A DNA stretch of 64,000 nt, from positions 1 to 64,000 of the forward strand of contig JAUIMB010000014.1 in assembly GCA_030432635.1 (NCBI GenBank), given 5' to 3'. Source of the DNA: Bacteroidia bacterium (GTDB lineage Bacteria > Bacteroidota > Bacteroidia > Flavobacteriales > Flavobacteriaceae). Position numbers and translations under genes: made by a program. Shown piece by piece: positions 1 to 64,000 of the stretch. The notes below the pieces were generated by a model. It was not told the DNA's origin. It searched no databases and was given only the letters and a program-made list of their open reading frames with translations. The stretch's first letter is position 1. Every line of letters starts with the position of its first letter.

Positions 1-105
1 ACACATGTTCATAACATTGATATCTCATCATTTTCTTCTTCATCTACAGGTAATTCTGAAAATAGACCAGTAAATATTACGGTTATTTATTGTATAAAAT
101 ATTAG
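1..105 (+). CDS. C-terminal end of a protein cut by the window edge, tail-collar-like ending
   Basis: An open frame runs from the first base to a TAG at 103-105 and gives 34 residues ending NRPVNITVIYCIKY. An ending of the form xRPxNxxVxYxIKY is familiar from C-termini of phage tail-collar or tail-fibre-like proteins and of some flavobacterial secreted proteins. The piece is too short to assign safely. A rho-independent terminator follows at 204-230, which fits the end of a transcription unit. Confidence 0.4.
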   Translation, partial: THVHNIDISSFSSSSTGNSENRPVNITVIYCIKY

Positions 106-203
106 TAATGAAAGAACACATATGATTTGTTTACACAAGTCCCTATATCTATTAATAAAACATAATTGAAGGGTATCTATTAATTCAATTATATTTTGAG
201 CGA

Positions 204-230
204 AAAAGCCGTTTGTAGGGAACGGCTTTT
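204..230. terminator. bidirectional rho-independent terminator
   Basis: A 10-bp perfect stem (AAAAGCCGTT / AACGGCTTTT) with a 7-nt loop is followed by a T-run on the plus strand and by the complementary run on the minus strand. It sits between the off-window plus-strand gene and the 3' end of the minus-strand aldehyde dehydrogenase, and probably serves both. Confidence 0.85.
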
Positions 231-233
231 TTT

Positions 234-1643
234 TTAAAACCACTTGATGGTTGCATTGGCTATCTTTTCTTTCAGTTTTGTGTACGGAGGAAACAATGCA
301 TAGGTTGGTGTTAACATATGTCGCTTTAAAACCGATCGTGCATTGCTAAACTCCTGAAAACCAAAAAACCCATGGGACTTCCCAATACCACTATTGTTAG
401 AGCCTCCAAAAGGCAAATTATGATTGGAATACTGCAAGGCATTACTATTGATACAAGTACTTCCAGCTCGCGTGTTTTTTAAAACCGTATTGATGAACTT
501 ACGGTTTTGTGCATAAATATACAAGGCAAGCGGTTTTTCTTTTGAATTGATATAACCAATCAGTTCATCTGTTTTGCTAAAGGTTTTGATTGGTAGTATA
601 GGACCAAAAATTTCCTCATTCATAAGTGTGGAATCCTCTGAAAGGTTTGAAATCAAAGTTGGCGAGATATAATTTGAATTAGCGTCTATATCACCTCCAA
701 ACTCCAAATTGGCATGTTTTGCTTTTGCATCCTCAATAGCGTTCACTAAACGCTCAAAATGTTTTATATTGACTATGCGACTGTAATCTTCTGAGGTTTT
801 TGGATCTTCGGAATAAGATTGAATGACTTGGTCCTTAAACGCCTCTATAAATTCCCTTTTGATCGATTCGTGGATTAAAATGTAATCTGGCGCAATACAG
901 GTTTGGCCATTGTTCAGAAATTTTCCCCAAACAATATTCTTGACTGCCGATTTGATATCTGCTGAATCATGAACAATGGTTGGCGACTTGCCACCTAATT
1001 CTAGAGTCACAGAGGTCAAATGAGCTGAAGCAGCTTTCATCACAATTTTACCAACGGTAGGAGATCCTGTAAAAAAGATATGATTGAAGGGTAATTTCAA
1101 TAATTCCTGAGAGGTTTGAACGTCACCTTCCACCAAAGCCACTTCGTTTTCATCAAAAAGAGCTTTTACCATTTTTGCCATGACAGCAGACGTATGTGGT
1201 GTCATTTCGGAAGGTTTTATAATAATGGTATTTCCTGCTGCAATAGCAGGAACTAATGGTCCGAAGGTCAAATTCACGGGATAATTCCATGGTGAGATAA
1301 TCAAACAAACACCTTTGGGCTCATACTTAATGTAAGATGATGTTCCTAGCAAGCTCAAAGGTGTATCGACTCTGTGTTTCTTCAACCAGTCTTTCAACTT
1401 ACCAATCGTGTGCTTGATTTCTTTGACCACAAGATAGATTTCCGTAAGGTCGACTTCAATTTTAGGCTTTTTAAAGTCTTGATGCAAGGCTTCTGCAATC
1501 TCATGTCGATACGTTTTTTCTAAAGCATTTTTTAAGGCCTTCAGCTTTTTAATGCGTTGTTTGTAAGATGAATTGCCCACATAAAACTGATGTTCTTGTT
1601 GTGACTTGAAAAGTGAAGCGTAGGGATTATTGGAATAGTTCAT
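234..1643 (-). CDS. aldehyde dehydrogenase (NAD(P)+), class 3-like
   Basis: This is a 469-residue member of the aldehyde dehydrogenase superfamily, which oxidises aldehydes to carboxylic acids with NAD(P)+. The substrate-binding/Rossmann motif SPWNYP is near residue 117. The general base is Glu215 in LELGGKSP and the catalytic Cys249 lies in NNGQTCIAP. The length and compact N-terminus resemble the class 3/fatty-aldehyde and coniferyl-aldehyde type rather than the 500-residue betaine or acetaldehyde type. It is transcribed alone and leftward, and ends 4 bases from the terminator at 204-230. The family call is secure. The physiological substrate is not visible from the sequence. Confidence 0.93.
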   Translation of the reverse strand: MNYSNNPYASLFKSQQEHQFYVGNSSYKQRIKKLKALKNALEKTYRHEIAEALHQDFKKPKIEVDLTEIYLVVKEIKHTIGKLKDWLKKHRVDTPLSLLGTSSYIKYEPKGVCLIISPWNYPVNLTFGPLVPAIAAGNTIIIKPSEMTPHTSAVMAKMVKALFDENEVALVEGDVQTSQELLKLPFNHIFFTGSPTVGKIVMKAASAHLTSVTLELGGKSPTIVHDSADIKSAVKNIVWGKFLNNGQTCIAPDYILIHESIKREFIEAFKDQVIQSYSEDPKTSEDYSRIVNIKHFERLVNAIEDAKAKHANLEFGGDIDANSNYISPTLISNLSEDSTLMNEEIFGPILPIKTFSKTDELIGYINSKEKPLALYIYAQNRKFINTVLKNTRAGSTCINSNALQYSNHNLPFGGSNNSGIGKSHGFFGFQEFSNARSVLKRHMLTPTYALFPPYTKLKEKIANATIKWF

Positions 1644-2018
1644 TGGCCGTTATGGTAAAAGTAGAAAGATACAAAAATTCCAATCCCTCATTTCTTCGAC
1701 CATATTAAAAAAACCATCGATAAACTGCAATTTACTCAACAGAATCGCTTGAAACCCTTATAAACAAAGGGATTGAAAAATGTAATACCAATTTTATCGT
1801 TGAAATGCAGGTTCAAAAACCACTTATCTGATAAATTTACTACTTCATCCACTACCGTATTTACTGGGCCGCAAGCCGTTTTTGTGTATTTCATCGATGT
1901 TTTTTGCGTAGGATTTCATCTTATCTAAAAATCGGCCGTTTTCGTCCAAAATATTCAATCTCAACTGCATTCCTGTTGTTTCTTTGAACTGAGTTTAAAA
2001 CAAAAACCTACAACGATT
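1644..2018. other. 375-bp divergent intergenic region
   Basis: This lies between the starts of the aldehyde dehydrogenase (leftward) and the small secreted protein (rightward). It is AT-rich and has no convincing coding frame. A short stem (AACCCTT / AAGGGATT area, 1750-1772) and a weak -7-like TTTCTTTG near 1980-1987 are the only structures I see. It probably holds the two divergent promoters. Confidence 0.4.
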
Positions 2019-2288
2019 ATGAAAAAATTAATAGCCATCTTAGCCCTAACACTTTTACCAATCCTTTCAATGGGACAAACTGCTACTACAGAGGTAAAGA
2101 CTAACGATACTATTGAAACCGTAATCGAAAAAACAACGCAATCCCAAAACGTAATCAAGACAACTTCGAACTCTAAAGTTAAAATGCAATTGATGAAATT
2201 AAACACAAAAAAGAATCGTGAGATCATCAGCATTAAAGCTTACAGAAAGAGTTTACAAATAAAAGTAAAGACCAAAAAACTTTGCTAA
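2019..2288 (+). CDS. small secreted basic protein, unknown function
   Basis: This 89-residue protein begins with a clear signal peptide (MKKLIAILALTLLPILSMGQ, predicted cleavage after residue 19 or 20). A Thr-rich segment follows, then a strongly basic C-terminal half with many Lys residues. No known domain is recognisable. It stands alone between a divergent gene and a strong palindromic terminator, so it is probably monocistronic. An open frame on the opposite strand across the same bases is much less likely to be real because it lacks this signal-peptide design. Confidence 0.7.
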   Translation: MKKLIAILALTLLPILSMGQTATTEVKTNDTIETVIEKTTQSQNVIKTTSNSKVKMQLMKLNTKKNREIISIKAYRKSLQIKVKTKKLC

Positions 2289-2309
2289 AATAAATGTGCT
2301 ATTAATCAG

Positions 2310-2343
2310 AAAGTCCGGAACATATGTTCCGGACTTTTTTTTA
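2310..2343. terminator. rho-independent terminator, perfect palindrome
   Basis: A 28-bp perfect palindrome (2310-2337, centre CATATG) is followed by a T-run. It ends the small secreted-protein gene, and the A-run on its left side could also serve the minus-strand cyanophycin synthetase that ends at 2370. Confidence 0.85.
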
Positions 2344-2369
2344 TTTAGGTGTTTTGGAAAAAGTTTGGG

Positions 2370-5009
2370 CTATGACAATTCCAACTCTCCTCTAGCCTCT
2401 TGCTCCTTAAACTTCTTGACCAACTCCAGGGCATCAGGAATCACGTCGCTACATAATATAATGAGTGAACCTTTTACGGCGTTTTTAACCGCATAGGTAA
2501 TTGCTTCTTTTTCTGAAGGGATAATGGTCGTCTTTTTGTTAGGGTCTTTCATTTTAATCCCATCGTTCAACATTTTGATGAGCTCCTCTTCTGTTTTACC
2601 TCGCAACCGTTTATCTTGACGAATGATAATCTCGTCAAACATTTCGGCAGCAATAACACCCATTTCGTTGTTATCCTCAACGCGTCGGTCTCCAATACCA
2701 GCTATAATTCCAACCTTTACGGTAGCTTCAAGTTCATCGGTAAACTTTTGCAAAGCTCTCATTCCTGCAGGATTGTGGGCATAATCCAATAGGATGGTAA
2801 AGTTTTCAAACTCAAATAAATTCAAACGTCCTGGAGTTTGGGATGCCGAAGGAATAAAGGTTTCCAATGCTGCTTTCATATCTTCGATACTAATCCCTTG
2901 AACATGTGCGGCCAATACTGCTGCCAAAACATTCTGAATCATAAATTTTGCCTTACCACCATAAGTCAACGGAATGTCTTCGGCTTTCATGATACGCATT
3001 TTCCATTCACCTCTACAAATCGTGACATAGCCATTTTCATAAACAGCGGTTATGCCATGAAGGCGTTGCAATGCCTTTACTCTTGGGTTGTTTTCATCCA
3101 TGGAAAACAAAGCCACATTACAATTAACGCTTCGTCTCATATCATAAACCAGGTCATCATCAGCATTTAAAATGGCATACCCATCAGGCAAGACCGTTTC
3201 AGGAATGACACCCTTAACTTTGGCCAACTGTTCAACTGTATGAATTCCCTTTAACCCTAAATGATCGGCAGCAACATTGGTGACAATACCAACATCGCAT
3301 TTCTTAAATCCGAGTCCAGCTCTCAGGAGTCCACCACGAGCACATTCCAATACGGCAAAGTTGACGGTAGGATCTTTAAGTACAAATTCGGCACTTGCAG
3401 GACCTGTACAATCACCTGTCATTAACAATCGATTTTGGATATACACACCATCACTAGTGGTATAACCAACACGATAGCCTTTCATTTTAGCCATGTGGGC
3501 AATTAAACGTGACGTTGTCGTTTTGCCATTGGTTCCAGTGATAGCGACAATAGGGATGCGTCCTGTATCACCTTTTTGCGGGAATAATTTATCGATCACT
3601 GGAGCAGCAACATTTCTTGGTAAACCCGTTGTTGGTGCCAGGTGCATTCTAAATCCAGGACCAGCATTGACTTCAAGTACAGCGCCTCCTGTTTCAGAAA
3701 GCGGCTTAGAAATATCGGTTGTCATGATATCAATTCCGCAGATATCCAGGTCAATAATTTTCGAAATACGCTCTGCCATACTCACATTAGCAGGATGTAC
3801 AATATCTGTTACATCTTCTGCCGTACCTCCTGTACTCAGATTAGCGGTATCCTTGAGAATGACACGTTCACCATCTGGAATTACAGATTCTAAAGTATAG
3901 CCTGCATCCTTGATAATGGTTTTGGTCGGGTCATTCACAGTAATTTGCGTAAGGACATTTTCATGGCCATAGCCTCGTCTTGGGTCACTGTTTACCTCAT
4001 CAATAAGCTCTTGAAGTGTTGATGTCCCATTTCCGATGACATGAGCTGGTGTACGAATCGCAGCAGCCACTAATTTATGATTGATAACCAATAATCTATA
4101 ATCATCTCCAACAATAAACTTCTCTACAATAATGACACCACTTCGAGAACTCTCCTTCGCTTGTCGGAAAGCCTCTAAGGCCTCATCATAGTTTCGGATA
4201 TCTACTGTAATTCCTCTTCCGTGATTACCATCAATAGGTTTTATCACCAAGGGATAGCCAACATAATCACAAGCTTCTTCCAAACTGCGCTCACGTCGAA
4301 TAATATCACCTTTAGGCACTTCAACTTCTGCCTGTTCCAACAAATATTTTGTGTCTTCCTTATCACATGCTAGCTCTACACCTATGCTACTGGTTTCACT
4401 GGTTACAGTAGCTTGAATACGCTTTTGGTTAGCACCATAGCCCAATTGGCACAATGAATATTTATTCAATCGAATCCAAGGAATTCCTCGTGCTTCTGCT
4501 TCGGCTACAATTGAACCTGTACTCGGACCCAAACGGTCTGCTTCACGAAGCTCACGCATCTTTTGAATATCTTCACTAAGGTCATAGTCCTCACCAGCGA
4601 TCAATGCTTCACAAATTCTCACGGAAGCTTCAGCAGTGTAGCGTCCAACAGATTCTTCCATATAAGCAAAGACCACATTATAGACACCTTCTTCACCGTA
4701 ACCTCTAGTTCTTCCAAAGCCAACATCCATTCCTGCCATGGTCTGAAGTTCGAGTGCAATGTGCTCTATGATATGTCCCATCCACGTACCTTCTTCCACA
4801 CGTTGAAAAAAACCACCTGGTTCACCAACTGAACAACGATGTTCGTACATTCCTGGAAACATCGCTTTGAGTCTTTCATAAAATCCGTCTACTTTATTAG
4901 ACGGTCGTTCTTCCATTTCCTGAAGATCCAAGACCATTACAATTAATTTATGTCTCCGAACCGACCAATAATTTGGTCCTCGCATTGCATTTATGCTTCT
5001 TATTTCCAT
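2370..5009 (-). CDS. cphA: cyanophycin synthetase
   Basis: The 879-residue product polymerises L-Asp and L-Arg into cyanophycin (multi-L-arginyl-poly-L-aspartate) using ATP. The domain order is as expected: an N-terminal family domain (about 1-160), an ATP-grasp domain with KPIDGNHGRG near 258-267, and a Mur-ligase-like domain with the P-loop GTNGKTTTSR near 490-499 and a C-terminal Mur-ligase lobe (LLDYAHNPAGM). The length matches CphA (about 870-900). It is divergent from cyanophycinase and shares a short intergenic region with it, so both could respond to one regulator. The neighbouring cyanophycinase and isoaspartyl dipeptidase make a full synthesis and recycling set. Confidence 0.96.
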   Translation of the reverse strand: MEIRSINAMRGPNYWSVRRHKLIVMVLDLQEMEERPSNKVDGFYERLKAMFPGMYEHRCSVGEPGGFFQRVEEGTWMGHIIEHIALELQTMAGMDVGFGRTRGYGEEGVYNVVFAYMEESVGRYTAEASVRICEALIAGEDYDLSEDIQKMRELREADRLGPSTGSIVAEAEARGIPWIRLNKYSLCQLGYGANQKRIQATVTSETSSIGVELACDKEDTKYLLEQAEVEVPKGDIIRRERSLEEACDYVGYPLVIKPIDGNHGRGITVDIRNYDEALEAFRQAKESSRSGVIIVEKFIVGDDYRLLVINHKLVAAAIRTPAHVIGNGTSTLQELIDEVNSDPRRGYGHENVLTQITVNDPTKTIIKDAGYTLESVIPDGERVILKDTANLSTGGTAEDVTDIVHPANVSMAERISKIIDLDICGIDIMTTDISKPLSETGGAVLEVNAGPGFRMHLAPTTGLPRNVAAPVIDKLFPQKGDTGRIPIVAITGTNGKTTTSRLIAHMAKMKGYRVGYTTSDGVYIQNRLLMTGDCTGPASAEFVLKDPTVNFAVLECARGGLLRAGLGFKKCDVGIVTNVAADHLGLKGIHTVEQLAKVKGVIPETVLPDGYAILNADDDLVYDMRRSVNCNVALFSMDENNPRVKALQRLHGITAVYENGYVTICRGEWKMRIMKAEDIPLTYGGKAKFMIQNVLAAVLAAHVQGISIEDMKAALETFIPSASQTPGRLNLFEFENFTILLDYAHNPAGMRALQKFTDELEATVKVGIIAGIGDRRVEDNNEMGVIAAEMFDEIIIRQDKRLRGKTEEELIKMLNDGIKMKDPNKKTTIIPSEKEAITYAVKNAVKGSLIILCSDVIPDALELVKKFKEQEARGELELS

Positions 5010-5072
5010 ATTGAGTTGGTTTTTGTTAGTGAAAGATTATAAATATAGTATTTTTCAGAAGAAAATTTGGCT

Positions 5073-5080
5073 TATTTTTG
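5073..5080 (+). promoter_or_regulatory. -7 element of the cyanophycinase promoter
   Basis: TATTTTTG matches the Bacteroidota -7 consensus TAnnTTTG and lies 24 nt before the preferred cyanophycinase start. It also shows that the longer upstream reading frame (from 4993) is not the real N-terminus. Confidence 0.6.
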
Positions 5081-5103
5081 CTCAATATTCTATGATAAAA
5101 ATT

Positions 5104-5967
5104 ATGCAGAAGATAAAGGGAACTTTAATACCTATTGGCGGAAATGAAGACAAAGGTATCGAGGAAGATGAAATGTACACCTTAGAATTTATTGATGATG
5201 GTATTTTAGCGCATGTTGTAAAAGAAGCAGGTGGAACCGAAGCTAAAATCGTTATCATTCCAACGGCATCAAGTATTCCAAAAGAAGTAGGGAAAAATTA
5301 TCTCACAGCATTTGAGACACTTGGTTGTAAAAACCTAACAGTCTTGGATATTCGTTCAAAAGATGATTCGGAAACTGATGAGGCCATCAATTTGATCAAA
5401 ACGGCAAATTGTGTCATGTTTTCTGGTGGTGATCAATCCAAGATTGCAGATAAAATTGGTGGAACGACCATCCATTCAATCTTAAAAGAACGTTACCAAA
5501 ATGAAAAAGGCTTTGTCATCGCAGGAACAAGTGCTGGAGCAATGGCTATGGCCAATGAAATGATTGCTGGTGGAAGTGCTACTGAATCTTTTGTCAAAGG
5601 TGCTGTTCTCATGCGTGAAGGTTTAGGTTTAATTCCTGAGTTGATCATAGACACCCATTTTATTAGGCGTGGACGCTTTGGAAGACAGTCGGAAGCCATT
5701 GCGAAATTCCCAGATTTATTAGGCATTGGTCTTGCTGAAGACACAGGAATGATTATAAAAAACGGAAATGACTGTACAGTCATCGGTTCGGGAATGGTTA
5801 TTCTATTTGATGGAAGCAAACTAACCCACAACAATGAAAAAGTACTTCGGGAAGGTACTCCAATGACTATGGCAAATCTAACGGTACACGTATTGTCAAA
5901 TGGCGATCAATACGACATTAATAAGCGTAAGGTCTCTGTACTGCCTATTGAAGCTCCGTTTATTTAA
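5104..5967 (+). CDS. cphB: cyanophycinase (peptidase family S51)
   Basis: This exopeptidase cleaves cyanophycin to beta-Asp-Arg dipeptides. The start was placed at the ATG of MQKIKGTLIPIGGNEDKG because the -7 element lies just upstream; an in-frame ATG at 5092 is an alternative. That gives 287 residues, a normal length for the family. The nucleophile is Ser143 in GTSAGAMAM, preceded by the SGGDQ segment, and the ThrHisPhe/Arg region DTHFIRRGRFGR follows. It is convergent with the isoaspartyl dipeptidase gene and divergent from cphA. Confidence in function is high because motif and neighbourhood agree. Confidence 0.95.
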   Translation: MQKIKGTLIPIGGNEDKGIEEDEMYTLEFIDDGILAHVVKEAGGTEAKIVIIPTASSIPKEVGKNYLTAFETLGCKNLTVLDIRSKDDSETDEAINLIKTANCVMFSGGDQSKIADKIGGTTIHSILKERYQNEKGFVIAGTSAGAMAMANEMIAGGSATESFVKGAVLMREGLGLIPELIIDTHFIRRGRFGRQSEAIAKFPDLLGIGLAEDTGMIIKNGNDCTVIGSGMVILFDGSKLTHNNEKVLREGTPMTMANLTVHVLSNGDQYDINKRKVSVLPIEAPFI

Positions 5968-5998
5968 ACAGGTAGTCCTAAATTATTAGGCTACTTGT
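5968..5998. terminator. convergent hairpin between cphB and iaaA
   Basis: An imperfect stem of about 13 bp (5968-5981 with 5986-5998, one bulge) lies between the two convergent genes and overlaps the last codons of the minus-strand gene. There is no strong T-run, so a terminator role is likely but not certain. Confidence 0.5.
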
Positions 5999-6920
5999 AT
6001 ATAGCAATCTGTTCATCGCCTTCAGAAGTCTTACTTGCACGATACATGCCTTCGGTATTGAAAGGCATTGCGATGTTCCCTTTTGCATCCACAGCTATTA
6101 ATCCTCCATCGCCTTTTATGTCCAAAATACGTTTATTGATAACTTCTTCGGAAGCAGCCTCTAAACTCATTCCTTTGTGTTCCATTAAACACGATACGTC
6201 ATATGCCACAACACCTCTAATAAAAAACTCACCACTTCCTGTGCATGACACAGCACAAGTTTTGTTGTTCGCATAATTTCCTGCACCAATCATTGGAGAA
6301 TCACCAACACGTCCCCATTTTTTATTGGTCATACCTCCTGTGGAAGTTGCTGCTGCGATATTTCCGTGTTGGTCACAGGCGACTGCTCCAACCGTTCCAA
6401 ACTTGGAATCTTTCTTTACCGAATGATCTAACTGAAAGTTATCTGTGTCCTTAATCTCCAGCCACTGTTTGTGACGAAACTCATCATAAAAATATGAGAC
6501 ATCCTCCAAGGTATAATTGTGTTCCTTGGCGAACTGCATAGCACCTTCTCCAGCCAAAAACACATGTTCACTTTTCTCCATGACATCGCGTGCCAAACTT
6601 ATTGGATTTTTGATTCCAGAAATTAAGCTTACCGCACCTGCATTCAAGGTTTGTCCATCCATAATACTGGCATCCATTTCATGGCTTTCAGTGGCTGTAA
6701 ACACAGATCCCTTTCCAGCATTGAACAAAGGTGAATCCTCCAACGCCTTGACCGATCCTTCCACGGCATCAATGGCAGTTCCTCCCTGTTCTAAAATGGT
6801 GTAACCAACATCTAAAGCAACTTTTAAATCATGTTTATATCTGGCTTCTAACTCTGGAGTCATCATTCCCTTTACTAAGGTTCCTGCTCCTCCATGTATC
6901 GCTATCGAAATGGTTTTCAT
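5991..6920 (-). CDS. iaaA: isoaspartyl peptidase / plant-type L-asparaginase
   Basis: This N-terminal-nucleophile hydrolase is made as a precursor that self-cleaves. It hydrolyses isoaspartyl dipeptides such as beta-Asp-Arg, the product of cyanophycinase, and also L-asparagine. I chose the ATG giving MKTISIAIHGGAG (309 residues); an upstream in-frame ATG at 6947 adds nine Lys/Ser-rich residues. The autocleavage/nucleophile Thr176 lies in FGTVGAVA, and the glycine-rich substrate loop TSTGGMTNK and the GTGSGEFFIR-type segment (CTGSGEFFIRG) follow. There is no signal peptide, so it should be cytoplasmic, as needed for the last step of cyanophycin use. Confidence 0.93.
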   Translation of the reverse strand: MKTISIAIHGGAGTLVKGMMTPELEARYKHDLKVALDVGYTILEQGGTAIDAVEGSVKALEDSPLFNAGKGSVFTATESHEMDASIMDGQTLNAGAVSLISGIKNPISLARDVMEKSEHVFLAGEGAMQFAKEHNYTLEDVSYFYDEFRHKQWLEIKDTDNFQLDHSVKKDSKFGTVGAVACDQHGNIAAATSTGGMTNKKWGRVGDSPMIGAGNYANNKTCAVSCTGSGEFFIRGVVAYDVSCLMEHKGMSLEAASEEVINKRILDIKGDGGLIAVDAKGNIAMPFNTEGMYRASKTSEGDEQIAIYK

Positions 6921-7117
6921 TGATTTTTTCTTACTTTTAGAACTCATCCTGATTTTTCGGTTTAACCGAAGGTGAGCTGAAATTTATTCTGACTAGGTCC
7001 TTTTTGAAAGTCATAGCTATTGGCTAAGATCAAAAAGTAACGAAATATCGGCAAATTTGAGACATTTTTCAGGAAATAGAAACTGTTAAGGTGACTTCTT
7101 TAATAAACATCACAAAA

Positions 7118-8485
7118 ATGAATAAAAAAATCTGTATTATCGCTTTGATCATTACGAGTTCTTTAGGTTTTTCGCAAATCCAATTAGACAATACACTGGT
7201 ATCCGAACGCGTTGTAGCCACTAATCTGGACGTACCTTGGGATTTGACCTATGGTAATGATGGCTGGATATGGTTTACCGAATTATCAGGACGAATAAGT
7301 CGCTTGAATCCAGCCACTGATGAAGTTCAGCTTATTCATACAGTTCCCGATGTTGAAGTGTTTGGTTTTAGTGCTGGCATGCACTCTATTGTGCTTCATC
7401 CGGAATTCCCATCAACACCTTATGTGTATGTGCATTACATGAACAGCACAACGACTTCAAAATTGGTGCGTTACACCTATGGCATCGACAGCAACACACT
7501 TTCTAGTCCTTTGACACTATTGGACAATATTCCAGGAAGTGTCTCCCATAATGGTTCTAGAATGCTTATTTCAAATGATAAGCTGTTCATTAGTATTGGA
7601 GATGGCTATGTTAATCCTAGTACATCCCAAGACCTTAATACCCTTAACGGCAATATGCTTCGTTTGAATCTCGACGGAAGCGTCCCTTCTGACAACCCTA
7701 TTCCTGACAGTTATATTTGGTCTTTCGGACATCGAAATCCGCAAGGCCTATGTCTCGGAAATGGAAAAATGTATAGCTCAGAACATGGTACTTCGATTGA
7801 TGATGAAATCAATATTATTGAAGAAAATAGAAATTATGGCTGGCCAAATGTTCAAGGGTTTTGCAATACAGCATCTGAAATGACATTCTGTACCAATGAA
7901 AATGTCAAGGAACCTATCTGGACATGGACTCCAGCTATTGCACCATGTGGTATGGACTATTTTGATCACCCTTCTATACCAGAATGGCAGAATTCGTTGC
8001 TATTAGCCGTGTTGAAAGATAAGAGAATTATCCAATTGCAGTTAAGTGCTGATGGGAATTCCATTTTAGAGGAAAACAGCTATTTGATCAACGCCTATGG
8101 ACGTATTAGGGATATTTTGGTTACACCTGATGGAAGCATTTATTTTTGCACCTCCAATCATGATTACACAGGGACACCTTCAGCAGATGATGATAAAATT
8201 ATTGAGCTTAAAAATGACAATCCTCTTAGCATTGCTTCGGTCGAAGACATCTCTTTCAGTGTTTTTCCAAATCCGTCAAACGGAATATTCACGCTCGAGT
8301 TTGATACAATTATAGATGCAGAATACAGCATTGAAGTTATATCAGTAAATGGACGTTCTGTATTTAAACAAACTATTCAGGGAAGTTCCTCAACAATTCA
8401 TGCAAATACTTTAGCCTCTGGACTCTACTTTCTGAAAGTCAATAGCTCCACCGCTTCAACCATTAAAAAACTTGTCATTAAGTAG
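7118..8485 (+). CDS. secreted PQQ-dependent sugar dehydrogenase-like protein with T9SS sorting domain
   Basis: The 455-residue product starts with a signal peptide (MNKKICIIALIITSSLGFSQ). I moved the start to this ATG because a GTG at 7091 would place extra polar residues ahead of the signal. Residues 25-350 form a six-bladed propeller of the glucose/sorbosone dehydrogenase type (VPWDLTYGNDGWIWFTE, SFGHRNPQGL, SSEHGTSIDDEIN), which oxidises sugars with pyrroloquinoline quinone. The last 75 residues are a type A type IX secretion sorting domain (FPNPSNGIFTLEF, GLYFLKV, KKLVIK). The protein is therefore exported by T9SS and either attached to or released from the cell surface. Confidence 0.9.
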   Translation: MNKKICIIALIITSSLGFSQIQLDNTLVSERVVATNLDVPWDLTYGNDGWIWFTELSGRISRLNPATDEVQLIHTVPDVEVFGFSAGMHSIVLHPEFPSTPYVYVHYMNSTTTSKLVRYTYGIDSNTLSSPLTLLDNIPGSVSHNGSRMLISNDKLFISIGDGYVNPSTSQDLNTLNGNMLRLNLDGSVPSDNPIPDSYIWSFGHRNPQGLCLGNGKMYSSEHGTSIDDEINIIEENRNYGWPNVQGFCNTASEMTFCTNENVKEPIWTWTPAIAPCGMDYFDHPSIPEWQNSLLLAVLKDKRIIQLQLSADGNSILEENSYLINAYGRIRDILVTPDGSIYFCTSNHDYTGTPSADDDKIIELKNDNPLSIASVEDISFSVFPNPSNGIFTLEFDTIIDAEYSIEVISVNGRSVFKQTIQGSSSTIHANTLASGLYFLKVNSSTASTIKKLVIK

Positions 8486-8675
8486 TATATTGATTCTATT
8501 ATCCGTAAAAGAAACGCCTAACTTTTTGTAGCTTTGATATTCATGTTAGTTCGAGTGCAATTGGGAGTTGTTGCAGTGTAAATGACCTCTCGATTTGATG
8601 CGCAAGTTGTTGTATAGAGATTAATTTTCAACCAATGCTCGAAGTGACCATATAATGAATCATTAATTTGTAGCA

Positions 8676-11543
8676 ATGTCAGACCAAAAACGACTTTTTC
8701 TAGTTGACGCATATGCCCTTATTTTCCGTGGTTATTATGCCTTTATAAAAAATCCAAGAATCAATTCCAAAGGTGAAGACACTTCGGCCATAATGGGTTT
8801 TATGAACTCACTTTTAGATGTGATAAAACGCGAGCGACCAGACCATTTGGCAGTTTGCTTTGATAAAGGTGGTAGTGCTGATCGTGTAGAAATGTTTGAA
8901 GACTACAAAGCCAATCGTGACGAGACACCAGAAGGTATCAAAACAGCTGTACCATACATTTATGAAATCCTAAAAGCCATGCACATTCCAATCATGGTAA
9001 AAGAAGGTTATGAGGCTGATGATGTCATCGGAACTCTCTCGAGACAAGCCGAAAAAGAAGGTTATAAGACCTATATGGTAACACCTGATAAGGATTTTGC
9101 ACAATTGGTGACCGAGAATATTTTTATGTATCGACCTGTTTTTGGTGGTGGTTATGAAACATGGGGAATTCCTGAGGTTCAAAAGAAATTTGAAGTTGAA
9201 AGTCCACTACAGGTCATTGATTTCCTCGGAATGATGGGTGATTCTAGTGACAACATACCTGGACTTCCAGGTGTAGGAGAAAAAACAGCGAAGAAATTCA
9301 TCAACCAATTTGGAAGTATGGAAGGCTTATTAGCCAATACCGATCAACTGAAAGGTAAGATGAAGGAAAAAGTTGAAGCGAATGCTGAATTAGGTCTTCT
9401 CTCCAAGAAATTGGCAACCATAATGCTCGATGTACCTGTAACTTTTGATGCTAAGGATTTTGAACTAGATCATCCAGATATCGATAAGGTAAAACAAATC
9501 TTTCAGGACCTTGAATTTAGACGACTCACTGAAAATTTCCTTAAAACCTTTACTATAGATACCGAAGCTGAAATCAAAAGCGAAGCCGAAAAAGCAACTT
9601 CGAGTTCAGCTTCATCTACACCTTCATCTTCAAATTCAAAAACGGTTGGTTCTGGTCAATTTTCATTGTTTGGTGCTACAACGTCCAATAGCGACCCAAA
9701 TTCCGACTCCGAAAATGCTACATATACTAGAAAAACAGCTGAATCCACATCCCATTTTTATCAAAGTGTGGCCTCTGGAATGGCAACAAAGTTGTTTGTG
9801 AACAATCTGTTGAATCAAACCTCAGTGTGTTTTGATACTGAAACGACAAGTATCAACCCGTTAGAAGCTGAACTCGTTGGTATCGCCTTTTCATGGGAAA
9901 CAGGAAAAGGGTTTTATGTGCCTTTTCCTGAAGACAAAAACGAAGCCCAAGGTTTAATAGAGACTTTAAGACCCTTTTTTGAGAATGAGAACATCGAAAA
10001 AATCGGTCAAAACTTAAAGTATGACATTAAAGTTCTTGCCAAGTACAACGTCGAAGTAAAAGGCAAACTGTTTGATACCATGTTGGCGCATTATTTGATC
10101 AATCCTGACATGCGACATAATATGGATGTGCTATCAGAAACCTACCTCAATTATACACCTATTTCAATTACGGAACTTATTGGAAAAAAAGGAAAGAATC
10201 AACTCTCAATGCGAGATGTTCCACTTGAAAAGCAAACTGAATATGCTGTTGAGGATGCCGATATTACCCTTCAGCTGAAGGAACATTTTGAAAAGGAGTT
10301 AGGAGAAGCAAACACAAAACAATTATTTGATGATATTGAAATTCCATTGCTACGTGTTTTGGCTGCTATGGAGCTTGAAGGCATTAACCTGGATAAAGAT
10401 TTTCTAAATACCCTTTCTGATGAGTTGACCAATGATATTTCTGAATTGGAGAAAAACATTTATAAAGCTGCTGGTGAGGAGTTTAACATTGCATCTCCAA
10501 AACAGTTAGGTGTGATTTTATTTGAAAAGATGAAACTGGTCGACAAGCCCAAAAAGACAAAAACTGGACAATATTCTACGGCTGAAGATGTTTTGAGTTA
10601 TTTGGCCAAAGATCATGCTATTGTTCAGCATATTTTGGATTACAGAGGACTTTCAAAGCTAAAAAGCACTTATGTTGACGCCTTACCGCTTCAAGTGGAT
10701 GAAACAACAAACCGAGTGCATACAGACTATATGCAAACTGTGGCAGCTACAGGTCGCTTAAGTAGTAATAACCCTAATTTGCAGAACATTCCAATTCGAA
10801 CCGAACGTGGTCGTCAAGTGCGAAAAGCGTTTATTCCTCGTGATGAAAATTACACCTTATTAGCGGCTGATTATTCCCAAATAGAACTTCGAATTATCGC
10901 TGCGCTAAGCCAAGAAGCAACCATGATTGAAGCCTTCAGAAATGGTGAGGATATCCATGCGTCTACAGCGTCTAGAGTGTTTAACGTTCCTATTTCTGAA
11001 GTCACACGCGAACAACGTAGTAATGCCAAAACAGTCAATTTCGGCATCATCTATGGCGTATCTGCCTTTGGCTTGAGCAACCAAACCAATTTATCGCGTT
11101 CAGAATCGAAAGAACTGATCGATACGTATTACGCTACCTATCCAAAACTGAGAAATTTCATACATGACCAGGTGGACTTTGCTAGAGACCATGGTTATGT
11201 GCAAACTGTTTTAGGACGACGTCGCTACTTGAAAGATATCAATTCAAGAAATGCTGTCGTACGAGGTGCAGCAGAGCGAAATGCTGTTAATGCACCAATT
11301 CAAGGTAGTGCTGCAGATATCATTAAGATTGCCATGATTAATATCCACAATAAACTTTCCGAAGGAAACTTTAAAACTAAAATGCTACTTCAGGTGCATG
11401 ATGAATTGGTGTTTGATGTCTATAAACCAGAATTGGATGACATGAAAGTATTGATTAAAACCGAAATGGAAAATGCCTACAAGCTAGATGTTCCTTTAGA
11501 TGTTGACCTCGATATTGGCGATAATTGGTTGGAGGCGCATTAA
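8676..11543 (+). CDS. polA: DNA polymerase I
   Basis: The 955-residue enzyme fills gaps and removes RNA primers in replication and repair. The order is a 5'-3' exonuclease domain (1-300, with AYALIFRGYYA and SSDNIPGLPGVGEKTA), a Ser-rich linker (about 305-365), a 3'-5' proofreading domain with an intact FDTETTS motif, and the polymerase domain with DYSQIELR (motif A), KTVNFGIIYG (motif B) and QVHDELVFD (motif C). The linker contains QFSLF at residues 328-332, which matches the sliding-clamp-binding consensus QxxLF. The gene is monocistronic in appearance, with no close upstream gene on the same strand. Confidence 0.98.
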   Translation: MSDQKRLFLVDAYALIFRGYYAFIKNPRINSKGEDTSAIMGFMNSLLDVIKRERPDHLAVCFDKGGSADRVEMFEDYKANRDETPEGIKTAVPYIYEILKAMHIPIMVKEGYEADDVIGTLSRQAEKEGYKTYMVTPDKDFAQLVTENIFMYRPVFGGGYETWGIPEVQKKFEVESPLQVIDFLGMMGDSSDNIPGLPGVGEKTAKKFINQFGSMEGLLANTDQLKGKMKEKVEANAELGLLSKKLATIMLDVPVTFDAKDFELDHPDIDKVKQIFQDLEFRRLTENFLKTFTIDTEAEIKSEAEKATSSSASSTPSSSNSKTVGSGQFSLFGATTSNSDPNSDSENATYTRKTAESTSHFYQSVASGMATKLFVNNLLNQTSVCFDTETTSINPLEAELVGIAFSWETGKGFYVPFPEDKNEAQGLIETLRPFFENENIEKIGQNLKYDIKVLAKYNVEVKGKLFDTMLAHYLINPDMRHNMDVLSETYLNYTPISITELIGKKGKNQLSMRDVPLEKQTEYAVEDADITLQLKEHFEKELGEANTKQLFDDIEIPLLRVLAAMELEGINLDKDFLNTLSDELTNDISELEKNIYKAAGEEFNIASPKQLGVILFEKMKLVDKPKKTKTGQYSTAEDVLSYLAKDHAIVQHILDYRGLSKLKSTYVDALPLQVDETTNRVHTDYMQTVAATGRLSSNNPNLQNIPIRTERGRQVRKAFIPRDENYTLLAADYSQIELRIIAALSQEATMIEAFRNGEDIHASTASRVFNVPISEVTREQRSNAKTVNFGIIYGVSAFGLSNQTNLSRSESKELIDTYYATYPKLRNFIHDQVDFARDHGYVQTVLGRRRYLKDINSRNAVVRGAAERNAVNAPIQGSAADIIKIAMINIHNKLSEGNFKTKMLLQVHDELVFDVYKPELDDMKVLIKTEMENAYKLDVPLDVDLDIGDNWLEAH

Positions 11544-11580
11544 TAATCCTTTCAATAAGACAGACAGTACCATATACCTA

Positions 11581-11598
11581 ATACCTAATTGTAGGTAT
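11581..11598 (+). promoter_or_regulatory. 18-bp response-regulator box (8-2-8 palindrome) for the secreted-protein gene
   Basis: ATACCTAA, a 2-nt spacer, then GTAGGTAT form a near-perfect palindrome; one more ATACCTAA half-site ends at its first base (11574-11581). The box ends 22 nt before the -7 element at 11621. The same box at the same distance precedes the histidine-kinase operon at 15364. Confidence 0.7.
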
Positions 11599-11620
11599 AT
11601 GATTGATATCGCATTCCCTT

Positions 11621-11628
11621 TAGATTTG
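11621..11628 (+). promoter_or_regulatory. -7 promoter element
   Basis: TAGATTTG fits TAnnTTTG and lies 20 nt before the start codon of the secreted protein at 11649. The palindromic box upstream occupies the -33 region, the position expected for an activator contacting RNA polymerase. Confidence 0.65.
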
Positions 11629-11648
11629 AGAAACGAAATTCTTGAGTC

Positions 11649-12488
11649 ATGAAAACTTATTTCCTACCCTTATTGTGCTTTATATTTCTTGAAGGTGGAT
11701 TGTTAGCTCAATCCATACATTTTGATACGGTTTTAAAAGTACCAACAACAGAGTTCAATGCAACTATAGATGCTACAGTTAATGGTGGTAATATTAGTTT
11801 TAACAGGGAATACAAGACAAATTGTGTAGGAACCTATGCCATACAATGGTCTTTTGACAAAGACATTTCCACGTTGCGAAACGGAGAGCAGTTCAACCTG
11901 ACTATTACTTGTGCTAATTGTAACACGCCTTGCAGATTTAAATGGAAAATTGCCAACGCACATACCTCTGGTTTATCAGAAGCCTTAGTCCCAGGATACA
12001 TTTACAATCAGAATATAAAACTTCTGAGTACTACAGCAGGTCCTTTTGGTGTTCATGACTGGACTCCAGGTCATAGTTCGCATACATACACCTTCATCTA
12101 CGAGCAAAAAAAACAGGCACCAATAACGTCTTTTATGCTTGATTTTGGTGGCTATAAGTTGCACTATGTATTCCGTACAGCTTCAAATCACAATGATGAA
12201 ACAGATATCATGGAAGGACCAAACTTAAGCTGCGTTTGGTCTTCGAATTTCGGCAATATCAATTGGCAAGAAGGATGGTATGGCAATCCAACCAAAACAC
12301 TTTCAGGCGATTTACACCTTGAAAATGGACGCTATGTTTACCGAGGAACTTGGGGTCGCACCAATAGTTCATCATCAGGAAGTGTTGTATTTTACTTCTC
12401 AGAGAACAATAGGTCCTTTACGGGTTATTACACTCGAGGAACTGGCACTAAACAGTTCAATTGGAGCGGTCAATGGGATTGCAATTAA
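11649..12488 (+). CDS. secreted protein, unknown function, probable target of the adjacent two-component system
   Basis: This 279-residue protein has a signal peptide (MKTYFLPLLCFIFLEGGLLAQ). The mature part has a Cys-rich stretch near residue 85-100 (CANCNTPCRFKW) and further Cys at 54 and at the penultimate position, so disulfides are likely. The C-terminal 80 residues are rich in Trp, Gly and Tyr (WQEGWYGNPTKTL, GTWGRTNSSSSG) and look like a beta-rich fold, perhaps a tectonin-like or lipocalin-like barrel, but I do not recognise the family. The promoter carries the same 18-bp palindrome as the histidine kinase/response regulator operon 4 kb downstream. Confidence 0.75.
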   Translation: MKTYFLPLLCFIFLEGGLLAQSIHFDTVLKVPTTEFNATIDATVNGGNISFNREYKTNCVGTYAIQWSFDKDISTLRNGEQFNLTITCANCNTPCRFKWKIANAHTSGLSEALVPGYIYNQNIKLLSTTAGPFGVHDWTPGHSSHTYTFIYEQKKQAPITSFMLDFGGYKLHYVFRTASNHNDETDIMEGPNLSCVWSSNFGNINWQEGWYGNPTKTLSGDLHLENGRYVYRGTWGRTNSSSSGSVVFYFSENNRSFTGYYTRGTGTKQFNWSGQWDCN

Positions 12489-12598
12489 ACAGGACCACTT
12501 TATTTAAATCACACGAAAATTCTCCCTTCTAATTTTATACCTTTTTGAAATCTAGTTAAAATTGGCGATATTGAGAACCTTAACCCATATTCCTGAAT

Positions 12599-13186
12599 AT
12601 GGAGAATGAGCATCTCATGTCTAAAGCACCCAACCCGAACACGACTCTTTCTGAAGATAAGAAAGCAGGCAAACATGCTGATTTGGCCTTCCACTATTGG
12701 CATACCATTAATTATTTCATCGGACTCATAAAATCTTCTGAATTGAAAGCTGGTTTGATACTTTCATTTTATGGGATCATACTCAATTTCATATACAGAA
12801 ACACCAATACAATTCTAGACCAATTTAACAATCAAATCCCAGTTTATCTGCTGTTAGGTCTATGGTTATTGTGTACTATGATTTCAATATATTACAGCAT
12901 TCGAACGTTTATACCAAGAATAGAAAGCAATTATGAAGACAATGTATTCTTTTTTGGAGATATAATTTCAAAGTATGGAGACATTAAAGCGTTTTCCAAA
13001 ACATTTTATAATACCAGCGTCAATAAAGAACAACGTTATGATCAAATGGGACAACAAATTTATATTAATGCCAAGATTGCCGCGACGAAGTTCAAAAATG
13101 TTAACTTGTCGCTACGCTTTTTAGCAATTGGATTGATTCTTTTGCTCATTTTAGTCGTTAGCTATGTCATCATTGTAATTGCATAG
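12599..13186 (+). CDS. PycTM-like (Pycsar effector family) membrane protein
   Basis: This 195-residue protein resembles the Pycsar effector transmembrane family (formerly DUF5706). The hallmark ExKAGLILS motif (residues 48-56) opens the first membrane segment, a second segment spans about 81-100, then come the conserved IPRIE (105-109) and VFFFGDI (116-122) motifs, an amphipathic region with QQIYINAKIAATKFKN, and a final segment at 172-195. In Pycsar systems such proteins sense cUMP or cCMP and disrupt the membrane upon phage infection. No nucleotide cyclase lies nearby. Instead an adenosine-deaminase-family gene follows after 23 nt on the same strand. The family call comes from motif recall, not from a search. 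Confidence 0.65.
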   Translation: MENEHLMSKAPNPNTTLSEDKKAGKHADLAFHYWHTINYFIGLIKSSELKAGLILSFYGIILNFIYRNTNTILDQFNNQIPVYLLLGLWLLCTMISIYYSIRTFIPRIESNYEDNVFFFGDIISKYGDIKAFSKTFYNTSVNKEQRYDQMGQQIYINAKIAATKFKNVNLSLRFLAIGLILLLILVVSYVIIVIA

Positions 13187-13209
13187 CCAGCTTCTCAACA
13201 CAAAGGACC

Positions 13210-14130
13210 ATGACCTTAAATCCTAAACAAGATTTCCAAAAATTGCCTAAAGCAGATGTGCACAACCATCTTCATCTTGGTGGTTCCCAAGTGAAGTTTA
13301 AGGCACTTTATCCTGAGGCTGATATAAAGTTTCCAAAATTTTATGACGGTTTATCTGGCATGATTGATTTTATCTACAATCACTTAAACACTGTAATGTT
13401 AACAGAACAGGATGTTGTCAATTTTATGGAAATCGCCATTGAAAGTGCCATAGATGACAATGTCAAGTTATTGGAGGCTAGTGTGGATGTTGGACTGGTT
13501 CGATTTTTTGGAAATTCCGTTGAAAATCTTATTCATACTATTAAAAAGCTTAAAAATAAATATCAAACCCAAATAGACTTTCGTCCCGATCTTGGCTTTA
13601 ACAAAGACTTGAGCTTGGAAGACGCATATACCCATGGCGTGAGTTGTTTGATGAGTGGTGAGTTCAATGGTATTGACCTTTATGGCAAAGAAGACAATCA
13701 AGATTTACGCACATTTGCAAGACTCTATGATATGGCGCGCGATCATGACCTGAAAACGAAGGTTCATATTGGTGAGTTTTCAAACCATGAGAGTATTGAA
13801 GACACCATACATTTGTTGAAGCCTGATGAACTTCAGCATGGTATAAGTGCAGTAGATTCTCAAAAAACGATGGATTTGATTCTCGAAAGTGGCATTCGGC
13901 TAAATGTTTGTCCGTCGAGTAATATTGCCTTAGGAGCTATCAAGTGCCTGGAAGAACATCCGATAAGAATTTTATATGACCATGGCATCAATCTTACTAT
14001 AAACACAGATGATCTCATTTTATTTGATGCTACAATCTCAGATGAGTTCAATAAGTTGATGGATCTTGGTGTATTTTCCTACGAAGAATTAGATGAAATA
14101 CGGTTGAATGCCTTTATTTCAGAATACTAG
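13210..14130 (+). CDS. adenosine deaminase family protein
   Basis: This 306-residue metal-dependent amidohydrolase is of the adenosine/AMP deaminase family. The zinc ligands and catalytic residues are all present: H18 and H20 in DVHNHLHLGG, H186 and catalytic E189 in VHIGE, H210 in LQHG, and D267 in NTDD. It is slightly shorter than classical adenosine deaminases (about 330-350). It likely deaminates adenosine or a modified purine nucleoside, but the substrate is not fixed by these motifs. It follows the PycTM-like gene by 23 nt, so the two are probably cotranscribed. Confidence 0.85.
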   Translation: MTLNPKQDFQKLPKADVHNHLHLGGSQVKFKALYPEADIKFPKFYDGLSGMIDFIYNHLNTVMLTEQDVVNFMEIAIESAIDDNVKLLEASVDVGLVRFFGNSVENLIHTIKKLKNKYQTQIDFRPDLGFNKDLSLEDAYTHGVSCLMSGEFNGIDLYGKEDNQDLRTFARLYDMARDHDLKTKVHIGEFSNHESIEDTIHLLKPDELQHGISAVDSQKTMDLILESGIRLNVCPSSNIALGAIKCLEEHPIRILYDHGINLTINTDDLILFDATISDEFNKLMDLGVFSYEELDEIRLNAFISEY

Positions 14131-14173
14131 TTAGTGCCTTTTCATGTCTTGCAAATAACCTGACTTTACTTTT

Positions 14174-14734
14174 TCACAAATTATCTAAATCTGGCTTTAT
14201 CGTAATTGTAGCTGTTATGGAAACATCGGTTATAAACTGAACTGGATTATCAGAAACCGAACCAGAATAATAAAAAGCTATGACATGTAATTGACTAAGT
14301 GCTGCATTGACATTCGTGAAATCACCATCCAATGTAAACAATGTGTTGTTATTATCAGCTTGCGCTAAATTCGTTTGAACAGTATCAAATTCTTCTGCGC
14401 CTTGTCCTAGAGCAAAAACGATTTCACCTTCGACATGAGCGTCCTGATTACCAACAACCTCTTTGTAGAAATAACGAACTGAGTTTATTTCAATTTTAGT
14501 GATTTCATCTGCGCTTCCGAGGTACTCCATTACATTTGGATCTGTCCTATAATCCCAAAGACCTGTATTGGATTGGAAATCTACAGCATTCTGTGAAGCA
14601 TCATTAGGCACATTAACTTCTAACTCGGTAATAAAAGTTGATTGCACCTCAAATTCTTGTTCAAAAAGTTCTTCCGCCTCATCACAACCCATCCCTAAGG
14701 CTACAAGCAACAGAAGATACACACGTGTTTTCAT
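14174..14734 (-). CDS. predicted lipoprotein, unknown function
   Basis: This 186-residue protein has a lipoprotein signal peptide (MKTRVYLLLLVALGMGC, lipidated Cys17) followed by an acidic stretch (DEAEELFEQEFE) that may mark it for the cell surface. The rest is beta-rich with repeated Asn/Asp turns and no domain I can name. The downstream end of the next lipoprotein gene lies 12 nt upstream, on the same strand, so the pair is probably one operon. Only the export class is well supported. Confidence 0.75.
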   Translation of the reverse strand: MKTRVYLLLLVALGMGCDEAEELFEQEFEVQSTFITELEVNVPNDASQNAVDFQSNTGLWDYRTDPNVMEYLGSADEITKIEINSVRYFYKEVVGNQDAHVEGEIVFALGQGAEEFDTVQTNLAQADNNNTLFTLDGDFTNVNAALSQLHVIAFYYSGSVSDNPVQFITDVSITATITIKPDLDNL

Positions 14735-14746
14735 GATGATAAAAAA

Positions 14747-15229
14747 TTATAGCGGACATTGAATAAATCCTGAAATAGCCTCTTCCTCACCTGTCACAGT
14801 ATGTACCACTGTACCCTCAAAACTCATACTAGAACTTATTCCTGAATCTACAAGATCTACAGTTCCTGAAAACCCTAAATACGTATCTACTGCGACACCA
14901 TTTGATGCCACTTGTAAAATAAAGTACGCATGACTGGGTTGGTCCAAATTATCCCTCAAGTTAAAAGTACCTGTAGTACAGACGCCTTCATGGGTAATGG
15001 TAACCGTGTAGGACAAGCCGTCCAATTGATAAAACCCAGAATAGGAACACGATATATCCAATCCAGTATCTGACTGAACATTACAACCACCACTGGCATC
15101 ATTAGTCACACCCAAAAAGGTGATAAAGTTGTTTGATGTTCCATCTGTTGTTCCATCGTCGTCATCAGAGCATCCACCTCCTTGGAGAACAATAAAAAGT
15201 GGAATCATTAATAAAAGTTTGAATTTCAT
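14747..15229 (-). CDS. predicted surface lipoprotein, unknown function
   Basis: This 160-residue protein has a signal peptide ending LQGGGC with lipidated Cys20, directly followed by SDDDDG. An acidic motif right after the Cys matches the lipoprotein export signal known to send Bacteroidota lipoproteins to the outside of the outer membrane. The mature part has four further Cys (for example GGCNVQ, ISCSYS, GVCTTG, IQCPL) and is beta-rich. The second lipoprotein gene follows 12 nt downstream. No family is recognised. Confidence 0.75.
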   Translation of the reverse strand: MKFKLLLMIPLFIVLQGGGCSDDDDGTTDGTSNNFITFLGVTNDASGGCNVQSDTGLDISCSYSGFYQLDGLSYTVTITHEGVCTTGTFNLRDNLDQPSHAYFILQVASNGVAVDTYLGFSGTVDLVDSGISSSMSFEGTVVHTVTGEEEAISGFIQCPL

Positions 15230-15363
15230 AATAGAATTTTTAATTGCTGTTTTTGCATATCAAAATTGGGCAAATCGTCGGTTCTAAATCGGTTTTGGTG
15301 GCATCACCACATAGATATCACAACCAACACTTCCAAAACTATATGACGTCCCTTAGATTTCAT

Positions 15364-15381
15364 ATACCTAATGTTAGGTAT
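15364..15381 (+). promoter_or_regulatory. 18-bp response-regulator box (8-2-8 perfect palindrome) before the kinase operon
   Basis: ATACCTAA-TG-TTAGGTAT is a perfect palindrome, extended by two further pairs on each side. It ends exactly 22 nt before the -7 element at 15404. The adjacent LuxR-type response regulator (17397) is the obvious candidate to bind it, giving autoregulation. Confidence 0.75.
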
Positions 15382-15403
15382 ATATTTTTTTAGGACATGG
15401 ATT

Positions 15404-15411
15404 TACCTTTG
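15404..15411 (+). promoter_or_regulatory. -7 promoter element of the kinase/regulator operon
   Basis: TACCTTTG matches TAnnTTTG. The start codon of the kinase is at 15478, leaving a leader of about 60 nt. Confidence 0.65.
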
Positions 15412-15477
15412 GTAGTTTAAAGAACTTATATCTTCAGTAAAATATTTAGTAACTTTAAGCTTAGCTATTGGTTTTTC

Positions 15478-17400
15478 ATGAAATTAATTTACGTTTTATC
15501 CTTTCTGTTTGTTATATCGATAAGTGCTCAAAACCCAAAAATTGATAGCCTCAAAAGCATTGCGGATAATTCAGAAAACACCTATGAGGCAGCAAAAGCT
15601 TTTTTGCAACTGGCAAAGCTTCATGAACGCATTGATTTAAACCAAGGAAAGGCTTATGCTTTGAAAGCATATCTTTACAAAGATGATGATTCATTATTGG
15701 CTGAAACCAATAATCAACTCGGCAGATTTCAGTTTTATGCTTCGCAATTGGATTCGGCATCCTATTTTTTTGAAAACACTAAAGCCATACTTAAGAAGCT
15801 GAATGATAACAAAAGAATAGCTGTAGTCAACATTAGCCTTGGAGCCATTCATTTACGTCAAGGTGATTATAACAAAACCATATCCACCTTGACCGAAAGT
15901 GCTCGCTATTTTGAAAAGTCTAAAGACTCGCTCAATGCAGCCAAATGTTATAGTAACATGGCTAGTGCATTTGCAGAGTTGGAACTATTTCCCAAAGCCA
16001 TCGAATATAGTGAGAAAGCATTACAGATTTTCAAACACTTGAATCAAACACACTTCACAATAATCACCTTGCCCAATCTGGCAACACAATACTACAAAAA
16101 TGGAGATACCTTAAGAGCTATTGATTATAACGATCAAGCTGAAAGACTCGCTAATGAAATTGGTGACAAACGGTCTTTATCCATAATATATAACAATCTT
16201 GGAGATCTGTACTTAGACAAGGATTCTGAAAAAGCCAAAACCTATCTTGAGAAAACCATCCAATTGAAAAACGAACTCAATCTAAGATCGGGAATTGAGG
16301 TTGCCCAGAGTAATTTAGGCTATATCCACTTAAAAAAAGGTAATTATAATGCAGCAATTTCCAATTTCAAAGCTGCAGCCTCAAAAATAAAAGGAAAACA
16401 ATTGGTCTTTGTTTATAACAATTTGCGAGACGCCTACAAAGGATCTGGTAATATGAAAATGGCTTTAGAGTACGCTGAGAAATCAAGCAAGCTAAATGAC
16501 AGTATCCTAAGTTCTGAAAGCCAAAAAAATTTCCTCGAAATACAAACCAAGTACGAAACCGAAAAGAAAGAGCATGAAATACTACAGTTAAAGACCGACA
16601 ATTTAACTGCTAATTATAAACGCAAACAGAATAGAAATCTCCTCATCGGTTCTCTTTCTGCTTTGGCGCTTACCTTAATTCTCATATATGTACTTCAAAA
16701 AAACGCAAAGCGGAAACGCATTATCATGGAACAGGATTTAACCATACAAGAGCAAGCGTTCCATCAGTTGTTAAAGTCCCAAGAACTAGAGGGTATTGAT
16801 GCTATCATAAATGCACAGGAAATTGAGCGCTCAAAAATGGCAGCCGATTTACATGACAACCTTGGCAGTAAGGTAGCCACTCTTAAATTATATCTGGAAA
16901 GCTATGATGATCAAAATGACTTCGCAAAGTTTTATGACAAGTTGAAAAAACTAATGAATGACACTTATGACGAAATTCGTAAGATTTCAAAAAACAAAAA
17001 CTTCGGAGCGGAAATCAATAAAGGACTTATTCCTTCTACCAAATTGATTGCCAAACAAATTTCCGAATCAAAAAAAATAGATATTAGTGTTAATAATATC
17101 GACGTGAACAAGCGTATAGAGAACACGTTGGAAATACAAATCTTCAGAATTATTCAAGAACTATTGACCAATATCATAAAACATTCGAATGCTAGCGAAG
17201 CCAATATCCAATTTTCAGAACAAGAGAGTACCTTAACCATAATGGTCGAAGATAATGGTAAAGGGTTTAATCTCAACACCTCAAAATCTGGAATTGGCCT
17301 AACCAATGTTGAAAAACGTATAGAAAAAATGAATGGTGAAATCGTAATCGATACATCAGAAGGCAATGGAACAACTATTATACTTAATATTCCGTTATGA
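15478..17400 (+). CDS. TPR-containing membrane sensor histidine kinase
   Basis: The 640-residue kinase has a signal peptide (MKLIYVLSFLFVISISAQ) and about seven tetratricopeptide-like repeats in the periplasm (about 40-350). A coiled coil and one membrane helix (about 386-405) follow, then a HisKA_3-type dimerisation domain with phospho-acceptor His459 in ADLHDNLG and a HATPase domain (NIIKHSNA N-box, DNGKGFN near 591, GIGLTNV). This design is common in Bacteroidota and signals to NarL/LuxR-type regulators. It overlaps the response regulator gene by 4 nt (ATGA), so the pair is translationally coupled. A perfect palindromic box sits in its promoter. Confidence 0.93.
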   Translation: MKLIYVLSFLFVISISAQNPKIDSLKSIADNSENTYEAAKAFLQLAKLHERIDLNQGKAYALKAYLYKDDDSLLAETNNQLGRFQFYASQLDSASYFFENTKAILKKLNDNKRIAVVNISLGAIHLRQGDYNKTISTLTESARYFEKSKDSLNAAKCYSNMASAFAELELFPKAIEYSEKALQIFKHLNQTHFTIITLPNLATQYYKNGDTLRAIDYNDQAERLANEIGDKRSLSIIYNNLGDLYLDKDSEKAKTYLEKTIQLKNELNLRSGIEVAQSNLGYIHLKKGNYNAAISNFKAAASKIKGKQLVFVYNNLRDAYKGSGNMKMALEYAEKSSKLNDSILSSESQKNFLEIQTKYETEKKEHEILQLKTDNLTANYKRKQNRNLLIGSLSALALTLILIYVLQKNAKRKRIIMEQDLTIQEQAFHQLLKSQELEGIDAIINAQEIERSKMAADLHDNLGSKVATLKLYLESYDDQNDFAKFYDKLKKLMNDTYDEIRKISKNKNFGAEINKGLIPSTKLIAKQISESKKIDISVNNIDVNKRIENTLEIQIFRIIQELLTNIIKHSNASEANIQFSEQESTLTIMVEDNGKGFNLNTSKSGIGLTNVEKRIEKMNGEIVIDTSEGNGTTIILNIPL

Positions 17401-18026
17401 CCATAAACATTATTATTGCAGACGATCACCAATTGTTTATCGACGGTATAAAATCCATATTGTACAAGGCAATTGACATCACAACCATTGGTGAAGCCAA
17501 TAATGGTCTGGAAGTTCTTAAATTACTTGAAGATGGAATAACTCCAGATGTAATCCTTACGGATATTAGAATGCCAATAATAGATGGTATCCAATTGACA
17601 AAAACCATTTCTAAAACCTACCCAAATTTAAAAGTATTGGCATTGAGCATGTTTGATCAAACTGCTGACGTGATAGAAATGCTCAATGCAGGCGCCAAAG
17701 GTTATGTTACCAAGAATGTGGATAAATCTGAACTAATCGAAGCATTGCATACCTTGGTTAAAGGCAATTACTACATCAGCAAAAATCTCCCTTTTGACAT
17801 TCAGGACTGGTTTGAAAAGAAGCTAGGACATGCCCAAGAATCCAACTTAACCAAACGTGAAACGGAAATACTCCAACTCATTGCTAAAGGCAGAACTTCA
17901 ATTCAAATCGCCAAACACCTCAAATTAAGCAAATACACTATTGATACTCATCGAAAAAACATACACAAAAAGTTAGGTATAAAAAGTAATACAGGTTTGG
18001 TGAACTTTGCCCTGAACAATTTATAA
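17397..18026 (+). CDS. NarL/LuxR-family response regulator
   Basis: The 209-residue regulator has a receiver domain (1-120) with phospho-acceptor Asp56 in LTDIRMP and an acidic pair ADDH at the start, and a C-terminal GerE-type helix-turn-helix (about 147-205: LTKRETEILQLIAKG, SKYTIDTHRKNIHKKLG). It is coupled to the kinase upstream and is its likely phosphorylation partner. I infer that it binds the 8-2-8 palindromes at 15364 and 11581. Confidence 0.94.
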   Translation: MTINIIIADDHQLFIDGIKSILYKAIDITTIGEANNGLEVLKLLEDGITPDVILTDIRMPIIDGIQLTKTISKTYPNLKVLALSMFDQTADVIEMLNAGAKGYVTKNVDKSELIEALHTLVKGNYYISKNLPFDIQDWFEKKLGHAQESNLTKRETEILQLIAKGRTSIQIAKHLKLSKYTIDTHRKNIHKKLGIKSNTGLVNFALNNL

Positions 18027-18103
18027 AAACGAACACTTGGCTATAATCCTAAAAACCATCAAATAAAACACGCAACTGTGTTTGGTAATCAAATATTTAA
18101 TCG

Positions 18104-18111
18104 TAAATTTG
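18104..18111 (+). promoter_or_regulatory. promoter of the rplM-rpsI operon
   Basis: TAAATTTG at 18104-18111 with TTTG at 18081-18084, 19 nt apart, is a full match to the Bacteroidota -33/-7 layout. Transcription should begin near 18117. Confidence 0.75.
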
Positions 18112-18143
18112 CAAACTCTTTTTGAGAGAGACATGTTTAACCT

Positions 18144-18162
18144 GTCACGCCTTTTGCGTGGC
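18144..18162 (+). promoter_or_regulatory. hairpin in the rplM mRNA leader
   Basis: GTCACGC-CTTTT-GCGTGGC folds into a 7-bp stem with one G-T pair and a 5-nt loop, 18 nt before the rplM start. No T-run follows, so it is not a terminator. A role in autogenous control by ribosomal protein L13 is possible but inferred. Confidence 0.5.
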
Positions 18163-18179
18163 AATTAATAAAATTAAGT

Positions 18180-18635
18180 GTGGACACATTAAGCTACAAA
18201 ACGATGTCAGCAAACAAAGCTACTGTAAACAAAGAGTGGGTTTTGGTTGATGCTGAGAATCAAACGCTAGGTCGTTTAGCTTCAAAAGTAGCAATACTTT
18301 TAAGAGGCAAGCACAAGACTAACTTCACACCACATGTTGATTGCGGAGATAATGTTATTGTTATCAATGCTGAAAAAATCAACTTAACAGGTAACAAATG
18401 GACGGAGAAGACATACATTCGTCACACAGGTTATCCAGGTGGTCAAAGAAGTTTGTCTGCGACAGAGTTGTTTGGGAAAAACCCAGCAAGACTCGTTGAA
18501 AAATCAGTAAAAGGAATGCTCCCTAAAAACAAGTTAGGTGCAGATTTATTCCGTAACTTAAATGTCGTTGTGGGTTCTGAGCACAAACACGAAGCTCAAA
18601 AACCAAAAGCAATCGACCTAAACCAAATTAACTAA
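18180..18635 (+). CDS. rplM: 50S ribosomal protein L13
   Basis: This 151-residue large-subunit protein is recognised by DAENQTLGRLASKVA, LRGKHKTNFTPHVDCGD and KSVKGMLPKNKLG. The start is a GTG, giving MDTLSYKT, which is the usual N-terminus of Bacteroidota L13; the first ATG would remove eight conserved residues. Its TAA stop overlaps the ATG of rpsI by one base, the conserved L13-S9 arrangement. Confidence 0.98.
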   Translation: MDTLSYKTMSANKATVNKEWVLVDAENQTLGRLASKVAILLRGKHKTNFTPHVDCGDNVIVINAEKINLTGNKWTEKTYIRHTGYPGGQRSLSATELFGKNPARLVEKSVKGMLPKNKLGADLFRNLNVVVGSEHKHEAQKPKAIDLNQIN

Positions 18636-19021
18636 TGGAAGTAATTCACAAAATCGGCCGTAGAAAGACGGCTGTTGCCCGTGTGTACGTTGCCCAAGGA
18701 AAAGGTAACATCACGGTGAACAAAAAAGACATGGCGGTTTATTTTCCGACTGCAACCTTGCAGTATAAGGTAAACCAACCTTTAACCATGACTAACAATG
18801 ATGGCAACTTTGATATTACAGTAAACGTTTACGGTGGAGGCATTACAGGCCAAGCCGAAGCGATCCGTTTAGCATTATCTCGTGCAATGTGCGAAGTAGA
18901 TGCAGAAAACAGAGCAATATTAAAGCCAGAAGGATTATTGACAAGAGACCCAAGAATGGTTGAGCGTAAGAAATTCGGACAGAAGAAAGCGCGTAAGAAA
19001 TTCCAGTTCTCTAAACGTTAA
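18635..19021 (+). CDS. rpsI: 30S ribosomal protein S9
   Basis: This 128-residue small-subunit protein has the signature GGGITGQAEAIRLALSRA and the basic C-terminal tail ending FSKR, which reaches the decoding centre and contacts tRNA. It is translationally coupled to rplM through an overlapping stop and start. Confidence 0.98.
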   Translation: MEVIHKIGRRKTAVARVYVAQGKGNITVNKKDMAVYFPTATLQYKVNQPLTMTNNDGNFDITVNVYGGGITGQAEAIRLALSRAMCEVDAENRAILKPEGLLTRDPRMVERKKFGQKKARKKFQFSKR

Positions 19022-19070
19022 TCCCATCTTTTTTATTATTCTGGATTTTCTTCGGAATATAAAAACACAC

Positions 19071-19129
19071 AAAGCTGTTCTGGTCAAACATCAGAACAGC
19101 TTTAATTAAAAAACCTGAAAAGTTCAGGT
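19071..19129 (+). promoter_or_regulatory. two hairpins between rpsI and rpsB
   Basis: A perfect 12-bp stem (19071-19082 with 19092-19103, 9-nt loop) is followed by a second 7-bp stem (19113-19119 with 19123-19129, 3-nt loop). Neither has a long T-run: the first is followed by only TTTAATTAAA. They could partly terminate the rplM-rpsI message or form a leader that controls S2 synthesis. Confidence 0.55.
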
Positions 19130-19219
19130 ACCAGTTTAGCATCTAAATGATCAAGGCGATCTGATAATACAGAGACCACTTGAGCATTGCTAATTTAACA
19201 GAACGTAAACTATAACAAC

Positions 19220-20005
19220 ATGGAAGCAGTAAAAGTCAAAGACTTACTCGAAGCAGGTGTACACTTCGGTCACCTCACAAGAAAATGGGATCCAAACATG
19301 GCTCCTTACATTTATATGGAACGTAACGGTATCCATATTATCAACCTATACAAAACACAAGCAAAAATTCAGGAAACTGGAGATGCATTGCGCAAAATTG
19401 CAGCCTCTGGAAAGAAAATCCTATTTGTTGCTACAAAAAAACAAGCGAAAGATATTGTTGCTGAAAAGGCAGGTGCGGTAAACATGCCATACATCACTGA
19501 AAGATGGCCAGGCGGAATGTTAACCAACTTCGTAACTATCAGAAAAGCCGTAAAGAAAATGGCCATGATCGATCGTATGAAGAAAGATGGAACATTCAAC
19601 TCTCTTTCTAAAAAAGAGCGTTTGCAAGTAGATCGTCAACGTGCAAAATTAGAGAAGAACTTAGGTTCTATTGCTGATATGACACGTCTTCCAGGCGCAT
19701 TGTTCGTTGTGGACATCAAACGTGAACACATTGCGATCAAGGAAGCTCAAAAATTAAACATCCCAATCTTTGCGATGGTCGATACAAATTCTGATCCTCG
19801 TGAGGTGGATTATTTAATTCCTTCGAACGATGACGCCTCTAAATCCATCAATTGTATTATGTCTGTGGTAACATCAGCAGTTGCAGATGGATTGGCTGAC
19901 CGTAAATCGGAAAAAGCCGAGAAAGATGCTAAGAGTGAGAAATCGCCAGCAGCTAAAAAAGAAGTGAAAGCAAAAGTTGCCGTTGCCGCTAACGAAGAAG
20001 AATAA
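19220..20005 (+). CDS. rpsB: 30S ribosomal protein S2
   Basis: The 261-residue product carries the S2 hallmarks LLEAGVHFGHLTRKW, ERWPGGMLTNF and the central coiled-coil region, ending in VVDIKREHIAIKEA and DTNSDP. A Lys/Ala/Glu-rich tail of about 30 residues extends the C-terminus, as is common in Bacteroidota. It is followed by tsf, the usual pairing. Confidence 0.98.
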   Translation: MEAVKVKDLLEAGVHFGHLTRKWDPNMAPYIYMERNGIHIINLYKTQAKIQETGDALRKIAASGKKILFVATKKQAKDIVAEKAGAVNMPYITERWPGGMLTNFVTIRKAVKKMAMIDRMKKDGTFNSLSKKERLQVDRQRAKLEKNLGSIADMTRLPGALFVVDIKREHIAIKEAQKLNIPIFAMVDTNSDPREVDYLIPSNDDASKSINCIMSVVTSAVADGLADRKSEKAEKDAKSEKSPAAKKEVKAKVAVAANEEE

Positions 20006-20029
20006 ACAACTCTATTACACAAAAAAATC

Positions 20030-20078
20030 AGTCGTTTAGTTTTTATTCTTTCGAAATTTTAAACTAAGCGACTTTTTT
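20030..20078 (+). terminator. terminator/attenuator between rpsB and tsf
   Basis: A 13-bp stem (20030-20042 with 20061-20073, one mismatch-free core AGTCG..CGACT) with an 18-nt loop is followed by a T-run. It lies only about 20 nt before tsf, so it may lower rather than stop read-through into tsf. Confidence 0.75.
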
Positions 20079-20093
20079 AAATTTTATAACATT

Positions 20094-21068
20094 ATGGAAA
20101 ATACTGTAAAAATTACAGCCGCAGAAGTAAATAAATTAAGACAAGCTACAGGCGCTGGAATGATGGATTGCAAAAAAGCACTAGTTGAAGCTGGTGGTGA
20201 TTTTGACAAAGCTATCGAAGTGCTTCGTAAAAAAGGTCAAAAAGTTGCTGAGAAAAGAGCCGACAGAGACTCTTCTGAAGGTGCTGCAATCGCAAAAGTA
20301 AATGCTGATAACACTTCAGGCGTAGCTATCGTTTTAGGATGTGAAACAGATTTCGTTGGAAAAAATGAAAACTTCGTAGCATTAGCAAACGAATTGGCTG
20401 AAGTTGCTTTAAATTATAATACTAAAGAAGAATTTTTAAATGCTGATTTCGGTGGCATGACTGTGGCCGAAAAACTAACAGAACAAACTGGTGTCATCGG
20501 TGAAAAACTTGACATCACAGCCTTTGAAAAACTTGACGCACCATACGTAGGACAGTATGTCCACATCAACAAAATTGCGGCTATAGTTGGTTTATCTGCA
20601 AAAGTTGATAACGTTGAAGTATTGGTTAAAGATGTTGCAATGCAGGTTGCTTCAATGGGAGCAACGTCATTATCTTACAAAGATTTTGATCCTGCTTATG
20701 TAGCTTCTGAAACTGAAGCACGTATTGCTGCTATTGAAAAAGACAACGAAGAGTTGGCGCGTTTAGGGAAAACATTGAAAAATGTACCTAAATACATCTC
20801 AATGGCTCAGTTAACACCAGAAGTTATGGCTGAAGCAGAAGAAGCTATGAAAGCCGAACTTAAGGCTGAAGGAAAGCCAGAACAAATCTGGGATAGAATT
20901 CTTCCAGGGAAAATGGAACGTTTCATTTCCGATAACACCACTCTAGATCAAGAGCAGTGCTTATTGGATCAGAAGTTCATTAAGGATGAGAAGAAAACTG
21001 TAGCCGAATATGTAAAATCTTATGGTGATGTTGAAGTTACCGGATTTAAACGTGCTACTGTAGGATAA
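20094..21068 (+). CDS. tsf: translation elongation factor Ts
   Basis: The 324-residue factor exchanges GDP for GTP on EF-Tu. The N-terminal UBA-like module (VNKLRQATGAGMMDCKKALVEAGGD type motif, about 8-35) and the core ETDFVGKNENFVALA and QVASMGA motifs are clear. It is about 40 residues longer than the E. coli protein owing to an insertion after about residue 190, typical for this phylum. Confidence 0.98.
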   Translation: MENTVKITAAEVNKLRQATGAGMMDCKKALVEAGGDFDKAIEVLRKKGQKVAEKRADRDSSEGAAIAKVNADNTSGVAIVLGCETDFVGKNENFVALANELAEVALNYNTKEEFLNADFGGMTVAEKLTEQTGVIGEKLDITAFEKLDAPYVGQYVHINKIAAIVGLSAKVDNVEVLVKDVAMQVASMGATSLSYKDFDPAYVASETEARIAAIEKDNEELARLGKTLKNVPKYISMAQLTPEVMAEAEEAMKAELKAEGKPEQIWDRILPGKMERFISDNTTLDQEQCLLDQKFIKDEKKTVAEYVKSYGDVEVTGFKRATVG

Positions 21069-21092
21069 TCACTTTCCTTTCCATACAAATCA

Positions 21093-21119
21093 AACCTCTC
21101 TTCCCTGAGAGGTTTTTTT
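21093..21119 (+). terminator. terminator after tsf
   Basis: An 8-bp stem (AACCTCTC / GAGAGGTT) with a 6-nt loop is followed by seven T. Confidence 0.85.
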
Positions 21120-21156
21120 ATGTCCAAATTCTACTTTTCTAAATTACAATTATGAT

Positions 21157-21164
21157 TATATTTG
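21157..21164 (+). promoter_or_regulatory. -7 promoter element of pyrH
   Basis: TATATTTG is a perfect TAnnTTTG match 17 nt before the first pyrH ATG. Confidence 0.7.
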
Positions 21165-21181
21165 CTAAACTTTCAACATAA

Positions 21182-21892
21182 ATGATGAAGTACAAAAGAA
21201 TCCTACTCAAACTTTCTGGCGAAGCACTTATGGGATCACGTCAATATGGTATTGACCCTGAACGTTTAGCAGAATACGCCAAGGATATAAAGGAAATTAC
21301 CGATTTAGGAGTAGAAGTAGCCATTGTTATTGGAGGCGGAAACATTTTTAGAGGTGTTGCTGGTGCCATGAATGGTATGGATCGTGTTCAAGGTGATCAT
21401 ATGGGAATGCTGGCCACTGTAATCAATGGATTAGCCCTACAAAACGCCTTGGAAGACGCAGGTGTAAAAACACGTTTGCAAACAGCTATTAAAATCAATG
21501 AAGTTGCAGAGCCTTTTATAAGACGGAAAGCCATGAGTCATTTAAGTAAAGGTCGTGTGGTAATTTTTGGAGGAGGAACAGGCAATCCTTATTTTACGAC
21601 AGACTCTGCTGCTGTTCTAAGAGCGATTGAAATTGAAGCTGATGTCATTCTAAAAGGTACTCGCGTAGATGGTATTTACACAGCCGACCCTGAAAAGGAT
21701 CTTAACGCAGTTAAATTTGATCATATCTCCTTTGACGATGTCCTACGTAAAGGCTTGAAAGTAATGGATACCACTGCGTTTACCCTAAGTCAAGAAAATA
21801 AACTCCCAATCATAGTATTCGACATGAATAAAAAAGGGAATCTACTCAAAGTGGTTTCTGGGGAAAATATTGGTACCAAAGTCAATTTATAA
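21182..21892 (+). CDS. pyrH: UMP kinase
   Basis: The 236-residue amino-acid-kinase-fold enzyme phosphorylates UMP to UDP. Motifs: [37 protein letters not shown], and [18 protein letters not shown]. Two consecutive ATG codons are possible starts. It precedes frr by 49 nt, the conserved pyrH-frr pair. Confidence 0.98.
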
Positions 21893-21941
21893 TATTTGGC
21901 TTATTTTTTGGTAGGCATTTTACAACATAAAGTTTTTAACT

Positions 21942-22496
21942 ATGAATGAAGACATAAAATTTATACTGGACGCGGCTCAAGAATCAATGAATGCAGCATT
22001 AAAACATCTCGAAAAACAATTCGTAAACATTCGAGCTGGTAAGGCAAGTCCTGCAATGTTAGGTAGTGTCATGGTCGATTATTATGGTACGCAAACGCCT
22101 CTAAACCAAGTTGCCAATGTTAACACTCCTGACGGAAGGACCATTACTGTCCAACCTTGGGAAAAGAGCATGCTTCAGGAAATTGAGCGTGGCATATTAG
22201 TCGCTAATTTAGGATTTAACCCTATGAGCAATGGTGAATCGATAATCATTAATGTCCCACCATTGACCGAAGAGCGCAGACTTCAATTAACGAAACAAGC
22301 AAAGGCTGAAGCTGAAGACGCTAAAGTTGGTGTAAGAAACGCACGAAAGGAAGCAAACAATGATTTAAAAGATTTGGACATTTCTGAAGATCAACAAAAA
22401 AATGCTGAAATTGATATACAACAAATGACAGACAAGTACGTTAAAAACATTGACGCTATTTTTGAGGTCAAGGAAAAAGAAATCATGACTGTATAA
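21942..22496 (+). CDS. frr: ribosome recycling factor
   Basis: The 184-residue factor splits post-termination ribosomes together with EF-G. The family segments FVNIRAGKASPAML, ITVQPWEKSM and RLQLTKQAKAEAEDAKV are present, and length is normal (about 185). Confidence 0.98.
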   Translation: MNEDIKFILDAAQESMNAALKHLEKQFVNIRAGKASPAMLGSVMVDYYGTQTPLNQVANVNTPDGRTITVQPWEKSMLQEIERGILVANLGFNPMSNGESIIINVPPLTEERRLQLTKQAKAEAEDAKVGVRNARKEANNDLKDLDISEDQQKNAEIDIQQMTDKYVKNIDAIFEVKEKEIMTV

Positions 22497-22501
22497 TCTT
22501 C

Positions 22502-22531
22502 AAAAAGCGACATATCCCAAGTCGCTTTTTT
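22502..22531 (+). terminator. terminator after frr
   Basis: A 10-bp stem (AAAAAGCGAC / GTCGCTTTTT) with a 9-nt loop and T-run. Confidence 0.9.
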
Positions 22532-22554
22532 AATTCATTTCTTAAACCACCACA

Positions 22555-23832
22555 ATGCATAAGTTTTGTTGTATAGTTTTCATGACTCTATTGACTTGTG
22601 CATTACATTCACAAGAATCCATTGCGACAGGTGATTCAACCAAAGTCGCGAAAGACTCGTTACGAAAAAGAGCATTCCTCAGACAATTGGGCAATGGGTT
22701 TTTCCCAACCAAATTTGTTAATGTAGACCTCAAATACCTCATTAAGTACAATCAATACGAAGGCCTGCGAACAGGTATTGGAGGTGAAACGAGTACTGAC
22801 TTCTCTGAAAGGTATAGGATTAACAGCTATGTCGTTTATGGGTTTCGCGACCATAGATTCAAATACAAAATTGGTGGAGGATTTCGCGTTAACAAGTCGA
22901 CAAACACATGGGTAAATCTATCCTATACCGACGATTTACAAGAATCTGGTAGCTCTGTGTATTTGACTGATAAGCGATTCTTTTCTTTTTTTGAACCACG
23001 CTTATTGAACATTGACCTTTTCCATAAACACATAACCAAGGCGGTTTCAATCGAACATCAATTTTCCAATCATTTGGTCAGCGAAGCTGAATTCGCGATT
23101 AGTAAAATAGAACCCACATATGAGTATCAATTTAATGTTGACGGTCGATTATTTGAACAATTTGATATTAGTACAGGAAAATTAGCATTACAATGGAGCC
23201 CTTTCAGCACGTTTGAAATTGTGGAAGACGAAGTGAACGAAACCAAAACCGGTTACCCTAAATTTTCATTGCAATACACCAAAAGCATTAAAGGTATTGC
23301 CAAAAGTGATTTTAATTTTTCAAAAGTGGATTTTAGAACCGTACATCGTTTTGTTTTTAATAACGACGTTTTTACCGAAGCGACTTTGAGCAGTGGTTTT
23401 GCTATTGGCAAAACACCACTTACTCATTTGTACCATGCTTATCCCAACAATATCAATAAGGAAACGGTATTGCAACGCTTTTCTGTAGCTGGAATTAACA
23501 GTTTCGAAACCATGTATTTTAATGAGTTTTTTTCAGATCGATTTGCAACTTTGCAAATCAAGCATTTCGTAAAACCTTTTAAAATCACTGAGCGATACAG
23601 ACCTCAACTCGTTCTTATTTCCCGATTCGCCTTGGGTGATATGAACAATATCAATCGACACCAACATATTTCCTTTGGAACTCTTGAAAAAGGGTACTCT
23701 GAAGCAGGTTTCGAAATCAATAGATTACTTTTTGGATTCGGACTCAGTTTTGCCTATCGATATGGTGGTTACCACTTACCTTCCTTAGCAGATAACTTTG
23801 CCGCAAAATTCACTTTTAACGTAACGTTATAA
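22555..23832 (+). CDS. outer-membrane beta-barrel protein, DUF5686-like
   Basis: This 425-residue protein has a signal peptide (MHKFCCIVFMTLLTCALHSQ) and then alternating aromatic/polar strands typical of an outer-membrane barrel, ending in Phe-rich strands (AAKFTFNVTL). The pattern (YNQYEGLRTGIGG, RINSYVVYGFRDHRFKYKIGG, FNEFFSDRFATLQIKHFV) resembles the C-terminal barrel half of DUF5686 proteins, which are often about 800 residues with an N-terminal carboxypeptidase-regulatory-like domain. Here that N-terminal half is missing, so it is a short version with its own signal peptide. The function is unknown. Confidence 0.7.
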   Translation: MHKFCCIVFMTLLTCALHSQESIATGDSTKVAKDSLRKRAFLRQLGNGFFPTKFVNVDLKYLIKYNQYEGLRTGIGGETSTDFSERYRINSYVVYGFRDHRFKYKIGGGFRVNKSTNTWVNLSYTDDLQESGSSVYLTDKRFFSFFEPRLLNIDLFHKHITKAVSIEHQFSNHLVSEAEFAISKIEPTYEYQFNVDGRLFEQFDISTGKLALQWSPFSTFEIVEDEVNETKTGYPKFSLQYTKSIKGIAKSDFNFSKVDFRTVHRFVFNNDVFTEATLSSGFAIGKTPLTHLYHAYPNNINKETVLQRFSVAGINSFETMYFNEFFSDRFATLQIKHFVKPFKITERYRPQLVLISRFALGDMNNINRHQHISFGTLEKGYSEAGFEINRLLFGFGLSFAYRYGGYHLPSLADNFAAKFTFNVTL

Positions 23833-23879
23833 TTGTGATAATATATTGCTTATTTAAGTACTTATACCTTGCTTTTTGC

Positions 23880-23887
23880 TAACTTTG
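23880..23887 (+). promoter_or_regulatory. -7 promoter element
   Basis: TAACTTTG fits TAnnTTTG, 19 nt before the start of the exporter gene. Confidence 0.6.
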
Positions 23888-23906
23888 CGCCTCGTTTAGT
23901 TCGCAC

Positions 23907-26315
23907 ATGTTTAAATTATTCACAAAAGATTTTTGGGAAGTTGTTGCACGACTGATTTTACGCAACAAAATAGGCATTCTTATTGCCATTATTCTGGCTA
24001 CCCTCTTCTTTAGTTACCAGTGGAAACATATGCGATTCACCTATACGGAAGCTAATTTGCTTCCAGATGACCACGATGTCAACCTTACCTACAATGAGTT
24101 TTTAGAGGTTTTTGGTGAAGAAGGGAATTTGATTATTCTTGGTGTCAAGGACTCTACCCTTTTTTCTGTGGAAAAGCTAAACGCCTGGAATCAACTTTCA
24201 GAAGACTTTAAGGCATTCGATGAAGTTGAAACAGTCGTGTCTATCGGTGATTTGCAAAAATTGGTGAAAAACAACTCCGAAGAACGCTTTGACCTTGTGC
24301 CTTTTATCAAGGACTCCATAACATCTATTGAACAAATTGATAAGCTCCAGGAAGAGTTGTTTAAAAAATATCCCTTCTACGACAACTTCTTGTTCAATGC
24401 AGAAACCAAAACCATCCGAACAGCCATATATCTGAAAAAGGATATTGTTAATACTTCCATAAGAAAAGACTTTATTCTTTACACTTTAAAAGATGAAATT
24501 GATGCGTTCGAAACACAAACCGATTTGACCGTTCGTGTCTCGGGAATGCCTTACATTCGAACTCTCAATTCACAAAACATTGTTGATGAAATCGGACTCT
24601 TTATTGGATTGGCATTAGGTGTAACGTCACTTATTTTCTTTTTCTTTTTTAGATCCTTTAGAGCGACATTTATTTCACTCATCGTAGTATGTGTTGGTGT
24701 GATGTGGACCTTCGGAATATTAGGTCTACTCAAATATGAAATTACCGTATTAACAGCGTTGATTCCACCTCTGATCATTGTCATCGGAATTCCGAATTGT
24801 ATTTTCCTTATTAATAAATACCAACACGAAGTTAAACTTCATGGAAATAAGGTGAAATCATTGCAACGCGTCATTACCAAAATAGGAAATGCGACCTTGA
24901 TGACCAATGTGACCACAGCATCGGGTTTTGCCACATTTATTTTAACAGAAAGTAAGCTTCTCAAGGAGTTTGGTATTGTTGCTTCATTGAGTATTCTTGC
25001 CATTTTCCTGTTATGTCTTTTCGTCATCCCTATCATTTATACCTTTTTACCTTACCCTAAAGACCGACACCTTGAACATCTCAACAAACGTTGGATTGGT
25101 GGTTTTGTAGACTGGATCGAACGTATGGTACGTGAGCAAAAAATCGCAATATATGTAACTTCTTTCGTCGTTATTATTGTAAGCATCATTGGCATTTATA
25201 AGATCAAAATCTCAGGAAGCCTTATTGAGGATATGCCACAAGAAGAAGCCTTTTTTAAAGACATTCGCTTTTTTGAAGAAGAGTTTGATGGTATTATGCC
25301 TTTGGAAATCATGGTCGACACCAAACGTAAAAAAGGTGTAATGAAGTTAAGTACGCTGAAAAAAATGGAACAGCTCGAAGACCTCATCGATGAAACACCC
25401 GAACTGTCACGACCAATATCTGTGGTAAGCCTTGTAAAATATAGCAAACAAGCCTACTACAATGGTAACCCTAAATATTATCAATTACCGACAAGTCAAG
25501 AGAACAGTTTTATTTTGTCGTACGCCAAAAACTCATCTTCTAATGTAGACCTTCTTAAGAATTTTGTGGACAGCACTGGACAATATGCACGTATCACGAC
25601 ATTCATGAAGGATATCGGTACTGATAAAATGGAACGTATACAAGAGGATCTTCAACATAAAATTAATAAAGTATTCCAACCTAAAGATCGTTACAATGTC
25701 ATCATGACTGGGAAAGCCTTGGTTTTTCAAAAAGGCACGAAATATCTGGTAAAAAACCTTGCGATTTCCTTGTCCTTGGCCATTCTATTGATTTCCTTGT
25801 TTATGGCTTATATGTTTCGTTCGTTTCGAATGATTGTCGTTTCCTTAATTCCTAACGTACTACCATTGGTAATTACGGCAGGACTTATGGGATACTTAGG
25901 CGTACCAATTAAACCATCGACGATATTAGTGTTTAGTATTGCCTTCGGAATTTCTGTTGACGATACCATTCACTTTTTGGCAAAATACCGACAAGAACTT
26001 CAAGCGAATCATTGGAAAATACGTAAATCGGTTTACAGAGCCTTACGAGAAACAGGCGTAAGTATGTTCTACACATCTATCGTATTATTCTTCGGATTCA
26101 TCGTTTTTACAACCTCTAGCTTTGGTGGAACCGTCGCTTTGGGTGCATTGGTTTCTGCCACCTTATTGTTCGCAATGTTGTCCAATTTATTATTGCTCCC
26201 TTCATTGTTATTGTCGCTTGAACGTAGCATTGCCAACAAGGAAGTGATGCGCGAACCTTCGATCAACATTATTCCTGATGAAGATGAGGACACTTCCGAA
26301 GAAAAAAACCGTTAA
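23907..26315 (+). CDS. RND-superfamily (MMPL/HpnN-like) exporter
   Basis: The 802-residue protein has two repeats of one membrane helix, a large periplasmic domain and five more helices, about 12 segments in all. The motif GISVDDTIHFLAKYR in the second half and the matching position in the first are typical of MMPL-type RND proteins, which move lipids or hydrophobic compounds out of the inner membrane using the proton gradient. It has no adaptor or TolC gene beside it, unlike the tripartite operon at 56139-62899. An acidic C-terminal tail (PDEDEDTSEEK) is cytoplasmic. The substrate is unknown. Confidence 0.88.
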   Translation: MFKLFTKDFWEVVARLILRNKIGILIAIILATLFFSYQWKHMRFTYTEANLLPDDHDVNLTYNEFLEVFGEEGNLIILGVKDSTLFSVEKLNAWNQLSEDFKAFDEVETVVSIGDLQKLVKNNSEERFDLVPFIKDSITSIEQIDKLQEELFKKYPFYDNFLFNAETKTIRTAIYLKKDIVNTSIRKDFILYTLKDEIDAFETQTDLTVRVSGMPYIRTLNSQNIVDEIGLFIGLALGVTSLIFFFFFRSFRATFISLIVVCVGVMWTFGILGLLKYEITVLTALIPPLIIVIGIPNCIFLINKYQHEVKLHGNKVKSLQRVITKIGNATLMTNVTTASGFATFILTESKLLKEFGIVASLSILAIFLLCLFVIPIIYTFLPYPKDRHLEHLNKRWIGGFVDWIERMVREQKIAIYVTSFVVIIVSIIGIYKIKISGSLIEDMPQEEAFFKDIRFFEEEFDGIMPLEIMVDTKRKKGVMKLSTLKKMEQLEDLIDETPELSRPISVVSLVKYSKQAYYNGNPKYYQLPTSQENSFILSYAKNSSSNVDLLKNFVDSTGQYARITTFMKDIGTDKMERIQEDLQHKINKVFQPKDRYNVIMTGKALVFQKGTKYLVKNLAISLSLAILLISLFMAYMFRSFRMIVVSLIPNVLPLVITAGLMGYLGVPIKPSTILVFSIAFGISVDDTIHFLAKYRQELQANHWKIRKSVYRALRETGVSMFYTSIVLFFGFIVFTTSSFGGTVALGALVSATLLFAMLSNLLLLPSLLLSLERSIANKEVMREPSINIIPDEDEDTSEEKNR

Positions 26316-26320
26316 ACATT

Positions 26321-26328
26321 TATATTTG
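26321..26328 (+). promoter_or_regulatory. -7 promoter element of asnS
   Basis: TATATTTG, a perfect TAnnTTTG match, lies 17 nt before the asnS start. Confidence 0.7.
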
Positions 26329-26345
26329 CATAAAATTTCAGACTA

Positions 26346-27776
26346 ATGAGTTATACCGTTTCACAATTATTGACACAGGATATTTCGTTTCAACCCATCG
26401 AAATAAAAGGTTGGGTTCGTACGTTTAGAGCTAATCGATTTATTGCTTTAAATGATGGTTCGACACTTCATAATATTCAGTGTGTTGTTGATTTTGAAAA
26501 TACCGACGAGGCCACTTTAAAGCGCATTACCACTGGCGCAGCTGTTCATGTAAAAGGTGAATTGGTCGAAAGCCAAGGTAAAGGGCAAAAGGTAGAAATC
26601 CAGGTGAATTCTATTGAGATTTTAGGTGATTCAGATCCTGAAGAGTATCCAATACAACCAAGAAAACACGGGTTCGAATTTTTAAGAACTCAGGCGCATT
26701 TAAGGACACGAACCAATACATTCAGTGCAGTAATGCGTTTGCGTTCGGCACTGTCATTTGCAATCCATAAATATTTTAATGACAATGGGTTTTACTACAT
26801 GCACACACCGATCATTACCGGAAGTGATGCTGAAGGTGCTGGCGAAATGTTTCGTGTGAGCACTTTAGATGCCAAAAATCCGCCTTTAGACGACAATGGA
26901 GCAGTGAATTACAAGGAAGATTTCTTCGGAAAGGAAACCAACTTAACGGTTTCAGGGCAACTTGAAGCAGAAACTTATGCCATGTCGTTGGGAAAGGTAT
27001 ATACATTCGGACCGACATTTAGAGCAGAAAATTCAAACACGTCACGTCACTTGGCCGAATTTTGGATGATTGAACCCGAAGTCGCCTTTATGGATTTGGA
27101 TGGTAATATGGACTTGGCTGAAGATTTCATGAAGTCGGTTTTAAGTTATGTTTTGGAACACAACAAAGAAGATTTAGAATTTTTGGATCAGCGTTTGCAA
27201 GGTGAAGAAAAGAAATTGCCTCAAGCAGAACGTAGTCCGATGAACTTGATAGAAAAAATCAAATTTGTTGTCGATAACAATTTTAAACGTGTTAGTTATA
27301 CTGAAGCCATTGATATTCTTAAAAACTCAAAGCCAAATAAGAAAAAGAAATTCAAATATATTATTGAAGAATGGGGAGCCGACCTTCAAAGTGAGCATGA
27401 ACGCTTTTTGGTAGAAAAGCACTTCAAATGTCCAGTTATTTTGTTTGATTATCCAGCAAATATCAAAGCGTTTTATATGCGTTTAAATGATGATGGAAAA
27501 ACGGTTCGTGCCATGGACATCTTATTTCCTGGTATTGGAGAAATGGTTGGAGGTTCGCAACGTGAAGAACGATTGGAAGTGTTGAAAGACAAAATGAAAG
27601 CCTTGGATATCCCTGAAGATGAATTATGGTGGTACTTAGATTTACGCAAGTATGGTACCGCTGTACATTCTGGTTTCGGTTTAGGTTTTGAACGTTTGGT
27701 GATGTTCGCTACAGGCATGGGCAATATACGTGATGTGATACCTTATCCGAGAACACCTCAAAACGCAGAGTTTTAA
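26346..27776 (+). CDS. asnS: asparaginyl-tRNA synthetase
   Basis: The 476-residue class IIb synthetase charges tRNA-Asn. It has an N-terminal OB-fold anticodon-binding domain (IKGWVRTFRANRFIALNDGS) and a class II core with motif 2 FGPTFRAENSNTSRHLAEFWMIEPE and motif 3 GFGLGFERLVMFATG. It is followed by a strong terminator, so it is monocistronic. Confidence 0.98.
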   Translation: MSYTVSQLLTQDISFQPIEIKGWVRTFRANRFIALNDGSTLHNIQCVVDFENTDEATLKRITTGAAVHVKGELVESQGKGQKVEIQVNSIEILGDSDPEEYPIQPRKHGFEFLRTQAHLRTRTNTFSAVMRLRSALSFAIHKYFNDNGFYYMHTPIITGSDAEGAGEMFRVSTLDAKNPPLDDNGAVNYKEDFFGKETNLTVSGQLEAETYAMSLGKVYTFGPTFRAENSNTSRHLAEFWMIEPEVAFMDLDGNMDLAEDFMKSVLSYVLEHNKEDLEFLDQRLQGEEKKLPQAERSPMNLIEKIKFVVDNNFKRVSYTEAIDILKNSKPNKKKKFKYIIEEWGADLQSEHERFLVEKHFKCPVILFDYPANIKAFYMRLNDDGKTVRAMDILFPGIGEMVGGSQREERLEVLKDKMKALDIPEDELWWYLDLRKYGTAVHSGFGLGFERLVMFATGMGNIRDVIPYPRTPQNAEF

Positions 27777-27784
27777 ATAAAATA

Positions 27785-27820
27785 AAACCTGCAAGGTTAA
27801 ATCACCTTGTAGGTTTTTTT
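27785..27820 (+). terminator. terminator after asnS
   Basis: A 13-bp stem (27785-27797 with 27804-27816, one G-T pair) is followed by a T-run. Confidence 0.88.
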
Positions 27821-27846
27821 GTAAATTTAGAATACAAAATTTTACA

Positions 27847-29310
27847 ATGGCTTTAAAACAATACCTACAATTTAAACTCTCCCAAAAGTTGTCTCCGCAA
27901 CAAATTCAATTGATGAAATTGATACAGTTGCCCACTCAAGCTTTTGAACAGCGTGTGAAGCAGGAATTAGAGGAAAATCCCGCTTTAGATACTGGAAAAG
28001 AGACTAAGGATGACGATAAGTTTGATGAATTTGATAATAGTACAGATGACTTTAACGATAATGAGGAAATCAATACCGAAGATATCAACATCGATGAGTA
28101 TTTGAGTGATGATGAAATTCCTGAATATCGCACACAAACGAGTAACTATAGTGCAGATGACGAAGAAAAAAATGTTCCTTATGCCGCTGGCACCTCGTTT
28201 ACTCAACATTTAAGAAATCAATTAAATACCTTCCGATTAAGTGATGAAGAACGTGAAATCGCCGAGTTTTTGGTGGGAAGCGTAGATGAGAGTGGCTATA
28301 TTAGACGTTCGTTAAGTGATATCATGGATGATTTGGCATTCACCCAAAATGTGTTTACCGATGAAAAAACAATAGAGCAGGTATTGCATAAGGTACATCA
28401 GTTAGATCCTGCAGGAGTAGGTGCTCGTACACTACAGGAATGTTTGAGTATACAATTACATCGAAAGGAAAAGCATCCTGATGTTGAACTGGCCTGTGAA
28501 ATCATTGACAGAGCTTTTGAACAGTTTACAAAAAAGCACTACAAAAAATTACTACACAAATTTGACATTACTGAAGCACAGTTGCGTGATGCCATTGAAG
28601 AAATTGAACGTCTTAACCCTAAACCTGGTGGCTCGTATGCAGGAAACAACAAAATTGTAGAACATGTTGTTCCAGATTTTGCCATTAAAATTGTAGATGG
28701 TGAGCTAGAGTTAACCCTTAATGGGCGAAATGCTCCAGAACTTCATGTATCACGTGAATATAGTGATATGATGAAAGGCTATAAAGCGGCAAAAGAAAAA
28801 AGCAAATCCCAAAAGGATGCCGTACTGTTTATTAAACAGAAACTAGATGCCGCAAAATGGTTTATTGAAGCCATAAAACAGCGTCAACAAACCCTTTTTG
28901 TGACCATGAGCTCTATAATGCAATACCAAAAAGAGTACTTTTTGACTGGTGACGAACGAAAGCTCAAGCCTATGATCTTAAAGGATATTGCTGACGAAAT
29001 CGATATGGATGTTTCTACGGTGTCTCGAGTGGCCAACAGCAAATATGTGGATACGCCTTATGGAACGAAGCTAATCAAGGAGTTTTTTAGTGAATCGATG
29101 ACCAACGATCAAGGAGAGGAAGTCTCGACACGTGAGATTAAGAAAATTTTGGAAACGGTTATCGAAGAAGAAGACAAGAAAAAGCCATTAACAGACGAGA
29201 AGTTGGCTAAAATGCTTAAAGAAAAGGGATATCCTATTGCACGTCGGACCGTCGCTAAATATCGTGAACAATTGGATATTCCAGTGGCTCGTTTGCGCAA
29301 GAAGATTTAA
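27847..29310 (+). CDS. rpoN: RNA polymerase sigma-54 factor
   Basis: The 487-residue sigma factor directs transcription from -24/-12 promoters with AAA+ activators. Region I is Gln/Leu-rich at the N-terminus (LKQYLQFKLSQKLSPQQIQLM), region II is strongly acidic (about 50-105), and region III ends with the invariant RpoN box ARRTVAKYRE near residue 462. Its last base overlaps the start of the next membrane-protein gene, so the two are coupled. Confidence 0.98.
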   Translation: MALKQYLQFKLSQKLSPQQIQLMKLIQLPTQAFEQRVKQELEENPALDTGKETKDDDKFDEFDNSTDDFNDNEEINTEDINIDEYLSDDEIPEYRTQTSNYSADDEEKNVPYAAGTSFTQHLRNQLNTFRLSDEEREIAEFLVGSVDESGYIRRSLSDIMDDLAFTQNVFTDEKTIEQVLHKVHQLDPAGVGARTLQECLSIQLHRKEKHPDVELACEIIDRAFEQFTKKHYKKLLHKFDITEAQLRDAIEEIERLNPKPGGSYAGNNKIVEHVVPDFAIKIVDGELELTLNGRNAPELHVSREYSDMMKGYKAAKEKSKSQKDAVLFIKQKLDAAKWFIEAIKQRQQTLFVTMSSIMQYQKEYFLTGDERKLKPMILKDIADEIDMDVSTVSRVANSKYVDTPYGTKLIKEFFSESMTNDQGEEVSTREIKKILETVIEEEDKKKPLTDEKLAKMLKEKGYPIARRTVAKYREQLDIPVARLRKKI

Positions 29311-29915
29311 TGGACCACATCCTAAAAAGCATATCGTATATATTTCACCCATTATTGATGCCAATGCTTGGTGTGGTATTTTACTTTTCTAAAACACCAC
29401 GCTATATCCCAGAACCCATTATGAAGGCGAAGGTGTTTTCAATCGGGATTCTAACAATTATATTGCCTATTCTACTCTTCTACTTACTGAAAACCTTAAA
29501 CAAGGTAGAATCCTTTCATTTATCGAATGTTTCAGAACGCAAGTTACCGCTAATTATAAATTGTCTTATCGTTATTTTGGTATTGTCTCGTGTACTGCCC
29601 ATTAATGAAATCCCCGAACTGTACTTCTTTTTTATAGGCATCTTAATTTCAACAATCACATGCCTAACAATGGTTTTAGCCAAATTCAAAGCAAGCATCC
29701 ACATGATAGCTTCAGCAGGTTTCTTTATGTTTGCAATAGCATTGGCCATTCATTTTAAAATAAATATAAATGGTACAATTGCTTTAATGTGTATCATTTT
29801 AGGAGCAATTGCCTCTTCTAGATTGCACTTAAAGGCACATACAGTTCCAGAATTGTGGATTGGTTTTTTTATTGGTCTACTTCCACAGTTGATTTTGCTC
29901 AATTATTGGATGTAA
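29310..29915 (+). CDS. integral membrane protein with degenerate PAP2-like motifs
   Basis: The 201-residue protein has about five to six membrane helices. In the second half, ASIHMIASAG and SRLHLKAHTVPELWIGFFIG align with motifs 2 and 3 of the PAP2 phosphatase superfamily (SGH and SRxxxxxHxxxDxxxG), but Glu replaces the Asp and the N-terminal KxxxxxxRP motif is not obvious. It is coupled to rpoN. It may be an inactive or altered lipid phosphatase; conserved in position in flavobacteria as far as I recall, with no assigned role. Confidence 0.6.
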   Translation: MDHILKSISYIFHPLLMPMLGVVFYFSKTPRYIPEPIMKAKVFSIGILTIILPILLFYLLKTLNKVESFHLSNVSERKLPLIINCLIVILVLSRVLPINEIPELYFFFIGILISTITCLTMVLAKFKASIHMIASAGFFMFAIALAIHFKININGTIALMCIILGAIASSRLHLKAHTVPELWIGFFIGLLPQLILLNYWM

Positions 29916-29932
29916 AACCATGAAGACTACTT

Positions 29933-30661
29933 CTACAGAATATAAAAAATCAAACCAATTTTAATGGTATTCATATCAATGGCTTCACCATTAGGACTCA
30001 ATTTGGCATTGTCATTAAAAATAGTGTTGAGTGGATAGTATAGATAAGCGTTGACTTTTGAATAACCAACACTCAATGTTAAACCGTACTGCAACTTGTT
30101 GAAATCATCAATACTTGAAAGTTTGACATCTTGTGGACTTCCTTCGTATTTTGAGGAATTATAGATGACATAACCAAATTTGATTCCAGTGTAAATTCGC
30201 CAAAAATCATAATCCTGTATAGTTGAAGTACGCCAACGAAATTCAAAAGGGACTTCAACGAGATAGGTCGTAAATTTATTTTTGCTAAATCCTGCATCGG
30301 CAGCGAGAACCTCATAATTATACTGGTCATTAACTTCAGAAATTAGAAGGGTTTGGTTGTAAGAATTCGTTGAAAGCCCTAAACCTATTCCAATGGCAAC
30401 ATTTCGTTGTTTATTGATTGGCATGTCACGAATGAAACCCAAATGAAAACCGCTAGAGAAGCCACTTTGTGAAACACCGGAAGGCTTACTTCCTAATAAG
30501 TTATAAGTGATTGAAGCGTAAAACTGGTCTTCTCGGTACTTCGTGTCAGTAACCACAAGTGAATCCGATGTCCTTTCAGAAGCATTGGCATTATCATCAA
30601 CTTGAGCATAAAGTCCAACAGATGCAAAAAGACCTAATATTAAAAACAAGAATGACTTCAT
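29933..30661 (-). CDS. PorT-like outer-membrane beta-barrel protein
   Basis: The 242-residue protein has a signal peptide (MKSFLFLILGLFASVGLYAQ) and a barrel pattern like the PorT/outer-membrane beta-barrel family (FHLGFIRDMPINKQRNVAIGIGLGLS, YLVEVPFEFRWR, TIKIGLIFYIL). It lies downstream of the exbD genes on the same strand, but a terminator (30703-30733) separates them. It could work with the energy-transducing complex at the outer membrane; that is inference from position. Confidence 0.75.
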   Translation of the reverse strand: MKSFLFLILGLFASVGLYAQVDDNANASERTSDSLVVTDTKYREDQFYASITYNLLGSKPSGVSQSGFSSGFHLGFIRDMPINKQRNVAIGIGLGLSTNSYNQTLLISEVNDQYNYEVLAADAGFSKNKFTTYLVEVPFEFRWRTSTIQDYDFWRIYTGIKFGYVIYNSSKYEGSPQDVKLSSIDDFNKLQYGLTLSVGYSKVNAYLYYPLNTIFNDNAKLSPNGEAIDMNTIKIGLIFYIL

Positions 30662-30702
30662 TTGACAAATATACTACTGACTTATTTATTTTTATCGATT
30701 AA

Positions 30703-30733
30703 CCAAAAAAGCACCCATAAATGGATGCTCTTT
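30703..30733 (-). terminator. terminator after the exbB/exbD cluster
   Basis: On the minus strand a 9-bp stem with one U-G pair and a 2-nt connecting loop (30710-30718 with 30721-30729) precedes a run of six T. It marks the end of the exbB-exbD transcript. Confidence 0.8.
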
Positions 30734-30755
30734 TGTATAGAATTTGACTATTTTT

Positions 30756-31232
30756 CTAGTTATCCAAAGCACTACCAGTACCAACACTATAGTTGATTTT
30801 CAGTGCATTTGCTTTTCTTAGCTCTTGTTTAATATCACCTACAATTCCCATGTTGGCTTCCTTATCCACTTTCAATGAAACCGTGAGGTAATCAACCAGC
30901 TCTTCTCTTGCTATAGCAGCACGTTCTGCATTGATAAAAGCTTGGATATCTGAAATATCAGCAAATTTATCATTCAATTGCAGTCTAGCTTCTTCACCAT
31001 ATTTTTCATAACCTCTCGCTGGTTTACCAGCATAGATATAACTAATAGGATACTTTTTCTCTAACTTTTCAACTTGATCCGCCAAAGGCAATCGGTTTTC
31101 GATCATCAAGGTATCTTCTCGCATTACAGTAACTACCATGAAGAAAAACAACAGCATAAAAACAATATCAGGTAATGATGCTGTGTTTACAGCTGGTAAT
31201 GCATTGTCTTTTTTGCTTTTAAATTTAGACAT
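30756..31232 (-). CDS. exbD: ExbD/TolR-family biopolymer transport protein
   Basis: The 158-residue inner-membrane protein has one N-terminal helix with the proton-channel Asp (NTASLPDIVFMLLFFFMV) and a periplasmic domain. With ExbB it converts the proton gradient into force on TonB or a similar partner. It is the last of four consecutive minus-strand genes (exbB, a small membrane protein, two exbD). Confidence 0.95.
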   Translation of the reverse strand: MSKFKSKKDNALPAVNTASLPDIVFMLLFFFMVVTVMREDTLMIENRLPLADQVEKLEKKYPISYIYAGKPARGYEKYGEEARLQLNDKFADISDIQAFINAERAAIAREELVDYLTVSLKVDKEANMGIVGDIKQELRKANALKINYSVGTGSALDN

Positions 31233-31244
31233 ATCGTTTTGTTT

Positions 31245-31853
31245 TTATTGAACTTCAGAGAGTTTCTCTGGATACTCGTTTCTTATTTGATCTATAAGTT
31301 CCTTAAGTTTTTCCTTATTACCGTTAAACTTAGGATCCTTATAGTTCTCTTCCATCTGAACAAAGGTCATATCCCTAAATCCTCGTTGCGGACCGATTTG
31401 CAATGCTCTTTTATTACGAAGGTCATTGTAGGCAGCTACTAACTCATTTTGAACAGAGATATATGCCGAATACGAAGTTTCCCTTTCATTCTTCAATGAG
31501 ATAATTGCCTTATCAGGATTGTCTGACGACTTTGGGTTTTTAGCTCCATTACAGTAGTTACATGAACCATCTCCTCCATTATCCAAAAATTCGATAGCTG
31601 CTTTTCTTAAATCTTTAAGCTCCATCAACTCATCTTCTACCAACAGTTGATCTTTATTGTTTAAAAGAACCGTAAAGATATTTTTCTGCTTAATGACAAC
31701 TTCGTCGTCATTAGGTGGTTCCATAGGTGGCAACTTTCTACTTATTCCAGAGTCCTTAGGAATCGTCGTCGTTACCAGGAAAAATATTAGAAGAAGGAAT
31801 GCAATATCTGCCATTGATCCTGCATTTACTTCTGGTGCTGATCGTTTTGCCAT
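31245..31853 (-). CDS. exbD: ExbD/TolR-family biopolymer transport protein with a CxxC insert
   Basis: The 202-residue paralogue has the same N-terminal helix and conserved Asp (AGSMADIAFLLLIFFLV). Its periplasmic domain is about 45 residues longer than the neighbouring copy and holds a CNYC motif, so a disulfide or redox function is possible. It lies 12 nt upstream of the shorter exbD and 8 nt downstream of a small membrane protein gene, so all are one operon. Confidence 0.93.
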   Translation of the reverse strand: MAKRSAPEVNAGSMADIAFLLLIFFLVTTTIPKDSGISRKLPPMEPPNDDEVVIKQKNIFTVLLNNKDQLLVEDELMELKDLRKAAIEFLDNGGDGSCNYCNGAKNPKSSDNPDKAIISLKNERETSYSAYISVQNELVAAYNDLRNKRALQIGPQRGFRDMTFVQMEENYKDPKFNGNKEKLKELIDQIRNEYPEKLSEVQ

Positions 31854-31861
31854 AATTTTGT

Positions 31862-32305
31862 TTATTTACTAAGCATCTTTTTAATTCCGAAAAACAGCAT
31901 TAAACCTGCTGCTGCCAAAATCAAAATATAGAATGCCTTAATTGCGCCTTCAATCATTTGTGATTGGGTCGCTGTTAATATATCTCCATTGCTAAGGGTT
32001 TGTTCTTGCCCAGAAGACATGAAATAACCTATCAACATTATGAGTGCGAAGACTCCAAAAGATATAAGCGCTTTCTTCAGTTTGTCTGGATTGCTTACTA
32101 AGTTGACTAGACTGAACAACACTGCAGATATTGCAGCTATGGCCAAGACAACAAGAGCTAACGTAATAAATCCTGACAAGATTCCCTGATTCGCAACATC
32201 TGCCTCAATGGCCTCATCACCAATCATAATGATTCTCACAAGGAAAAACACGGCAATAAGCCCTATCAACAACGCAACAATCTTGATTATTTTTTGAATA
32301 TTCAT
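31862..32305 (-). CDS. small membrane protein between exbB and exbD
   Basis: The 147-residue protein has four predicted helices and no charged catalytic motif. It sits between exbB (22 nt upstream) and exbD (8 nt downstream), a position held by a similar protein in related genomes as far as I recall. It may be an extra subunit of the energy-transducing complex. Confidence 0.75.
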   Translation of the reverse strand: MNIQKIIKIVALLIGLIAVFFLVRIIMIGDEAIEADVANQGILSGFITLALVVLAIAAISAVLFSLVNLVSNPDKLKKALISFGVFALIMLIGYFMSSGQEQTLSNGDILTATQSQMIEGAIKAFYILILAAAGLMLFFGIKKMLSK

Positions 32306-32327
32306 ATTCTGTTAATTTTAAAGATTA

Positions 32328-33107
32328 TTACTTTTTGTGTCTTACTAATAGATCCATCAAAGAGATAGAAGCATCTTCCATATCGTTAACGATACTATCG
32401 ATTTTTGCAATAATGTAATTGTAAAAGATTTGTAATATAATAGCAACAATCAGACCAAACACGGTTGTAAGTAAGGCAATTTTAATACCTCCTGCTACCA
32501 ATGATGGGTTCATATCACCTGCAGCCTCAATTTTATCGAAGGCATCAATCATACCGAGTACTGTACCCATGAAACCAAGCATTGGTGCCAATGCAATAAA
32601 CAATGAAATCCAAGATACGTTTTTCTCTAACTGACCCATTTGTACTCCACCATAGGCAACAACAGCTTTTTCTGCAGCGTCTAAATCCTCATCTGCTCTA
32701 TCCAAGCCTTGATAAAATATAGATGCAACAGGACCTTTAGTATTTCTACATACTTCCTTTGCTGCTTCTATACCTCCAGAATTCAGTGCATCTTCTACAT
32801 TTGCTGTTAGTTTCTTTGAATTTGTTGTAGCCAGGTTTAAATAGATAATTCTTTCAATAGCGATAGCCAAACCTAGAATTAAACATAGCAATACAATTCC
32901 CATAAAAAATGGACCACCTTCGATAAATCTTTGCTTTACTATTTGAGTAAAGGATTTTTCTTCTTCAGCAGCTGCTGCTGTGTCATCTTGAATTGGAGTG
33001 GTTACTGCCGTAGTTGCGGCTTCAACTGTGTAAGCATTTGTACTTGCATTAACAGTACCGAAAGCCATGATACACACTATGGCTAAGATAGAAAATAGTC
33101 TTTTCAT
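32328..33107 (-). CDS. exbB: MotA/TolQ/ExbB proton channel protein
   Basis: The 259-residue channel subunit has an N-terminal signal-like segment, a helix near 68-90, and the conserved cytoplasmic/TM motif LAPMLGFMGTVLGMIDAFDKI followed by GGIKIALLTTVFGLIVAI. It is the first gene of the four-gene operon. Downstream order exbB, membrane protein, exbD, exbD is consistent with a TonB-type energising complex. Confidence 0.95.
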   Translation of the reverse strand: MKRLFSILAIVCIMAFGTVNASTNAYTVEAATTAVTTPIQDDTAAAAEEEKSFTQIVKQRFIEGGPFFMGIVLLCLILGLAIAIERIIYLNLATTNSKKLTANVEDALNSGGIEAAKEVCRNTKGPVASIFYQGLDRADEDLDAAEKAVVAYGGVQMGQLEKNVSWISLFIALAPMLGFMGTVLGMIDAFDKIEAAGDMNPSLVAGGIKIALLTTVFGLIVAIILQIFYNYIIAKIDSIVNDMEDASISLMDLLVRHKK

Positions 33108-33565
33108 CGTTCTTGTTCTTAATTTTATTAGTTAAAGTGTTAAAGATATAAAAAAATATAATTAAACAATAAAAAAAGCCCATCGCTACACAAGGTTTAA
33201 CGTTGTTTTGAACGATTAGCGCTTTTTTATGAATGAAACGAAAATAACTAAAAACTTTCTGTTATTGCCATTGATTCTTAAAAATATTTTTTCGTAATAA
33301 GCTCTAGATATCAAATTAAAATTTACGAAGTCGATCTTAATTAAAGTCTAATACCTTAGATTCAATCCATTAACCTTAAAAGCATACATTTCTTATTGTT
33401 GCATTATCGAAATTTTTGTTCAACCACCACAATTACTATAATCTTGTAATTAATGGCTAAACTCAAGTGGTGTCAAATGGATTTGCTATTTAAAACAAAA
33501 ACACCATAAACCTTACAAAAGTGAACTTCTGAAAAGTTTATGGTGTTTGGTTTAGCTTTGATTAA
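33108..33565. other. 458-bp gap upstream of exbB, host side of the integrated element
   Basis: The part next to exbB is AT-rich and should hold the exbB promoter and leader. A long-range stem (AAAAAAGC at 33172-33179 with GCTTTTTT at 33231-33238) encloses about 50 nt and could be a terminator or a small RNA. The far part holds the hairpin at 33499-33548. No coding frame stands out. Confidence 0.4.
33499..33548 (-). terminator. orphaned terminator, probably the original one of tRNA-Ser
   Basis: A perfect 13-bp stem (33499-33511 with 33536-33548) is followed on the minus strand by a T-rich run. It lies 17 nt beyond the left attachment repeat. Before insertion it would have stood just downstream of the minus-strand tRNA-Ser gene, now 12.5 kb away. 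Confidence 0.6.
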
Positions 33566-33579
33566 GCAGAGAGGAAGGG
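33566..33579. repeat. left attachment repeat (att)
   Basis: GCAGAGAGGAAGGG, identical to the tRNA-Ser 3' end at 46085-46098. The bases on its host side differ from those beside the intact tRNA: here no CCA follows on the minus strand. Confidence 0.85.
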
Positions 33580-33638
33580 TCTTAGACCAACTCTCTTATG
33601 CCTTGTTATTACTGCGTTTCTAATCTTTCTTATTCTTT

Positions 33639-33657
33639 GGGTAACTCATAGGGTAAC
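33639..33657 (+). repeat. paired GGGTAAC repeats, left integrase arm site (candidate)
   Basis: GGGTAAC occurs at 33639-33645 and 33651-33657, starts 12 bp apart. The same motif with the same 12-bp phase is at 45907-45923 near the other end. Confidence 0.65.
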
Positions 33658-33783
33658 GCAACTATAAAAATTTAAAAGAACCTTTGCTAATATAGTAATT
33701 GATATGTAAAGTTGACAATCAAAAAGAAATTATTATAATGTGTTGTAAAATATTATCAACTTTATGAATGTTAATTATTCAAA

Positions 33784-34761
33784 ATGACGAATGTTAAAAT
33801 TATACCAAGTATAGGTAAGGATAGCTTATTTGTAAAAGCATATAATGGCTATTATATACTAACACCTGAGAAGAAAATATTTTTAGGAAACAAAAAAGAT
33901 AGAACGTGTAGATTTTGTGGAAAAAACTCGAATGAAACTTCTTTTAAAATGAAAGCTCATATCATGCCAGAGTTTATGGGTAATAAGAAGTATTTCTCTT
34001 ATTTTGAATGTGATACTTGTAATCAATATTTCGGTCAATTAGAAGATTCGTTGTTTAATTTTGCTGGAATATTTAACACCTTTTCAACTATTAAAGGGAA
34101 AAAAGGCTACCCGAAATTTAAAACTAAAGGAAGTGATTTTCAAGCTAAAGAATTTGGAACCATAGTTCAAAAAAACCATGACCCAAAAAATGAAGATTCA
34201 TTTATTTATAATGAAAAAAATGGACGAATGAATATCAATGTAACAATGCCAGCATATGTTCCACAAGATGTTTATAAAGCATTAGTTAAAATAGCTTTAT
34301 GTATGTTACCAGATGATGAATTCCCAGAATATAGTAATACGGTCAATTGGTTAATGTCTGAGAATTCATCAGAACATGAGAACAATCCTTTTTTTAATGT
34401 ATTTCGTAAAATAGGTGGAAATCCTACTATGTTTCCAGAACCTATTGCTGTATTGTTGAGAAAAAAGAATTGCAAAAACACTCATAAAATGCCGTACTAT
34501 ACTTTATTATTATCCTATGGCATAATTTCATATCAAATTTTCATCCCTTTTAATGATTATGATAGTCATTTGGTTAATGAGGATGAAATCATTTTTCCAA
34601 TTCAAGAAAGAGTTGTTGATAAGATATACGTTGATAGTAAATTGAGTGAATTAGGAGTAGATAAGGTAAGTCTATCAAGTATTGAGAAGAAAAAAAACGA
34701 AAAACACAAAGCTAGTGTTGGTTTCAAAATTACCGAAGACTATCGTGACCCTGATAAGTGA
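33784..34761 (+). CDS. HNH-type zinc-finger protein, putative nuclease
   Basis: The 325-residue protein has an N-terminal zinc-ribbon/HNH-like module: C42-x2-C45, then AHIMPEFMGN with His59, then C76-x2-C79-N80 and FGQLEDSL. This layout resembles HNH_5-type endonuclease domains, which are frequent in mobile and defence islands. The remaining 230 residues are not recognised. It is the first gene inside the left end, transcribed inward, with a promoter region of about 120 bp of very AT-rich sequence. A nuclease role is inferred from the motif only. Confidence 0.6.
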   Translation: MTNVKIIPSIGKDSLFVKAYNGYYILTPEKKIFLGNKKDRTCRFCGKNSNETSFKMKAHIMPEFMGNKKYFSYFECDTCNQYFGQLEDSLFNFAGIFNTFSTIKGKKGYPKFKTKGSDFQAKEFGTIVQKNHDPKNEDSFIYNEKNGRMNINVTMPAYVPQDVYKALVKIALCMLPDDEFPEYSNTVNWLMSENSSEHENNPFFNVFRKIGGNPTMFPEPIAVLLRKKNCKNTHKMPYYTLLLSYGIISYQIFIPFNDYDSHLVNEDEIIFPIQERVVDKIYVDSKLSELGVDKVSLSSIEKKKNEKHKASVGFKITEDYRDPDK

Positions 34762-34809
34762 AATGTTTTAAATACAACTAATTTCTTTATCTAAGGTATA
34801 TCTGAAAAA

Positions 34810-35058
34810 TCATGATGACCGTAACCAATGGATTAATTTTACTACTAATATGATAATCAACCCTAGGAAAGAAAAAATTAAAGAGAGAACTAACCCAATA
34901 AAGCCCAAAGTTTCATTTAATGATGTCTTTTTGTTATGTGATTCTGCATTTCTGAATGCTCTTACCCAATGTTGCGCCTCTTGGTCATATCTGGCAAGCG
35001 TTTGAGAATCATTCGTATTTGGTCGCCAATTAAAATTTTGCCTTTCGCCTTGTGTCAT
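34810..35058 (-). CDS. small membrane protein, unknown
   Basis: This 82-residue protein has a polar N-terminal half (Gln, Asn, Arg-rich) and one long or two short hydrophobic helices at about 50-76 (GFIGLVLSLIFSFLGLIIILVV) followed by a short basic tail. It starts 9 nt after the stop of the small recombinase on the same strand, so the two are likely cotranscribed. No family is recognised. Confidence 0.6.
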   Translation of the reverse strand: MTQGERQNFNWRPNTNDSQTLARYDQEAQHWVRAFRNAESHNKKTSLNETLGFIGLVLSLIFSFLGLIIILVVKLIHWLRSS

Positions 35059-35067
35059 AGTATTATA

Positions 35068-35655
35068 TTAATAAATTTTAGCTAGACGTTCCAACGCTGA
35101 TGTCTTTGTTACTGACAAATAATTATCCGTTGTAGTTGCTCTTTTGTGAGTAAGGTGGTATTGAGCCATTGAAAGGCTTCCTGTTCGGTCAAGAACGTTT
35201 ATAGCACTAGCTTTACGAATTGAATGCACACCACAATTCTTAAATCCTAGTTTTTCAGCAATAAGTTTTATACGCTTATGCAACCATTGTCTAGTATATA
35301 AATTATTGCTTTTATAGTTATAAAAGATATTTTCACTACTAGCTCCAAAATCTAATTTAACGGTTTCTCTAAATGCTTGAATGTAATTATACAATTCATT
35401 TGATATAATCCCTGTATGACTATTCTTTGTCTTTTTTATGTCAGTAGAGAATATGTACTTCCCTAAATCACTATTGAAACTAATATCGTCATATTTTAAA
35501 GTTAATAGGTCGCTAACTCGCAAACCTGATTCCAAAGCTATCAAATAAGCTAAGTTTTCAGTTTTTCTATCAAGATTATAGGTTTGATTGTTTTCAAAAA
35601 ACAATTTTCGAGCTTCCGAATATAATTTGTTGTAATCTATTGGTTGTGTTTTCAT
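35068..35655 (-). CDS. catalytic-domain-only tyrosine recombinase
   Basis: This 195-residue protein consists of little more than the tyrosine-recombinase catalytic domain. All active-site residues are present: R46 in ESGLRVSDL, a Lys in the beta-hairpin (KKTKNS, 74-78), H144 and R147 in HSIRKAS, H170 in LTHKRATT and nucleophile Y179. The usual N-terminal DNA-binding domain is missing. I use the ATG at 35655; the longer frame begins with TTG. A TATATTTG -7 element (35660-35667, minus strand) ends 5 nt before this ATG, so the transcript may be leaderless. Inverted repeats at 35676-35710 and 35770-35796 could be its sites. Confidence 0.85.
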   Translation of the reverse strand: MKTQPIDYNKLYSEARKLFFENNQTYNLDRKTENLAYLIALESGLRVSDLLTLKYDDISFNSDLGKYIFSTDIKKTKNSHTGIISNELYNYIQAFRETVKLDFGASSENIFYNYKSNNLYTRQWLHKRIKLIAEKLGFKNCGVHSIRKASAINVLDRTGSLSMAQYHLTHKRATTTDNYLSVTKTSALERLAKIY

Positions 35656-35675
35656 ATACCAAATATACAAAACTA

Positions 35676-35710
35676 TTTACATTTAAACCATAAATTGTAT
35701 AAAATGTAAA
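35676..35710. repeat. inverted repeat upstream of the small recombinase
   Basis: TTTACATTT (35676-35684) and AAATGTAAA (35702-35710) are perfect inverted arms with a 17-nt spacer. The arm sequence recurs in the next repeat 60 bp away. Confidence 0.6.
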
Positions 35711-35769
35711 CACTTATTTAATTGAAATAAATAAAGAACTAATATTCAATAAGTTAGCATTTATAGACT

Positions 35770-35796
35770 GTTTACATAATATATAATAATGTAAAC
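35770..35796. repeat. second inverted repeat in the divergent promoter region
   Basis: GTTTACAT (35770-35777) and ATGTAAAC (35789-35796) flank an 11-nt AT-only spacer. Size and layout fit a core site for a tyrosine recombinase or a dimeric regulator site. Confidence 0.6.
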
Positions 35797-35903
35797 GGTG
35801 ACTGTGGGCTGTTCAATAGGTGTTTTAAAATTACGATTACAAATAAAAAATAATCCATTTCTTTATTGTACTATTTAAGCTAACTTGTGTTTACAAATTA
35901 GTT

Positions 35904-37784
35904 ATGATGAATAAGACTAAAATTTTAGACAAATTTCTGGAATACCATTTGTCCAATCAAAAAACACAATTCAAGAAAGACTCATTAGAAAATTATGAAG
36001 TTTTAATTGAACTAAAAGTAATTTATCCTATTTCGGAAGTATCAGATTTAACGGAATTGAATAGCGATTCTCAAGAGTTAAATAAGGTAGCCATAGCTTA
36101 TGCAGAAAAAAAGAATAAAAGCAAGATTCCAAAAGATTTAATAAAAGGCTTTGGGTTTATTGAAGATTTTAGAGATAAAATTAAAATTGAAAATGGCATA
36201 AGGAAAAACGTAATAAATGCATATAGTGAATTGATAAAAGGAATGAAAAGCTTTTTTTTATTGACATTAAAAAATAATGGATTTGATGTTAAATCCTTTT
36301 ATATTAATGAACTTGATAAAAAAGGTGAGCGAGATAATGCTCTTTTCTTGTTTGAAGATATACTTTTTAGATTTTTACCTTATTCAGGTTATTCACCAAG
36401 AGAAGTTTGGGAGATATGTAAATTCACACTTGATTCTGATGACAAATATTATGTTTTAGAATTTGGAGCAGATTTACCAAATAAAAATATCGAATTATCA
36501 CAGGAACTTCAAACACTTATCAAGGAAGAAGAAGAAATAGATTCACTAAATTTTCAAGTTAACCTATTAAGGGGGCTACATCATAACGGTGACAAAAATG
36601 CTTACAACAAGTTGTTAGAGCTGGTTGAAAAAAACAAAGATTTAGGTTTCGGAAGAATCACTTCACTAAAAAACCTTACCAAACTGCAATTGAAGAATCT
36701 TTATGAAAATTTTATTGTAAGTGAAACGTCATCTGCTAGTAAAGTAAAAGCACTATGTGATATAATCGAGAATAAATCAATTGACAATAAATTCAGGAAT
36801 AAGTGTTTTAAGGAAATAGAAAAATTATTGAAAGAATCTTCAGATGAAGATATTCATAATGTTTTTAGTGTAATTACTTATGACCTAATAGAATTTGAAA
36901 GTAAGAAATATGAGTTTTTAATTCTTTACCTTGGAAAGACTTCCAATTATAATGTTTTACGACATTTTTTTTGGAGATTTAAAGACCCTCAATACTTATT
37001 TCATTTGATTCTTTCTGTTTACAGTACTAAATGGGGAAGAAATTCAATTAAATTCTTTGAACAATCTATATCGCATTTCTGGACAACATCAAGAGATGAA
37101 ACCGAAAAACATATCTTAGATATGTTCAACCCAAAATACAAGTTAGGGTTATTACCTGTTGAAATAATGATGTGTGGTTATCGAAATCCTTTACAGGTAA
37201 ACCTGTTGTCATTAGGTACTCAAGAAGAACAAATAAAAGCTATCGATGCGATATGTATGTTCCCTCACTCGTTTGATAAGCTTTTACCTTTAATACTAGA
37301 GCTAAGAAACTCAAAGTTTAAAAGCGTTAGAGATGAGCTAGAATCTCAATTAGGACACCTGATAATCGAATCATATCATAAAATGTTGTACGATTCGATA
37401 ATTAATTTATTGACAGATTCAACATCAGATGAAAGGTTTGCCGAAAGATTGAAGAAACCATTAGAATTGTATAATAGAGTCAAAGATTTGAAAAAATCTG
37501 TTAACGATTTGAATCCAGAAATGAATGAAAAAGACTTAATGAATTTTTATTATGAATTAGAATATGAAAATCGTTTAAAAATTATGGAAGAAATCAATAC
37601 TGGGGAAAATTCATTCCTAAAAATGGCTAAAAACATTACGGTTGTGAGAGGTAATAGCTGGAAAATTGGTGGAAAGGAAATTCAACCTTTATCTAACTTT
37701 AAATCTGAACAATGGATAAATGGAAAAGCTTTCAAGAACCCTGAGCTGTTTGAATTTACACTAAACAATTACGATAAGGCATGA
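35904..37784 (+). CDS. large helical protein of unknown function, first gene of a candidate defence operon
   Basis: The 626-residue protein has no motif I recognise: no Walker A, no signal peptide, no membrane helix. It is Lys/Glu/Asn-rich and mainly alpha-helical, and residues 210-500 read like a helical-repeat scaffold (many LxxLxxL patterns such as LVEKNKDLGFGRITSLKNLTKL). Two adjacent ATGs at 35904 and 35907 are possible starts. Its stop overlaps the next gene's ATG by 4 nt, so the two proteins are probably made in fixed ratio and act together. The base composition is lower in GC than that of host genes. Confidence 0.75.
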   Translation: MMNKTKILDKFLEYHLSNQKTQFKKDSLENYEVLIELKVIYPISEVSDLTELNSDSQELNKVAIAYAEKKNKSKIPKDLIKGFGFIEDFRDKIKIENGIRKNVINAYSELIKGMKSFFLLTLKNNGFDVKSFYINELDKKGERDNALFLFEDILFRFLPYSGYSPREVWEICKFTLDSDDKYYVLEFGADLPNKNIELSQELQTLIKEEEEIDSLNFQVNLLRGLHHNGDKNAYNKLLELVEKNKDLGFGRITSLKNLTKLQLKNLYENFIVSETSSASKVKALCDIIENKSIDNKFRNKCFKEIEKLLKESSDEDIHNVFSVITYDLIEFESKKYEFLILYLGKTSNYNVLRHFFWRFKDPQYLFHLILSVYSTKWGRNSIKFFEQSISHFWTTSRDETEKHILDMFNPKYKLGLLPVEIMMCGYRNPLQVNLLSLGTQEEQIKAIDAICMFPHSFDKLLPLILELRNSKFKSVRDELESQLGHLIIESYHKMLYDSIINLLTDSTSDERFAERLKKPLELYNRVKDLKKSVNDLNPEMNEKDLMNFYYELEYENRLKIMEEINTGENSFLKMAKNITVVRGNSWKIGGKEIQPLSNFKSEQWINGKAFKNPELFEFTLNNYDKA

Positions 37785-39496
37785 ACATAAATAACATTAT
37801 TGTAATGAACTATTTGAAGTCTTTAAAAGAAGATTCTCAGCTAGATGCAATTTTTCCAATGTTACTTCATGTTCTAGGGTATGACATTCTATCTACACCT
37901 AAAGAATATAAAGGGTTTTCTCAATACGGAAAAGATATTGTAGCAGTTAAAGAAGATGATGATGGGATAAAGAAAAAGTTCTTTTTTGAGCTTAAAGCTG
38001 GTGATATTGATAAATCAAATTGGTTCATAGAAAAAAATGGAGTTAGAGATACTCTTTTAATGACTGCTGACCATGAGTTCAGGACTTCTTATGCAGATTT
38101 TGATAATCTTCCCAAAAAAGTTGTTCTTGTTTTCAATGGTATGATTAACAGTACTATTAAAGAGTTATATGATGGGCTAATCAAAAAAGAGTTCACAAAA
38201 AAAGGAACTGAATTTGAAGAATGGAATATCTATAAATTGACTGAGCTTTTTCATACCAATTTGTTCAATTCTTATCTTTTAGCTGATAACTTTTCTTCAA
38301 AGCTTTTTAACAGGGTTATTGTCAACTTAAATTCGTTTGATGGGGTTTCAAGTGACTTCGAAGAGTTAATCGATTATATGTTAGCTAAGAACGACTGGAA
38401 AGGTTATAGTAACGAGATACCTAGAGAATGGACTAAATTATTCGAATCATTACGATTGATTGCTTTAATTATCTACACTGAGTCCTTAGATTATAATAAT
38501 TTGGACATATCGAAAAGATTTACTACCTGTATTATTGTTAAGTTTTGGAGTTGGATTCTCAGGAATAAACTGGAAAATGATATAAAGATATTGGACTATT
38601 TTAAGGAATTATATCTATTCTATTATAATATTTTAGTTGACTATCTAGAAAGAACTTTTAATATAGCTAGTTTAAGAAATGGTCTTTCGTCTGAGTCAGG
38701 TGGTAGATATGAGCAAATAGGATACACTTATAGAACCTTTAATTACATTCAAAATATTTGTTTTATTGTCAACTTTGAAAAATATGCAAATGGCATAGAA
38801 AAAGTTAAAGATAAAATTGATAGTCTGAGTGATATTTTGATTAAAAATAATGTTTCAGCTAGACCTTTATTAGATATTCACTCCATTCCCATAATCGATG
38901 TGCTTTGTTTATTTATTGAGGCAAACGAATTAGAGAAGGCTAAGCTATATTTAAAAAATATTTTGGGCTACTTAAGATATGGTAAAAACACCCACAATAG
39001 ATTACCTGATGCAAATAATAATATTAAAAGTGTGATAAAGCTTGAAATTACTGGAGAGAAAAGTGTATTCTATTCAGACAGCACTTCACCACTACTTGGC
39101 GTGCTTTTTGAATTTTTAGTAATTCTAAATATGAAGAAAGAATTTAGTATAATGCAAGAATTCGTAGCTAAAAATGATATTCACATAGCAATATTTATTC
39201 CTCATCACGGAAAAGGCTCAACATCAAAAGATTTAAGAATAGATAAAGAAAATGACTTAGAAGAAATCCTTTTCTCAGGATATTTCAATGAAGGTTATCA
39301 ATCGCAAATAGTTTTAACGAAGAACATTACCGAACAACTGTCCTTTAAAGAATTTAAGAATGAATTAATTAAGCTTAAGGATGAATTTGAATATGATTAT
39401 AGATGCGAAAAAGTAGGCTTTGGATTTATTAATTCTATTGCACATAATTATTATAAAACTCCTTACTTCCCAGATAAATGGAGATGTTATTTATAG
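37781..39496 (+). CDS. protein with an N-terminal PD-(D/E)XK nuclease motif, second gene of the candidate defence operon
   Basis: The 571-residue protein begins with a short helix, then LLHVLGYDIL, GFSQYGKDIVAV and FFFELKAGD. Asp52 and Glu70-x-Lys72 are spaced as in PD-(D/E)XK nucleases of the Mrr/restriction type. The following 480 residues are helical and unrecognised, with segments that could be a sensor or oligomerisation part. It is coupled to the upstream 626-residue gene and followed, head-on, by an XRE regulator. Nuclease activity is inferred from the motif; the target is unknown. Confidence 0.7.
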   Translation: MNINNIIVMNYLKSLKEDSQLDAIFPMLLHVLGYDILSTPKEYKGFSQYGKDIVAVKEDDDGIKKKFFFELKAGDIDKSNWFIEKNGVRDTLLMTADHEFRTSYADFDNLPKKVVLVFNGMINSTIKELYDGLIKKEFTKKGTEFEEWNIYKLTELFHTNLFNSYLLADNFSSKLFNRVIVNLNSFDGVSSDFEELIDYMLAKNDWKGYSNEIPREWTKLFESLRLIALIIYTESLDYNNLDISKRFTTCIIVKFWSWILRNKLENDIKILDYFKELYLFYYNILVDYLERTFNIASLRNGLSSESGGRYEQIGYTYRTFNYIQNICFIVNFEKYANGIEKVKDKIDSLSDILIKNNVSARPLLDIHSIPIIDVLCLFIEANELEKAKLYLKNILGYLRYGKNTHNRLPDANNNIKSVIKLEITGEKSVFYSDSTSPLLGVLFEFLVILNMKKEFSIMQEFVAKNDIHIAIFIPHHGKGSTSKDLRIDKENDLEEILFSGYFNEGYQSQIVLTKNITEQLSFKEFKNELIKLKDEFEYDYRCEKVGFGFINSIAHNYYKTPYFPDKWRCYL

Positions 39497-39497
39497 C

Positions 39498-39755
39498 TTA
39501 TTCACTATAATCACTAGATAGACCATCAAAAAATTCTACAAGAGTCATATCAAAAGCTTCAACTACTCTTTTAAGCATTGAAATTTTCATTTCTTGTTTC
39601 CCAAGTTCATATTTTCTAAGGTTTTGAGTATCAATACCTGCCTTAAATGCAATTTCAGCCACCTTAATGCCTCTTTCTTCACGTAAAGCTCTAATATGGT
39701 GACCTATTGATTTACAGAAAGCCACAGCCTCCTTTTTTCGGTTTATATCTATCAT
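39498..39755 (-). CDS. XRE-family HTH regulator
   Basis: This 85-residue Cro/C1-type DNA-binding protein carries IRALREERGIKVAEIAFKAGIDTQNLRKYELGKQEM, a standard five-helix domain. It ends 2 nt from the stop of the nuclease-motif gene in convergent orientation, and its own promoter region faces the lipoprotein gene at 39865. It may control either of these or the element's own genes. Confidence 0.9.
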   Translation of the reverse strand: MIDINRKKEAVAFCKSIGHHIRALREERGIKVAEIAFKAGIDTQNLRKYELGKQEMKISMLKRVVEAFDMTLVEFFDGLSSDYSE

Positions 39756-39756
39756 A

Positions 39757-39780
39757 AACCAAAGCTGATAACAATTGGTT
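39757..39780. promoter_or_regulatory. inverted repeat upstream of the XRE gene, candidate operator
   Basis: AACCAA (39757-39762) and TTGGTT (39775-39780) are inverted arms 12 nt apart, starting 2 nt upstream of the XRE start codon. This is the position for autorepression. Confidence 0.45.
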
Positions 39781-39864
39781 AATTTTGGCGAATTGTTTAT
39801 AATGGGTTATATTCAACCTATTAATATATTTATTATCTTTCTAATCACTTTAAAATCAATTTGA

Positions 39865-40884
39865 ATGCATAAATCTAGTCTTGTTATCGTTCTATTTTTG
39901 TTTACAATTCTTTCATGCAATACTAATCAATCATTGGGCATTGATATACCTATGCCGACAAGAGAGGAAATTCCAATGGACTACCTTGAAAAGTCTTTGT
40001 TTTTAGGATGGAATGAAAATAATTTTTCAGAATTCTATTATTTAAAGGAATTTACAGGTTATGAATCTGATTCTTACACTATAAAGTTATTATCTCAAAA
40101 TGCAATTGATGATAAAGTTGAGGTTATAAAAGAGTTTACTTCTTATTATGGTGAAAAAGGCGGTTATACTTATTTTGAAGAGTTTTTAGAGAAAAAAGAA
40201 ACTGAACTTAAATCCTTATTACAAGATTTAGAAATTCATTTGCACGGTATTAATTTTGAAACCAAGTCAACATTAAAAAAAGATGACCTTGAATGGTCGT
40301 TTAACGTAAACAATCAAAATGTTGGTGATTCACAACGCTTCTCAACAAAAGTAATCGTCAATAAACCTGATGGTACTGTAAAGTCAATACTTAATCATAA
40401 GCGAAACAAATCCACATTATATACTGACATGAAATATTTAGGTTACATACTTAACCCTAGTCAGGATAATGTTGTAGTGGTTACCTACTTAAAATCAGAA
40501 GCTCTTGAAGGTGCTAGTTTATATAGCCCTTTTTACATAGATTGTTCGCTTAACGATATTAATAATGGTCATCAATCTTCCAATAATACTACTACACCTA
40601 TGAAAAATGGTAAAAGATTAATCAAGGAGAGTGAAATTAGGGGTCTATTGATAGGTAAATGGTATTTAGATGTTGAAAGTATTATTGGCGAACCTGATGA
40701 AACATATCGCACACACTATAATTTTTCGATGGTGTATTACAACTCAGTTCTTGATAATTTTGATAATAGCATTAAACATATGTGCGTTTTCATAGTTGAT
40801 GACCATGTAAAAGACATATTTACATGTAAACGTGGGAGCAAGTTGCAGTTAAATGGATTAGATTACATAACAACTTCTAAATAG
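39865..40884 (+). CDS. predicted lipoprotein with BamE/SmpA-like C-terminal region
   Basis: The 339-residue protein has a lipoprotein signal peptide (MHKSSLVIVLFLFTILSC, Cys18). Its middle part is unrecognised. Near the C-terminus, IGKWYLDVESIIGEPDETY followed by NFSMVYYNSV and VFIVDDHVKDI resembles the SmpA/OmlA (BamE-like) pattern of a short helix, a Gly-x-Pro turn and a hydrophobic sheet. The next exported protein starts 7 nt downstream, so the two form an operon of surface or periplasmic cargo. Function is unknown. Confidence 0.7.
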   Translation: MHKSSLVIVLFLFTILSCNTNQSLGIDIPMPTREEIPMDYLEKSLFLGWNENNFSEFYYLKEFTGYESDSYTIKLLSQNAIDDKVEVIKEFTSYYGEKGGYTYFEEFLEKKETELKSLLQDLEIHLHGINFETKSTLKKDDLEWSFNVNNQNVGDSQRFSTKVIVNKPDGTVKSILNHKRNKSTLYTDMKYLGYILNPSQDNVVVVTYLKSEALEGASLYSPFYIDCSLNDINNGHQSSNNTTTPMKNGKRLIKESEIRGLLIGKWYLDVESIIGEPDETYRTHYNFSMVYYNSVLDNFDNSIKHMCVFIVDDHVKDIFTCKRGSKLQLNGLDYITTSK

Positions 40885-40891
40885 TATTTAA

Positions 40892-42148
40892 ATGAAAAAG
40901 ATTTTATTTCTAATATATCTCTCTGTTATATTTTGTTATTCGCAACCAAAATCATTTTATGTAAAATTAGACAGAATGACACAGACCCACATGATTTACA
41001 AAACTTCCGAAAACATCTACCTAATAGGGTATGATTATGGCTATCATCCTTTAGGTGCTAAGATACCTTTAAATGGAAGTTATTACCAATTTCTCTCAGT
41101 TGGACAAGCTAGCTCTTACAATGAAGGTAAAATTCATAATTTACCTCAAAATACATTTGAGAACAATGATAATTATATTGAAGGTGATTACTATTCAATA
41201 GACTTTAACCATAAAATAAATTCTGACATTAATAATGCAATTTCAATAACATGGAAAAGGCATAAAGAAGAATTTGAATTTGAAGGAGAAAGAGGGATTG
41301 AAACTTATAAAAAAATGGGTGGTGGCAGACAGTATGAAAACTACATTGCTTATATCGCTCAATCTACCTACACAAACAGAAAATATTTATTTATTCAAGA
41401 AGTTGGGAATAATGAAAGATATAAAATTGATATTGCAGAAAATAACCCACATATTAAACATCATTCTAATGGTGAAACATTAATTAAGGATGTTCTTGGC
41501 AATCATAGAAACGATTTTTCAATAATTTCCTATTATCAAGACAATCAAAACTTGAAGAACATTAAAGAAGCTTTTCGTGCTGAAAACACTGAGCATGTTG
41601 TTACCATAGCCACCAAAACAAGAATATTCTACTATAAGATAGCAAATGGTAAAGTTTCTAGGATTAATTATTCGGAATATCCAAACAACCAACAATTAAA
41701 AAGCGTTTATTACTATGATAAAAAGGCTATTTGGATAAATCATTTTATGACTGCAAATGGGAATAAGTTAACTGCATTTCATATTAAAAATAAAGTTATA
41801 TGGGAAAAAAACGTGGCTAATTTTAGCTCATTAAACCAAATGTTCGGTTGCAATTACAATTTTTTCGTTATTGGCGGAGCTACCAAAAAATTTGGTTATT
41901 TGGGATATTCAAACCCTTATATTGAAATTTTAGATTGCTATACTGGCGAAGTTAAATCAGCATATTTTAAATCAGAAAAGTATTCATCTGTCAACACCAT
42001 TTTTGCGGATAAAAACGAAATCATTTTAACCACAGGTTATGAACAATCTGATGAATCTAGGTTAAGAGATTCTCAAGTTACTTTATATAAAGATTGGATA
42101 GATGACAGAGGAAAGTTTGTTGTTAATTACTTTAAAAAAATAGAATAA
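40892..42148 (+). CDS. secreted protein, unknown function
   Basis: The 418-residue protein has a signal peptide (MKKILFLIYLSVIFCYSQ) and a mature part rich in Tyr, Asn and beta-strand patterns with repeating short segments (YENYIAYIAQ, THIVTIATKTRIFYYKI-like, KTTAFHIKNKVIW-like), which might be a propeller. It has no T9SS sorting domain and no known motif. It follows the lipoprotein gene by 7 nt. Confidence 0.65.
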   Translation: MKKILFLIYLSVIFCYSQPKSFYVKLDRMTQTHMIYKTSENIYLIGYDYGYHPLGAKIPLNGSYYQFLSVGQASSYNEGKIHNLPQNTFENNDNYIEGDYYSIDFNHKINSDINNAISITWKRHKEEFEFEGERGIETYKKMGGGRQYENYIAYIAQSTYTNRKYLFIQEVGNNERYKIDIAENNPHIKHHSNGETLIKDVLGNHRNDFSIISYYQDNQNLKNIKEAFRAENTEHVVTIATKTRIFYYKIANGKVSRINYSEYPNNQQLKSVYYYDKKAIWINHFMTANGNKLTAFHIKNKVIWEKNVANFSSLNQMFGCNYNFFVIGGATKKFGYLGYSNPYIEILDCYTGEVKSAYFKSEKYSSVNTIFADKNEIILTTGYEQSDESRLRDSQVTLYKDWIDDRGKFVVNYFKKIE

Positions 42149-42157
42149 CTATTAAGG

Positions 42158-42322
42158 CTATCGATTCATTTTTTTTAACTTCTCTTTAGTGGTAGCCATT
42201 TCCTTTCGCAAGTTAAGTACACTAATCTGATGTAAAATTTCATTTTTCTTATTTTGGTCTTTCTCAAGTCCTAACAATTCTTGTTTATGAGCTATTTTTG
42301 CTTCTATTTCCTCTTTCTCCAT
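42158..42322 (-). CDS. 54-residue coiled-coil protein
   Basis: This short frame reads MEKEEIEAKIAHKQELLGLE and continues as a Lys/Glu-rich helix with a regular heptad-like spacing of Leu and Ile, ending KKMNR. It is convergent with the secreted-protein gene, 9 nt apart. It has an A-rich upstream region but no clear ribosome-binding site. The codon use and the amphipathic helix make a real gene likely but not certain. Confidence 0.5.
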   Translation of the reverse strand: MEKEEIEAKIAHKQELLGLEKDQNKKNEILHQISVLNLRKEMATTKEKLKKMNR

Positions 42323-42369
42323 AATTATTATAATCTAATCTTGTTTCTAGGTCGGACTGGATACAACTC

Positions 42370-42401
42370 AATCCTGTATTTTAATATCATTCAACAGGAT
42401 T
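42370..42401. repeat. inverted repeat in the AT-rich gap beside the Rep-like operon
   Basis: AATCCTGT (42370-42377) and ACAGGATT (42394-42401) are perfect inverted arms with a 16-nt AT-rich spacer. The gap 42323-42517 also has an A/T-run stem near 42450-42482. An origin or nick site for the HUH protein upstream is possible; a terminator of the minus-strand operon is the other reading. Confidence 0.45.
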
Positions 42402-42517
42402 AGCATTATTCCACTTATAGTACATACGTGTTGTTATATTACTTTTTAGAACGTAAATTTTTTGGTAAAAAAAATTTTACGAATCACTCCGACTGCTTCT
42501 TTTAATCGAATTTCATG

Positions 42518-42769
42518 TTAATGTAAGCGAGTTTCGCTGGGACGAGTCAATGGCATAGGAACCTCCCGTGACTTGTAGTACATTTGTCTAATCCAATTAG
42601 GCTTAATATAAATATCATCATCTTTCAAACTTATTTCCTCTCCTCTTAGCAAAGCTCCGAGCTTACCTCTATAATTTAAAATGTAGTAAGTTCTTTCGTC
42701 CAAAAAATCAAAAGCCTTTTTGTAATCTTCATACAGTTTCATTAGGTTGTATGTATATTTATCGTTCAT
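42518..42769 (-). CDS. 83-residue protein coupled to the Rep-like gene
   Basis: This small protein (charged, Tyr-rich, no signal peptide) overlaps the end of the Rep-like gene by 11 nt on the same strand, so it is translationally coupled. It has no domain I recognise. It may be a replication accessory or regulator. Confidence 0.6.
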   Translation of the reverse strand: MNDKYTYNLMKLYEDYKKAFDFLDERTYYILNYRGKLGALLRGEEISLKDDDIYIKPNWIRQMYYKSREVPMPLTRPSETRLH

Positions 42770-43286
42770 TATTTTTTGGTTTTTTCAGGTTAATTATTTG
42801 ACCACCATCTTTGGTTATATATCTTTTCCAACCTTCAACATCATAGATTTCAGACTGTTTATAATTCAATTCGTAGAACGTTTCTTTTATGATATTTAGA
42901 AGCTCTATTTTTCTTTTGCATTTAATATAGCAATGAATGTGATTGTGATTTATACCTAGTTTACTAACTTCAACGGAATAATTAATTTCTAAGTCATCAT
43001 CATTTGAATTATCAAATACAAATTGCATCATTTCCTTAATTTCGGAAGCTGTATGATTGTTATTTGGTATGATTGTTATTGAATAGTATTTAGGTTTTCT
43101 TATTCGTTGAGGTTTGAATTTTTTAAGTAATAATTGGTGAATTTCCCATCTATCGTTTTTATCTTTTCGTAATAGTAATTCATTGCTATCATCTTTCAGG
43201 TTGTTAATAATTCTTCTCACATTTCTTGATGTAGTTTGATAGTGTTTTGAAATGTCTTTTACAGTTAAGTATTCTTTGGTCATCAT
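42759..43286 (-). CDS. Rep-like HUH endonuclease with N-terminal HTH
   Basis: The 175-residue protein has an N-terminal HTH-like segment (TVKDISKHYQTTSRNVRRII, about 8-27) and then three ordered motifs of rolling-circle Rep proteins: a strand YYSITIIP (67-74, motif 1), HNHIHCYIK with His116-Ile-His118 (HUH, motif 2), and WKRYITKDGG with Tyr156 and Lys159 (motif 3, YxxK followed by Asp-Gly as in CRESS-DNA/geminivirus-type Reps). Such proteins nick one strand and stay attached through the Tyr. No helicase domain is fused. It probably drives replication or mobilisation of the excised circle. Confidence 0.7.
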   Translation of the reverse strand: MMTKEYLTVKDISKHYQTTSRNVRRIINNLKDDSNELLLRKDKNDRWEIHQLLLKKFKPQRIRKPKYYSITIIPNNNHTASEIKEMMQFVFDNSNDDDLEINYSVEVSKLGINHNHIHCYIKCKRKIELLNIIKETFYELNYKQSEIYDVEGWKRYITKDGGQIINLKKPKNNER

Positions 43287-43388
43287 TTAGATTTTAATAT
43301 AAACCAACCATTAGGATATGTGCTTAATTCCTTTAATCGGTATTGTTATTTCTTATAAATAGTGTGGAATTAGTAAAAGTTCAAAAAA

Positions 43389-43670
43389 TTATATCAAACC
43401 TTGATTTGAATTATTCTTTAATAGTTGATTTATTTCATCAACAGGATAGAAGTAGATTGAATCTATATAAGTAAATGGTATTTTGTTTTCTTTACGCCAT
43501 TTAATTATCGTACCATCAGAAAGACCAAAGATTTCTTTTAAATCTTTATTACGGTAGTATTTAGGTGTAGATGAATCGGATTGTTGAAGATTCAAGCCTT
43601 CAATAGCCAATTTCAAATCATCTAAATATGCTTTCAATTCATCTTCTTGTAGTAATGCTATCTTACTCAT
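43389..43670 (-). CDS. small HTH protein, excisionase-like
   Basis: The 93-residue protein has a winged/MerR-like HTH (YYRNKDLKEIFGLSDGTIIKWRKENKIPF, about 38-66) followed by YPVDEINQLL, the layout of helix-turn-helix excisionase-type proteins in Bacteroidota elements. It lies between the Rep-like gene and the unknown 266-residue gene. An operator shared with the integrase promoter precedes it. Confidence 0.8.
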   Translation of the reverse strand: MSKIALLQEDELKAYLDDLKLAIEGLNLQQSDSSTPKYYRNKDLKEIFGLSDGTIIKWRKENKIPFTYIDSIYFYPVDEINQLLKNNSNQGLI

Positions 43671-43707
43671 TCCTTAATTATTTATAAGGCAAATAAGTAG
43701 TTTTTGA

Positions 43708-43740
43708 TTCACAATTAGAAGTAGATTGTGAAGATTGTGA
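43708..43740 (-). promoter_or_regulatory. shared operator, copy upstream of the small HTH gene
   Basis: TCACAAT (43709-43715), then ATTGTGA at 43725-43731 and 43734-43740. The integrase copy at 45848-45880 has the same three half-sites with the same spacing (28 of 33 positions identical). A CTTATTTG -7-like sequence (43690-43697, minus strand) lies 10 nt downstream of the operator, exactly as in the integrase copy. Confidence 0.75.
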
Positions 43741-43742
43741 AA

Positions 43743-44543
43743 TTATTTTATTCTTGAATTGAGAAAGGTATCAAAATCAAAATTGGATAGTTTATTAACT
43801 AACCCATTATAAAGTTTATCGAATGATTCCCTATTCCTAGCCTTGTATGTTTTCCTATCGTAAATATTAGATATTTCAGAGTTGATAGACTTCATCGCTT
43901 TGTTTTGTTCATAATTGAAGTTCTTTTCAATGAAGTGATTTTTGTCAGTATTGCTGAAATCAAGATAGCCTAGATGCTCTAAAATCAATAATAAAGAGAT
44001 ACTGTTCTTTTTTGATAAATTAATCACAACTTTACCAATTTCTGGGTGATTAATAAATTGGGATTTGGTCTCATCGCCAGTTGCACTCATTGTCAAATTA
44101 GCAATATCTTTTGTTGTTAGGTAGTCAATATTGCTATATAGATTATACAAAAATGAATGAATTTTCTTTAGAGTTGTTTGTTGAGCAAGCATAGTGGAAT
44201 TTATAACTTTATGCGTCCAATCATGGCTTTCTCTAAGTTTGTTTTCTTTTTTTGCCATTAAGTAATTGACACGTAACAGGTCTTTATTCTTATTAATCGA
44301 ATTATGGTATGATGCTGTTTGACTGTATAAAAAATCAATAAGCTCTTTATCTACTTTATTATCTGCTAACAATAATGTGAAATATTCGTTGAAGCTAATG
44401 TGCAAGTTAATGTAGTAGTCTTGTTTTAGATTTCCAATATCTATACCGTTATAAGTAAAGTCTTTTAAATCTTTATCTTCTTTGAATTTGCTTTCACCTA
44501 TCTTCTTTAGAGTATTTTTGAGTTTCGCTACCGTAGATTTCAT
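43743..44543 (-). CDS. unknown element protein between integrase and HTH gene
   Basis: The 266-residue protein is helical and Lys/Asn-rich, with no signal peptide. Its position and its C-terminal half (LLLILEHLGYLDFSN, FIEKNFNYEQN, IYDRKTYKARNRESFDKL) are vaguely like RteC-type regulators of Bacteroidota conjugative elements, but the match is too weak to name it. It starts 32 nt after the integrase stop on the same strand and is probably cotranscribed with it. Confidence 0.65.
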   Translation of the reverse strand: MKSTVAKLKNTLKKIGESKFKEDKDLKDFTYNGIDIGNLKQDYYINLHISFNEYFTLLLADNKVDKELIDFLYSQTASYHNSINKNKDLLRVNYLMAKKENKLRESHDWTHKVINSTMLAQQTTLKKIHSFLYNLYSNIDYLTTKDIANLTMSATGDETKSQFINHPEIGKVVINLSKKNSISLLLILEHLGYLDFSNTDKNHFIEKNFNYEQNKAMKSINSEISNIYDRKTYKARNRESFDKLYNGLVNKLSNFDFDTFLNSRIK

Positions 44544-44575
44544 CTTATTGAATTTTATACTACAATATACATAAA

Positions 44576-45811
44576 CTATGAAAGTATTTTCTTTAATCTA
44601 GTTGTTTGACGCTTTATGTCTTTATCTTGTAATTTAGCGTAGTGTTGTGTTTGTTTTGTAGTTCGGTGACCCATTAATTTAGAAACATATTCAAGTGGCA
44701 CATCGTTACCCAAACATATAGTAGTGGCAAAAGTATGTCTGCTTACATACCATGTTAATTTTTTATTGATTTTTGCTAAATCACCAATTTCTTTAAGGTA
44801 TTCATTCATTTTCTGATTACTATAATTAGGCAATAATCTATTGTCGTTTATACATCTAGGGTCATTCTTATATTTGTTTATAATTCTTCTAACAGGTGGT
44901 AATATTTCAATATTAGAATCTACACCAGATTTTTGTCTTTTAGTTCTAATCCACTCGTCACCATCATCGTCAATATGAATATTTGACCACCTTAATTTCA
45001 TTGAATCTACGGGAGCATAAGAAGTATAGCAACTAAACATAAAAATATCTCTAACAGTATCTAAACGAACGGACTCAAAATTTAAATCTTCTATTCTTTC
45101 GAGTTCTGTTTTTGTCAAAAATACAGTATCAACTTTTTCAAGCTTCTTATCATAAACATCAAATGGATTACTTTTAATTACACCTCTTTTCTTAGAATAA
45201 TTAATAATGGTTTTGATGTTAGAAATATATTTAACAGTAGTGTTGTTGCCGATGCCATATTTATTTAGATGAGGTTTTTCATACCTTAAATAGCTGTCAA
45301 AATCATAAACAAATTCCCTGTTGATTTCCGACAAAGGAATGTCATTTATACTATATTTTAGTTTAATAAATTCTTTAATAGTTCTTCCGACTTTCTCATA
45401 TTTCTCTAAACTTCTTGGACTAACTTCATTTTTAGAAACTCTCTTTTTAAAATTATCGTTATGAATTTTCACTAAAGAGTTTAGAGTGATTTTCTTTTGG
45501 CTAGATTTACCTAAATAAGCATTTTTCAATTGTAAAGCTGAAACAACATTAACACCTTCTTTCTTTAGCTTCAAAAACACATCATCTAACTGCATCGGTA
45601 TATTATATATGTAATTTTTTAACGATGCTTCTTTTGGGATTTTATTTGCCTTTAAAAGCATATTTGTTGCTTTCCACCTTTTTGGAGCTATGTACTTTCC
45701 TGTAAACATTGTAGTGCTGGTCGCACCAAATTTGATTTTAGAATATATTGCTACCTCATTATTTCTTTTTTTGTCTTTTTTTAAATAAAAATTCACTGTC
45801 AGTTTACTCAT
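44576..45811 (-). CDS. int: site-specific tyrosine integrase of the element
   Basis: The integrase has an N-terminal arm-binding domain (LTVNFYLKKDKKRNNEVAIY), a SAM-like core-binding domain and a catalytic domain. I use the ATG at 45811 (411 residues); the frame extends 7 codons to a TTG. In numbering from the TTG, catalytic Lys302, Arg365, His389 and Tyr398 are present, but the first catalytic Arg is replaced (CYTSYAPVDSMKL, Ala273) and the His of HxxR is Tyr362. This recalls IntDOT-type integrases of Bacteroidota that lack the first Arg. It lies next to the intact tRNA-Ser and is the likely integration enzyme. Confidence 0.9.
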   Translation of the reverse strand: MSKLTVNFYLKKDKKRNNEVAIYSKIKFGATSTTMFTGKYIAPKRWKATNMLLKANKIPKEASLKNYIYNIPMQLDDVFLKLKKEGVNVVSALQLKNAYLGKSSQKKITLNSLVKIHNDNFKKRVSKNEVSPRSLEKYEKVGRTIKEFIKLKYSINDIPLSEINREFVYDFDSYLRYEKPHLNKYGIGNNTTVKYISNIKTIINYSKKRGVIKSNPFDVYDKKLEKVDTVFLTKTELERIEDLNFESVRLDTVRDIFMFSCYTSYAPVDSMKLRWSNIHIDDDGDEWIRTKRQKSGVDSNIEILPPVRRIINKYKNDPRCINDNRLLPNYSNQKMNEYLKEIGDLAKINKKLTWYVSRHTFATTICLGNDVPLEYVSKLMGHRTTKQTQHYAKLQDKDIKRQTTRLKKILS

Positions 45812-45847
45812 AATATTGTCATTTTTAGTCAAATCAACCTAGTTATG

Positions 45848-45880
45848 TTCACAATTGGTAGTGAATTGTGAACATTGTGA
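45848..45880 (-). promoter_or_regulatory. shared operator, copy upstream of the integrase
   Basis: TCACAAT (45849-45855), then ATTGTGA at 45865-45871 and 45874-45880. Its first two arms also form a perfect 10-bp inverted repeat (45847-45856 with 45864-45873). A TTGATTTG -7-like sequence (45830-45837, minus strand) lies 10 nt away toward the gene, so the operator covers the -33 region. Confidence 0.75.
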
Positions 45881-45906
45881 GTTACCCTAATTTTCATTTT
45901 TGTTTA

Positions 45907-45923
45907 GGGTAACGAATTGGGTA
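45907..45923 (+). repeat. paired GGGTAAC/GGGTA repeats, right integrase arm site (candidate)
   Basis: GGGTAAC at 45907-45913 and GGGTA at 45919-45923 start 12 bp apart in the same orientation as the left pair. A third copy in inverse orientation (GTTACCC) is at 45881-45887. Confidence 0.65.
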
Positions 45924-46054
45924 GTTGTGAAACCAAATATTATGAGCCAAATGAATAATTGAAAATTGGATAGATGTACTATTCAATCACCAACAATTAT
46001 TCATTTTTTAAGAGTTTAAGAATGATTTTTACTTCTAAATCGGTAAGTGAAATA

Positions 46055-46083
46055 AAAAGCCTTGCGTGAAATACAAGGCTTTT
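46055..46083 (-). terminator. terminator of tRNA-Ser supplied by the element
   Basis: A 10-bp stem (46055-46064 with 46074-46083) lies right after the tRNA on the minus strand and is followed by a T-run. It lies on the element side of the attachment repeat. Confidence 0.75.
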
Positions 46084-46173
46084 GGCAGAGAGGAAGGGAT
46101 TCGAACCCTCGATACGCTTTTGGCGTATACACACTTTCCAGGCGTGCGCCTTCGACCACTCGGCCACCTCTCT
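46083..46173 (-). tRNA. tRNA-Ser (anticodon GGA)
   Basis: The minus strand folds as a class II tRNA: acceptor stem AGAGAGG paired with CCTCTCT, discriminator G, D-arm GTGGCCGAGTGG, anticodon arm CACGC-CTGGAAA-GTGTG with anticodon GGA, a long variable arm (TATACGCC...GCGTATC) typical of serine tRNA, and T-arm GGGTTCGAATCCC. The CCA end is encoded. Its last 14 bases up to the first C of CCA form the attachment repeat. Confidence 0.96.
46085..46098. repeat. right attachment repeat (att) inside tRNA-Ser
   Basis: GCAGAGAGGAAGGG lies in the 3' part of the tRNA gene and is repeated at 33566-33579. It covers the acceptor-stem 3' strand and part of the T-arm. Confidence 0.85.
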
Positions 46174-46184
46174 ATTTGAGCATG

Positions 46185-46192
46185 CAAACATA
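46185..46192 (-). promoter_or_regulatory. -7 promoter element of tRNA-Ser
   Basis: On the minus strand TATGTTTG (TAnnTTTG) lies 11 nt before the mature tRNA 5' end. Confidence 0.6.
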
Positions 46193-46231
46193 CAACTCAA
46201 TTTATTTTTATAAAACTAATTATTGGGTTTT

Positions 46232-47263
46232 TTAAGACATTTCGCCTCTCAGTGACGTTTCAAAAATGGTCTTAAAACTCTTTGGTGAAACTTCCTCACC
46301 TAACAAAAACATCAGTTTCGTTACAGCGGCTTCGGTTGTGATGTCCTTTCCTGAAATAACGCCTATCGTCTTTAACTGCGTGCTCGTCTCATATTGTCCC
46401 ATCATAACACTTCCTCCAGAACATTGGGTAACATTGATAACAGGTACACCTCGTTTGACCACATCTCGCAACAAATCCATGAACCATCCTTCCGTTGTTG
46501 TATTTCCCGCACCATAGGTTTCCAATACTATGCCTTTTATATGTTGTAGATTGAAAAGTGGCTTTAAAACAGATTGTGAAATACCTGGAAAAAGCTTGAC
46601 CAATAAGATGTCGGTTTCGAAGGTTTTATGTACGACGAGTTTCTTTCTTAGATTCGGCTTATACAACGCCTCATGCTCTACCTTGAGATGCACGCCAGAT
46701 TCGGCTAAATGCGGATAATTCATCGATTCAAAGGCCTCAAAATGCTCTGCATTTAGTTTTGTTGTTCTATTTCCTCGATATAATTTATATTCAAAGTAAA
46801 GTCCGACTTCCTTTATAACAGGTTTCCCTCTATGTTGCAAGGCAGCCATTTGGATGGAAGTGATAAGGTTCTCCTTAGCATCGGTTCGAAGGTCACCGAT
46901 GGGTAATTGTGAGCCTGTGAAGATAATTGGTTTTGCCAAATTCTCAAACATGAAACTTATTGCTGATGCTGTATAGCTCATGGTATCACTTCCATGAAGC
47001 ACCACAAAGCCATCAAAGTCGTGATAGTTTTTCTCAATGATTTCGGCTATTTGGATCCAATAATCTACATTCATGTTACTGGAGTCAATTGGCTCATCAA
47101 AAGAAATTGCTTCGATTTTACAGTCCAAAAGTTGAAGTTCAGGTATTCGCTTCAACAAATTCTTAAAATTAAATGAGGTCAGTGCACCAGTTTCAGGATG
47201 CTTAATCATTCCAATGGTTCCACCAGTGTACACCAATAATATGTTAGGTTGGAGTGTCGACAT
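46232..47263 (-). CDS. ansA: type I L-asparaginase
   Basis: The 343-residue enzyme hydrolyses L-asparagine to aspartate and ammonia. It has the N-terminal nucleophile motif VYTGGTIGM and the second active-site motif VLHGSDTMSYTASA, and no signal peptide, as expected of the cytoplasmic low-affinity type I enzyme. Its start lies 3 nt after the stop of tatD, so they are one transcript. It is of the bacterial type, unrelated to the plant-type enzyme at 5991. Confidence 0.95.
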   Translation of the reverse strand: MSTLQPNILLVYTGGTIGMIKHPETGALTSFNFKNLLKRIPELQLLDCKIEAISFDEPIDSSNMNVDYWIQIAEIIEKNYHDFDGFVVLHGSDTMSYTASAISFMFENLAKPIIFTGSQLPIGDLRTDAKENLITSIQMAALQHRGKPVIKEVGLYFEYKLYRGNRTTKLNAEHFEAFESMNYPHLAESGVHLKVEHEALYKPNLRKKLVVHKTFETDILLVKLFPGISQSVLKPLFNLQHIKGIVLETYGAGNTTTEGWFMDLLRDVVKRGVPVINVTQCSGGSVMMGQYETSTQLKTIGVISGKDITTEAAVTKLMFLLGEEVSPKSFKTIFETSLRGEMS

Positions 47264-47266
47264 GTA

Positions 47267-48034
47267 CTATATCCCAAATATTTCTTTAGAGTTCTGTGTG
47301 GTAATTTCGGCAATTTTTTCTTCGGAAAGGCTATAAATTTCAGCTAATTTTTCCAACACCTTAATAATGTAACTGCTCTCATTCCGTTTTCCTCGATAGG
47401 GCTTTGGGGCTAAATAAGGCGAATCGGTTTCCAAAACAATATGCTTCAAATCGATAGCCTTCAAAAATTGGTCAATCTTTCCATTCTTGAATGTTGCCAC
47501 ACCACCAATACCCAATTTCATATTGAAGGATATGGCGCGTTCGGCCTGTTCCATCGTTCCTGTAAAACAGTGAAAAATACCAAAGAGTTTATCATCCTTA
47601 ACGGTCTCCAAAACCTCAAAAATTTCATCAAAGGCATCTCGACAATGTATAACAATTGGCAAATCGTATTGTTTGGCCAAATTGATTTGGTGCTTAAATG
47701 CTTCTTTCTGGATGGTTAAGGTCGAAGTATCCCAATATAGATCGATGCCAATTTCGCCAACTGCATAAAAATGACGCTGCGCCAACATCATTTCAACATG
47801 TTCGAGCTCGTCCTTGTAATTAGCCTTGACTGAGGTTGGATGCAAACCCATCATCAGGAACATGTGATCTGGAAAATCGGCTTCAAGCCTCAACATCGCA
47901 TCTGTATGTGACGAATCGATTGCTGGAATAAAGAAACGGGAAACATCTTGAGATAACGCACGTTCTATCATAGCATGTCTATCTGCATCAAAAGCTTCAC
48001 TATATAAATGTGTATGTGTATCAGTAATTACCAT
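47267..48034 (-). CDS. tatD: TatD-family metal-dependent hydrolase/DNase
   Basis: The 255-residue TIM-barrel enzyme has the family metal-binding motifs DTHTHLY near the start, GEIGIDLYWD, PIVIHCRDA, FHCFTG and ETDSPYLAP. TatD proteins act as 3'-5' DNases or phosphoesterases in repair. The gene is transcribed away from the divergent retropepsin-like gene and overlaps no other. Confidence 0.95.
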   Translation of the reverse strand: MVITDTHTHLYSEAFDADRHAMIERALSQDVSRFFIPAIDSSHTDAMLRLEADFPDHMFLMMGLHPTSVKANYKDELEHVEMMLAQRHFYAVGEIGIDLYWDTSTLTIQKEAFKHQINLAKQYDLPIVIHCRDAFDEIFEVLETVKDDKLFGIFHCFTGTMEQAERAISFNMKLGIGGVATFKNGKIDQFLKAIDLKHIVLETDSPYLAPKPYRGKRNESSYIIKVLEKLAEIYSLSEEKIAEITTQNSKEIFGI

Positions 48035-48085
48035 AGCACAAAAATAATTGATTCATTTCATATGCGTTGATAAGTTAGAAGCTAT

Positions 48086-48093
48086 TATCTTTG
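48086..48093 (+). promoter_or_regulatory. -7 promoter element
   Basis: TATCTTTG matches TAnnTTTG and lies 15 nt before the ATG at 48109. It overlaps the TTG that a longer frame would use, which supports the ATG as start. Confidence 0.65.
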
Positions 48094-48108
48094 CGAAAAT
48101 TAAAGTTT

Positions 48109-48549
48109 ATGGACACCTTAAATGATTTCTTATTAGAAAAAGGTTACACTAAAGTCAAGTTAAAACTTACCAAAACAAACCACTTTGAGATCAAGGCGAC
48201 CATAAATGGTGTCAAAGGGCTTTTTATACTCGATACAGGTGCTTCTAATTCCTGCGTTGGCTTTGAAGCCATTGAGACCTTCAAACTTACGGCTAAGGAT
48301 TCCAAGATTAAAGCGGCTGGAGCAGGTGCCATCGACATGCACACCCAAGTTGCCAAAAAAAACACCATTAAGATAGGCAAATGGAAAAAAGATAAAATTG
48401 CCTTGATTCTTTTCAACCTTACTCATGTCAATACTGCACTTACAAACCATAATGCACAACCCGTTGACGGAATTATTGGTGCTGATATTTTAAAGAAAAC
48501 CGATGCCATAATCGATTACGGAAAAAAATATCTGTACTTAAAATTGTAG
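48109..48549 (+). CDS. retropepsin-like aspartic protease (clan AA)
   Basis: The protein of 146 residues has the active-site motif LDTGASNS (Asp42) and a C-terminal GIIGADIL, the flap/partner motif of single-domain retroviral-type pepsins. Such proteins act as dimers. It has no signal peptide, so it should be cytoplasmic. The start at 48109 is chosen because a promoter element lies directly before it. Its substrate is unknown. It stands divergent from tatD and upstream of the orphan response regulator. Confidence 0.85.
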   Translation: MDTLNDFLLEKGYTKVKLKLTKTNHFEIKATINGVKGLFILDTGASNSCVGFEAIETFKLTAKDSKIKAAGAGAIDMHTQVAKKNTIKIGKWKKDKIALILFNLTHVNTALTNHNAQPVDGIIGADILKKTDAIIDYGKKYLYLKL

Positions 48550-48615
48550 TATTATACACCCAATTGATTATTTCTCATTATTTTTAAAGTTGAAACCCTA
48601 TCTAACCACACATTA

Positions 48616-49251
48616 ATGTCTCCCTCAATAATTATAGCTGACGATCATCCATTAATATTAAAGGGTCTTAGTGATTTCCTAATTGAAAAGGAGTTCAATA
48701 TTATCGGAAGTGCCAAAAACGGAAAGGAAGCTTACGTACTTATCAAGGCTCATCAACCAGATATAGCCATTCTCGACATACAAATGCCTATTCTTACAGG
48801 CTTGCAAGTTGCCGAAAAGTGCAAAGCAGAAGGCTTGCAGACAAAGATCATTTTTATCACCTTGGAAAAAAGCGAGGACATATACAATCAAGCCAAAGCC
48901 CTTGGGATTTATGGCTATATACTGAAAGAATTTGCCATTGAGGAAATAGAAGTCTGCATCGCATCAATCCTAAAAAATCGGTCTTACTTTAGTCCTGAAC
49001 TTATCGAGTATCTTGAAATCAAGGAAATACCGAAGGAACTTGAGACACTCACTGACACAGAAATGAAAGTCCTTAAGCTCATTGCGCAAAATAAAACCGC
49101 CAAGGAAATAGGAAATGATCTTTTCATCTCTGACCGTACAGTTGAAAAACACAAAAGCCATATTCGCAATAAGCTTAATCTCGCATCTAAGGCAAACAGC
49201 ATTGTTTTATATGCCAAGGAGCATGAAGAATATTTATCTAAATATACGTAG
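48616..49251 (+). CDS. orphan NarL/LuxR-family response regulator
   Basis: The 211-residue regulator has a receiver domain with ADDH and phospho-acceptor Asp54 in LDIQMP, and a C-terminal LuxR-type HTH (LTDTEMKVLKLIAQN, SDRTVEKHKSHIRNKLN). No kinase gene is adjacent. The first of three copies of a palindromic box overlaps its last codons: the TAG stop lies inside the repeat. The regulator is therefore physically joined to an array of three short transcription units that it probably controls. Confidence 0.93.
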   Translation: MSPSIIIADDHPLILKGLSDFLIEKEFNIIGSAKNGKEAYVLIKAHQPDIAILDIQMPILTGLQVAEKCKAEGLQTKIIFITLEKSEDIYNQAKALGIYGYILKEFAIEEIEVCIASILKNRSYFSPELIEYLEIKEIPKELETLTDTEMKVLKLIAQNKTAKEIGNDLFISDRTVEKHKSHIRNKLNLASKANSIVLYAKEHEEYLSKYT

Positions 49252-49261
49252 AACTACGTAT
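49244..49261 (+). promoter_or_regulatory. palindromic box, array copy 1
   Basis: ATACGTAG-AA-CTACGTAT is a perfect 8-2-8 palindrome inside a longer conserved repeat starting at 49240. It contains the stop codon of the regulator gene. A GATATTTG -7-like element (49284-49291) begins 22 nt after it. Confidence 0.8.
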
Positions 49262-49296
49262 TGATTCCCTTGGATTTAATACTGATATTTGCTTCA

Positions 49297-49367
49297 GCTA
49301 TTAATTCTTATAGGGGAGAATTATACTTTTTAACTCTGGGTTGTGCATACAACCTGGAGTTTTTTTA
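49297..49367 (+). ncRNA. predicted small RNA 1 of the array (about 70 nt)
   Basis: The start is placed about 6 nt after the -7 element. The RNA would end in a 13-bp stem (49332-49344 with 49349-49361, two G-U pairs) with loop GCAT and a T-run. No open frame is present. Its first bases CTATTAAT are identical to those of copy 2. Start and length are predictions. Confidence 0.55.
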
Positions 49368-49403
49368 TTCCAATAATGTTTTACTGTTCATTGCATTCAA
49401 AAT

Positions 49404-49421
49404 ATACGTAGAACTACGTAT
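49404..49421 (+). promoter_or_regulatory. palindromic box, array copy 2
   Basis: Identical 18-bp palindrome inside a conserved repeat of about 25-29 bp (49399-49427). A GAAATTTG -7-like element (49444-49451) begins 22 nt after it. Confidence 0.8.
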
Positions 49422-49456
49422 TGTTTGACATCATTTTATTACTGAAATTTGTAATG

Positions 49457-49526
49457 CTATTAATCAATTTTCCTTATTGTAAAAAAAGGACTTAGGCTCT
49501 TGGTCGCATGATCAAGAGCCTTTTTG
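49457..49526 (+). ncRNA. predicted small RNA 2 of the array (about 70 nt)
   Basis: It starts with CTATTAAT like copy 1 and ends in a strong stem (AGGCTCTTG with CAAGAGCCT, extended inward by three pairs) again with loop GCAT, followed by a T-run. The middle part differs completely from copy 1, as expected for RNAs with a common control but different targets. Confidence 0.6.
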
Positions 49527-49575
49527 TTATATACCGTATCGGTAATGTTAAAAAATAAGACCCAAAACACAAAAT

Positions 49576-49593
49576 ATACGTAGAACTACGTAT
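49576..49593 (+). promoter_or_regulatory. palindromic box, array copy 3
   Basis: Identical 18-bp palindrome within repeat 49571-49600. A weaker -7-like GAATTTTA (49616-49623) again begins 22 nt downstream. Confidence 0.8.
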
Positions 49594-49626
49594 TGTTTGG
49601 TGTTCCATTAATACCGAATTTTACAT

Positions 49627-49718
49627 CAGAGTTATTAAAGTTAGAGGGATTTATTTATTAATAACTCGAATTAATTAGGGTATATAGAGCTCTGGGCTTC
49701 TTTTAACCCAGAGCTTTA
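49627..49718 (+). ncRNA. predicted small RNA 3 of the array, or leader of the small membrane-protein gene
   Basis: The unit ends in a 9-bp stem (49688-49696 with 49707-49715, 10-nt loop) but the T-run is weak, so transcription may continue into the 33- to 36-codon frame at 49752. The -7 element is also the least conserved of the three. Confidence 0.45.
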
Positions 49719-49751
49719 TTGAAAAAAGGGGACAAACAAAAACACAAGGAC

Positions 49752-49862
49752 ATGGAAACAATGAAAAACGATCAAAGCCTTACCAATAAAATTTTTATTA
49801 TCGGTTTAATTATAAGTGCCATATTAATTATATCCATCAACATTTTTGTAAATTTTTTTTAG
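49752..49862 (+). CDS. 36-residue membrane peptide
   Basis: The frame encodes METMKNDQSLTNKIF and then one long hydrophobic helix (IIGLIISAILIISINIFV). An AAGGA at 49746-49750 lies 10 nt before the second ATG (49761), which would give 33 residues. A strong terminator follows. It may be the product of array unit 3, a single-pass membrane peptide. Confidence 0.55.
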   Translation: METMKNDQSLTNKIFIIGLIISAILIISINIFVNFF

Positions 49863-49890
49863 TTAGTTAGTTATTTTATTAGGGAGAAAA

Positions 49891-49927
49891 AAAGCGCAAT
49901 CTCTATTTGTTTAGAGTTGCGCTTTTT
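49891..49927. terminator. bidirectional terminator
   Basis: A 14-bp stem with one bulge (AAAGCGCAA...CTCTA with TAGAG...TTGCGCTTT) has T-runs on both strands. It ends the small array from the left and the odhB transcript from the right. Confidence 0.88.
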
Positions 49928-49954
49928 TGTGTTTAAATAATTCTTTCTACTAAC

Positions 49955-51169
49955 CTACATTTCCAATGCTTTCTTAATATCGTTATCCATTAATAACTCT
50001 ACTGGGTTTTCCAAAGCCTCCTTGACAGCTACCAAAAAGCCAACAGATTCTCTTCCATCAATAATTCTGTGATCATAAGACAGTGCCACAAACATAACTG
50101 GTCGTATTTCAACCTTTCCGTCAATGGCTACTGGACGCTCAACAATATTGTGCATCCCAAGAATACCACTTTGAGGTGGATTGATAATTGGTGTAGACAA
50201 CATACTTCCGAACACACCTCCATTTGAAATGGTAAAGGTTCCTCCTGTCATTTCATCCACAGTAATTTTTCCATCTCGCGCTCTTAGGGCCAAACGTTTC
50301 ACTTCGCTTTCAACTCCTCTGAAACTCAAGTTTTCAGCATTTCTAATCACAGGCACCATCAATCCTTTTGGTCCAGAAACCGCAATACTGATATCACAAA
50401 AATCATAGGAAATCATTTCCTTACCATCTATCATTGAGTTAACAGCTGGATACATTTTTAAGGCACGAACCACTGCAAGCGTAAAGAAACTCATAAACCC
50501 AAGGCTCACGCCATGTTTTGTCTTAAATGCTTCTTTGTATTGCTTACGTAAATCAAAAATAGGAGACATGTCTACCTCATTGAAGGTCGTCAACATAGCT
50601 GTTGTGTTCTTGGCTTCAACTAAACGTTCAGCAACTTTTCTTCTCAGCATCGACATTTTGCTTCGAGACGTTCCTCGACTTCCTCCTGCTGGTGTTCCCA
50701 TCGAAGGAACAGCCTTTACTGCATCATCTTTGGTTATTCTTCCATCTTTGCCTGTTCCAGAAACTGTTGTTGCCTCAATGCCTTTTTCATCCAATATTTT
50801 TTTGGCGGCTGGACTTGGCGTTCCTGTGGCATAAGTCTTACTGCTTTCAGTCGATTTGGTTGGTTCCGCTTTTTTAGGTTCTTCCTGCGTTTCTGCTTTT
50901 ACAGAAGCGCTGGTCTCTCCTTCTGGTTTTTCAGCTGCAGTATCAATTAGACAAACCACAGCACCAACAGCTACAGCATCTCCTTCCTCAGCTTTTAAAG
51001 TGATGGTTCCACTCGCTTCCGCAGGCAATTCCAATGTTGCTTTATCACTATCGACTTCAGCAATCGCTTGGTCTTTTTCAACATAATCACCATCTGAGAC
51101 TAACCATTCAGCAATTTCTACTTCAGTGATGGACTCTCCTGGCGAAGGAACTTTCATTTCTAAAATCAT
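49955..51169 (-). CDS. sucB: 2-oxoglutarate dehydrogenase E2 (dihydrolipoyl succinyltransferase)
   Basis: The 404-residue E2 transfers the succinyl group to CoA. It has an N-terminal lipoyl domain with the lipoylated Lys in [14 protein letters not shown], an Ala/Pro/Glu/Lys-rich linker, a peripheral subunit-binding domain ([13 protein letters not shown]), and a catalytic domain ending in [15 protein letters not shown] with the active-site His and Asp. It follows sucA (E1) by 75 nt on the same strand. It is also called odhB. Confidence 0.96.
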
Positions 51170-51244
51170 CGTTCTATAATTTTATTTTATGCGTTTGTTT
51201 CAGTTTTTATCTTTTGTACTTCGATTATGAAGTGCTTTTAATTT

Positions 51245-54001
51245 TTAGCGTTGATTGTTTTTGGTCTTGTCAAACACGTAATCAATCACTTCCTGATGAC
51301 GTATTTTTGACCTTACACTGCTACCAGCGGCTGGTGCTCCATAAGGCCTACGCGTTGCTGCTCTAAAGGTTTTTGCTTCATCCAAATGCATCAGCATGTG
51401 ACCGTAAGCTCCCATATTTCTAGGTTCTTCTTGTGCCCATACAATGTCTTCTGCAGTTTTATAGTGGCTCAAAATAGTCTTGATTTCCTTTTCAGGTAAG
51501 GGGAACAACTGTTCGATTCTCACCAAAGCAACATCATCTCTATTGAGCTTTTCCCGTTCTTCCAAAAGATCATAGTAGAATTTTCCTGTTACAAAGACCA
51601 ATGTTTTCACCTGATCTACTTTTGCGGTAGCATCATCGATAACCATTTGAAAACTTCCGTTGGCAAATTCATCAACTGAAGACACTACCAATGGATGACG
51701 CAATAAACTCTTTGGAGTAAACACAATGAGTGGTTTTCTGAAATCGGCTTTCATTTGTTTACGTAGCAAATGATACATATTCGCTGGAGTTGTACAATCC
51801 ATGACATACATATTATCCTTCGCACATAACTGAAGGTAACGCTCCATACGTCCCGATGAATGTTCTGCACCTTGCCCTTCATAGCCATGAGGCAATAGCA
51901 TCACCAAGCCATTTTGAAGTTTCCACTTATCTTCTGCTGCAGAAATATACTGATCCAGCATGATCTGGGCACCATTACTAAAATCACCAAATTGTGCTTC
52001 CCAAATTGTTAGTGTTTTTGGACTTGCCATTGCATAGCCATAATCAAAGCCTACAACTCCATATTCTGAAAGTAAGGAGTTATAAATAAAGAATTTCCCT
52101 TGGGAATCACTAATTTGATTAAGTAATAGGATTTCCTCTTCACTATCTTCTACCTTTATCACAGCATGTCGATGCGAAAATGTGCCACGTTCGACATCCT
52201 GTCCAGAAATTCGAACATCATACCCTTCTTCAAGTAAAGTCCCATAAGCCAAATGTTCGGCCATTGCCCAATCAAGCTTATCTTCATCAAACATACTTTG
52301 ACGTGATTGTACTAGTCGCTCGATTTTACGAATGAACTTTTTGTCTTCAGGTAAGGTCGAAATAACCTTTGTGATGCGCTCTAATCCTTCCTTTGGATAA
52401 GTTGTATCCACTGGAGACATCATTTCATCTTCGACTACAATTTTATAATTTTCCCATTCATCTTGCATGAAAGGGGTGATAATTGTCTTGTCTATTTTTC
52501 TGGAATCTTCAAGTTTTACCTCGAGCTTATCCTTGTATTCTTTCTCTAATTTAGCCACATAATCCTTATCTATAACACCTTCAGCAATGAGCTTTTCAGC
52601 ATAGATATCTCTCGGGTTTTTATGTTTAGCGATTGCTTTGTATAGTTTAGGCTGTGTAAAACGAGGTTCATCACCTTCGTTATGACCATACTTTCTGTAA
52701 CCCAATAAATCTATAAACACATCTCTTTTGAACTTCATTCTAAAATGTAGAGCAAACAAAGCCGCATGAACTACAGCTTCAGCATCATCGGCATTAACGT
52801 GCATAACAGGAGATAAGGTCACTTTGCCAACATCGGTACAATAAGTACTCGAGCGTCCATCAAGGTAATTGGTTGTAAATCCGATTTGGTTATTGACCAC
52901 AATGTGAATGGTTCCGTTAGTACTGTAACCATCTAATTTGGCCATTTGTACAACCTCGTATACCAACCCTTGTCCAGAAATTGCTGCATCACCATGCACG
53001 ACAATTGGGAGAACTTGTGACGGGTTGTCGGGATATTTATCATCTTGTTTTGCCCTCACAATACCTTCCACTACTGCACCTACGGTTTCAAGATGTGACG
53101 GATTTGGAGCAATATTAAGATTAATTTGTTTTCCACTATCGGTAGTTCGGTTACTTGTCCAGCCTAAGTGGTATTTCACATCACCATCAAACACTTCTTG
53201 TTCATAATCCTTTCCGTCGAATTCACTAAAAATATCCTTTGCTGATTTTCCAAAGATATTGGTCAATGTGCTTAATCGTCCTCGATGTGCCATACCCATG
53301 ACAAATTCCTTAACGCCATGTTCTGAAGCATTTTCGATAAGCGAATCGAGAGCAGGAATCAACGATTCATTACCTTCGAGTGAGAATCGTTTTTGGCCAA
53401 CATATTTGGTATGCAGAAAACTTTCAAATGAAACGGCTTCATTTAATTTTTTTAGAATGTGCTTTTTTTGGTCAACGGAAAATTGAGGCTGATTATCGTT
53501 GATGTTTAGTTTGCTTTGAATCCATTCAATTTCCTCTGGCTTTCTGATATACATATACTCTACACCAATAGAATCACAATAGATGCTTTCCAAATGCTGA
53601 ACGATACGTCTTAAGGTTTGTCTCCCAATACCAAGGATTTCTCCAGCATCAAAGGTGATATCTAAGTCGCTTTCAGATAATCCAAATGTTTCTAATGCTA
53701 GTGTTGGTACATATTTTCTGCGTTCACGAACAGGATTGGTCTTGGTAAATAAATGTCCACGACTACGATAACCGTCAATAAGTTTTACAACCTGAAATTC
53801 CTTTTGAACATGTTCTGGGATTTGTGTGGATACACCTTCGACGATGTCTCCATCCATTCCAAAGCTTTCACTCCCAAAATCGTAACCTTGGAAAAAGGCA
53901 CGCCAACTAGGTTCTACAGAATCGGGATTTTTTTGATATTGTTCGTATAAATCAGCAAAGTACGCTGTATGTGCTGCGTTTAAGAAGGAATATTTATCCA
54001 T
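51245..54001 (-). CDS. sucA: 2-oxoglutarate dehydrogenase E1
   Basis: The 918-residue thiamine-diphosphate enzyme decarboxylates 2-oxoglutarate in the citric acid cycle. The N-terminal E2-binding segment (SFLNAAHTAYFADLYEQY, SWRAFFQGYDFG), the active-site region MAHRGRLSTLTNIFGK, the cofactor motif GDAAISGQG...NNQIGFTT and the C-terminal transketolase-like part (LPHGYEGQGAEHSSGR) are clear. Upstream on the minus strand, TATTTTTG (54041-54048) is a fitting -7 element. E1 and E2 form one operon; the lipoamide dehydrogenase is not in the window. Confidence 0.97.
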   Translation of the reverse strand: MDKYSFLNAAHTAYFADLYEQYQKNPDSVEPSWRAFFQGYDFGSESFGMDGDIVEGVSTQIPEHVQKEFQVVKLIDGYRSRGHLFTKTNPVRERRKYVPTLALETFGLSESDLDITFDAGEILGIGRQTLRRIVQHLESIYCDSIGVEYMYIRKPEEIEWIQSKLNINDNQPQFSVDQKKHILKKLNEAVSFESFLHTKYVGQKRFSLEGNESLIPALDSLIENASEHGVKEFVMGMAHRGRLSTLTNIFGKSAKDIFSEFDGKDYEQEVFDGDVKYHLGWTSNRTTDSGKQINLNIAPNPSHLETVGAVVEGIVRAKQDDKYPDNPSQVLPIVVHGDAAISGQGLVYEVVQMAKLDGYSTNGTIHIVVNNQIGFTTNYLDGRSSTYCTDVGKVTLSPVMHVNADDAEAVVHAALFALHFRMKFKRDVFIDLLGYRKYGHNEGDEPRFTQPKLYKAIAKHKNPRDIYAEKLIAEGVIDKDYVAKLEKEYKDKLEVKLEDSRKIDKTIITPFMQDEWENYKIVVEDEMMSPVDTTYPKEGLERITKVISTLPEDKKFIRKIERLVQSRQSMFDEDKLDWAMAEHLAYGTLLEEGYDVRISGQDVERGTFSHRHAVIKVEDSEEEILLLNQISDSQGKFFIYNSLLSEYGVVGFDYGYAMASPKTLTIWEAQFGDFSNGAQIMLDQYISAAEDKWKLQNGLVMLLPHGYEGQGAEHSSGRMERYLQLCAKDNMYVMDCTTPANMYHLLRKQMKADFRKPLIVFTPKSLLRHPLVVSSVDEFANGSFQMVIDDATAKVDQVKTLVFVTGKFYYDLLEEREKLNRDDVALVRIEQLFPLPEKEIKTILSHYKTAEDIVWAQEEPRNMGAYGHMLMHLDEAKTFRAATRRPYGAPAAGSSVRSKIRHQEVIDYVFDKTKNNQR

Positions 54002-54136
54002 TATTTGGTGTAAGTCGTTTACGCTTCAACAAAATTTAAACAAAAATACAACAATTACTAAAAATAGATACGATTTTGATATATTTATAAGGCAAACCTT
54101 TTTATGTTATTTATGATGTTTTTTTCTCATTCCAAA

Positions 54137-54649
54137 ATGCTGAAATCACGGATTGTTTTTGTTGTGATATTCGGACTTTCAACACTAACTTTTGCTCAAA
54201 ACCACGAAGAACCTTCTACTTTTTGGAGCAAGGTGCGTTTTGGAGGAGGTATAGGGTTGAGTTTTGGTAATGGCTTTTTTAGTGGAACATTAGCGCCAAG
54301 CGGCATTTACGAGTTCAATCCAAATTTCGCATTGGGCTTGGGACTTAATGGCACTTACAACAGTGTTAAAAACAGATACAATTCGACGATTTTAGGCGGA
54401 AGTGTCATTGGACTATACAGTCCAATTCAAGAGCTTCAAGTATCAGGTGAATTTGAACAATTGAACGTTAGTCAAAATTTTGATGACGATAGTTTCAGCA
54501 ACCGAAATTATTGGGTTCCAGCATTGTTTATTGGTGTGGGTTATCGTACTAACAATGTGACCATCGGAATACGATATGACCTACTTTACAACCAAGGAAA
54601 AAGCGTTTATGCTGATCCTTGGATGCCTTTTATCCGTGTGTTTTTTTAG
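54137..54649 (+). CDS. small outer-membrane beta-barrel protein
   Basis: The 170-residue protein starts at the ATG of MLKSRIVFVVIFGLSTLTFAQ, a signal peptide; the frame extends to an earlier ATG at 54104 but with an odd leader. The mature part has about eight strands (GGGIGLSFGNGFFSG, GLGLNGTYNSVKN, WVPALFIGVGYRTNNVTIGIRY) ending in Phe-Phe, typical of an eight-stranded barrel. Proteins of this kind beside sucA are sometimes labelled alpha-ketoglutarate decarboxylase in databases; nothing in this sequence supports such an activity. Confidence 0.75.
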   Translation: MLKSRIVFVVIFGLSTLTFAQNHEEPSTFWSKVRFGGGIGLSFGNGFFSGTLAPSGIYEFNPNFALGLGLNGTYNSVKNRYNSTILGGSVIGLYSPIQELQVSGEFEQLNVSQNFDDDSFSNRNYWVPALFIGVGYRTNNVTIGIRYDLLYNQGKSVYADPWMPFIRVFF

Positions 54650-54666
54650 ATGAAAATGGTTTTGGA

Positions 54667-55020
54667 TCAGCTCGAATATTTATGTCGAAGCCACACCTTT
54701 TGCCATTCGCGTTGCAAGATCAAAAAAGTAACTTCTTCAGAAAGTCGCAAGGTATCATCTCCATCAAGCCGCTTAATTTTTGCTTCGGAAACATCGACAA
54801 TATAAAGCAAGTTTAAATATTCTGTAAACTTGTGTTGAATGAGTTTAAATACCTCTTCATGCAATAAGTATTTTAAGCTTGAAGGAAGTATTTGCTCGTC
54901 AAAATCGAGAGCTATGTTTGCCAATAAAAAATCCTTATTGATCTGTTTGACAAGCTGTGAATAAAGGTCAAGAGCTTCAGCTTCGGAAATTAGCTTTTCA
55001 AATGTAGTTGGCAAACCCAT
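54667..55020 (-). CDS. conserved hypothetical protein, 117 residues
   Basis: This soluble, mostly helical protein has many Leu, Lys and Asp residues and no recognised domain. It starts 9 nt after the stop of the polyprenyl synthetase on the same strand, so it is probably cotranscribed. The gene ends 17 nt from the convergent barrel gene. Confidence 0.7.
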   Translation of the reverse strand: MGLPTTFEKLISEAEALDLYSQLVKQINKDFLLANIALDFDEQILPSSLKYLLHEEVFKLIQHKFTEYLNLLYIVDVSEAKIKRLDGDDTLRLSEEVTFLILQREWQKVWLRHKYSS

Positions 55021-55029
55021 GATTCAAGA

Positions 55030-56004
55030 TTAGACCGTTCTATCCATGAGGCTATTGCCAAAACTACGCAACGCCTCTTTATTAGCTTCTGAAATTTTAA
55101 CTGTGTCTAGAACCGAAAAGGCTTTTTGAGTATACATTTCGATTTCCTGTCGGGCAGCCGCTGCAGATCCACTGGATTCAAATATGGAGGTAACGGCTTC
55201 TATTTTGTCTTTATTATCAGAAGGGTTAACGCTGTACAAATGTTCCAATTGTTTTTTGTCTGCGGCATTTGAAAATTCAAGTGCCTTGAGGTACAGGAAT
55301 GTTTTCTTGTTCTCTATAATATCTCCACCTATTTGCTTCCCAAAGGTTTCAGGATCTCCAAAAGCATCGAGATAATCGTCTTGTAGCTGAAAGGCAATGC
55401 CGAGGTTTTTACCAAAGTCATAAATCGCATTCTTACAGTCTTCAGAAGCCTCTGCAACAATGGCTCCCATTTTCATGGCAGCACCTACCAATACGGCTGT
55501 CTTATACTCAATCATTCTTAAATATTCCTGAATCGTTACATCATCTCGCATCTCAAAATCCACATCATACTGTTGACCCTCGCAGACCTGTAGCGCAGTT
55601 TCACTAAACAATTTTGCCAATTCCAGAAATATATGTGGCTCATAGTTTTCAAATAACTGATATGCCATAATCAACATAGCGTCTCCTGATAAAATCCCAG
55701 TATTGACATCCCATTTTTCGTGAACTGTAGTTTGTCCGCGACGCAAAGGTGCATCGTCCATTATATCATCATGAACCAACGAAAAATTATGGAATACCTC
55801 AACACTTAAGGCAGCATCCATGGCCTTTTCTGGACTGCAATCAAAAATTTCAGCTGTCATTAGCGTCAAAATCGGACGCAAGCGTTTGCCTCCAAGTTTC
55901 AGGATGTATTGAATCGGTTCATAAAGTGTACTTGGGTCCTTGGGCTTTATATAATTGTCCAAATAGTCTACAAAAGCAGCGTGGTAAGATGACAAATGTT
56001 TCAT
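55030..56004 (-). CDS. polyprenyl diphosphate synthase
   Basis: The 324-residue trans-isoprenyl diphosphate synthase has the substrate-binding motif GGKRLRP, the first Asp-rich motif DDIMDD and the second QLQDDYLD, with a KKTFLYL segment after it. It elongates isoprenoid chains for quinones or carotenoids; chain length cannot be read from motifs alone, though a geranylgeranyl or octaprenyl type is likely. It heads a two-gene unit with the 117-residue protein. Confidence 0.93.
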   Translation of the reverse strand: MKHLSSYHAAFVDYLDNYIKPKDPSTLYEPIQYILKLGGKRLRPILTLMTAEIFDCSPEKAMDAALSVEVFHNFSLVHDDIMDDAPLRRGQTTVHEKWDVNTGILSGDAMLIMAYQLFENYEPHIFLELAKLFSETALQVCEGQQYDVDFEMRDDVTIQEYLRMIEYKTAVLVGAAMKMGAIVAEASEDCKNAIYDFGKNLGIAFQLQDDYLDAFGDPETFGKQIGGDIIENKKTFLYLKALEFSNAADKKQLEHLYSVNPSDNKDKIEAVTSIFESSGSAAAARQEIEMYTQKAFSVLDTVKISEANKEALRSFGNSLMDRTV

Positions 56005-56087
56005 TGTGTAAAAGTAATGTAATTACCCAAAAAAATGAATGAGTGAGGCAAATAGATTCGCCAATGTTAAAAAATCATTAAAACTTT

Positions 56088-56115
56088 GGAAACTTTTTTT
56101 GTTTTTAAAGTTTCC
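56088..56115 (+). promoter_or_regulatory. inverted repeat between -33 and -7, candidate TetR operator
   Basis: GGAAACTTT (56088-56096) and AAAGTTTCC (56107-56115) are perfect inverted arms 10 nt apart. The arms lie over the promoter (TTTG at 56098-56101, -7 at 56121-56128), the standard place for autorepression by the TetR protein encoded next. Confidence 0.6.
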
Positions 56116-56120
56116 TGATG

Positions 56121-56128
56121 TAATTTTG
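56121..56128 (+). promoter_or_regulatory. -7 promoter element of the efflux operon
   Basis: TAATTTTG matches TAnnTTTG, with TTTG 19 nt upstream at 56098-56101. Confidence 0.7.
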
Positions 56129-56138
56129 CCTGAGAATT

Positions 56139-56750
56139 ATGAAGCAAGATATTTTAAAAACAGCAGTCGATTTGTTCTTAACCTATGGGTTTAAGAGTGT
56201 AACCATGGATGATATTGCCAATGCAAAAGGCATCTCTAAAAAGACCATTTACCAGTATTTTGAAAACAAAACTGTTTTGGTTGAAGCCGCAGTGATGCTT
56301 TTGTTTCAAATTATTTCCAGTGGAATTGAAGACATTAGATCCCAAGAAAAAAATCCTATTGAGGAAATTTATGAGATTAAACAGTTTTTAATGAAAAATT
56401 TAAAAGACGAAAAATCATCTCCTCAATATCAATTGGAAAAATATTACCCAAAGATTTTTCATGATATAAAAGAAAAACAATTTTGTGTTATGGAAGATTG
56501 TGTCGGATGCAATTTAGAGCGTGGTAAAACAATGGGATTGTTTAGGGAGGATTTGAATACCGAGTTCATCTCTAAAATCTATTTCAATTGTATGATGGCT
56601 TTAAAGGACAAATCATTATTCCCATTAGAACATTTTTCTATGAGAATGCTCATGAACAACTATCTCGAATATCACTTGCGTGGTATTTGTACGAATAAAG
56701 GACTAGAACACCTAAACAACTATTTACAAATCAATCAAAACGATAATTAA
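56139..56750 (+). CDS. TetR-family transcriptional regulator
   Basis: The 203-residue repressor has the N-terminal HTH (LFLTYGFKSVTMDDIANAKGISKKTIYQYFENK, about 12-44) and an all-helical ligand-binding C-terminal domain with several Cys. Its stop overlaps the start of the TolC gene by one base. It probably senses a substrate of the pump encoded downstream. Confidence 0.93.
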   Translation: MKQDILKTAVDLFLTYGFKSVTMDDIANAKGISKKTIYQYFENKTVLVEAAVMLLFQIISSGIEDIRSQEKNPIEEIYEIKQFLMKNLKDEKSSPQYQLEKYYPKIFHDIKEKQFCVMEDCVGCNLERGKTMGLFREDLNTEFISKIYFNCMMALKDKSLFPLEHFSMRMLMNNYLEYHLRGICTNKGLEHLNNYLQINQNDN

Positions 56751-58165
56751 TGAAATACATCTCAATTATTCTTTTAGGGTTATTCTTTTCATGGTCGACC
56801 TTAGCCCAAGAGGAGAATGTCTATAATTTTAACCTACAGGAAGCGATAGATTATGCTCTAGAAAACAACCGATCAGCACAAAACGCTACTCGAGATATTG
56901 AAGCCGCCAAAAAGCAAAAATGGGAAACTACAGCGATAGGACTTCCTCAGGTGAACGTTGGCGTAGATTATCAAAGATGGCTAAAACAACAAGTTCAACT
57001 TTTACCAGCTGCCGCTTTTGACAACACCCAAAGCACTATAGACATTGTCAATGATTATTTTGATGTCACACAAGATAATTTTGACATCTCGACACCTCAA
57101 GGGTTTATTCCATTGCGATTTGGAACCAAACAGAATGTCACAGCCACTGCGACGCTTTCCCAATTACTTTTTGATGGGTCTTATTTGGTAGGCTTACAAT
57201 CAGCTAAAGTGTATTTGCAAATTTCTGAAAATGCCAAAATCAAAACCGATTTAGAGGTAAGAAAAGCTGTGATCAATGCCTATGGAAATGTCCTATTGGC
57301 AGAAGAAAGCATTGCTATTTTAGAAAGAAACCTTGAAGTCTTGAACAAGAATCTCAACGAAACCACCAAGATTTATGAAAATGGTCTTGAAGAGGAAGAA
57401 AGTGTTGAGCAACTAAAAATCACACTGTCTAGTGTTGAAAGCAACTTAAGAAATACTGAGCGATTAAAAACATTGGCTTATCAAATGTTTAACATTACAC
57501 TTGGTATCGATTTAAATGCGCAAACCACCCTCACAGATAACCTAGAATCCTTAACAGCTCAAAATATGAGTCTGGATCTCTTAGAAGCTGACGAATCTGT
57601 AGAGAATACAATTGATTTTCAAATTTCTGAAAATGATATGATTTCAAAAGAATTGTTGGTGAAGCTTGAAAAAAGCAAGGCACTACCAACGTTAAATGCG
57701 TTTGTAAATGGTGGTTATTCAGCCTTTAGTGACGACTTTTCCTTTTTTGACAAAGGTCAAAACTGGTTCGGTTCATCATTGTTTGGCGTGAGTTTGAATA
57801 TCCCTATTTTCAGTTCCGGAATGCGAAGCGCTTCAACTCAACGCGCACAAATAAATCTTGAAAAAGCAAAAGCAAATTTAACTGAAACCGAACAACAAAT
57901 AAAGCTTCAAATAGCAAATGCCAAAAGCGAATACCAGTTTGCAATTGAAGAATATAACAACAAAAAAGAAAATCTTAATCTCGCCGAACGTATCGAATCA
58001 AAAAATCAAACCAAATTTTTTGAAGGTATTGCCTCAAGTTTTGAGTTACGCCAAGCACAAACCCAACTATATACTACCCAACAAGAGTTTTTACAAGCCA
58101 TGCTCAACGTCATAAACGCTAAGGCTGAATTAGAAACCATACTTAACAATGTTCAAACCAACTAA
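56750..58165 (+). CDS. TolC-family outer-membrane efflux protein
   Basis: The 471-residue protein has a signal peptide (MKYISIILLGLFFSWSTLAQ) and two repeats of the outer-membrane factor fold with long helices (LQEAIDYALENNRSAQNA, EYNNKKENLNLAERIESKNQ). It forms the trimeric exit channel. It is the second gene of a tetR-tolC-adaptor-permease operon. Confidence 0.93.
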   Translation: MKYISIILLGLFFSWSTLAQEENVYNFNLQEAIDYALENNRSAQNATRDIEAAKKQKWETTAIGLPQVNVGVDYQRWLKQQVQLLPAAAFDNTQSTIDIVNDYFDVTQDNFDISTPQGFIPLRFGTKQNVTATATLSQLLFDGSYLVGLQSAKVYLQISENAKIKTDLEVRKAVINAYGNVLLAEESIAILERNLEVLNKNLNETTKIYENGLEEEESVEQLKITLSSVESNLRNTERLKTLAYQMFNITLGIDLNAQTTLTDNLESLTAQNMSLDLLEADESVENTIDFQISENDMISKELLVKLEKSKALPTLNAFVNGGYSAFSDDFSFFDKGQNWFGSSLFGVSLNIPIFSSGMRSASTQRAQINLEKAKANLTETEQQIKLQIANAKSEYQFAIEEYNNKKENLNLAERIESKNQTKFFEGIASSFELRQAQTQLYTTQQEFLQAMLNVINAKAELETILNNVQTN

Positions 58166-58186
58166 TCAATTTCGTAATACCACATC

Positions 58187-59377
58187 ATGAAAAAAATATA
58201 TCTACTAGTCATCACAACTTTAATTCTAGCCTCTTGTGGAGGTGAACAGAAAAAGAACTCAATGGAGCACGTTTTGAACTCCAATAACCTCGAGTTATTA
58301 CGTCAAAAGCGAGCCGAAATTGTTGCAGAGCAACATGAAGCTAGCGAAAAACTTAAACAATTAGACGCTGTTATTTCAAAAATAGATACTGTTAAGAAGG
58401 TACCTTTAATAACAACGTTCACGGCTAAGCAAGAAGCGTTTAACCATTACTTTGAAGTTCAAGGTAACGTCACTACAAAAGACCTATTGGTCATCACTCC
58501 TGAGTACAATGGTATTTTAACGCATGTGTATGTAAAAGAAGGCCAAAAGGTTAGCAAAGGACAAATTTTGGGAAAGATTGACGATGGTGGATTAGGTCAG
58601 CAATTGTCACAACTTCAAATTCAAGCCGATTTAGCAAAGACCACTTATGAGCGCCAAAAGCGCCTTTGGGACCAAAACATTGGTAGTGAAATTCAGTTTT
58701 TACAAACAAAATCCAATTATGAGGCTCAGCAAAAGGCCGTTGACCAATTAAAACAACAGGTCGCCAAAACAACGGTAAGAGCTCCTTTTTCAGGAACTAT
58801 AGATGACGTTATAACTGAGCAAGGAAGCGTTGTGGCTGCTGGTCAATCGCCTTTAATGCGCATTGTTAACCTCAACAATATGTACATTGAAACCGATGTG
58901 CCTGAGCGTTATATCAAAGATGTTACCAAGGGTAAGCACGTAGATGTTGAGTTTCCTGTACTTGGAAAAACCGTAGAAACCAGTGTGCGTCAAGCAGGAG
59001 ATTTCATTAATCCTGCTAACAGGACTTTTAAGGTCGAGGTTGGGTTACCAAAAGGAGATACATCCATCAAGCCAAACTTAACAGCGAAATTAAAGATTAA
59101 TGACTACACCAGTGAAAATGCCATTCTTATTCCTCAAAGTGTGATTTCTGAAAATGCCGAAGGTGAGCAATACATCTACATTGTAGAAAATAAAAACAGT
59201 AAGAGTGAAGGCACAGCAAAGAAAGTGATCATTCAAACAGGAAAATCCCAAGCTGATGTTATTGAGGTCCTTTCTGGAATTGAAAAAGGTGCGGAAATCA
59301 TCAAAGAAGGTGCACGTAGTGTTAAAGACCAACAAACCGTCAAGGTAATCGATATCAACAAAGACACAAACAACTAA
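58187..59377 (+). CDS. RND efflux periplasmic adaptor (lipoprotein)
   Basis: The 396-residue membrane-fusion protein has a lipoprotein signal (MKKIYLLVITTLILASC, Cys17), a coiled coil (about 30-65 and again in the hairpin), a lipoyl/barrel-sandwich domain (VYVKEGQKVSKGQILGKIDD and APFSGTIDDVITEQGSVV) and a beta-barrel domain. It links the permease to the TolC channel. It lies 21 nt after the TolC gene. Confidence 0.94.
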   Translation: MKKIYLLVITTLILASCGGEQKKNSMEHVLNSNNLELLRQKRAEIVAEQHEASEKLKQLDAVISKIDTVKKVPLITTFTAKQEAFNHYFEVQGNVTTKDLLVITPEYNGILTHVYVKEGQKVSKGQILGKIDDGGLGQQLSQLQIQADLAKTTYERQKRLWDQNIGSEIQFLQTKSNYEAQQKAVDQLKQQVAKTTVRAPFSGTIDDVITEQGSVVAAGQSPLMRIVNLNNMYIETDVPERYIKDVTKGKHVDVEFPVLGKTVETSVRQAGDFINPANRTFKVEVGLPKGDTSIKPNLTAKLKINDYTSENAILIPQSVISENAEGEQYIYIVENKNSKSEGTAKKVIIQTGKSQADVIEVLSGIEKGAEIIKEGARSVKDQQTVKVIDINKDTNN

Positions 59378-59392
59378 CGATCAACCAAAGTT

Positions 59393-62300
59393 ATGACTGA
59401 CAAACAGAAAAAAGTCAATAAGGAGTTTGGGTTGTCTTCTTGGGCAATCAACAATAAAACGACAATGTATGTCCTTATATTGGTATTCTTTTATTTAGGC
59501 GTTTCCGCTTTTTTTGATATGCCAAGGGAAAACTTCCCAGAAGTAAATGAAACCAAAATTTATGTCAGTACTGTATTCCCAGGAAATACGGCTGAAGACA
59601 TCGAAAAACTAGTTACAGATCCGCTCGAGGATCAACTCAAAACCGTTAGTAATGTCGTTGAAATCACCTCTACTTCTACCGAAGACTATTCAATGGTGAT
59701 TATTGAATTTGATGAGAATCTAACAGTTGAACAAGCCAAACAAAAAGTAAAGGACGAAATAGAATCTGAAACAGCTGGTGAAGATTGGCCAACATTCAAT
59801 GGTGCAAAAGTTGAACCGGACGTTTTTGAATTAAGCCTTTCGGAAGAAATGCCAATTCTTAACATTAACATTTCGGGTGACTATCCTGTTGAAAAGCTTA
59901 AAGAATATGGCGAGTATCTTCAAGATGAAATAGAAGACCTATTGGAAATTAAGGAAGTCGCCATTCGTGGTGCTCAGGAAAAAGAAGTTGAGGTTGCTGT
60001 TGACATCTATAAAATGACTGCAGCTAAAGTAACGTTCAGTGATATCATTAATGCCATTAACGGAGGAAATGTTACCATGTCTGCCGGAAACATTAAGGCC
60101 AGCGGACAACGTCGTACCATTCGTGTGCTTGGAGAAATTGAATCGCCTTCCGAATTGGAAAACTTTGTCGTAAAATCTGAAAACGATTATCCTATCTATT
60201 TGAAGGATGTTGCAACCGTGAGCTTTCAGGAAGAAGATAAAACCACGTTTGCTAGAGAATATGGGCATCCAGTGGTAATGCTCGATGTAAAAAAACGTGC
60301 TGGAAAGAACATGGTAGATGCTGCAGAGCAAATTCATACGATCGTTAAAGAATCTAAAGAAAATGTATTTCCTCAGGATTTAGATATTACCATTACGAAC
60401 GATCAATCTTCTGTTACCATCGGTCAAGTAGATGATTTGGTAAACAATATCATTTTTGGTGTCATTCTGGTTGTCACCGTTTTAATGTTCTTCTTAGGAT
60501 TCAAAAATGCCATATTTGTTGGGTTTGCAATACCAATGTCTATGTTCATGTCACTTATGATTCTAAGTATGTTTGGCATTACCTTGAACACTATGGTATT
60601 GTTCGGGCTAATTATGGGACTTGGGATGCTGGTAGACAATGGCATTGTGGTGGTTGAAAACGTCTATCGTTTAATGGACGATGAAGGAATGAGCCGTATT
60701 GAAGCCGCAAAAAAAGGAATTGGCGAAATCGCCTTCCCTATTATCATTTCAACAGCAACAACTGTAGCTGCCTTTATTCCACTAGGTTTGTGGCCTGGAA
60801 TCATGGGTGAATTTATGATGATTTTACCTCAAACACTATCCATTGTTTTAGGTTCTTCATTATTTGTTGCAATTTTCTTTAACTCAGTTTTGGTATCGCA
60901 GTTTATGAATACCGAAGATAAAGATATGCCGCTTCATAAAATCATCCGAACAACAATTATAATGGCTGTCTTAGGTATTATTATATTTATTGTTGGTGGT
61001 GAGTACAGAGCCTTAGGCACCTTAATGGTATTTACTGCTGTTATGCTTTGGGTATACCGCTTATTTTTACGTAAATGGGCAAACTATTTCCAAACCAAAA
61101 TACTAGGAAAACTAGAAAATTGGTATGAACGTCAATTGCGTCGTGCCTTAAAAGGTTGGCGTCCTTACGGTTTAAGTATCGGAACATTTTTGCTGCTTAT
61201 TATTGCCTTTGTAGCATTTGGAGCGTCATTGGCTACCCAACGTACTAAAGTGGAATTTTTCCCAGATAATATTCCAAATCAAATTATTGTTTACATAGAA
61301 TATCCTGAAGGTACAGCTATTGAAAAAACCAATGCCATAACCAAGGAAATCGAAAAGATCGTTTACAATGTTTTAGATGATAACCAATATAAAAATGGCG
61401 ATTACAACTTTATGGTTGAAAGTGCCGTGTCTCAGGTTGGTGAAGGTGCTGGAAATCCCCAAACCGATGGTGGTTCTGCTGCCGAAATGCCTCACAAGGC
61501 AAAGATCACGGCATCAATGCGCGAATTTAAATATCGTGAAGGCGAAGACAGTGAATTACTACGTCAAAAAGTTCAAAAAGCTTTGGTCGGTATATTCCCA
61601 GGTGTATTGATTTCTGTTGAAAAAAATGCTGATGGTCCTCCTGCAGGAGCTCCTATTAATATTGAATTGGAAGGTGATGACTATAACGAACTCATCAATG
61701 CTGCAGAACAAATGCGCGAATTCATCAACAGTAAAAATGTTGCTGGTATTGATGAGCTTAAAATTGACGTTAATAAAGATAAACCTGTAATGCGAGTTAT
61801 TGTTGACAGGGAAAAAGCAGGCGAATTAGGTGTCTCAGCATCACAAGTTGGACAGCAGTTACGTAATTCCATTTTTGGATCAAAAGCTGGCATCTATAAA
61901 GAAGGTGGTGACGATTATGATATTTATGTGCGATTTAATGAAGATAATCGTTATAACAAAAGTGCGCTTTTCAATCAAAAAATCACATTTAGGGACATGG
62001 CGAGTGGACAGATTAGGGAAATTCCAGTGTCTGCCATTGCCCATGCCGAAAACACTTCTGGTTTTAGTGCGATTAAACACAAAGACACCAAACGTGTCGT
62101 AACGGTGTATTCTGCATTAGCTCCAGGATATACTGATGCTGGTGCTGTGGTAGCACAGATTCAAAATGAAATGCAAGCTTATGATGATCTGCCTGATAAC
62201 ATCAAGGTCGACTATACTGGTCAAATTGAAGAACAAAACAAACAAATGGCTTTTTTAATGGGAGCTTTCTTTACTGGTTTGGGTTTAATTTTCTTCATAT

Positions 62301-62899
62301 TGATCTTCCAGTTTAATTCCGTTTCAAAACCTGCTATCATAATGTTAGCTATCTTTTTGAGTTTAATTGGTGTATTTGGAGGAATTGTAATCACAGGAAG
62401 TGCCTTTGTTATCATGATGACCATGGTAGGTATCATATCACTTGCTGGAATTGTAGTAAATAATGGTGTGGTTTTACTAGATTATGCACAGTTGTTAATT
62501 GACAGAAAAAAAGCAGATCTCGATATCGATGAAGACGACTACCTCGATGAAGACGATTTATACGAAAGCATTGTCAAAGCTGGTAAAGCGCGTTTAAGAC
62601 CTGTGTTATTAACTGCCATCACAACCATTTTTGGTTTGGTACCATTGGCCATTGGATTAAACATTAACTTCTTTACACTGTTTAGAGAGTTTGATGCTCA
62701 TGTATACATTGGTGGTGACAACGTTATTTTTTGGGGACCATTAGCTTGGACTGTCATTTATGGATTGATCATCGCAACATTCCTTACGTTAATTATTGTC
62801 CCGATTTTATTTTTCTTAGTTACTAAGTTAAAAATGTGGATTCGTAAAAAATCCACTACAACCACCGAAGAACTAGATGAAAGCACTTCTTTGGGTTAA
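59393..62899 (+). CDS. RND (HAE1/AcrB-like) efflux permease
   Basis: The 1168-residue inner-membrane pump has the 12-helix layout with two large periplasmic domains. Landmarks are NMVDAAEQIHTIV, the TM4 stretch GLIMGLGMLVDNGIVVVENVYRL with the proton-relay Asp, and VVNNGVVLLDYAQLL in the second half. It is about 120 residues longer than AcrB, with extra material around the central loop and a charged insert near the C-terminus (KKADLDIDEDDYLDEDD). It exports drugs, lipids or metabolites; no clue to the substrate. Last gene of the operon, followed by a terminator. Confidence 0.95.
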   Translation: MTDKQKKVNKEFGLSSWAINNKTTMYVLILVFFYLGVSAFFDMPRENFPEVNETKIYVSTVFPGNTAEDIEKLVTDPLEDQLKTVSNVVEITSTSTEDYSMVIIEFDENLTVEQAKQKVKDEIESETAGEDWPTFNGAKVEPDVFELSLSEEMPILNINISGDYPVEKLKEYGEYLQDEIEDLLEIKEVAIRGAQEKEVEVAVDIYKMTAAKVTFSDIINAINGGNVTMSAGNIKASGQRRTIRVLGEIESPSELENFVVKSENDYPIYLKDVATVSFQEEDKTTFAREYGHPVVMLDVKKRAGKNMVDAAEQIHTIVKESKENVFPQDLDITITNDQSSVTIGQVDDLVNNIIFGVILVVTVLMFFLGFKNAIFVGFAIPMSMFMSLMILSMFGITLNTMVLFGLIMGLGMLVDNGIVVVENVYRLMDDEGMSRIEAAKKGIGEIAFPIIISTATTVAAFIPLGLWPGIMGEFMMILPQTLSIVLGSSLFVAIFFNSVLVSQFMNTEDKDMPLHKIIRTTIIMAVLGIIIFIVGGEYRALGTLMVFTAVMLWVYRLFLRKWANYFQTKILGKLENWYERQLRRALKGWRPYGLSIGTFLLLIIAFVAFGASLATQRTKVEFFPDNIPNQIIVYIEYPEGTAIEKTNAITKEIEKIVYNVLDDNQYKNGDYNFMVESAVSQVGEGAGNPQTDGGSAAEMPHKAKITASMREFKYREGEDSELLRQKVQKALVGIFPGVLISVEKNADGPPAGAPINIELEGDDYNELINAAEQMREFINSKNVAGIDELKIDVNKDKPVMRVIVDREKAGELGVSASQVGQQLRNSIFGSKAGIYKEGGDDYDIYVRFNEDNRYNKSALFNQKITFRDMASGQIREIPVSAIAHAENTSGFSAIKHKDTKRVVTVYSALAPGYTDAGAVVAQIQNEMQAYDDLPDNIKVDYTGQIEEQNKQMAFLMGAFFTGLGLIFFILIFQFNSVSKPAIIMLAIFLSLIGVFGGIVITGSAFVIMMTMVGIISLAGIVVNNGVVLLDYAQLLIDRKKADLDIDEDDYLDEDDLYESIVKAGKARLRPVLLTAITTIFGLVPLAIGLNINFFTLFREFDAHVYIGGDNVIFWGPLAWTVIYGLIIATFLTLIIVPILFFLVTKLKMWIRKKSTTTTEELDESTSLG

Positions 62900-62924
62900 A
62901 CCAGAGTCGTTTGATTAATAGCTG

Positions 62925-62956
62925 AAAAGCCTCGACGTTTGTTGAGGCTTTTTTAT
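62925..62956 (+). terminator. terminator of the efflux operon
   Basis: A 12-bp stem (AAAAGCCTCGAC / GTTGAGGCTTTT, one G-U pair) with loop GTTT and a T-run. Confidence 0.9.
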
Positions 62957-62977
62957 TTGATAATCATTTAACTTCCT

Positions 62978-62985
62978 TAAATTTG
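62978..62985 (+). promoter_or_regulatory. promoter of aspS
   Basis: TAAATTTG at 62978-62985 with TTTG at 62956-62959 (18 nt apart) gives a full Bacteroidota promoter 18 nt before the start codon. Confidence 0.72.
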
Positions 62986-63003
62986 CACATCAAAATTTAA
63001 TGT

Positions 63004-64000
63004 ATGTACAGAAGTCACAATTGTGGTGAATTAAGAGCATCACACATCAATACAGAGGTTACACTCGCTGGTTGGGTTCAAAAATCACGAGATAAAGGAT
63101 TTATAGTTTGGGTCGACTTACGTGATCGTTATGGCATCACACAATTGGTGTTTGATGAAGAACGCTCTTCAAAAGCCATGATGCAACAAGCGCAGGAATT
63201 AGGTCGTGAATTTGTGATTCAAGTAAAAGGGGAAGTAATTGAGCGCGCTTCTAAAAACCCTAATATGCCTACTGGTGATATTGAAATCTTGGTTTCTGAA
63301 TTGAATGTTTTAAATGAAGCCAAATTACCACCTTTCACTATTGAAGACGACACTGATGGTGGTGAAGAACTACGCATGAAATACCGTTATCTCGATATTC
63401 GACGCAACCCTGTTAAGAACAGCCTGATTTTCAGGCACAAAGTGACACAAGAAGTAAGAAACTACCTTTCAAAAGAGGGTTTTATTGAAGTTGAAACGCC
63501 TTATTTGATAAAGTCCACACCTGAAGGTGCTCGCGATTTTGTGGTCCCTTCTCGAATGAATGAAGGGCAGTTTTATGCCTTACCACAATCGCCTCAAACC
63601 TTCAAGCAACTGCTTATGGTTGGTGGCATGGATAAATATTTCCAGATTGTAAAGTGCTTTAGGGATGAAGACTTACGTGCAGACCGTCAACCTGAATTCA
63701 CACAAATCGATTGTGAAATGGCCTTCATCGAACAAGAGGATATCTTAAATGCCTTCGAAGGATTAACACGTCATTTACTGAAGGAAATTAACGGTGTTGA
63801 TATTGAAAAATTTCCGAGACTACTCTATGATGATGCCATGCGTTTATATGGAAATGACAAACCAGATATTCGTTTTGGTATGCAGTTTGGCGGACTCAAT
63901 GAGGTGGCCCAACACAAAGATTTTAACGTTTTCAATTCAGCAGAATTGGTTGTTGGCATCGCTGTCCCTGGAGGAAATAGTTATACGAGAAAAGAAATCG
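63004..64000 (+). CDS. aspS: aspartyl-tRNA synthetase, N-terminal part (cut by window end)
   Basis: The frame from ATG 63004 ([14 protein letters not shown]) runs to the window end and gives about 332 residues. It shows the OB-fold anticodon-binding domain ([26 protein letters not shown]), motif 1 region [18 protein letters not shown], and motif 2 [23 protein letters not shown]-type sequence. The bacterial-type insertion domain follows and continues beyond the window. It is a class IIb synthetase charging tRNA-Asp. Confidence 0.97.

Follow-up and report, generated by a model that had tools for sequence, protein, structure and literature searches.

Two probable small RNAs and the leader of a small membrane-protein gene in a conserved array behind a response regulator gene of a flavobacterium

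Several small RNAs (sRNAs) stand under one response regulator in the CiaR/csRNA system of streptococci and in the Qrr system of Vibrio, both of which have regulator families and boxes other than those of the array described here. GacA is a response regulator of the NarL class. To our knowledge, few sRNA circuits have been worked out in flavobacteria.

The closest known systems are the following. The GacA-controlled RsmX/Y/Z RNAs are described with tandem rsmX copies, a palindromic upstream site and GGA motifs (PMC7911923). On that description, the array resembles Gac/Rsm in its NarL/GacA-type regulator, in a palindromic site before tandem sRNA-like units and in its GGA motifs, but differs in lacking a detectable CsrA, in having a different box, in lying directly behind the regulator gene and in a common 5′ end that resembles a pairing seed. 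FopS and GibS are multicopy sRNAs of Bacteroides thetaiotaomicron; the FopS RNAs are paralogues of ~65–70 nt, transcribed from sigmaABfr promoters in many copies per genome, whose 5′ seed is single-stranded and whose 3′ end is an intrinsic terminator, and FopS, which has been deposited in Rfam, binds near the start codons of susC-type mRNAs (PMC11697453). The second RNA of the array (U2) is like FopS in its predicted length of 70 nt, in a 5′ end that stays unpaired and in its terminator, with one extra small hairpin, and both occur in Bacteroidota, a likeness drawn from descriptions. Unlike the units of the array, FopS genes are not described as tandem behind a response regulator in the portion of the source used (PMC11697453), and FopS sites near start codons contrast with the array's complements, which lie before terminators; a further difference is that no RbpB-type RRM_1 protein was found in the genome of the array. 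The Rfp RNAs of Flavobacterium psychrophilum, Rfp18 among them, are flavobacterial like the array; the portion of the source used names no tandem regulator-linked array (PMC9723704), and the two were compared by description.

The array resembles known regulator-controlled sRNA sets in logic and FopS in form. It is assigned to neither Gac/Rsm nor FopS, because CsrA is missing and a match to FopS is not established: a Rfam search of positions 46000–52000 of the window (the whole 64,000-nucleotide stretch of DNA analysed) gave no FopS match at E up to 5, in a copy of Rfam that may lack the FopS model. At the window locus only a tRNA scored above the Rfam cut-off, with six other matches up to E 5 below it; one of these six was to NsiR1 (49311–49368, E 3.6). 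Related loci gave no Rfam match in 9 sources and only two tRNAs in 16 sources. A literature search over titles and abstract openings found no paper on the array.

The regulator gene and the boxes behind it

The features of the locus, in window coordinates, are as follows:
48616..49251, + strand: response regulator gene, NarL/FixJ-type (LuxR HTH); Pfam Response_reg 5.5e-25, GerE 4e-16
49244..49261, no strand assigned: box 1, TACGTAG-N2-CTACGTA (7-2-7), an 18-bp palindrome that overlaps the regulator stop codon
49284..49291, + strand: −7 element of unit 1, GATATTTG, 22 nt past the palindrome
49297..49366, + strand: predicted RNA of unit 1 (U1), GCUAUUAAU start, hairpin, terminator hairpin 49332–49361
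49404..49421, no strand assigned: box 2, palindrome identical to box 1
49444..49451, + strand: −7 element of unit 2, GAAATTTG, 22 nt past the palindrome
49456..49525, + strand: predicted RNA of unit 2 (U2), 5′ end GCUAUUAAUCAAUU (49456–49469), small hairpin, terminator 49494–49521
49576..49593, no strand assigned: box 3, palindrome identical to box 1
49616..49623, + strand: −7 element of unit 3, GAATTTTA, 22 nt past the palindrome
49626..49722, + strand: predicted leader of unit 3 (U3), stem-loop with AGAGGGA, second TAGGG, terminator-like hairpin 49684–49719
49752..49862, + strand: conserved small ORF of 36 aa with one hydrophobic stretch (METMKNDQSLTNKIFIIGLIISAILIISINIFVNFF)
49888..49928, + strand: terminator-like hairpin after the small ORF, a 12-bp perfect inverted repeat

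The receiver and LuxR-type HTH found with Pfam place the regulator in the NarL/FixJ class; its NCBIfam matches to the MctR, NarL and GacA models all fell under the cut-off. No kinase was found in the six neighbouring proteins searched around it. Among 23 same-genus genomes, 22 encode a protein that matches the regulator at E ≤ 1e-40, and Psychroserpens algicola is a named relative, at 84% identity. The original prediction had proposed looking behind regulator orthologues for box-promoter-terminator units, and these were present 3′ of the gene in all 22 same-genus genomes that possess one, at two to five units per locus when degenerate boxes are counted. Boxes 3′ of the regulator were also found in related genera, in a family survey that searched 299 genomes and took 27 further regulator loci, the best-scoring of the 115 genomes with a match; all 27 entered the 52-locus comparison of box and HTH described below.

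The palindrome ATACGTAGAACTACGTAT (box A) is perfect and identical at its three positions, and each copy is followed directly by TTG, then by a −7-like octamer, a short stretch and a hairpin with a T-rich tail. The three-copy array first reported, with identical palindromes, octamers 22 nt on and hairpin ends, is thus real, and so is the overlap of its first copy with the stop codon of the LuxR-type regulator, whose gene ends at 49251 within the box; a box lies at this stop codon in 16 of the 22 same-genus loci. When up to three mismatches were allowed, TACGTAGNACTACGTA had 8 matches in the window, of which 6 were the three palindromes read on both strands, compared with a mean of 0.64 and a maximum of 4 in 100 shuffles. 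Exact copies of TACGTAGWWCTACGTA in the whole 3.5-Mb genome numbered four, the three array boxes and G000:C15:62969. Given the excess of loose matches over the shuffle mean and this one further exact copy, the boxes are not explained by chance. The copy at G000:C15:62969 (L004, L009) and a box A in L112 stand before lipoprotein-like genes, which had no Pfam match above the cut-off, and in L117 (G019) box A precedes the gene of a DUF4474 protein (Pfam 3e-61).

The spacing between box and promoter was measured in 74 units from 23 loci, which were the 22 same-genus loci and L042 from another genus. The −7 element stood at one fixed offset from the box in 73/74 units, and TTG abutted the box in 71/74, so that the spacing named as a check in the original prediction is kept in relatives. 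The palindrome centre lies 43.5 nt upstream of the predicted U2 start, which is near the usual position for activators. A 7-2-7 inverted repeat is a known form of NarL sites, and the palindrome is the likely DNA site of the regulator. We infer that the response regulator would bind this palindrome, which adjoins the −33 element in each of the three promoters, and that binding would activate rather than repress them.

Variation among the 52 loci is consistent with such a site. A perfect ACGT-containing 7-2-7 palindrome was found within 1 kb downstream of the regulator in 47 loci and a near one in 3 more, with L104 and L107 having neither. The symmetry of the 47 is by construction, as the search required perfect arms. 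Base 7 of the arm was G in 34 loci, A in 10 and T in 3, with palindromy kept, and the last HTH residue compared was Trp in 10/10 A-type loci, Tyr or Phe in 32/34 G-type loci, and in the three T-type loci Trp once and Phe twice. This association has L097 and L105 as exceptions and is not free of ancestry, because the loci are related. Box variants change in step within loci. The best single case for matching variants of box and HTH is L033, from a same-genus genome in which the three boxes all belong to another type and the HTH is changed too. Asymmetric boxes were seen in L032, L086, L088, L090 and G011.

In 9 of 22 loci a U1 copy stands under a second palindrome, AGGTA-N4-TACCT (box B), which is degenerate in L032 and was not found in the own genome. 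As box B is box A with one symmetric change, we take it to be the site of a related regulator. The 23rd same-genus genome, G011, has no regulator between the usual neighbours, while U1, U2, U3 and a small ORF remain, U1 under box B, U2 under a hybrid box and U3 under an asymmetric box A. Because the array has persisted there after loss of the regulator, the units appear to be retained for their own sake. This bears on an explanation in which the boxes act on the regulator alone, through autoregulation or titration, and the RNAs arise as by-products. The position of the first box at the regulator stop codon would fit such a role, but neither the spacing kept between box and promoter nor an array that outlasts its regulator would be expected from it, and we consider it very improbable. 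In L224 (Pfam 7.6e-45) and, by eye, in L218, a variant of box B directly precedes a gene for a T4 gp19-like tail-tube protein, of the kind found in contractile injection systems.

Predicted transcripts of the three units

The original prediction of RNAs of ~70 nt with the same first bases from copies 1 and 2 agrees with the units as delimited here, which would give 70 nt each, both beginning GCTATTAAT and folding with terminal hairpins (−22.4 kcal/mol for U1 and −23.4 kcal/mol for U2). The terminator loop GCAT that it noted in both copies is present, but is not conserved in relatives. The U1 type consists of a GCTATTAATTCTTATAGGGAGAATT-like hairpin and a terminator, and was aligned from 29 copies in 21 loci (alignment A1, without L042 of the other genus). 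In its stems, 96% of the stem cells pair over 28 distinct rows, and 12 of 18 pairs show two-sided changes, a number reached by 0/500 shuffles. The U2 type consists of GCTATTAATCAATT, a small hairpin and a terminator, with 21 copies in 21 loci (A2, again without L042). Its first 14 nt are identical in 21/21 same-genus copies, while the terminator varies; the U2-like unit of L042 starts GCTATTAATCAAAA, which differs at the last two of the 14 nt. A peptide in U2 was considered and rejected, as the ATG in the start region of some copies is not conserved. With their conserved 5′ ends, compensatory stem changes in U1, terminators and no conserved start codon, U1 and U2 look like free small RNAs, which would be ~70 nt long, single-stranded at the 5′ end and closed by an intrinsic terminator. 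Searches with the U1 and U2 models also rank plain terminators (e.g. window 2280–2342) and lend this weak support.

Unit 3 is different. The original prediction of three co-regulated sRNA units is supported for the array and for units 1 and 2, but not for unit 3 as a free sRNA: its terminator-like hairpin has a short U run (CTTTATT), and it is a leader before a conserved 36-aa ORF, which went unmentioned in that prediction. The leader has a predicted fold of −29.5 kcal/mol, and the 20 copies aligned (A3, without L031 and L034) have a longer leader with AGGG motifs twice. The small-ORF start motif is present in 21 of 22 same-genus loci, and in the 22nd (L016) it was read by eye; the ORF product had no Pfam or NCBIfam match. 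Unit 3 may be a leader that terminates only in part ahead of the gene for a small membrane protein, in which case one signal would yield both sRNAs and a membrane peptide.

The GGA motifs raise the question of Rsm/Csr-like decoys: with GGA exposed, the RNAs would titrate a translational repressor in the manner of the GacA-controlled RsmX/Y/Z. AGGGA lies in or beside the hairpin loop in most U1 copies, AGGG recurs in U3, and the regulator has the NarL/GacA domain pair. However, CsrA (PF02599) was found in 0/23 genomes at E ≤ 0.01, compared with 3/14 control genomes, and GGA is missing from that place in one of the U1 copies of L032. The absence of CsrA led us to put this reading aside as quite improbable.

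Simpler loci suggest how the array may have arisen. L107, L109, L110 and L111 have only the regulator, an imperfect box, a promoter and a small membrane-protein-like ORF, and among the loci listed L086–L089 have several units, each with a small ORF (all by eye). Duplication of such a box-promoter-small ORF unit may have built up the array, with the ORF lost from U1 and U2. The same loci would fit an explanation in which U1 and U2 are merely decayed duplicates of a box-leader-terminator-small ORF gene, functionless leaders behind an autoregulatory site. We regard this as improbable, since it does not account for a U2 5′ end that is identical in 21 same-genus copies while other parts vary, for the compensatory changes in the U1 stems, or for the retention of all units in G011 without the regulator.

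The explanation that we prefer, and hold to be moderately probable, is that the regulator activates the three box promoters, giving U1 and U2 as sRNAs and U3 as a leader with a membrane peptide, and that U2 acts through seed pairing. Within 1.3 kb of the locus a conserved regulator is joined by the DNA site that it probably binds, by its predicted RNAs and by a small membrane protein, and this compactness, together with natural variants in relatives (changed boxes, lost regulator), makes direct tests simple.

The 14-nt start and its complements

The own genome has 7 occurrences of the 14-mer GCTATTAATCAATT, and each of the 23 same-genus genomes has 2–13; the reversed 14-mer had 0 matches in these 23. 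A total of 33 exact sites in four genomes were examined: 7 own, 10 in G001 (without its U2 site), 8 in G011 and 8 in G051. This set does not include G045 (12 sites, another repeat), G002, G007 and G009 (whose 8 retrieved sites all belong to the second array described below) or the 30 single loci L138–L167. Sites were classed by promoter, terminator, ORF and context as 5′ ends (20) or as complements before terminators (13). The presence of a terminator after all 13 complements is partly built in, as terminators were used in the classing.

The 20 5′-end sites belong to the U2 of the array, to another array of tandem units, to a third type (own C13:252456), to single units or to mRNA leaders. This second tandem array has a different upstream element and a GCTATTAATCAATT start (own C20:37236 and C20:37448, L130/L131). 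Units of its type were also observed in two or three copies in L169, L185, L186 and L187. The mRNA leaders that start with the 14-mer are those of L233, L170, L179 and L207. For the mRNA behind L119/L233, an outer-membrane protein was considered and rejected, the ORF being only 47 aa with a signal-peptide-like start; a near-box at C3:102103 lies ~118 nt upstream of its start and does not match the array spacing. The best −7-like octamer lay 4–5 nt before all 20 sites, with scores of 3–6 of 6 that overlap those of the complements (3–5). L174 has a poor −7, and L168 and L206, which have no real terminator, were classed by the following ORF. In our reading U2 belongs to a family of sRNAs that have a 5′ seed in common, and the same GCUAUUAAUCAAUU would be produced from other promoters.

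Each of the 13 complements, which lie on the transcript strand, is followed by a hairpin of −10.7 kcal/mol or lower with a T-rich tail, starting within 45 nt. Several are placed between a stop codon and a terminator, behind genes for CAP-like (L172, L180), fasciclin-like (L182) and Dps-like (L204) proteins, names that rest on C-terminal residues read by eye. The short RNA-like unit at own C11:2243 (L234) carries the exact complement and could pair with U2 over 16 nt. It is conserved, recurring in L173, L178 and L165 with the exact complement of the U2 5′ end close before its terminator, and may act as a sponge. The shorter TGCTATTAATC has 19 sites in the own genome, of which 8 are 5′ ends, 5 are complements before terminators (L124, L126, L133, L135, L136), 2 are sense sites that precede terminators (L127, L129) and 4 are other; the two sense sites count against the pairing reading. 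Five duplex energies were calculated for sites chosen for holding the complement, and are not an independent test.

This distribution suggests, tentatively, a genome-wide network of seed and anti-seed, in which several promoters would supply one 5′ seed and the seed would pair with exact complements that closely precede terminators, both in mRNAs and in at least one more short RNA, the putative sponge at C11:2243; we rate such a network as possible but somewhat doubtful. Transcripts carrying AAUUGAUUAAUAGC would be the expected responders to the U2 5′ end. In the own genome the candidate target, by the shorter match, is a protein whose C-terminus is T9SS-like, and in relatives the candidates are the CAP-like, fasciclin-like and Dps-like proteins, all assigned by eye. 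If the seed does pair with 3′ ends, several signalling inputs would converge on one post-transcriptional control at terminators. Such control at RNA 3′ ends would operate in a genome with no detectable Hfq, RRM_1 or CsrA: no Hfq domain was found in the own genome, with control genomes positive, and no RRM_1 domain (PF00076, RbpB-type) was found there at E ≤ 0.01, with 2/14 controls positive, one of them a Bacteroides. The apparent lack of such helper proteins is a point against our preferred explanation.

Alternatively, the 14-mer may be a start-region or protein-binding signal, acting on promoter strength or RNA stability rather than as a pairing seed. The −7-like octamer 4–5 nt before the 20 5′-end sites, some of which start mRNA leaders, is in keeping with this. 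Compensatory change between seed and target was also looked for and none was found: two genomes with a longer start, GCTATTAATCGGA, had one site each, the unit itself, and no complement. This alternative gains, and both the seed network and our preferred explanation of the array are weakened, because the 14-mer is incomplete in L042, not all boxes are symmetric and the two classes of site overlap in their −7 scores. However, a start-region signal does not predict that 13 of the 33 sites should be reverse complements near the terminators of other transcripts, and we consider it unlikely, though of some weight.

In G045, twelve sites (L188–L199) belong to a dispersed repeat of twelve copies, with GCTATTAATCAATT followed by TATAAGCT motifs, that is unlike the sRNA units. 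Upstream of the array in the window, a tyrosine recombinase gene (Arm-DNA-bind_5, Phage_int_SAM_5, Phage_integrase; 44576–45832, − strand) lies beside a tRNA gene (46086–46173, − strand), and the two perhaps mark the boundary of a mobile island.
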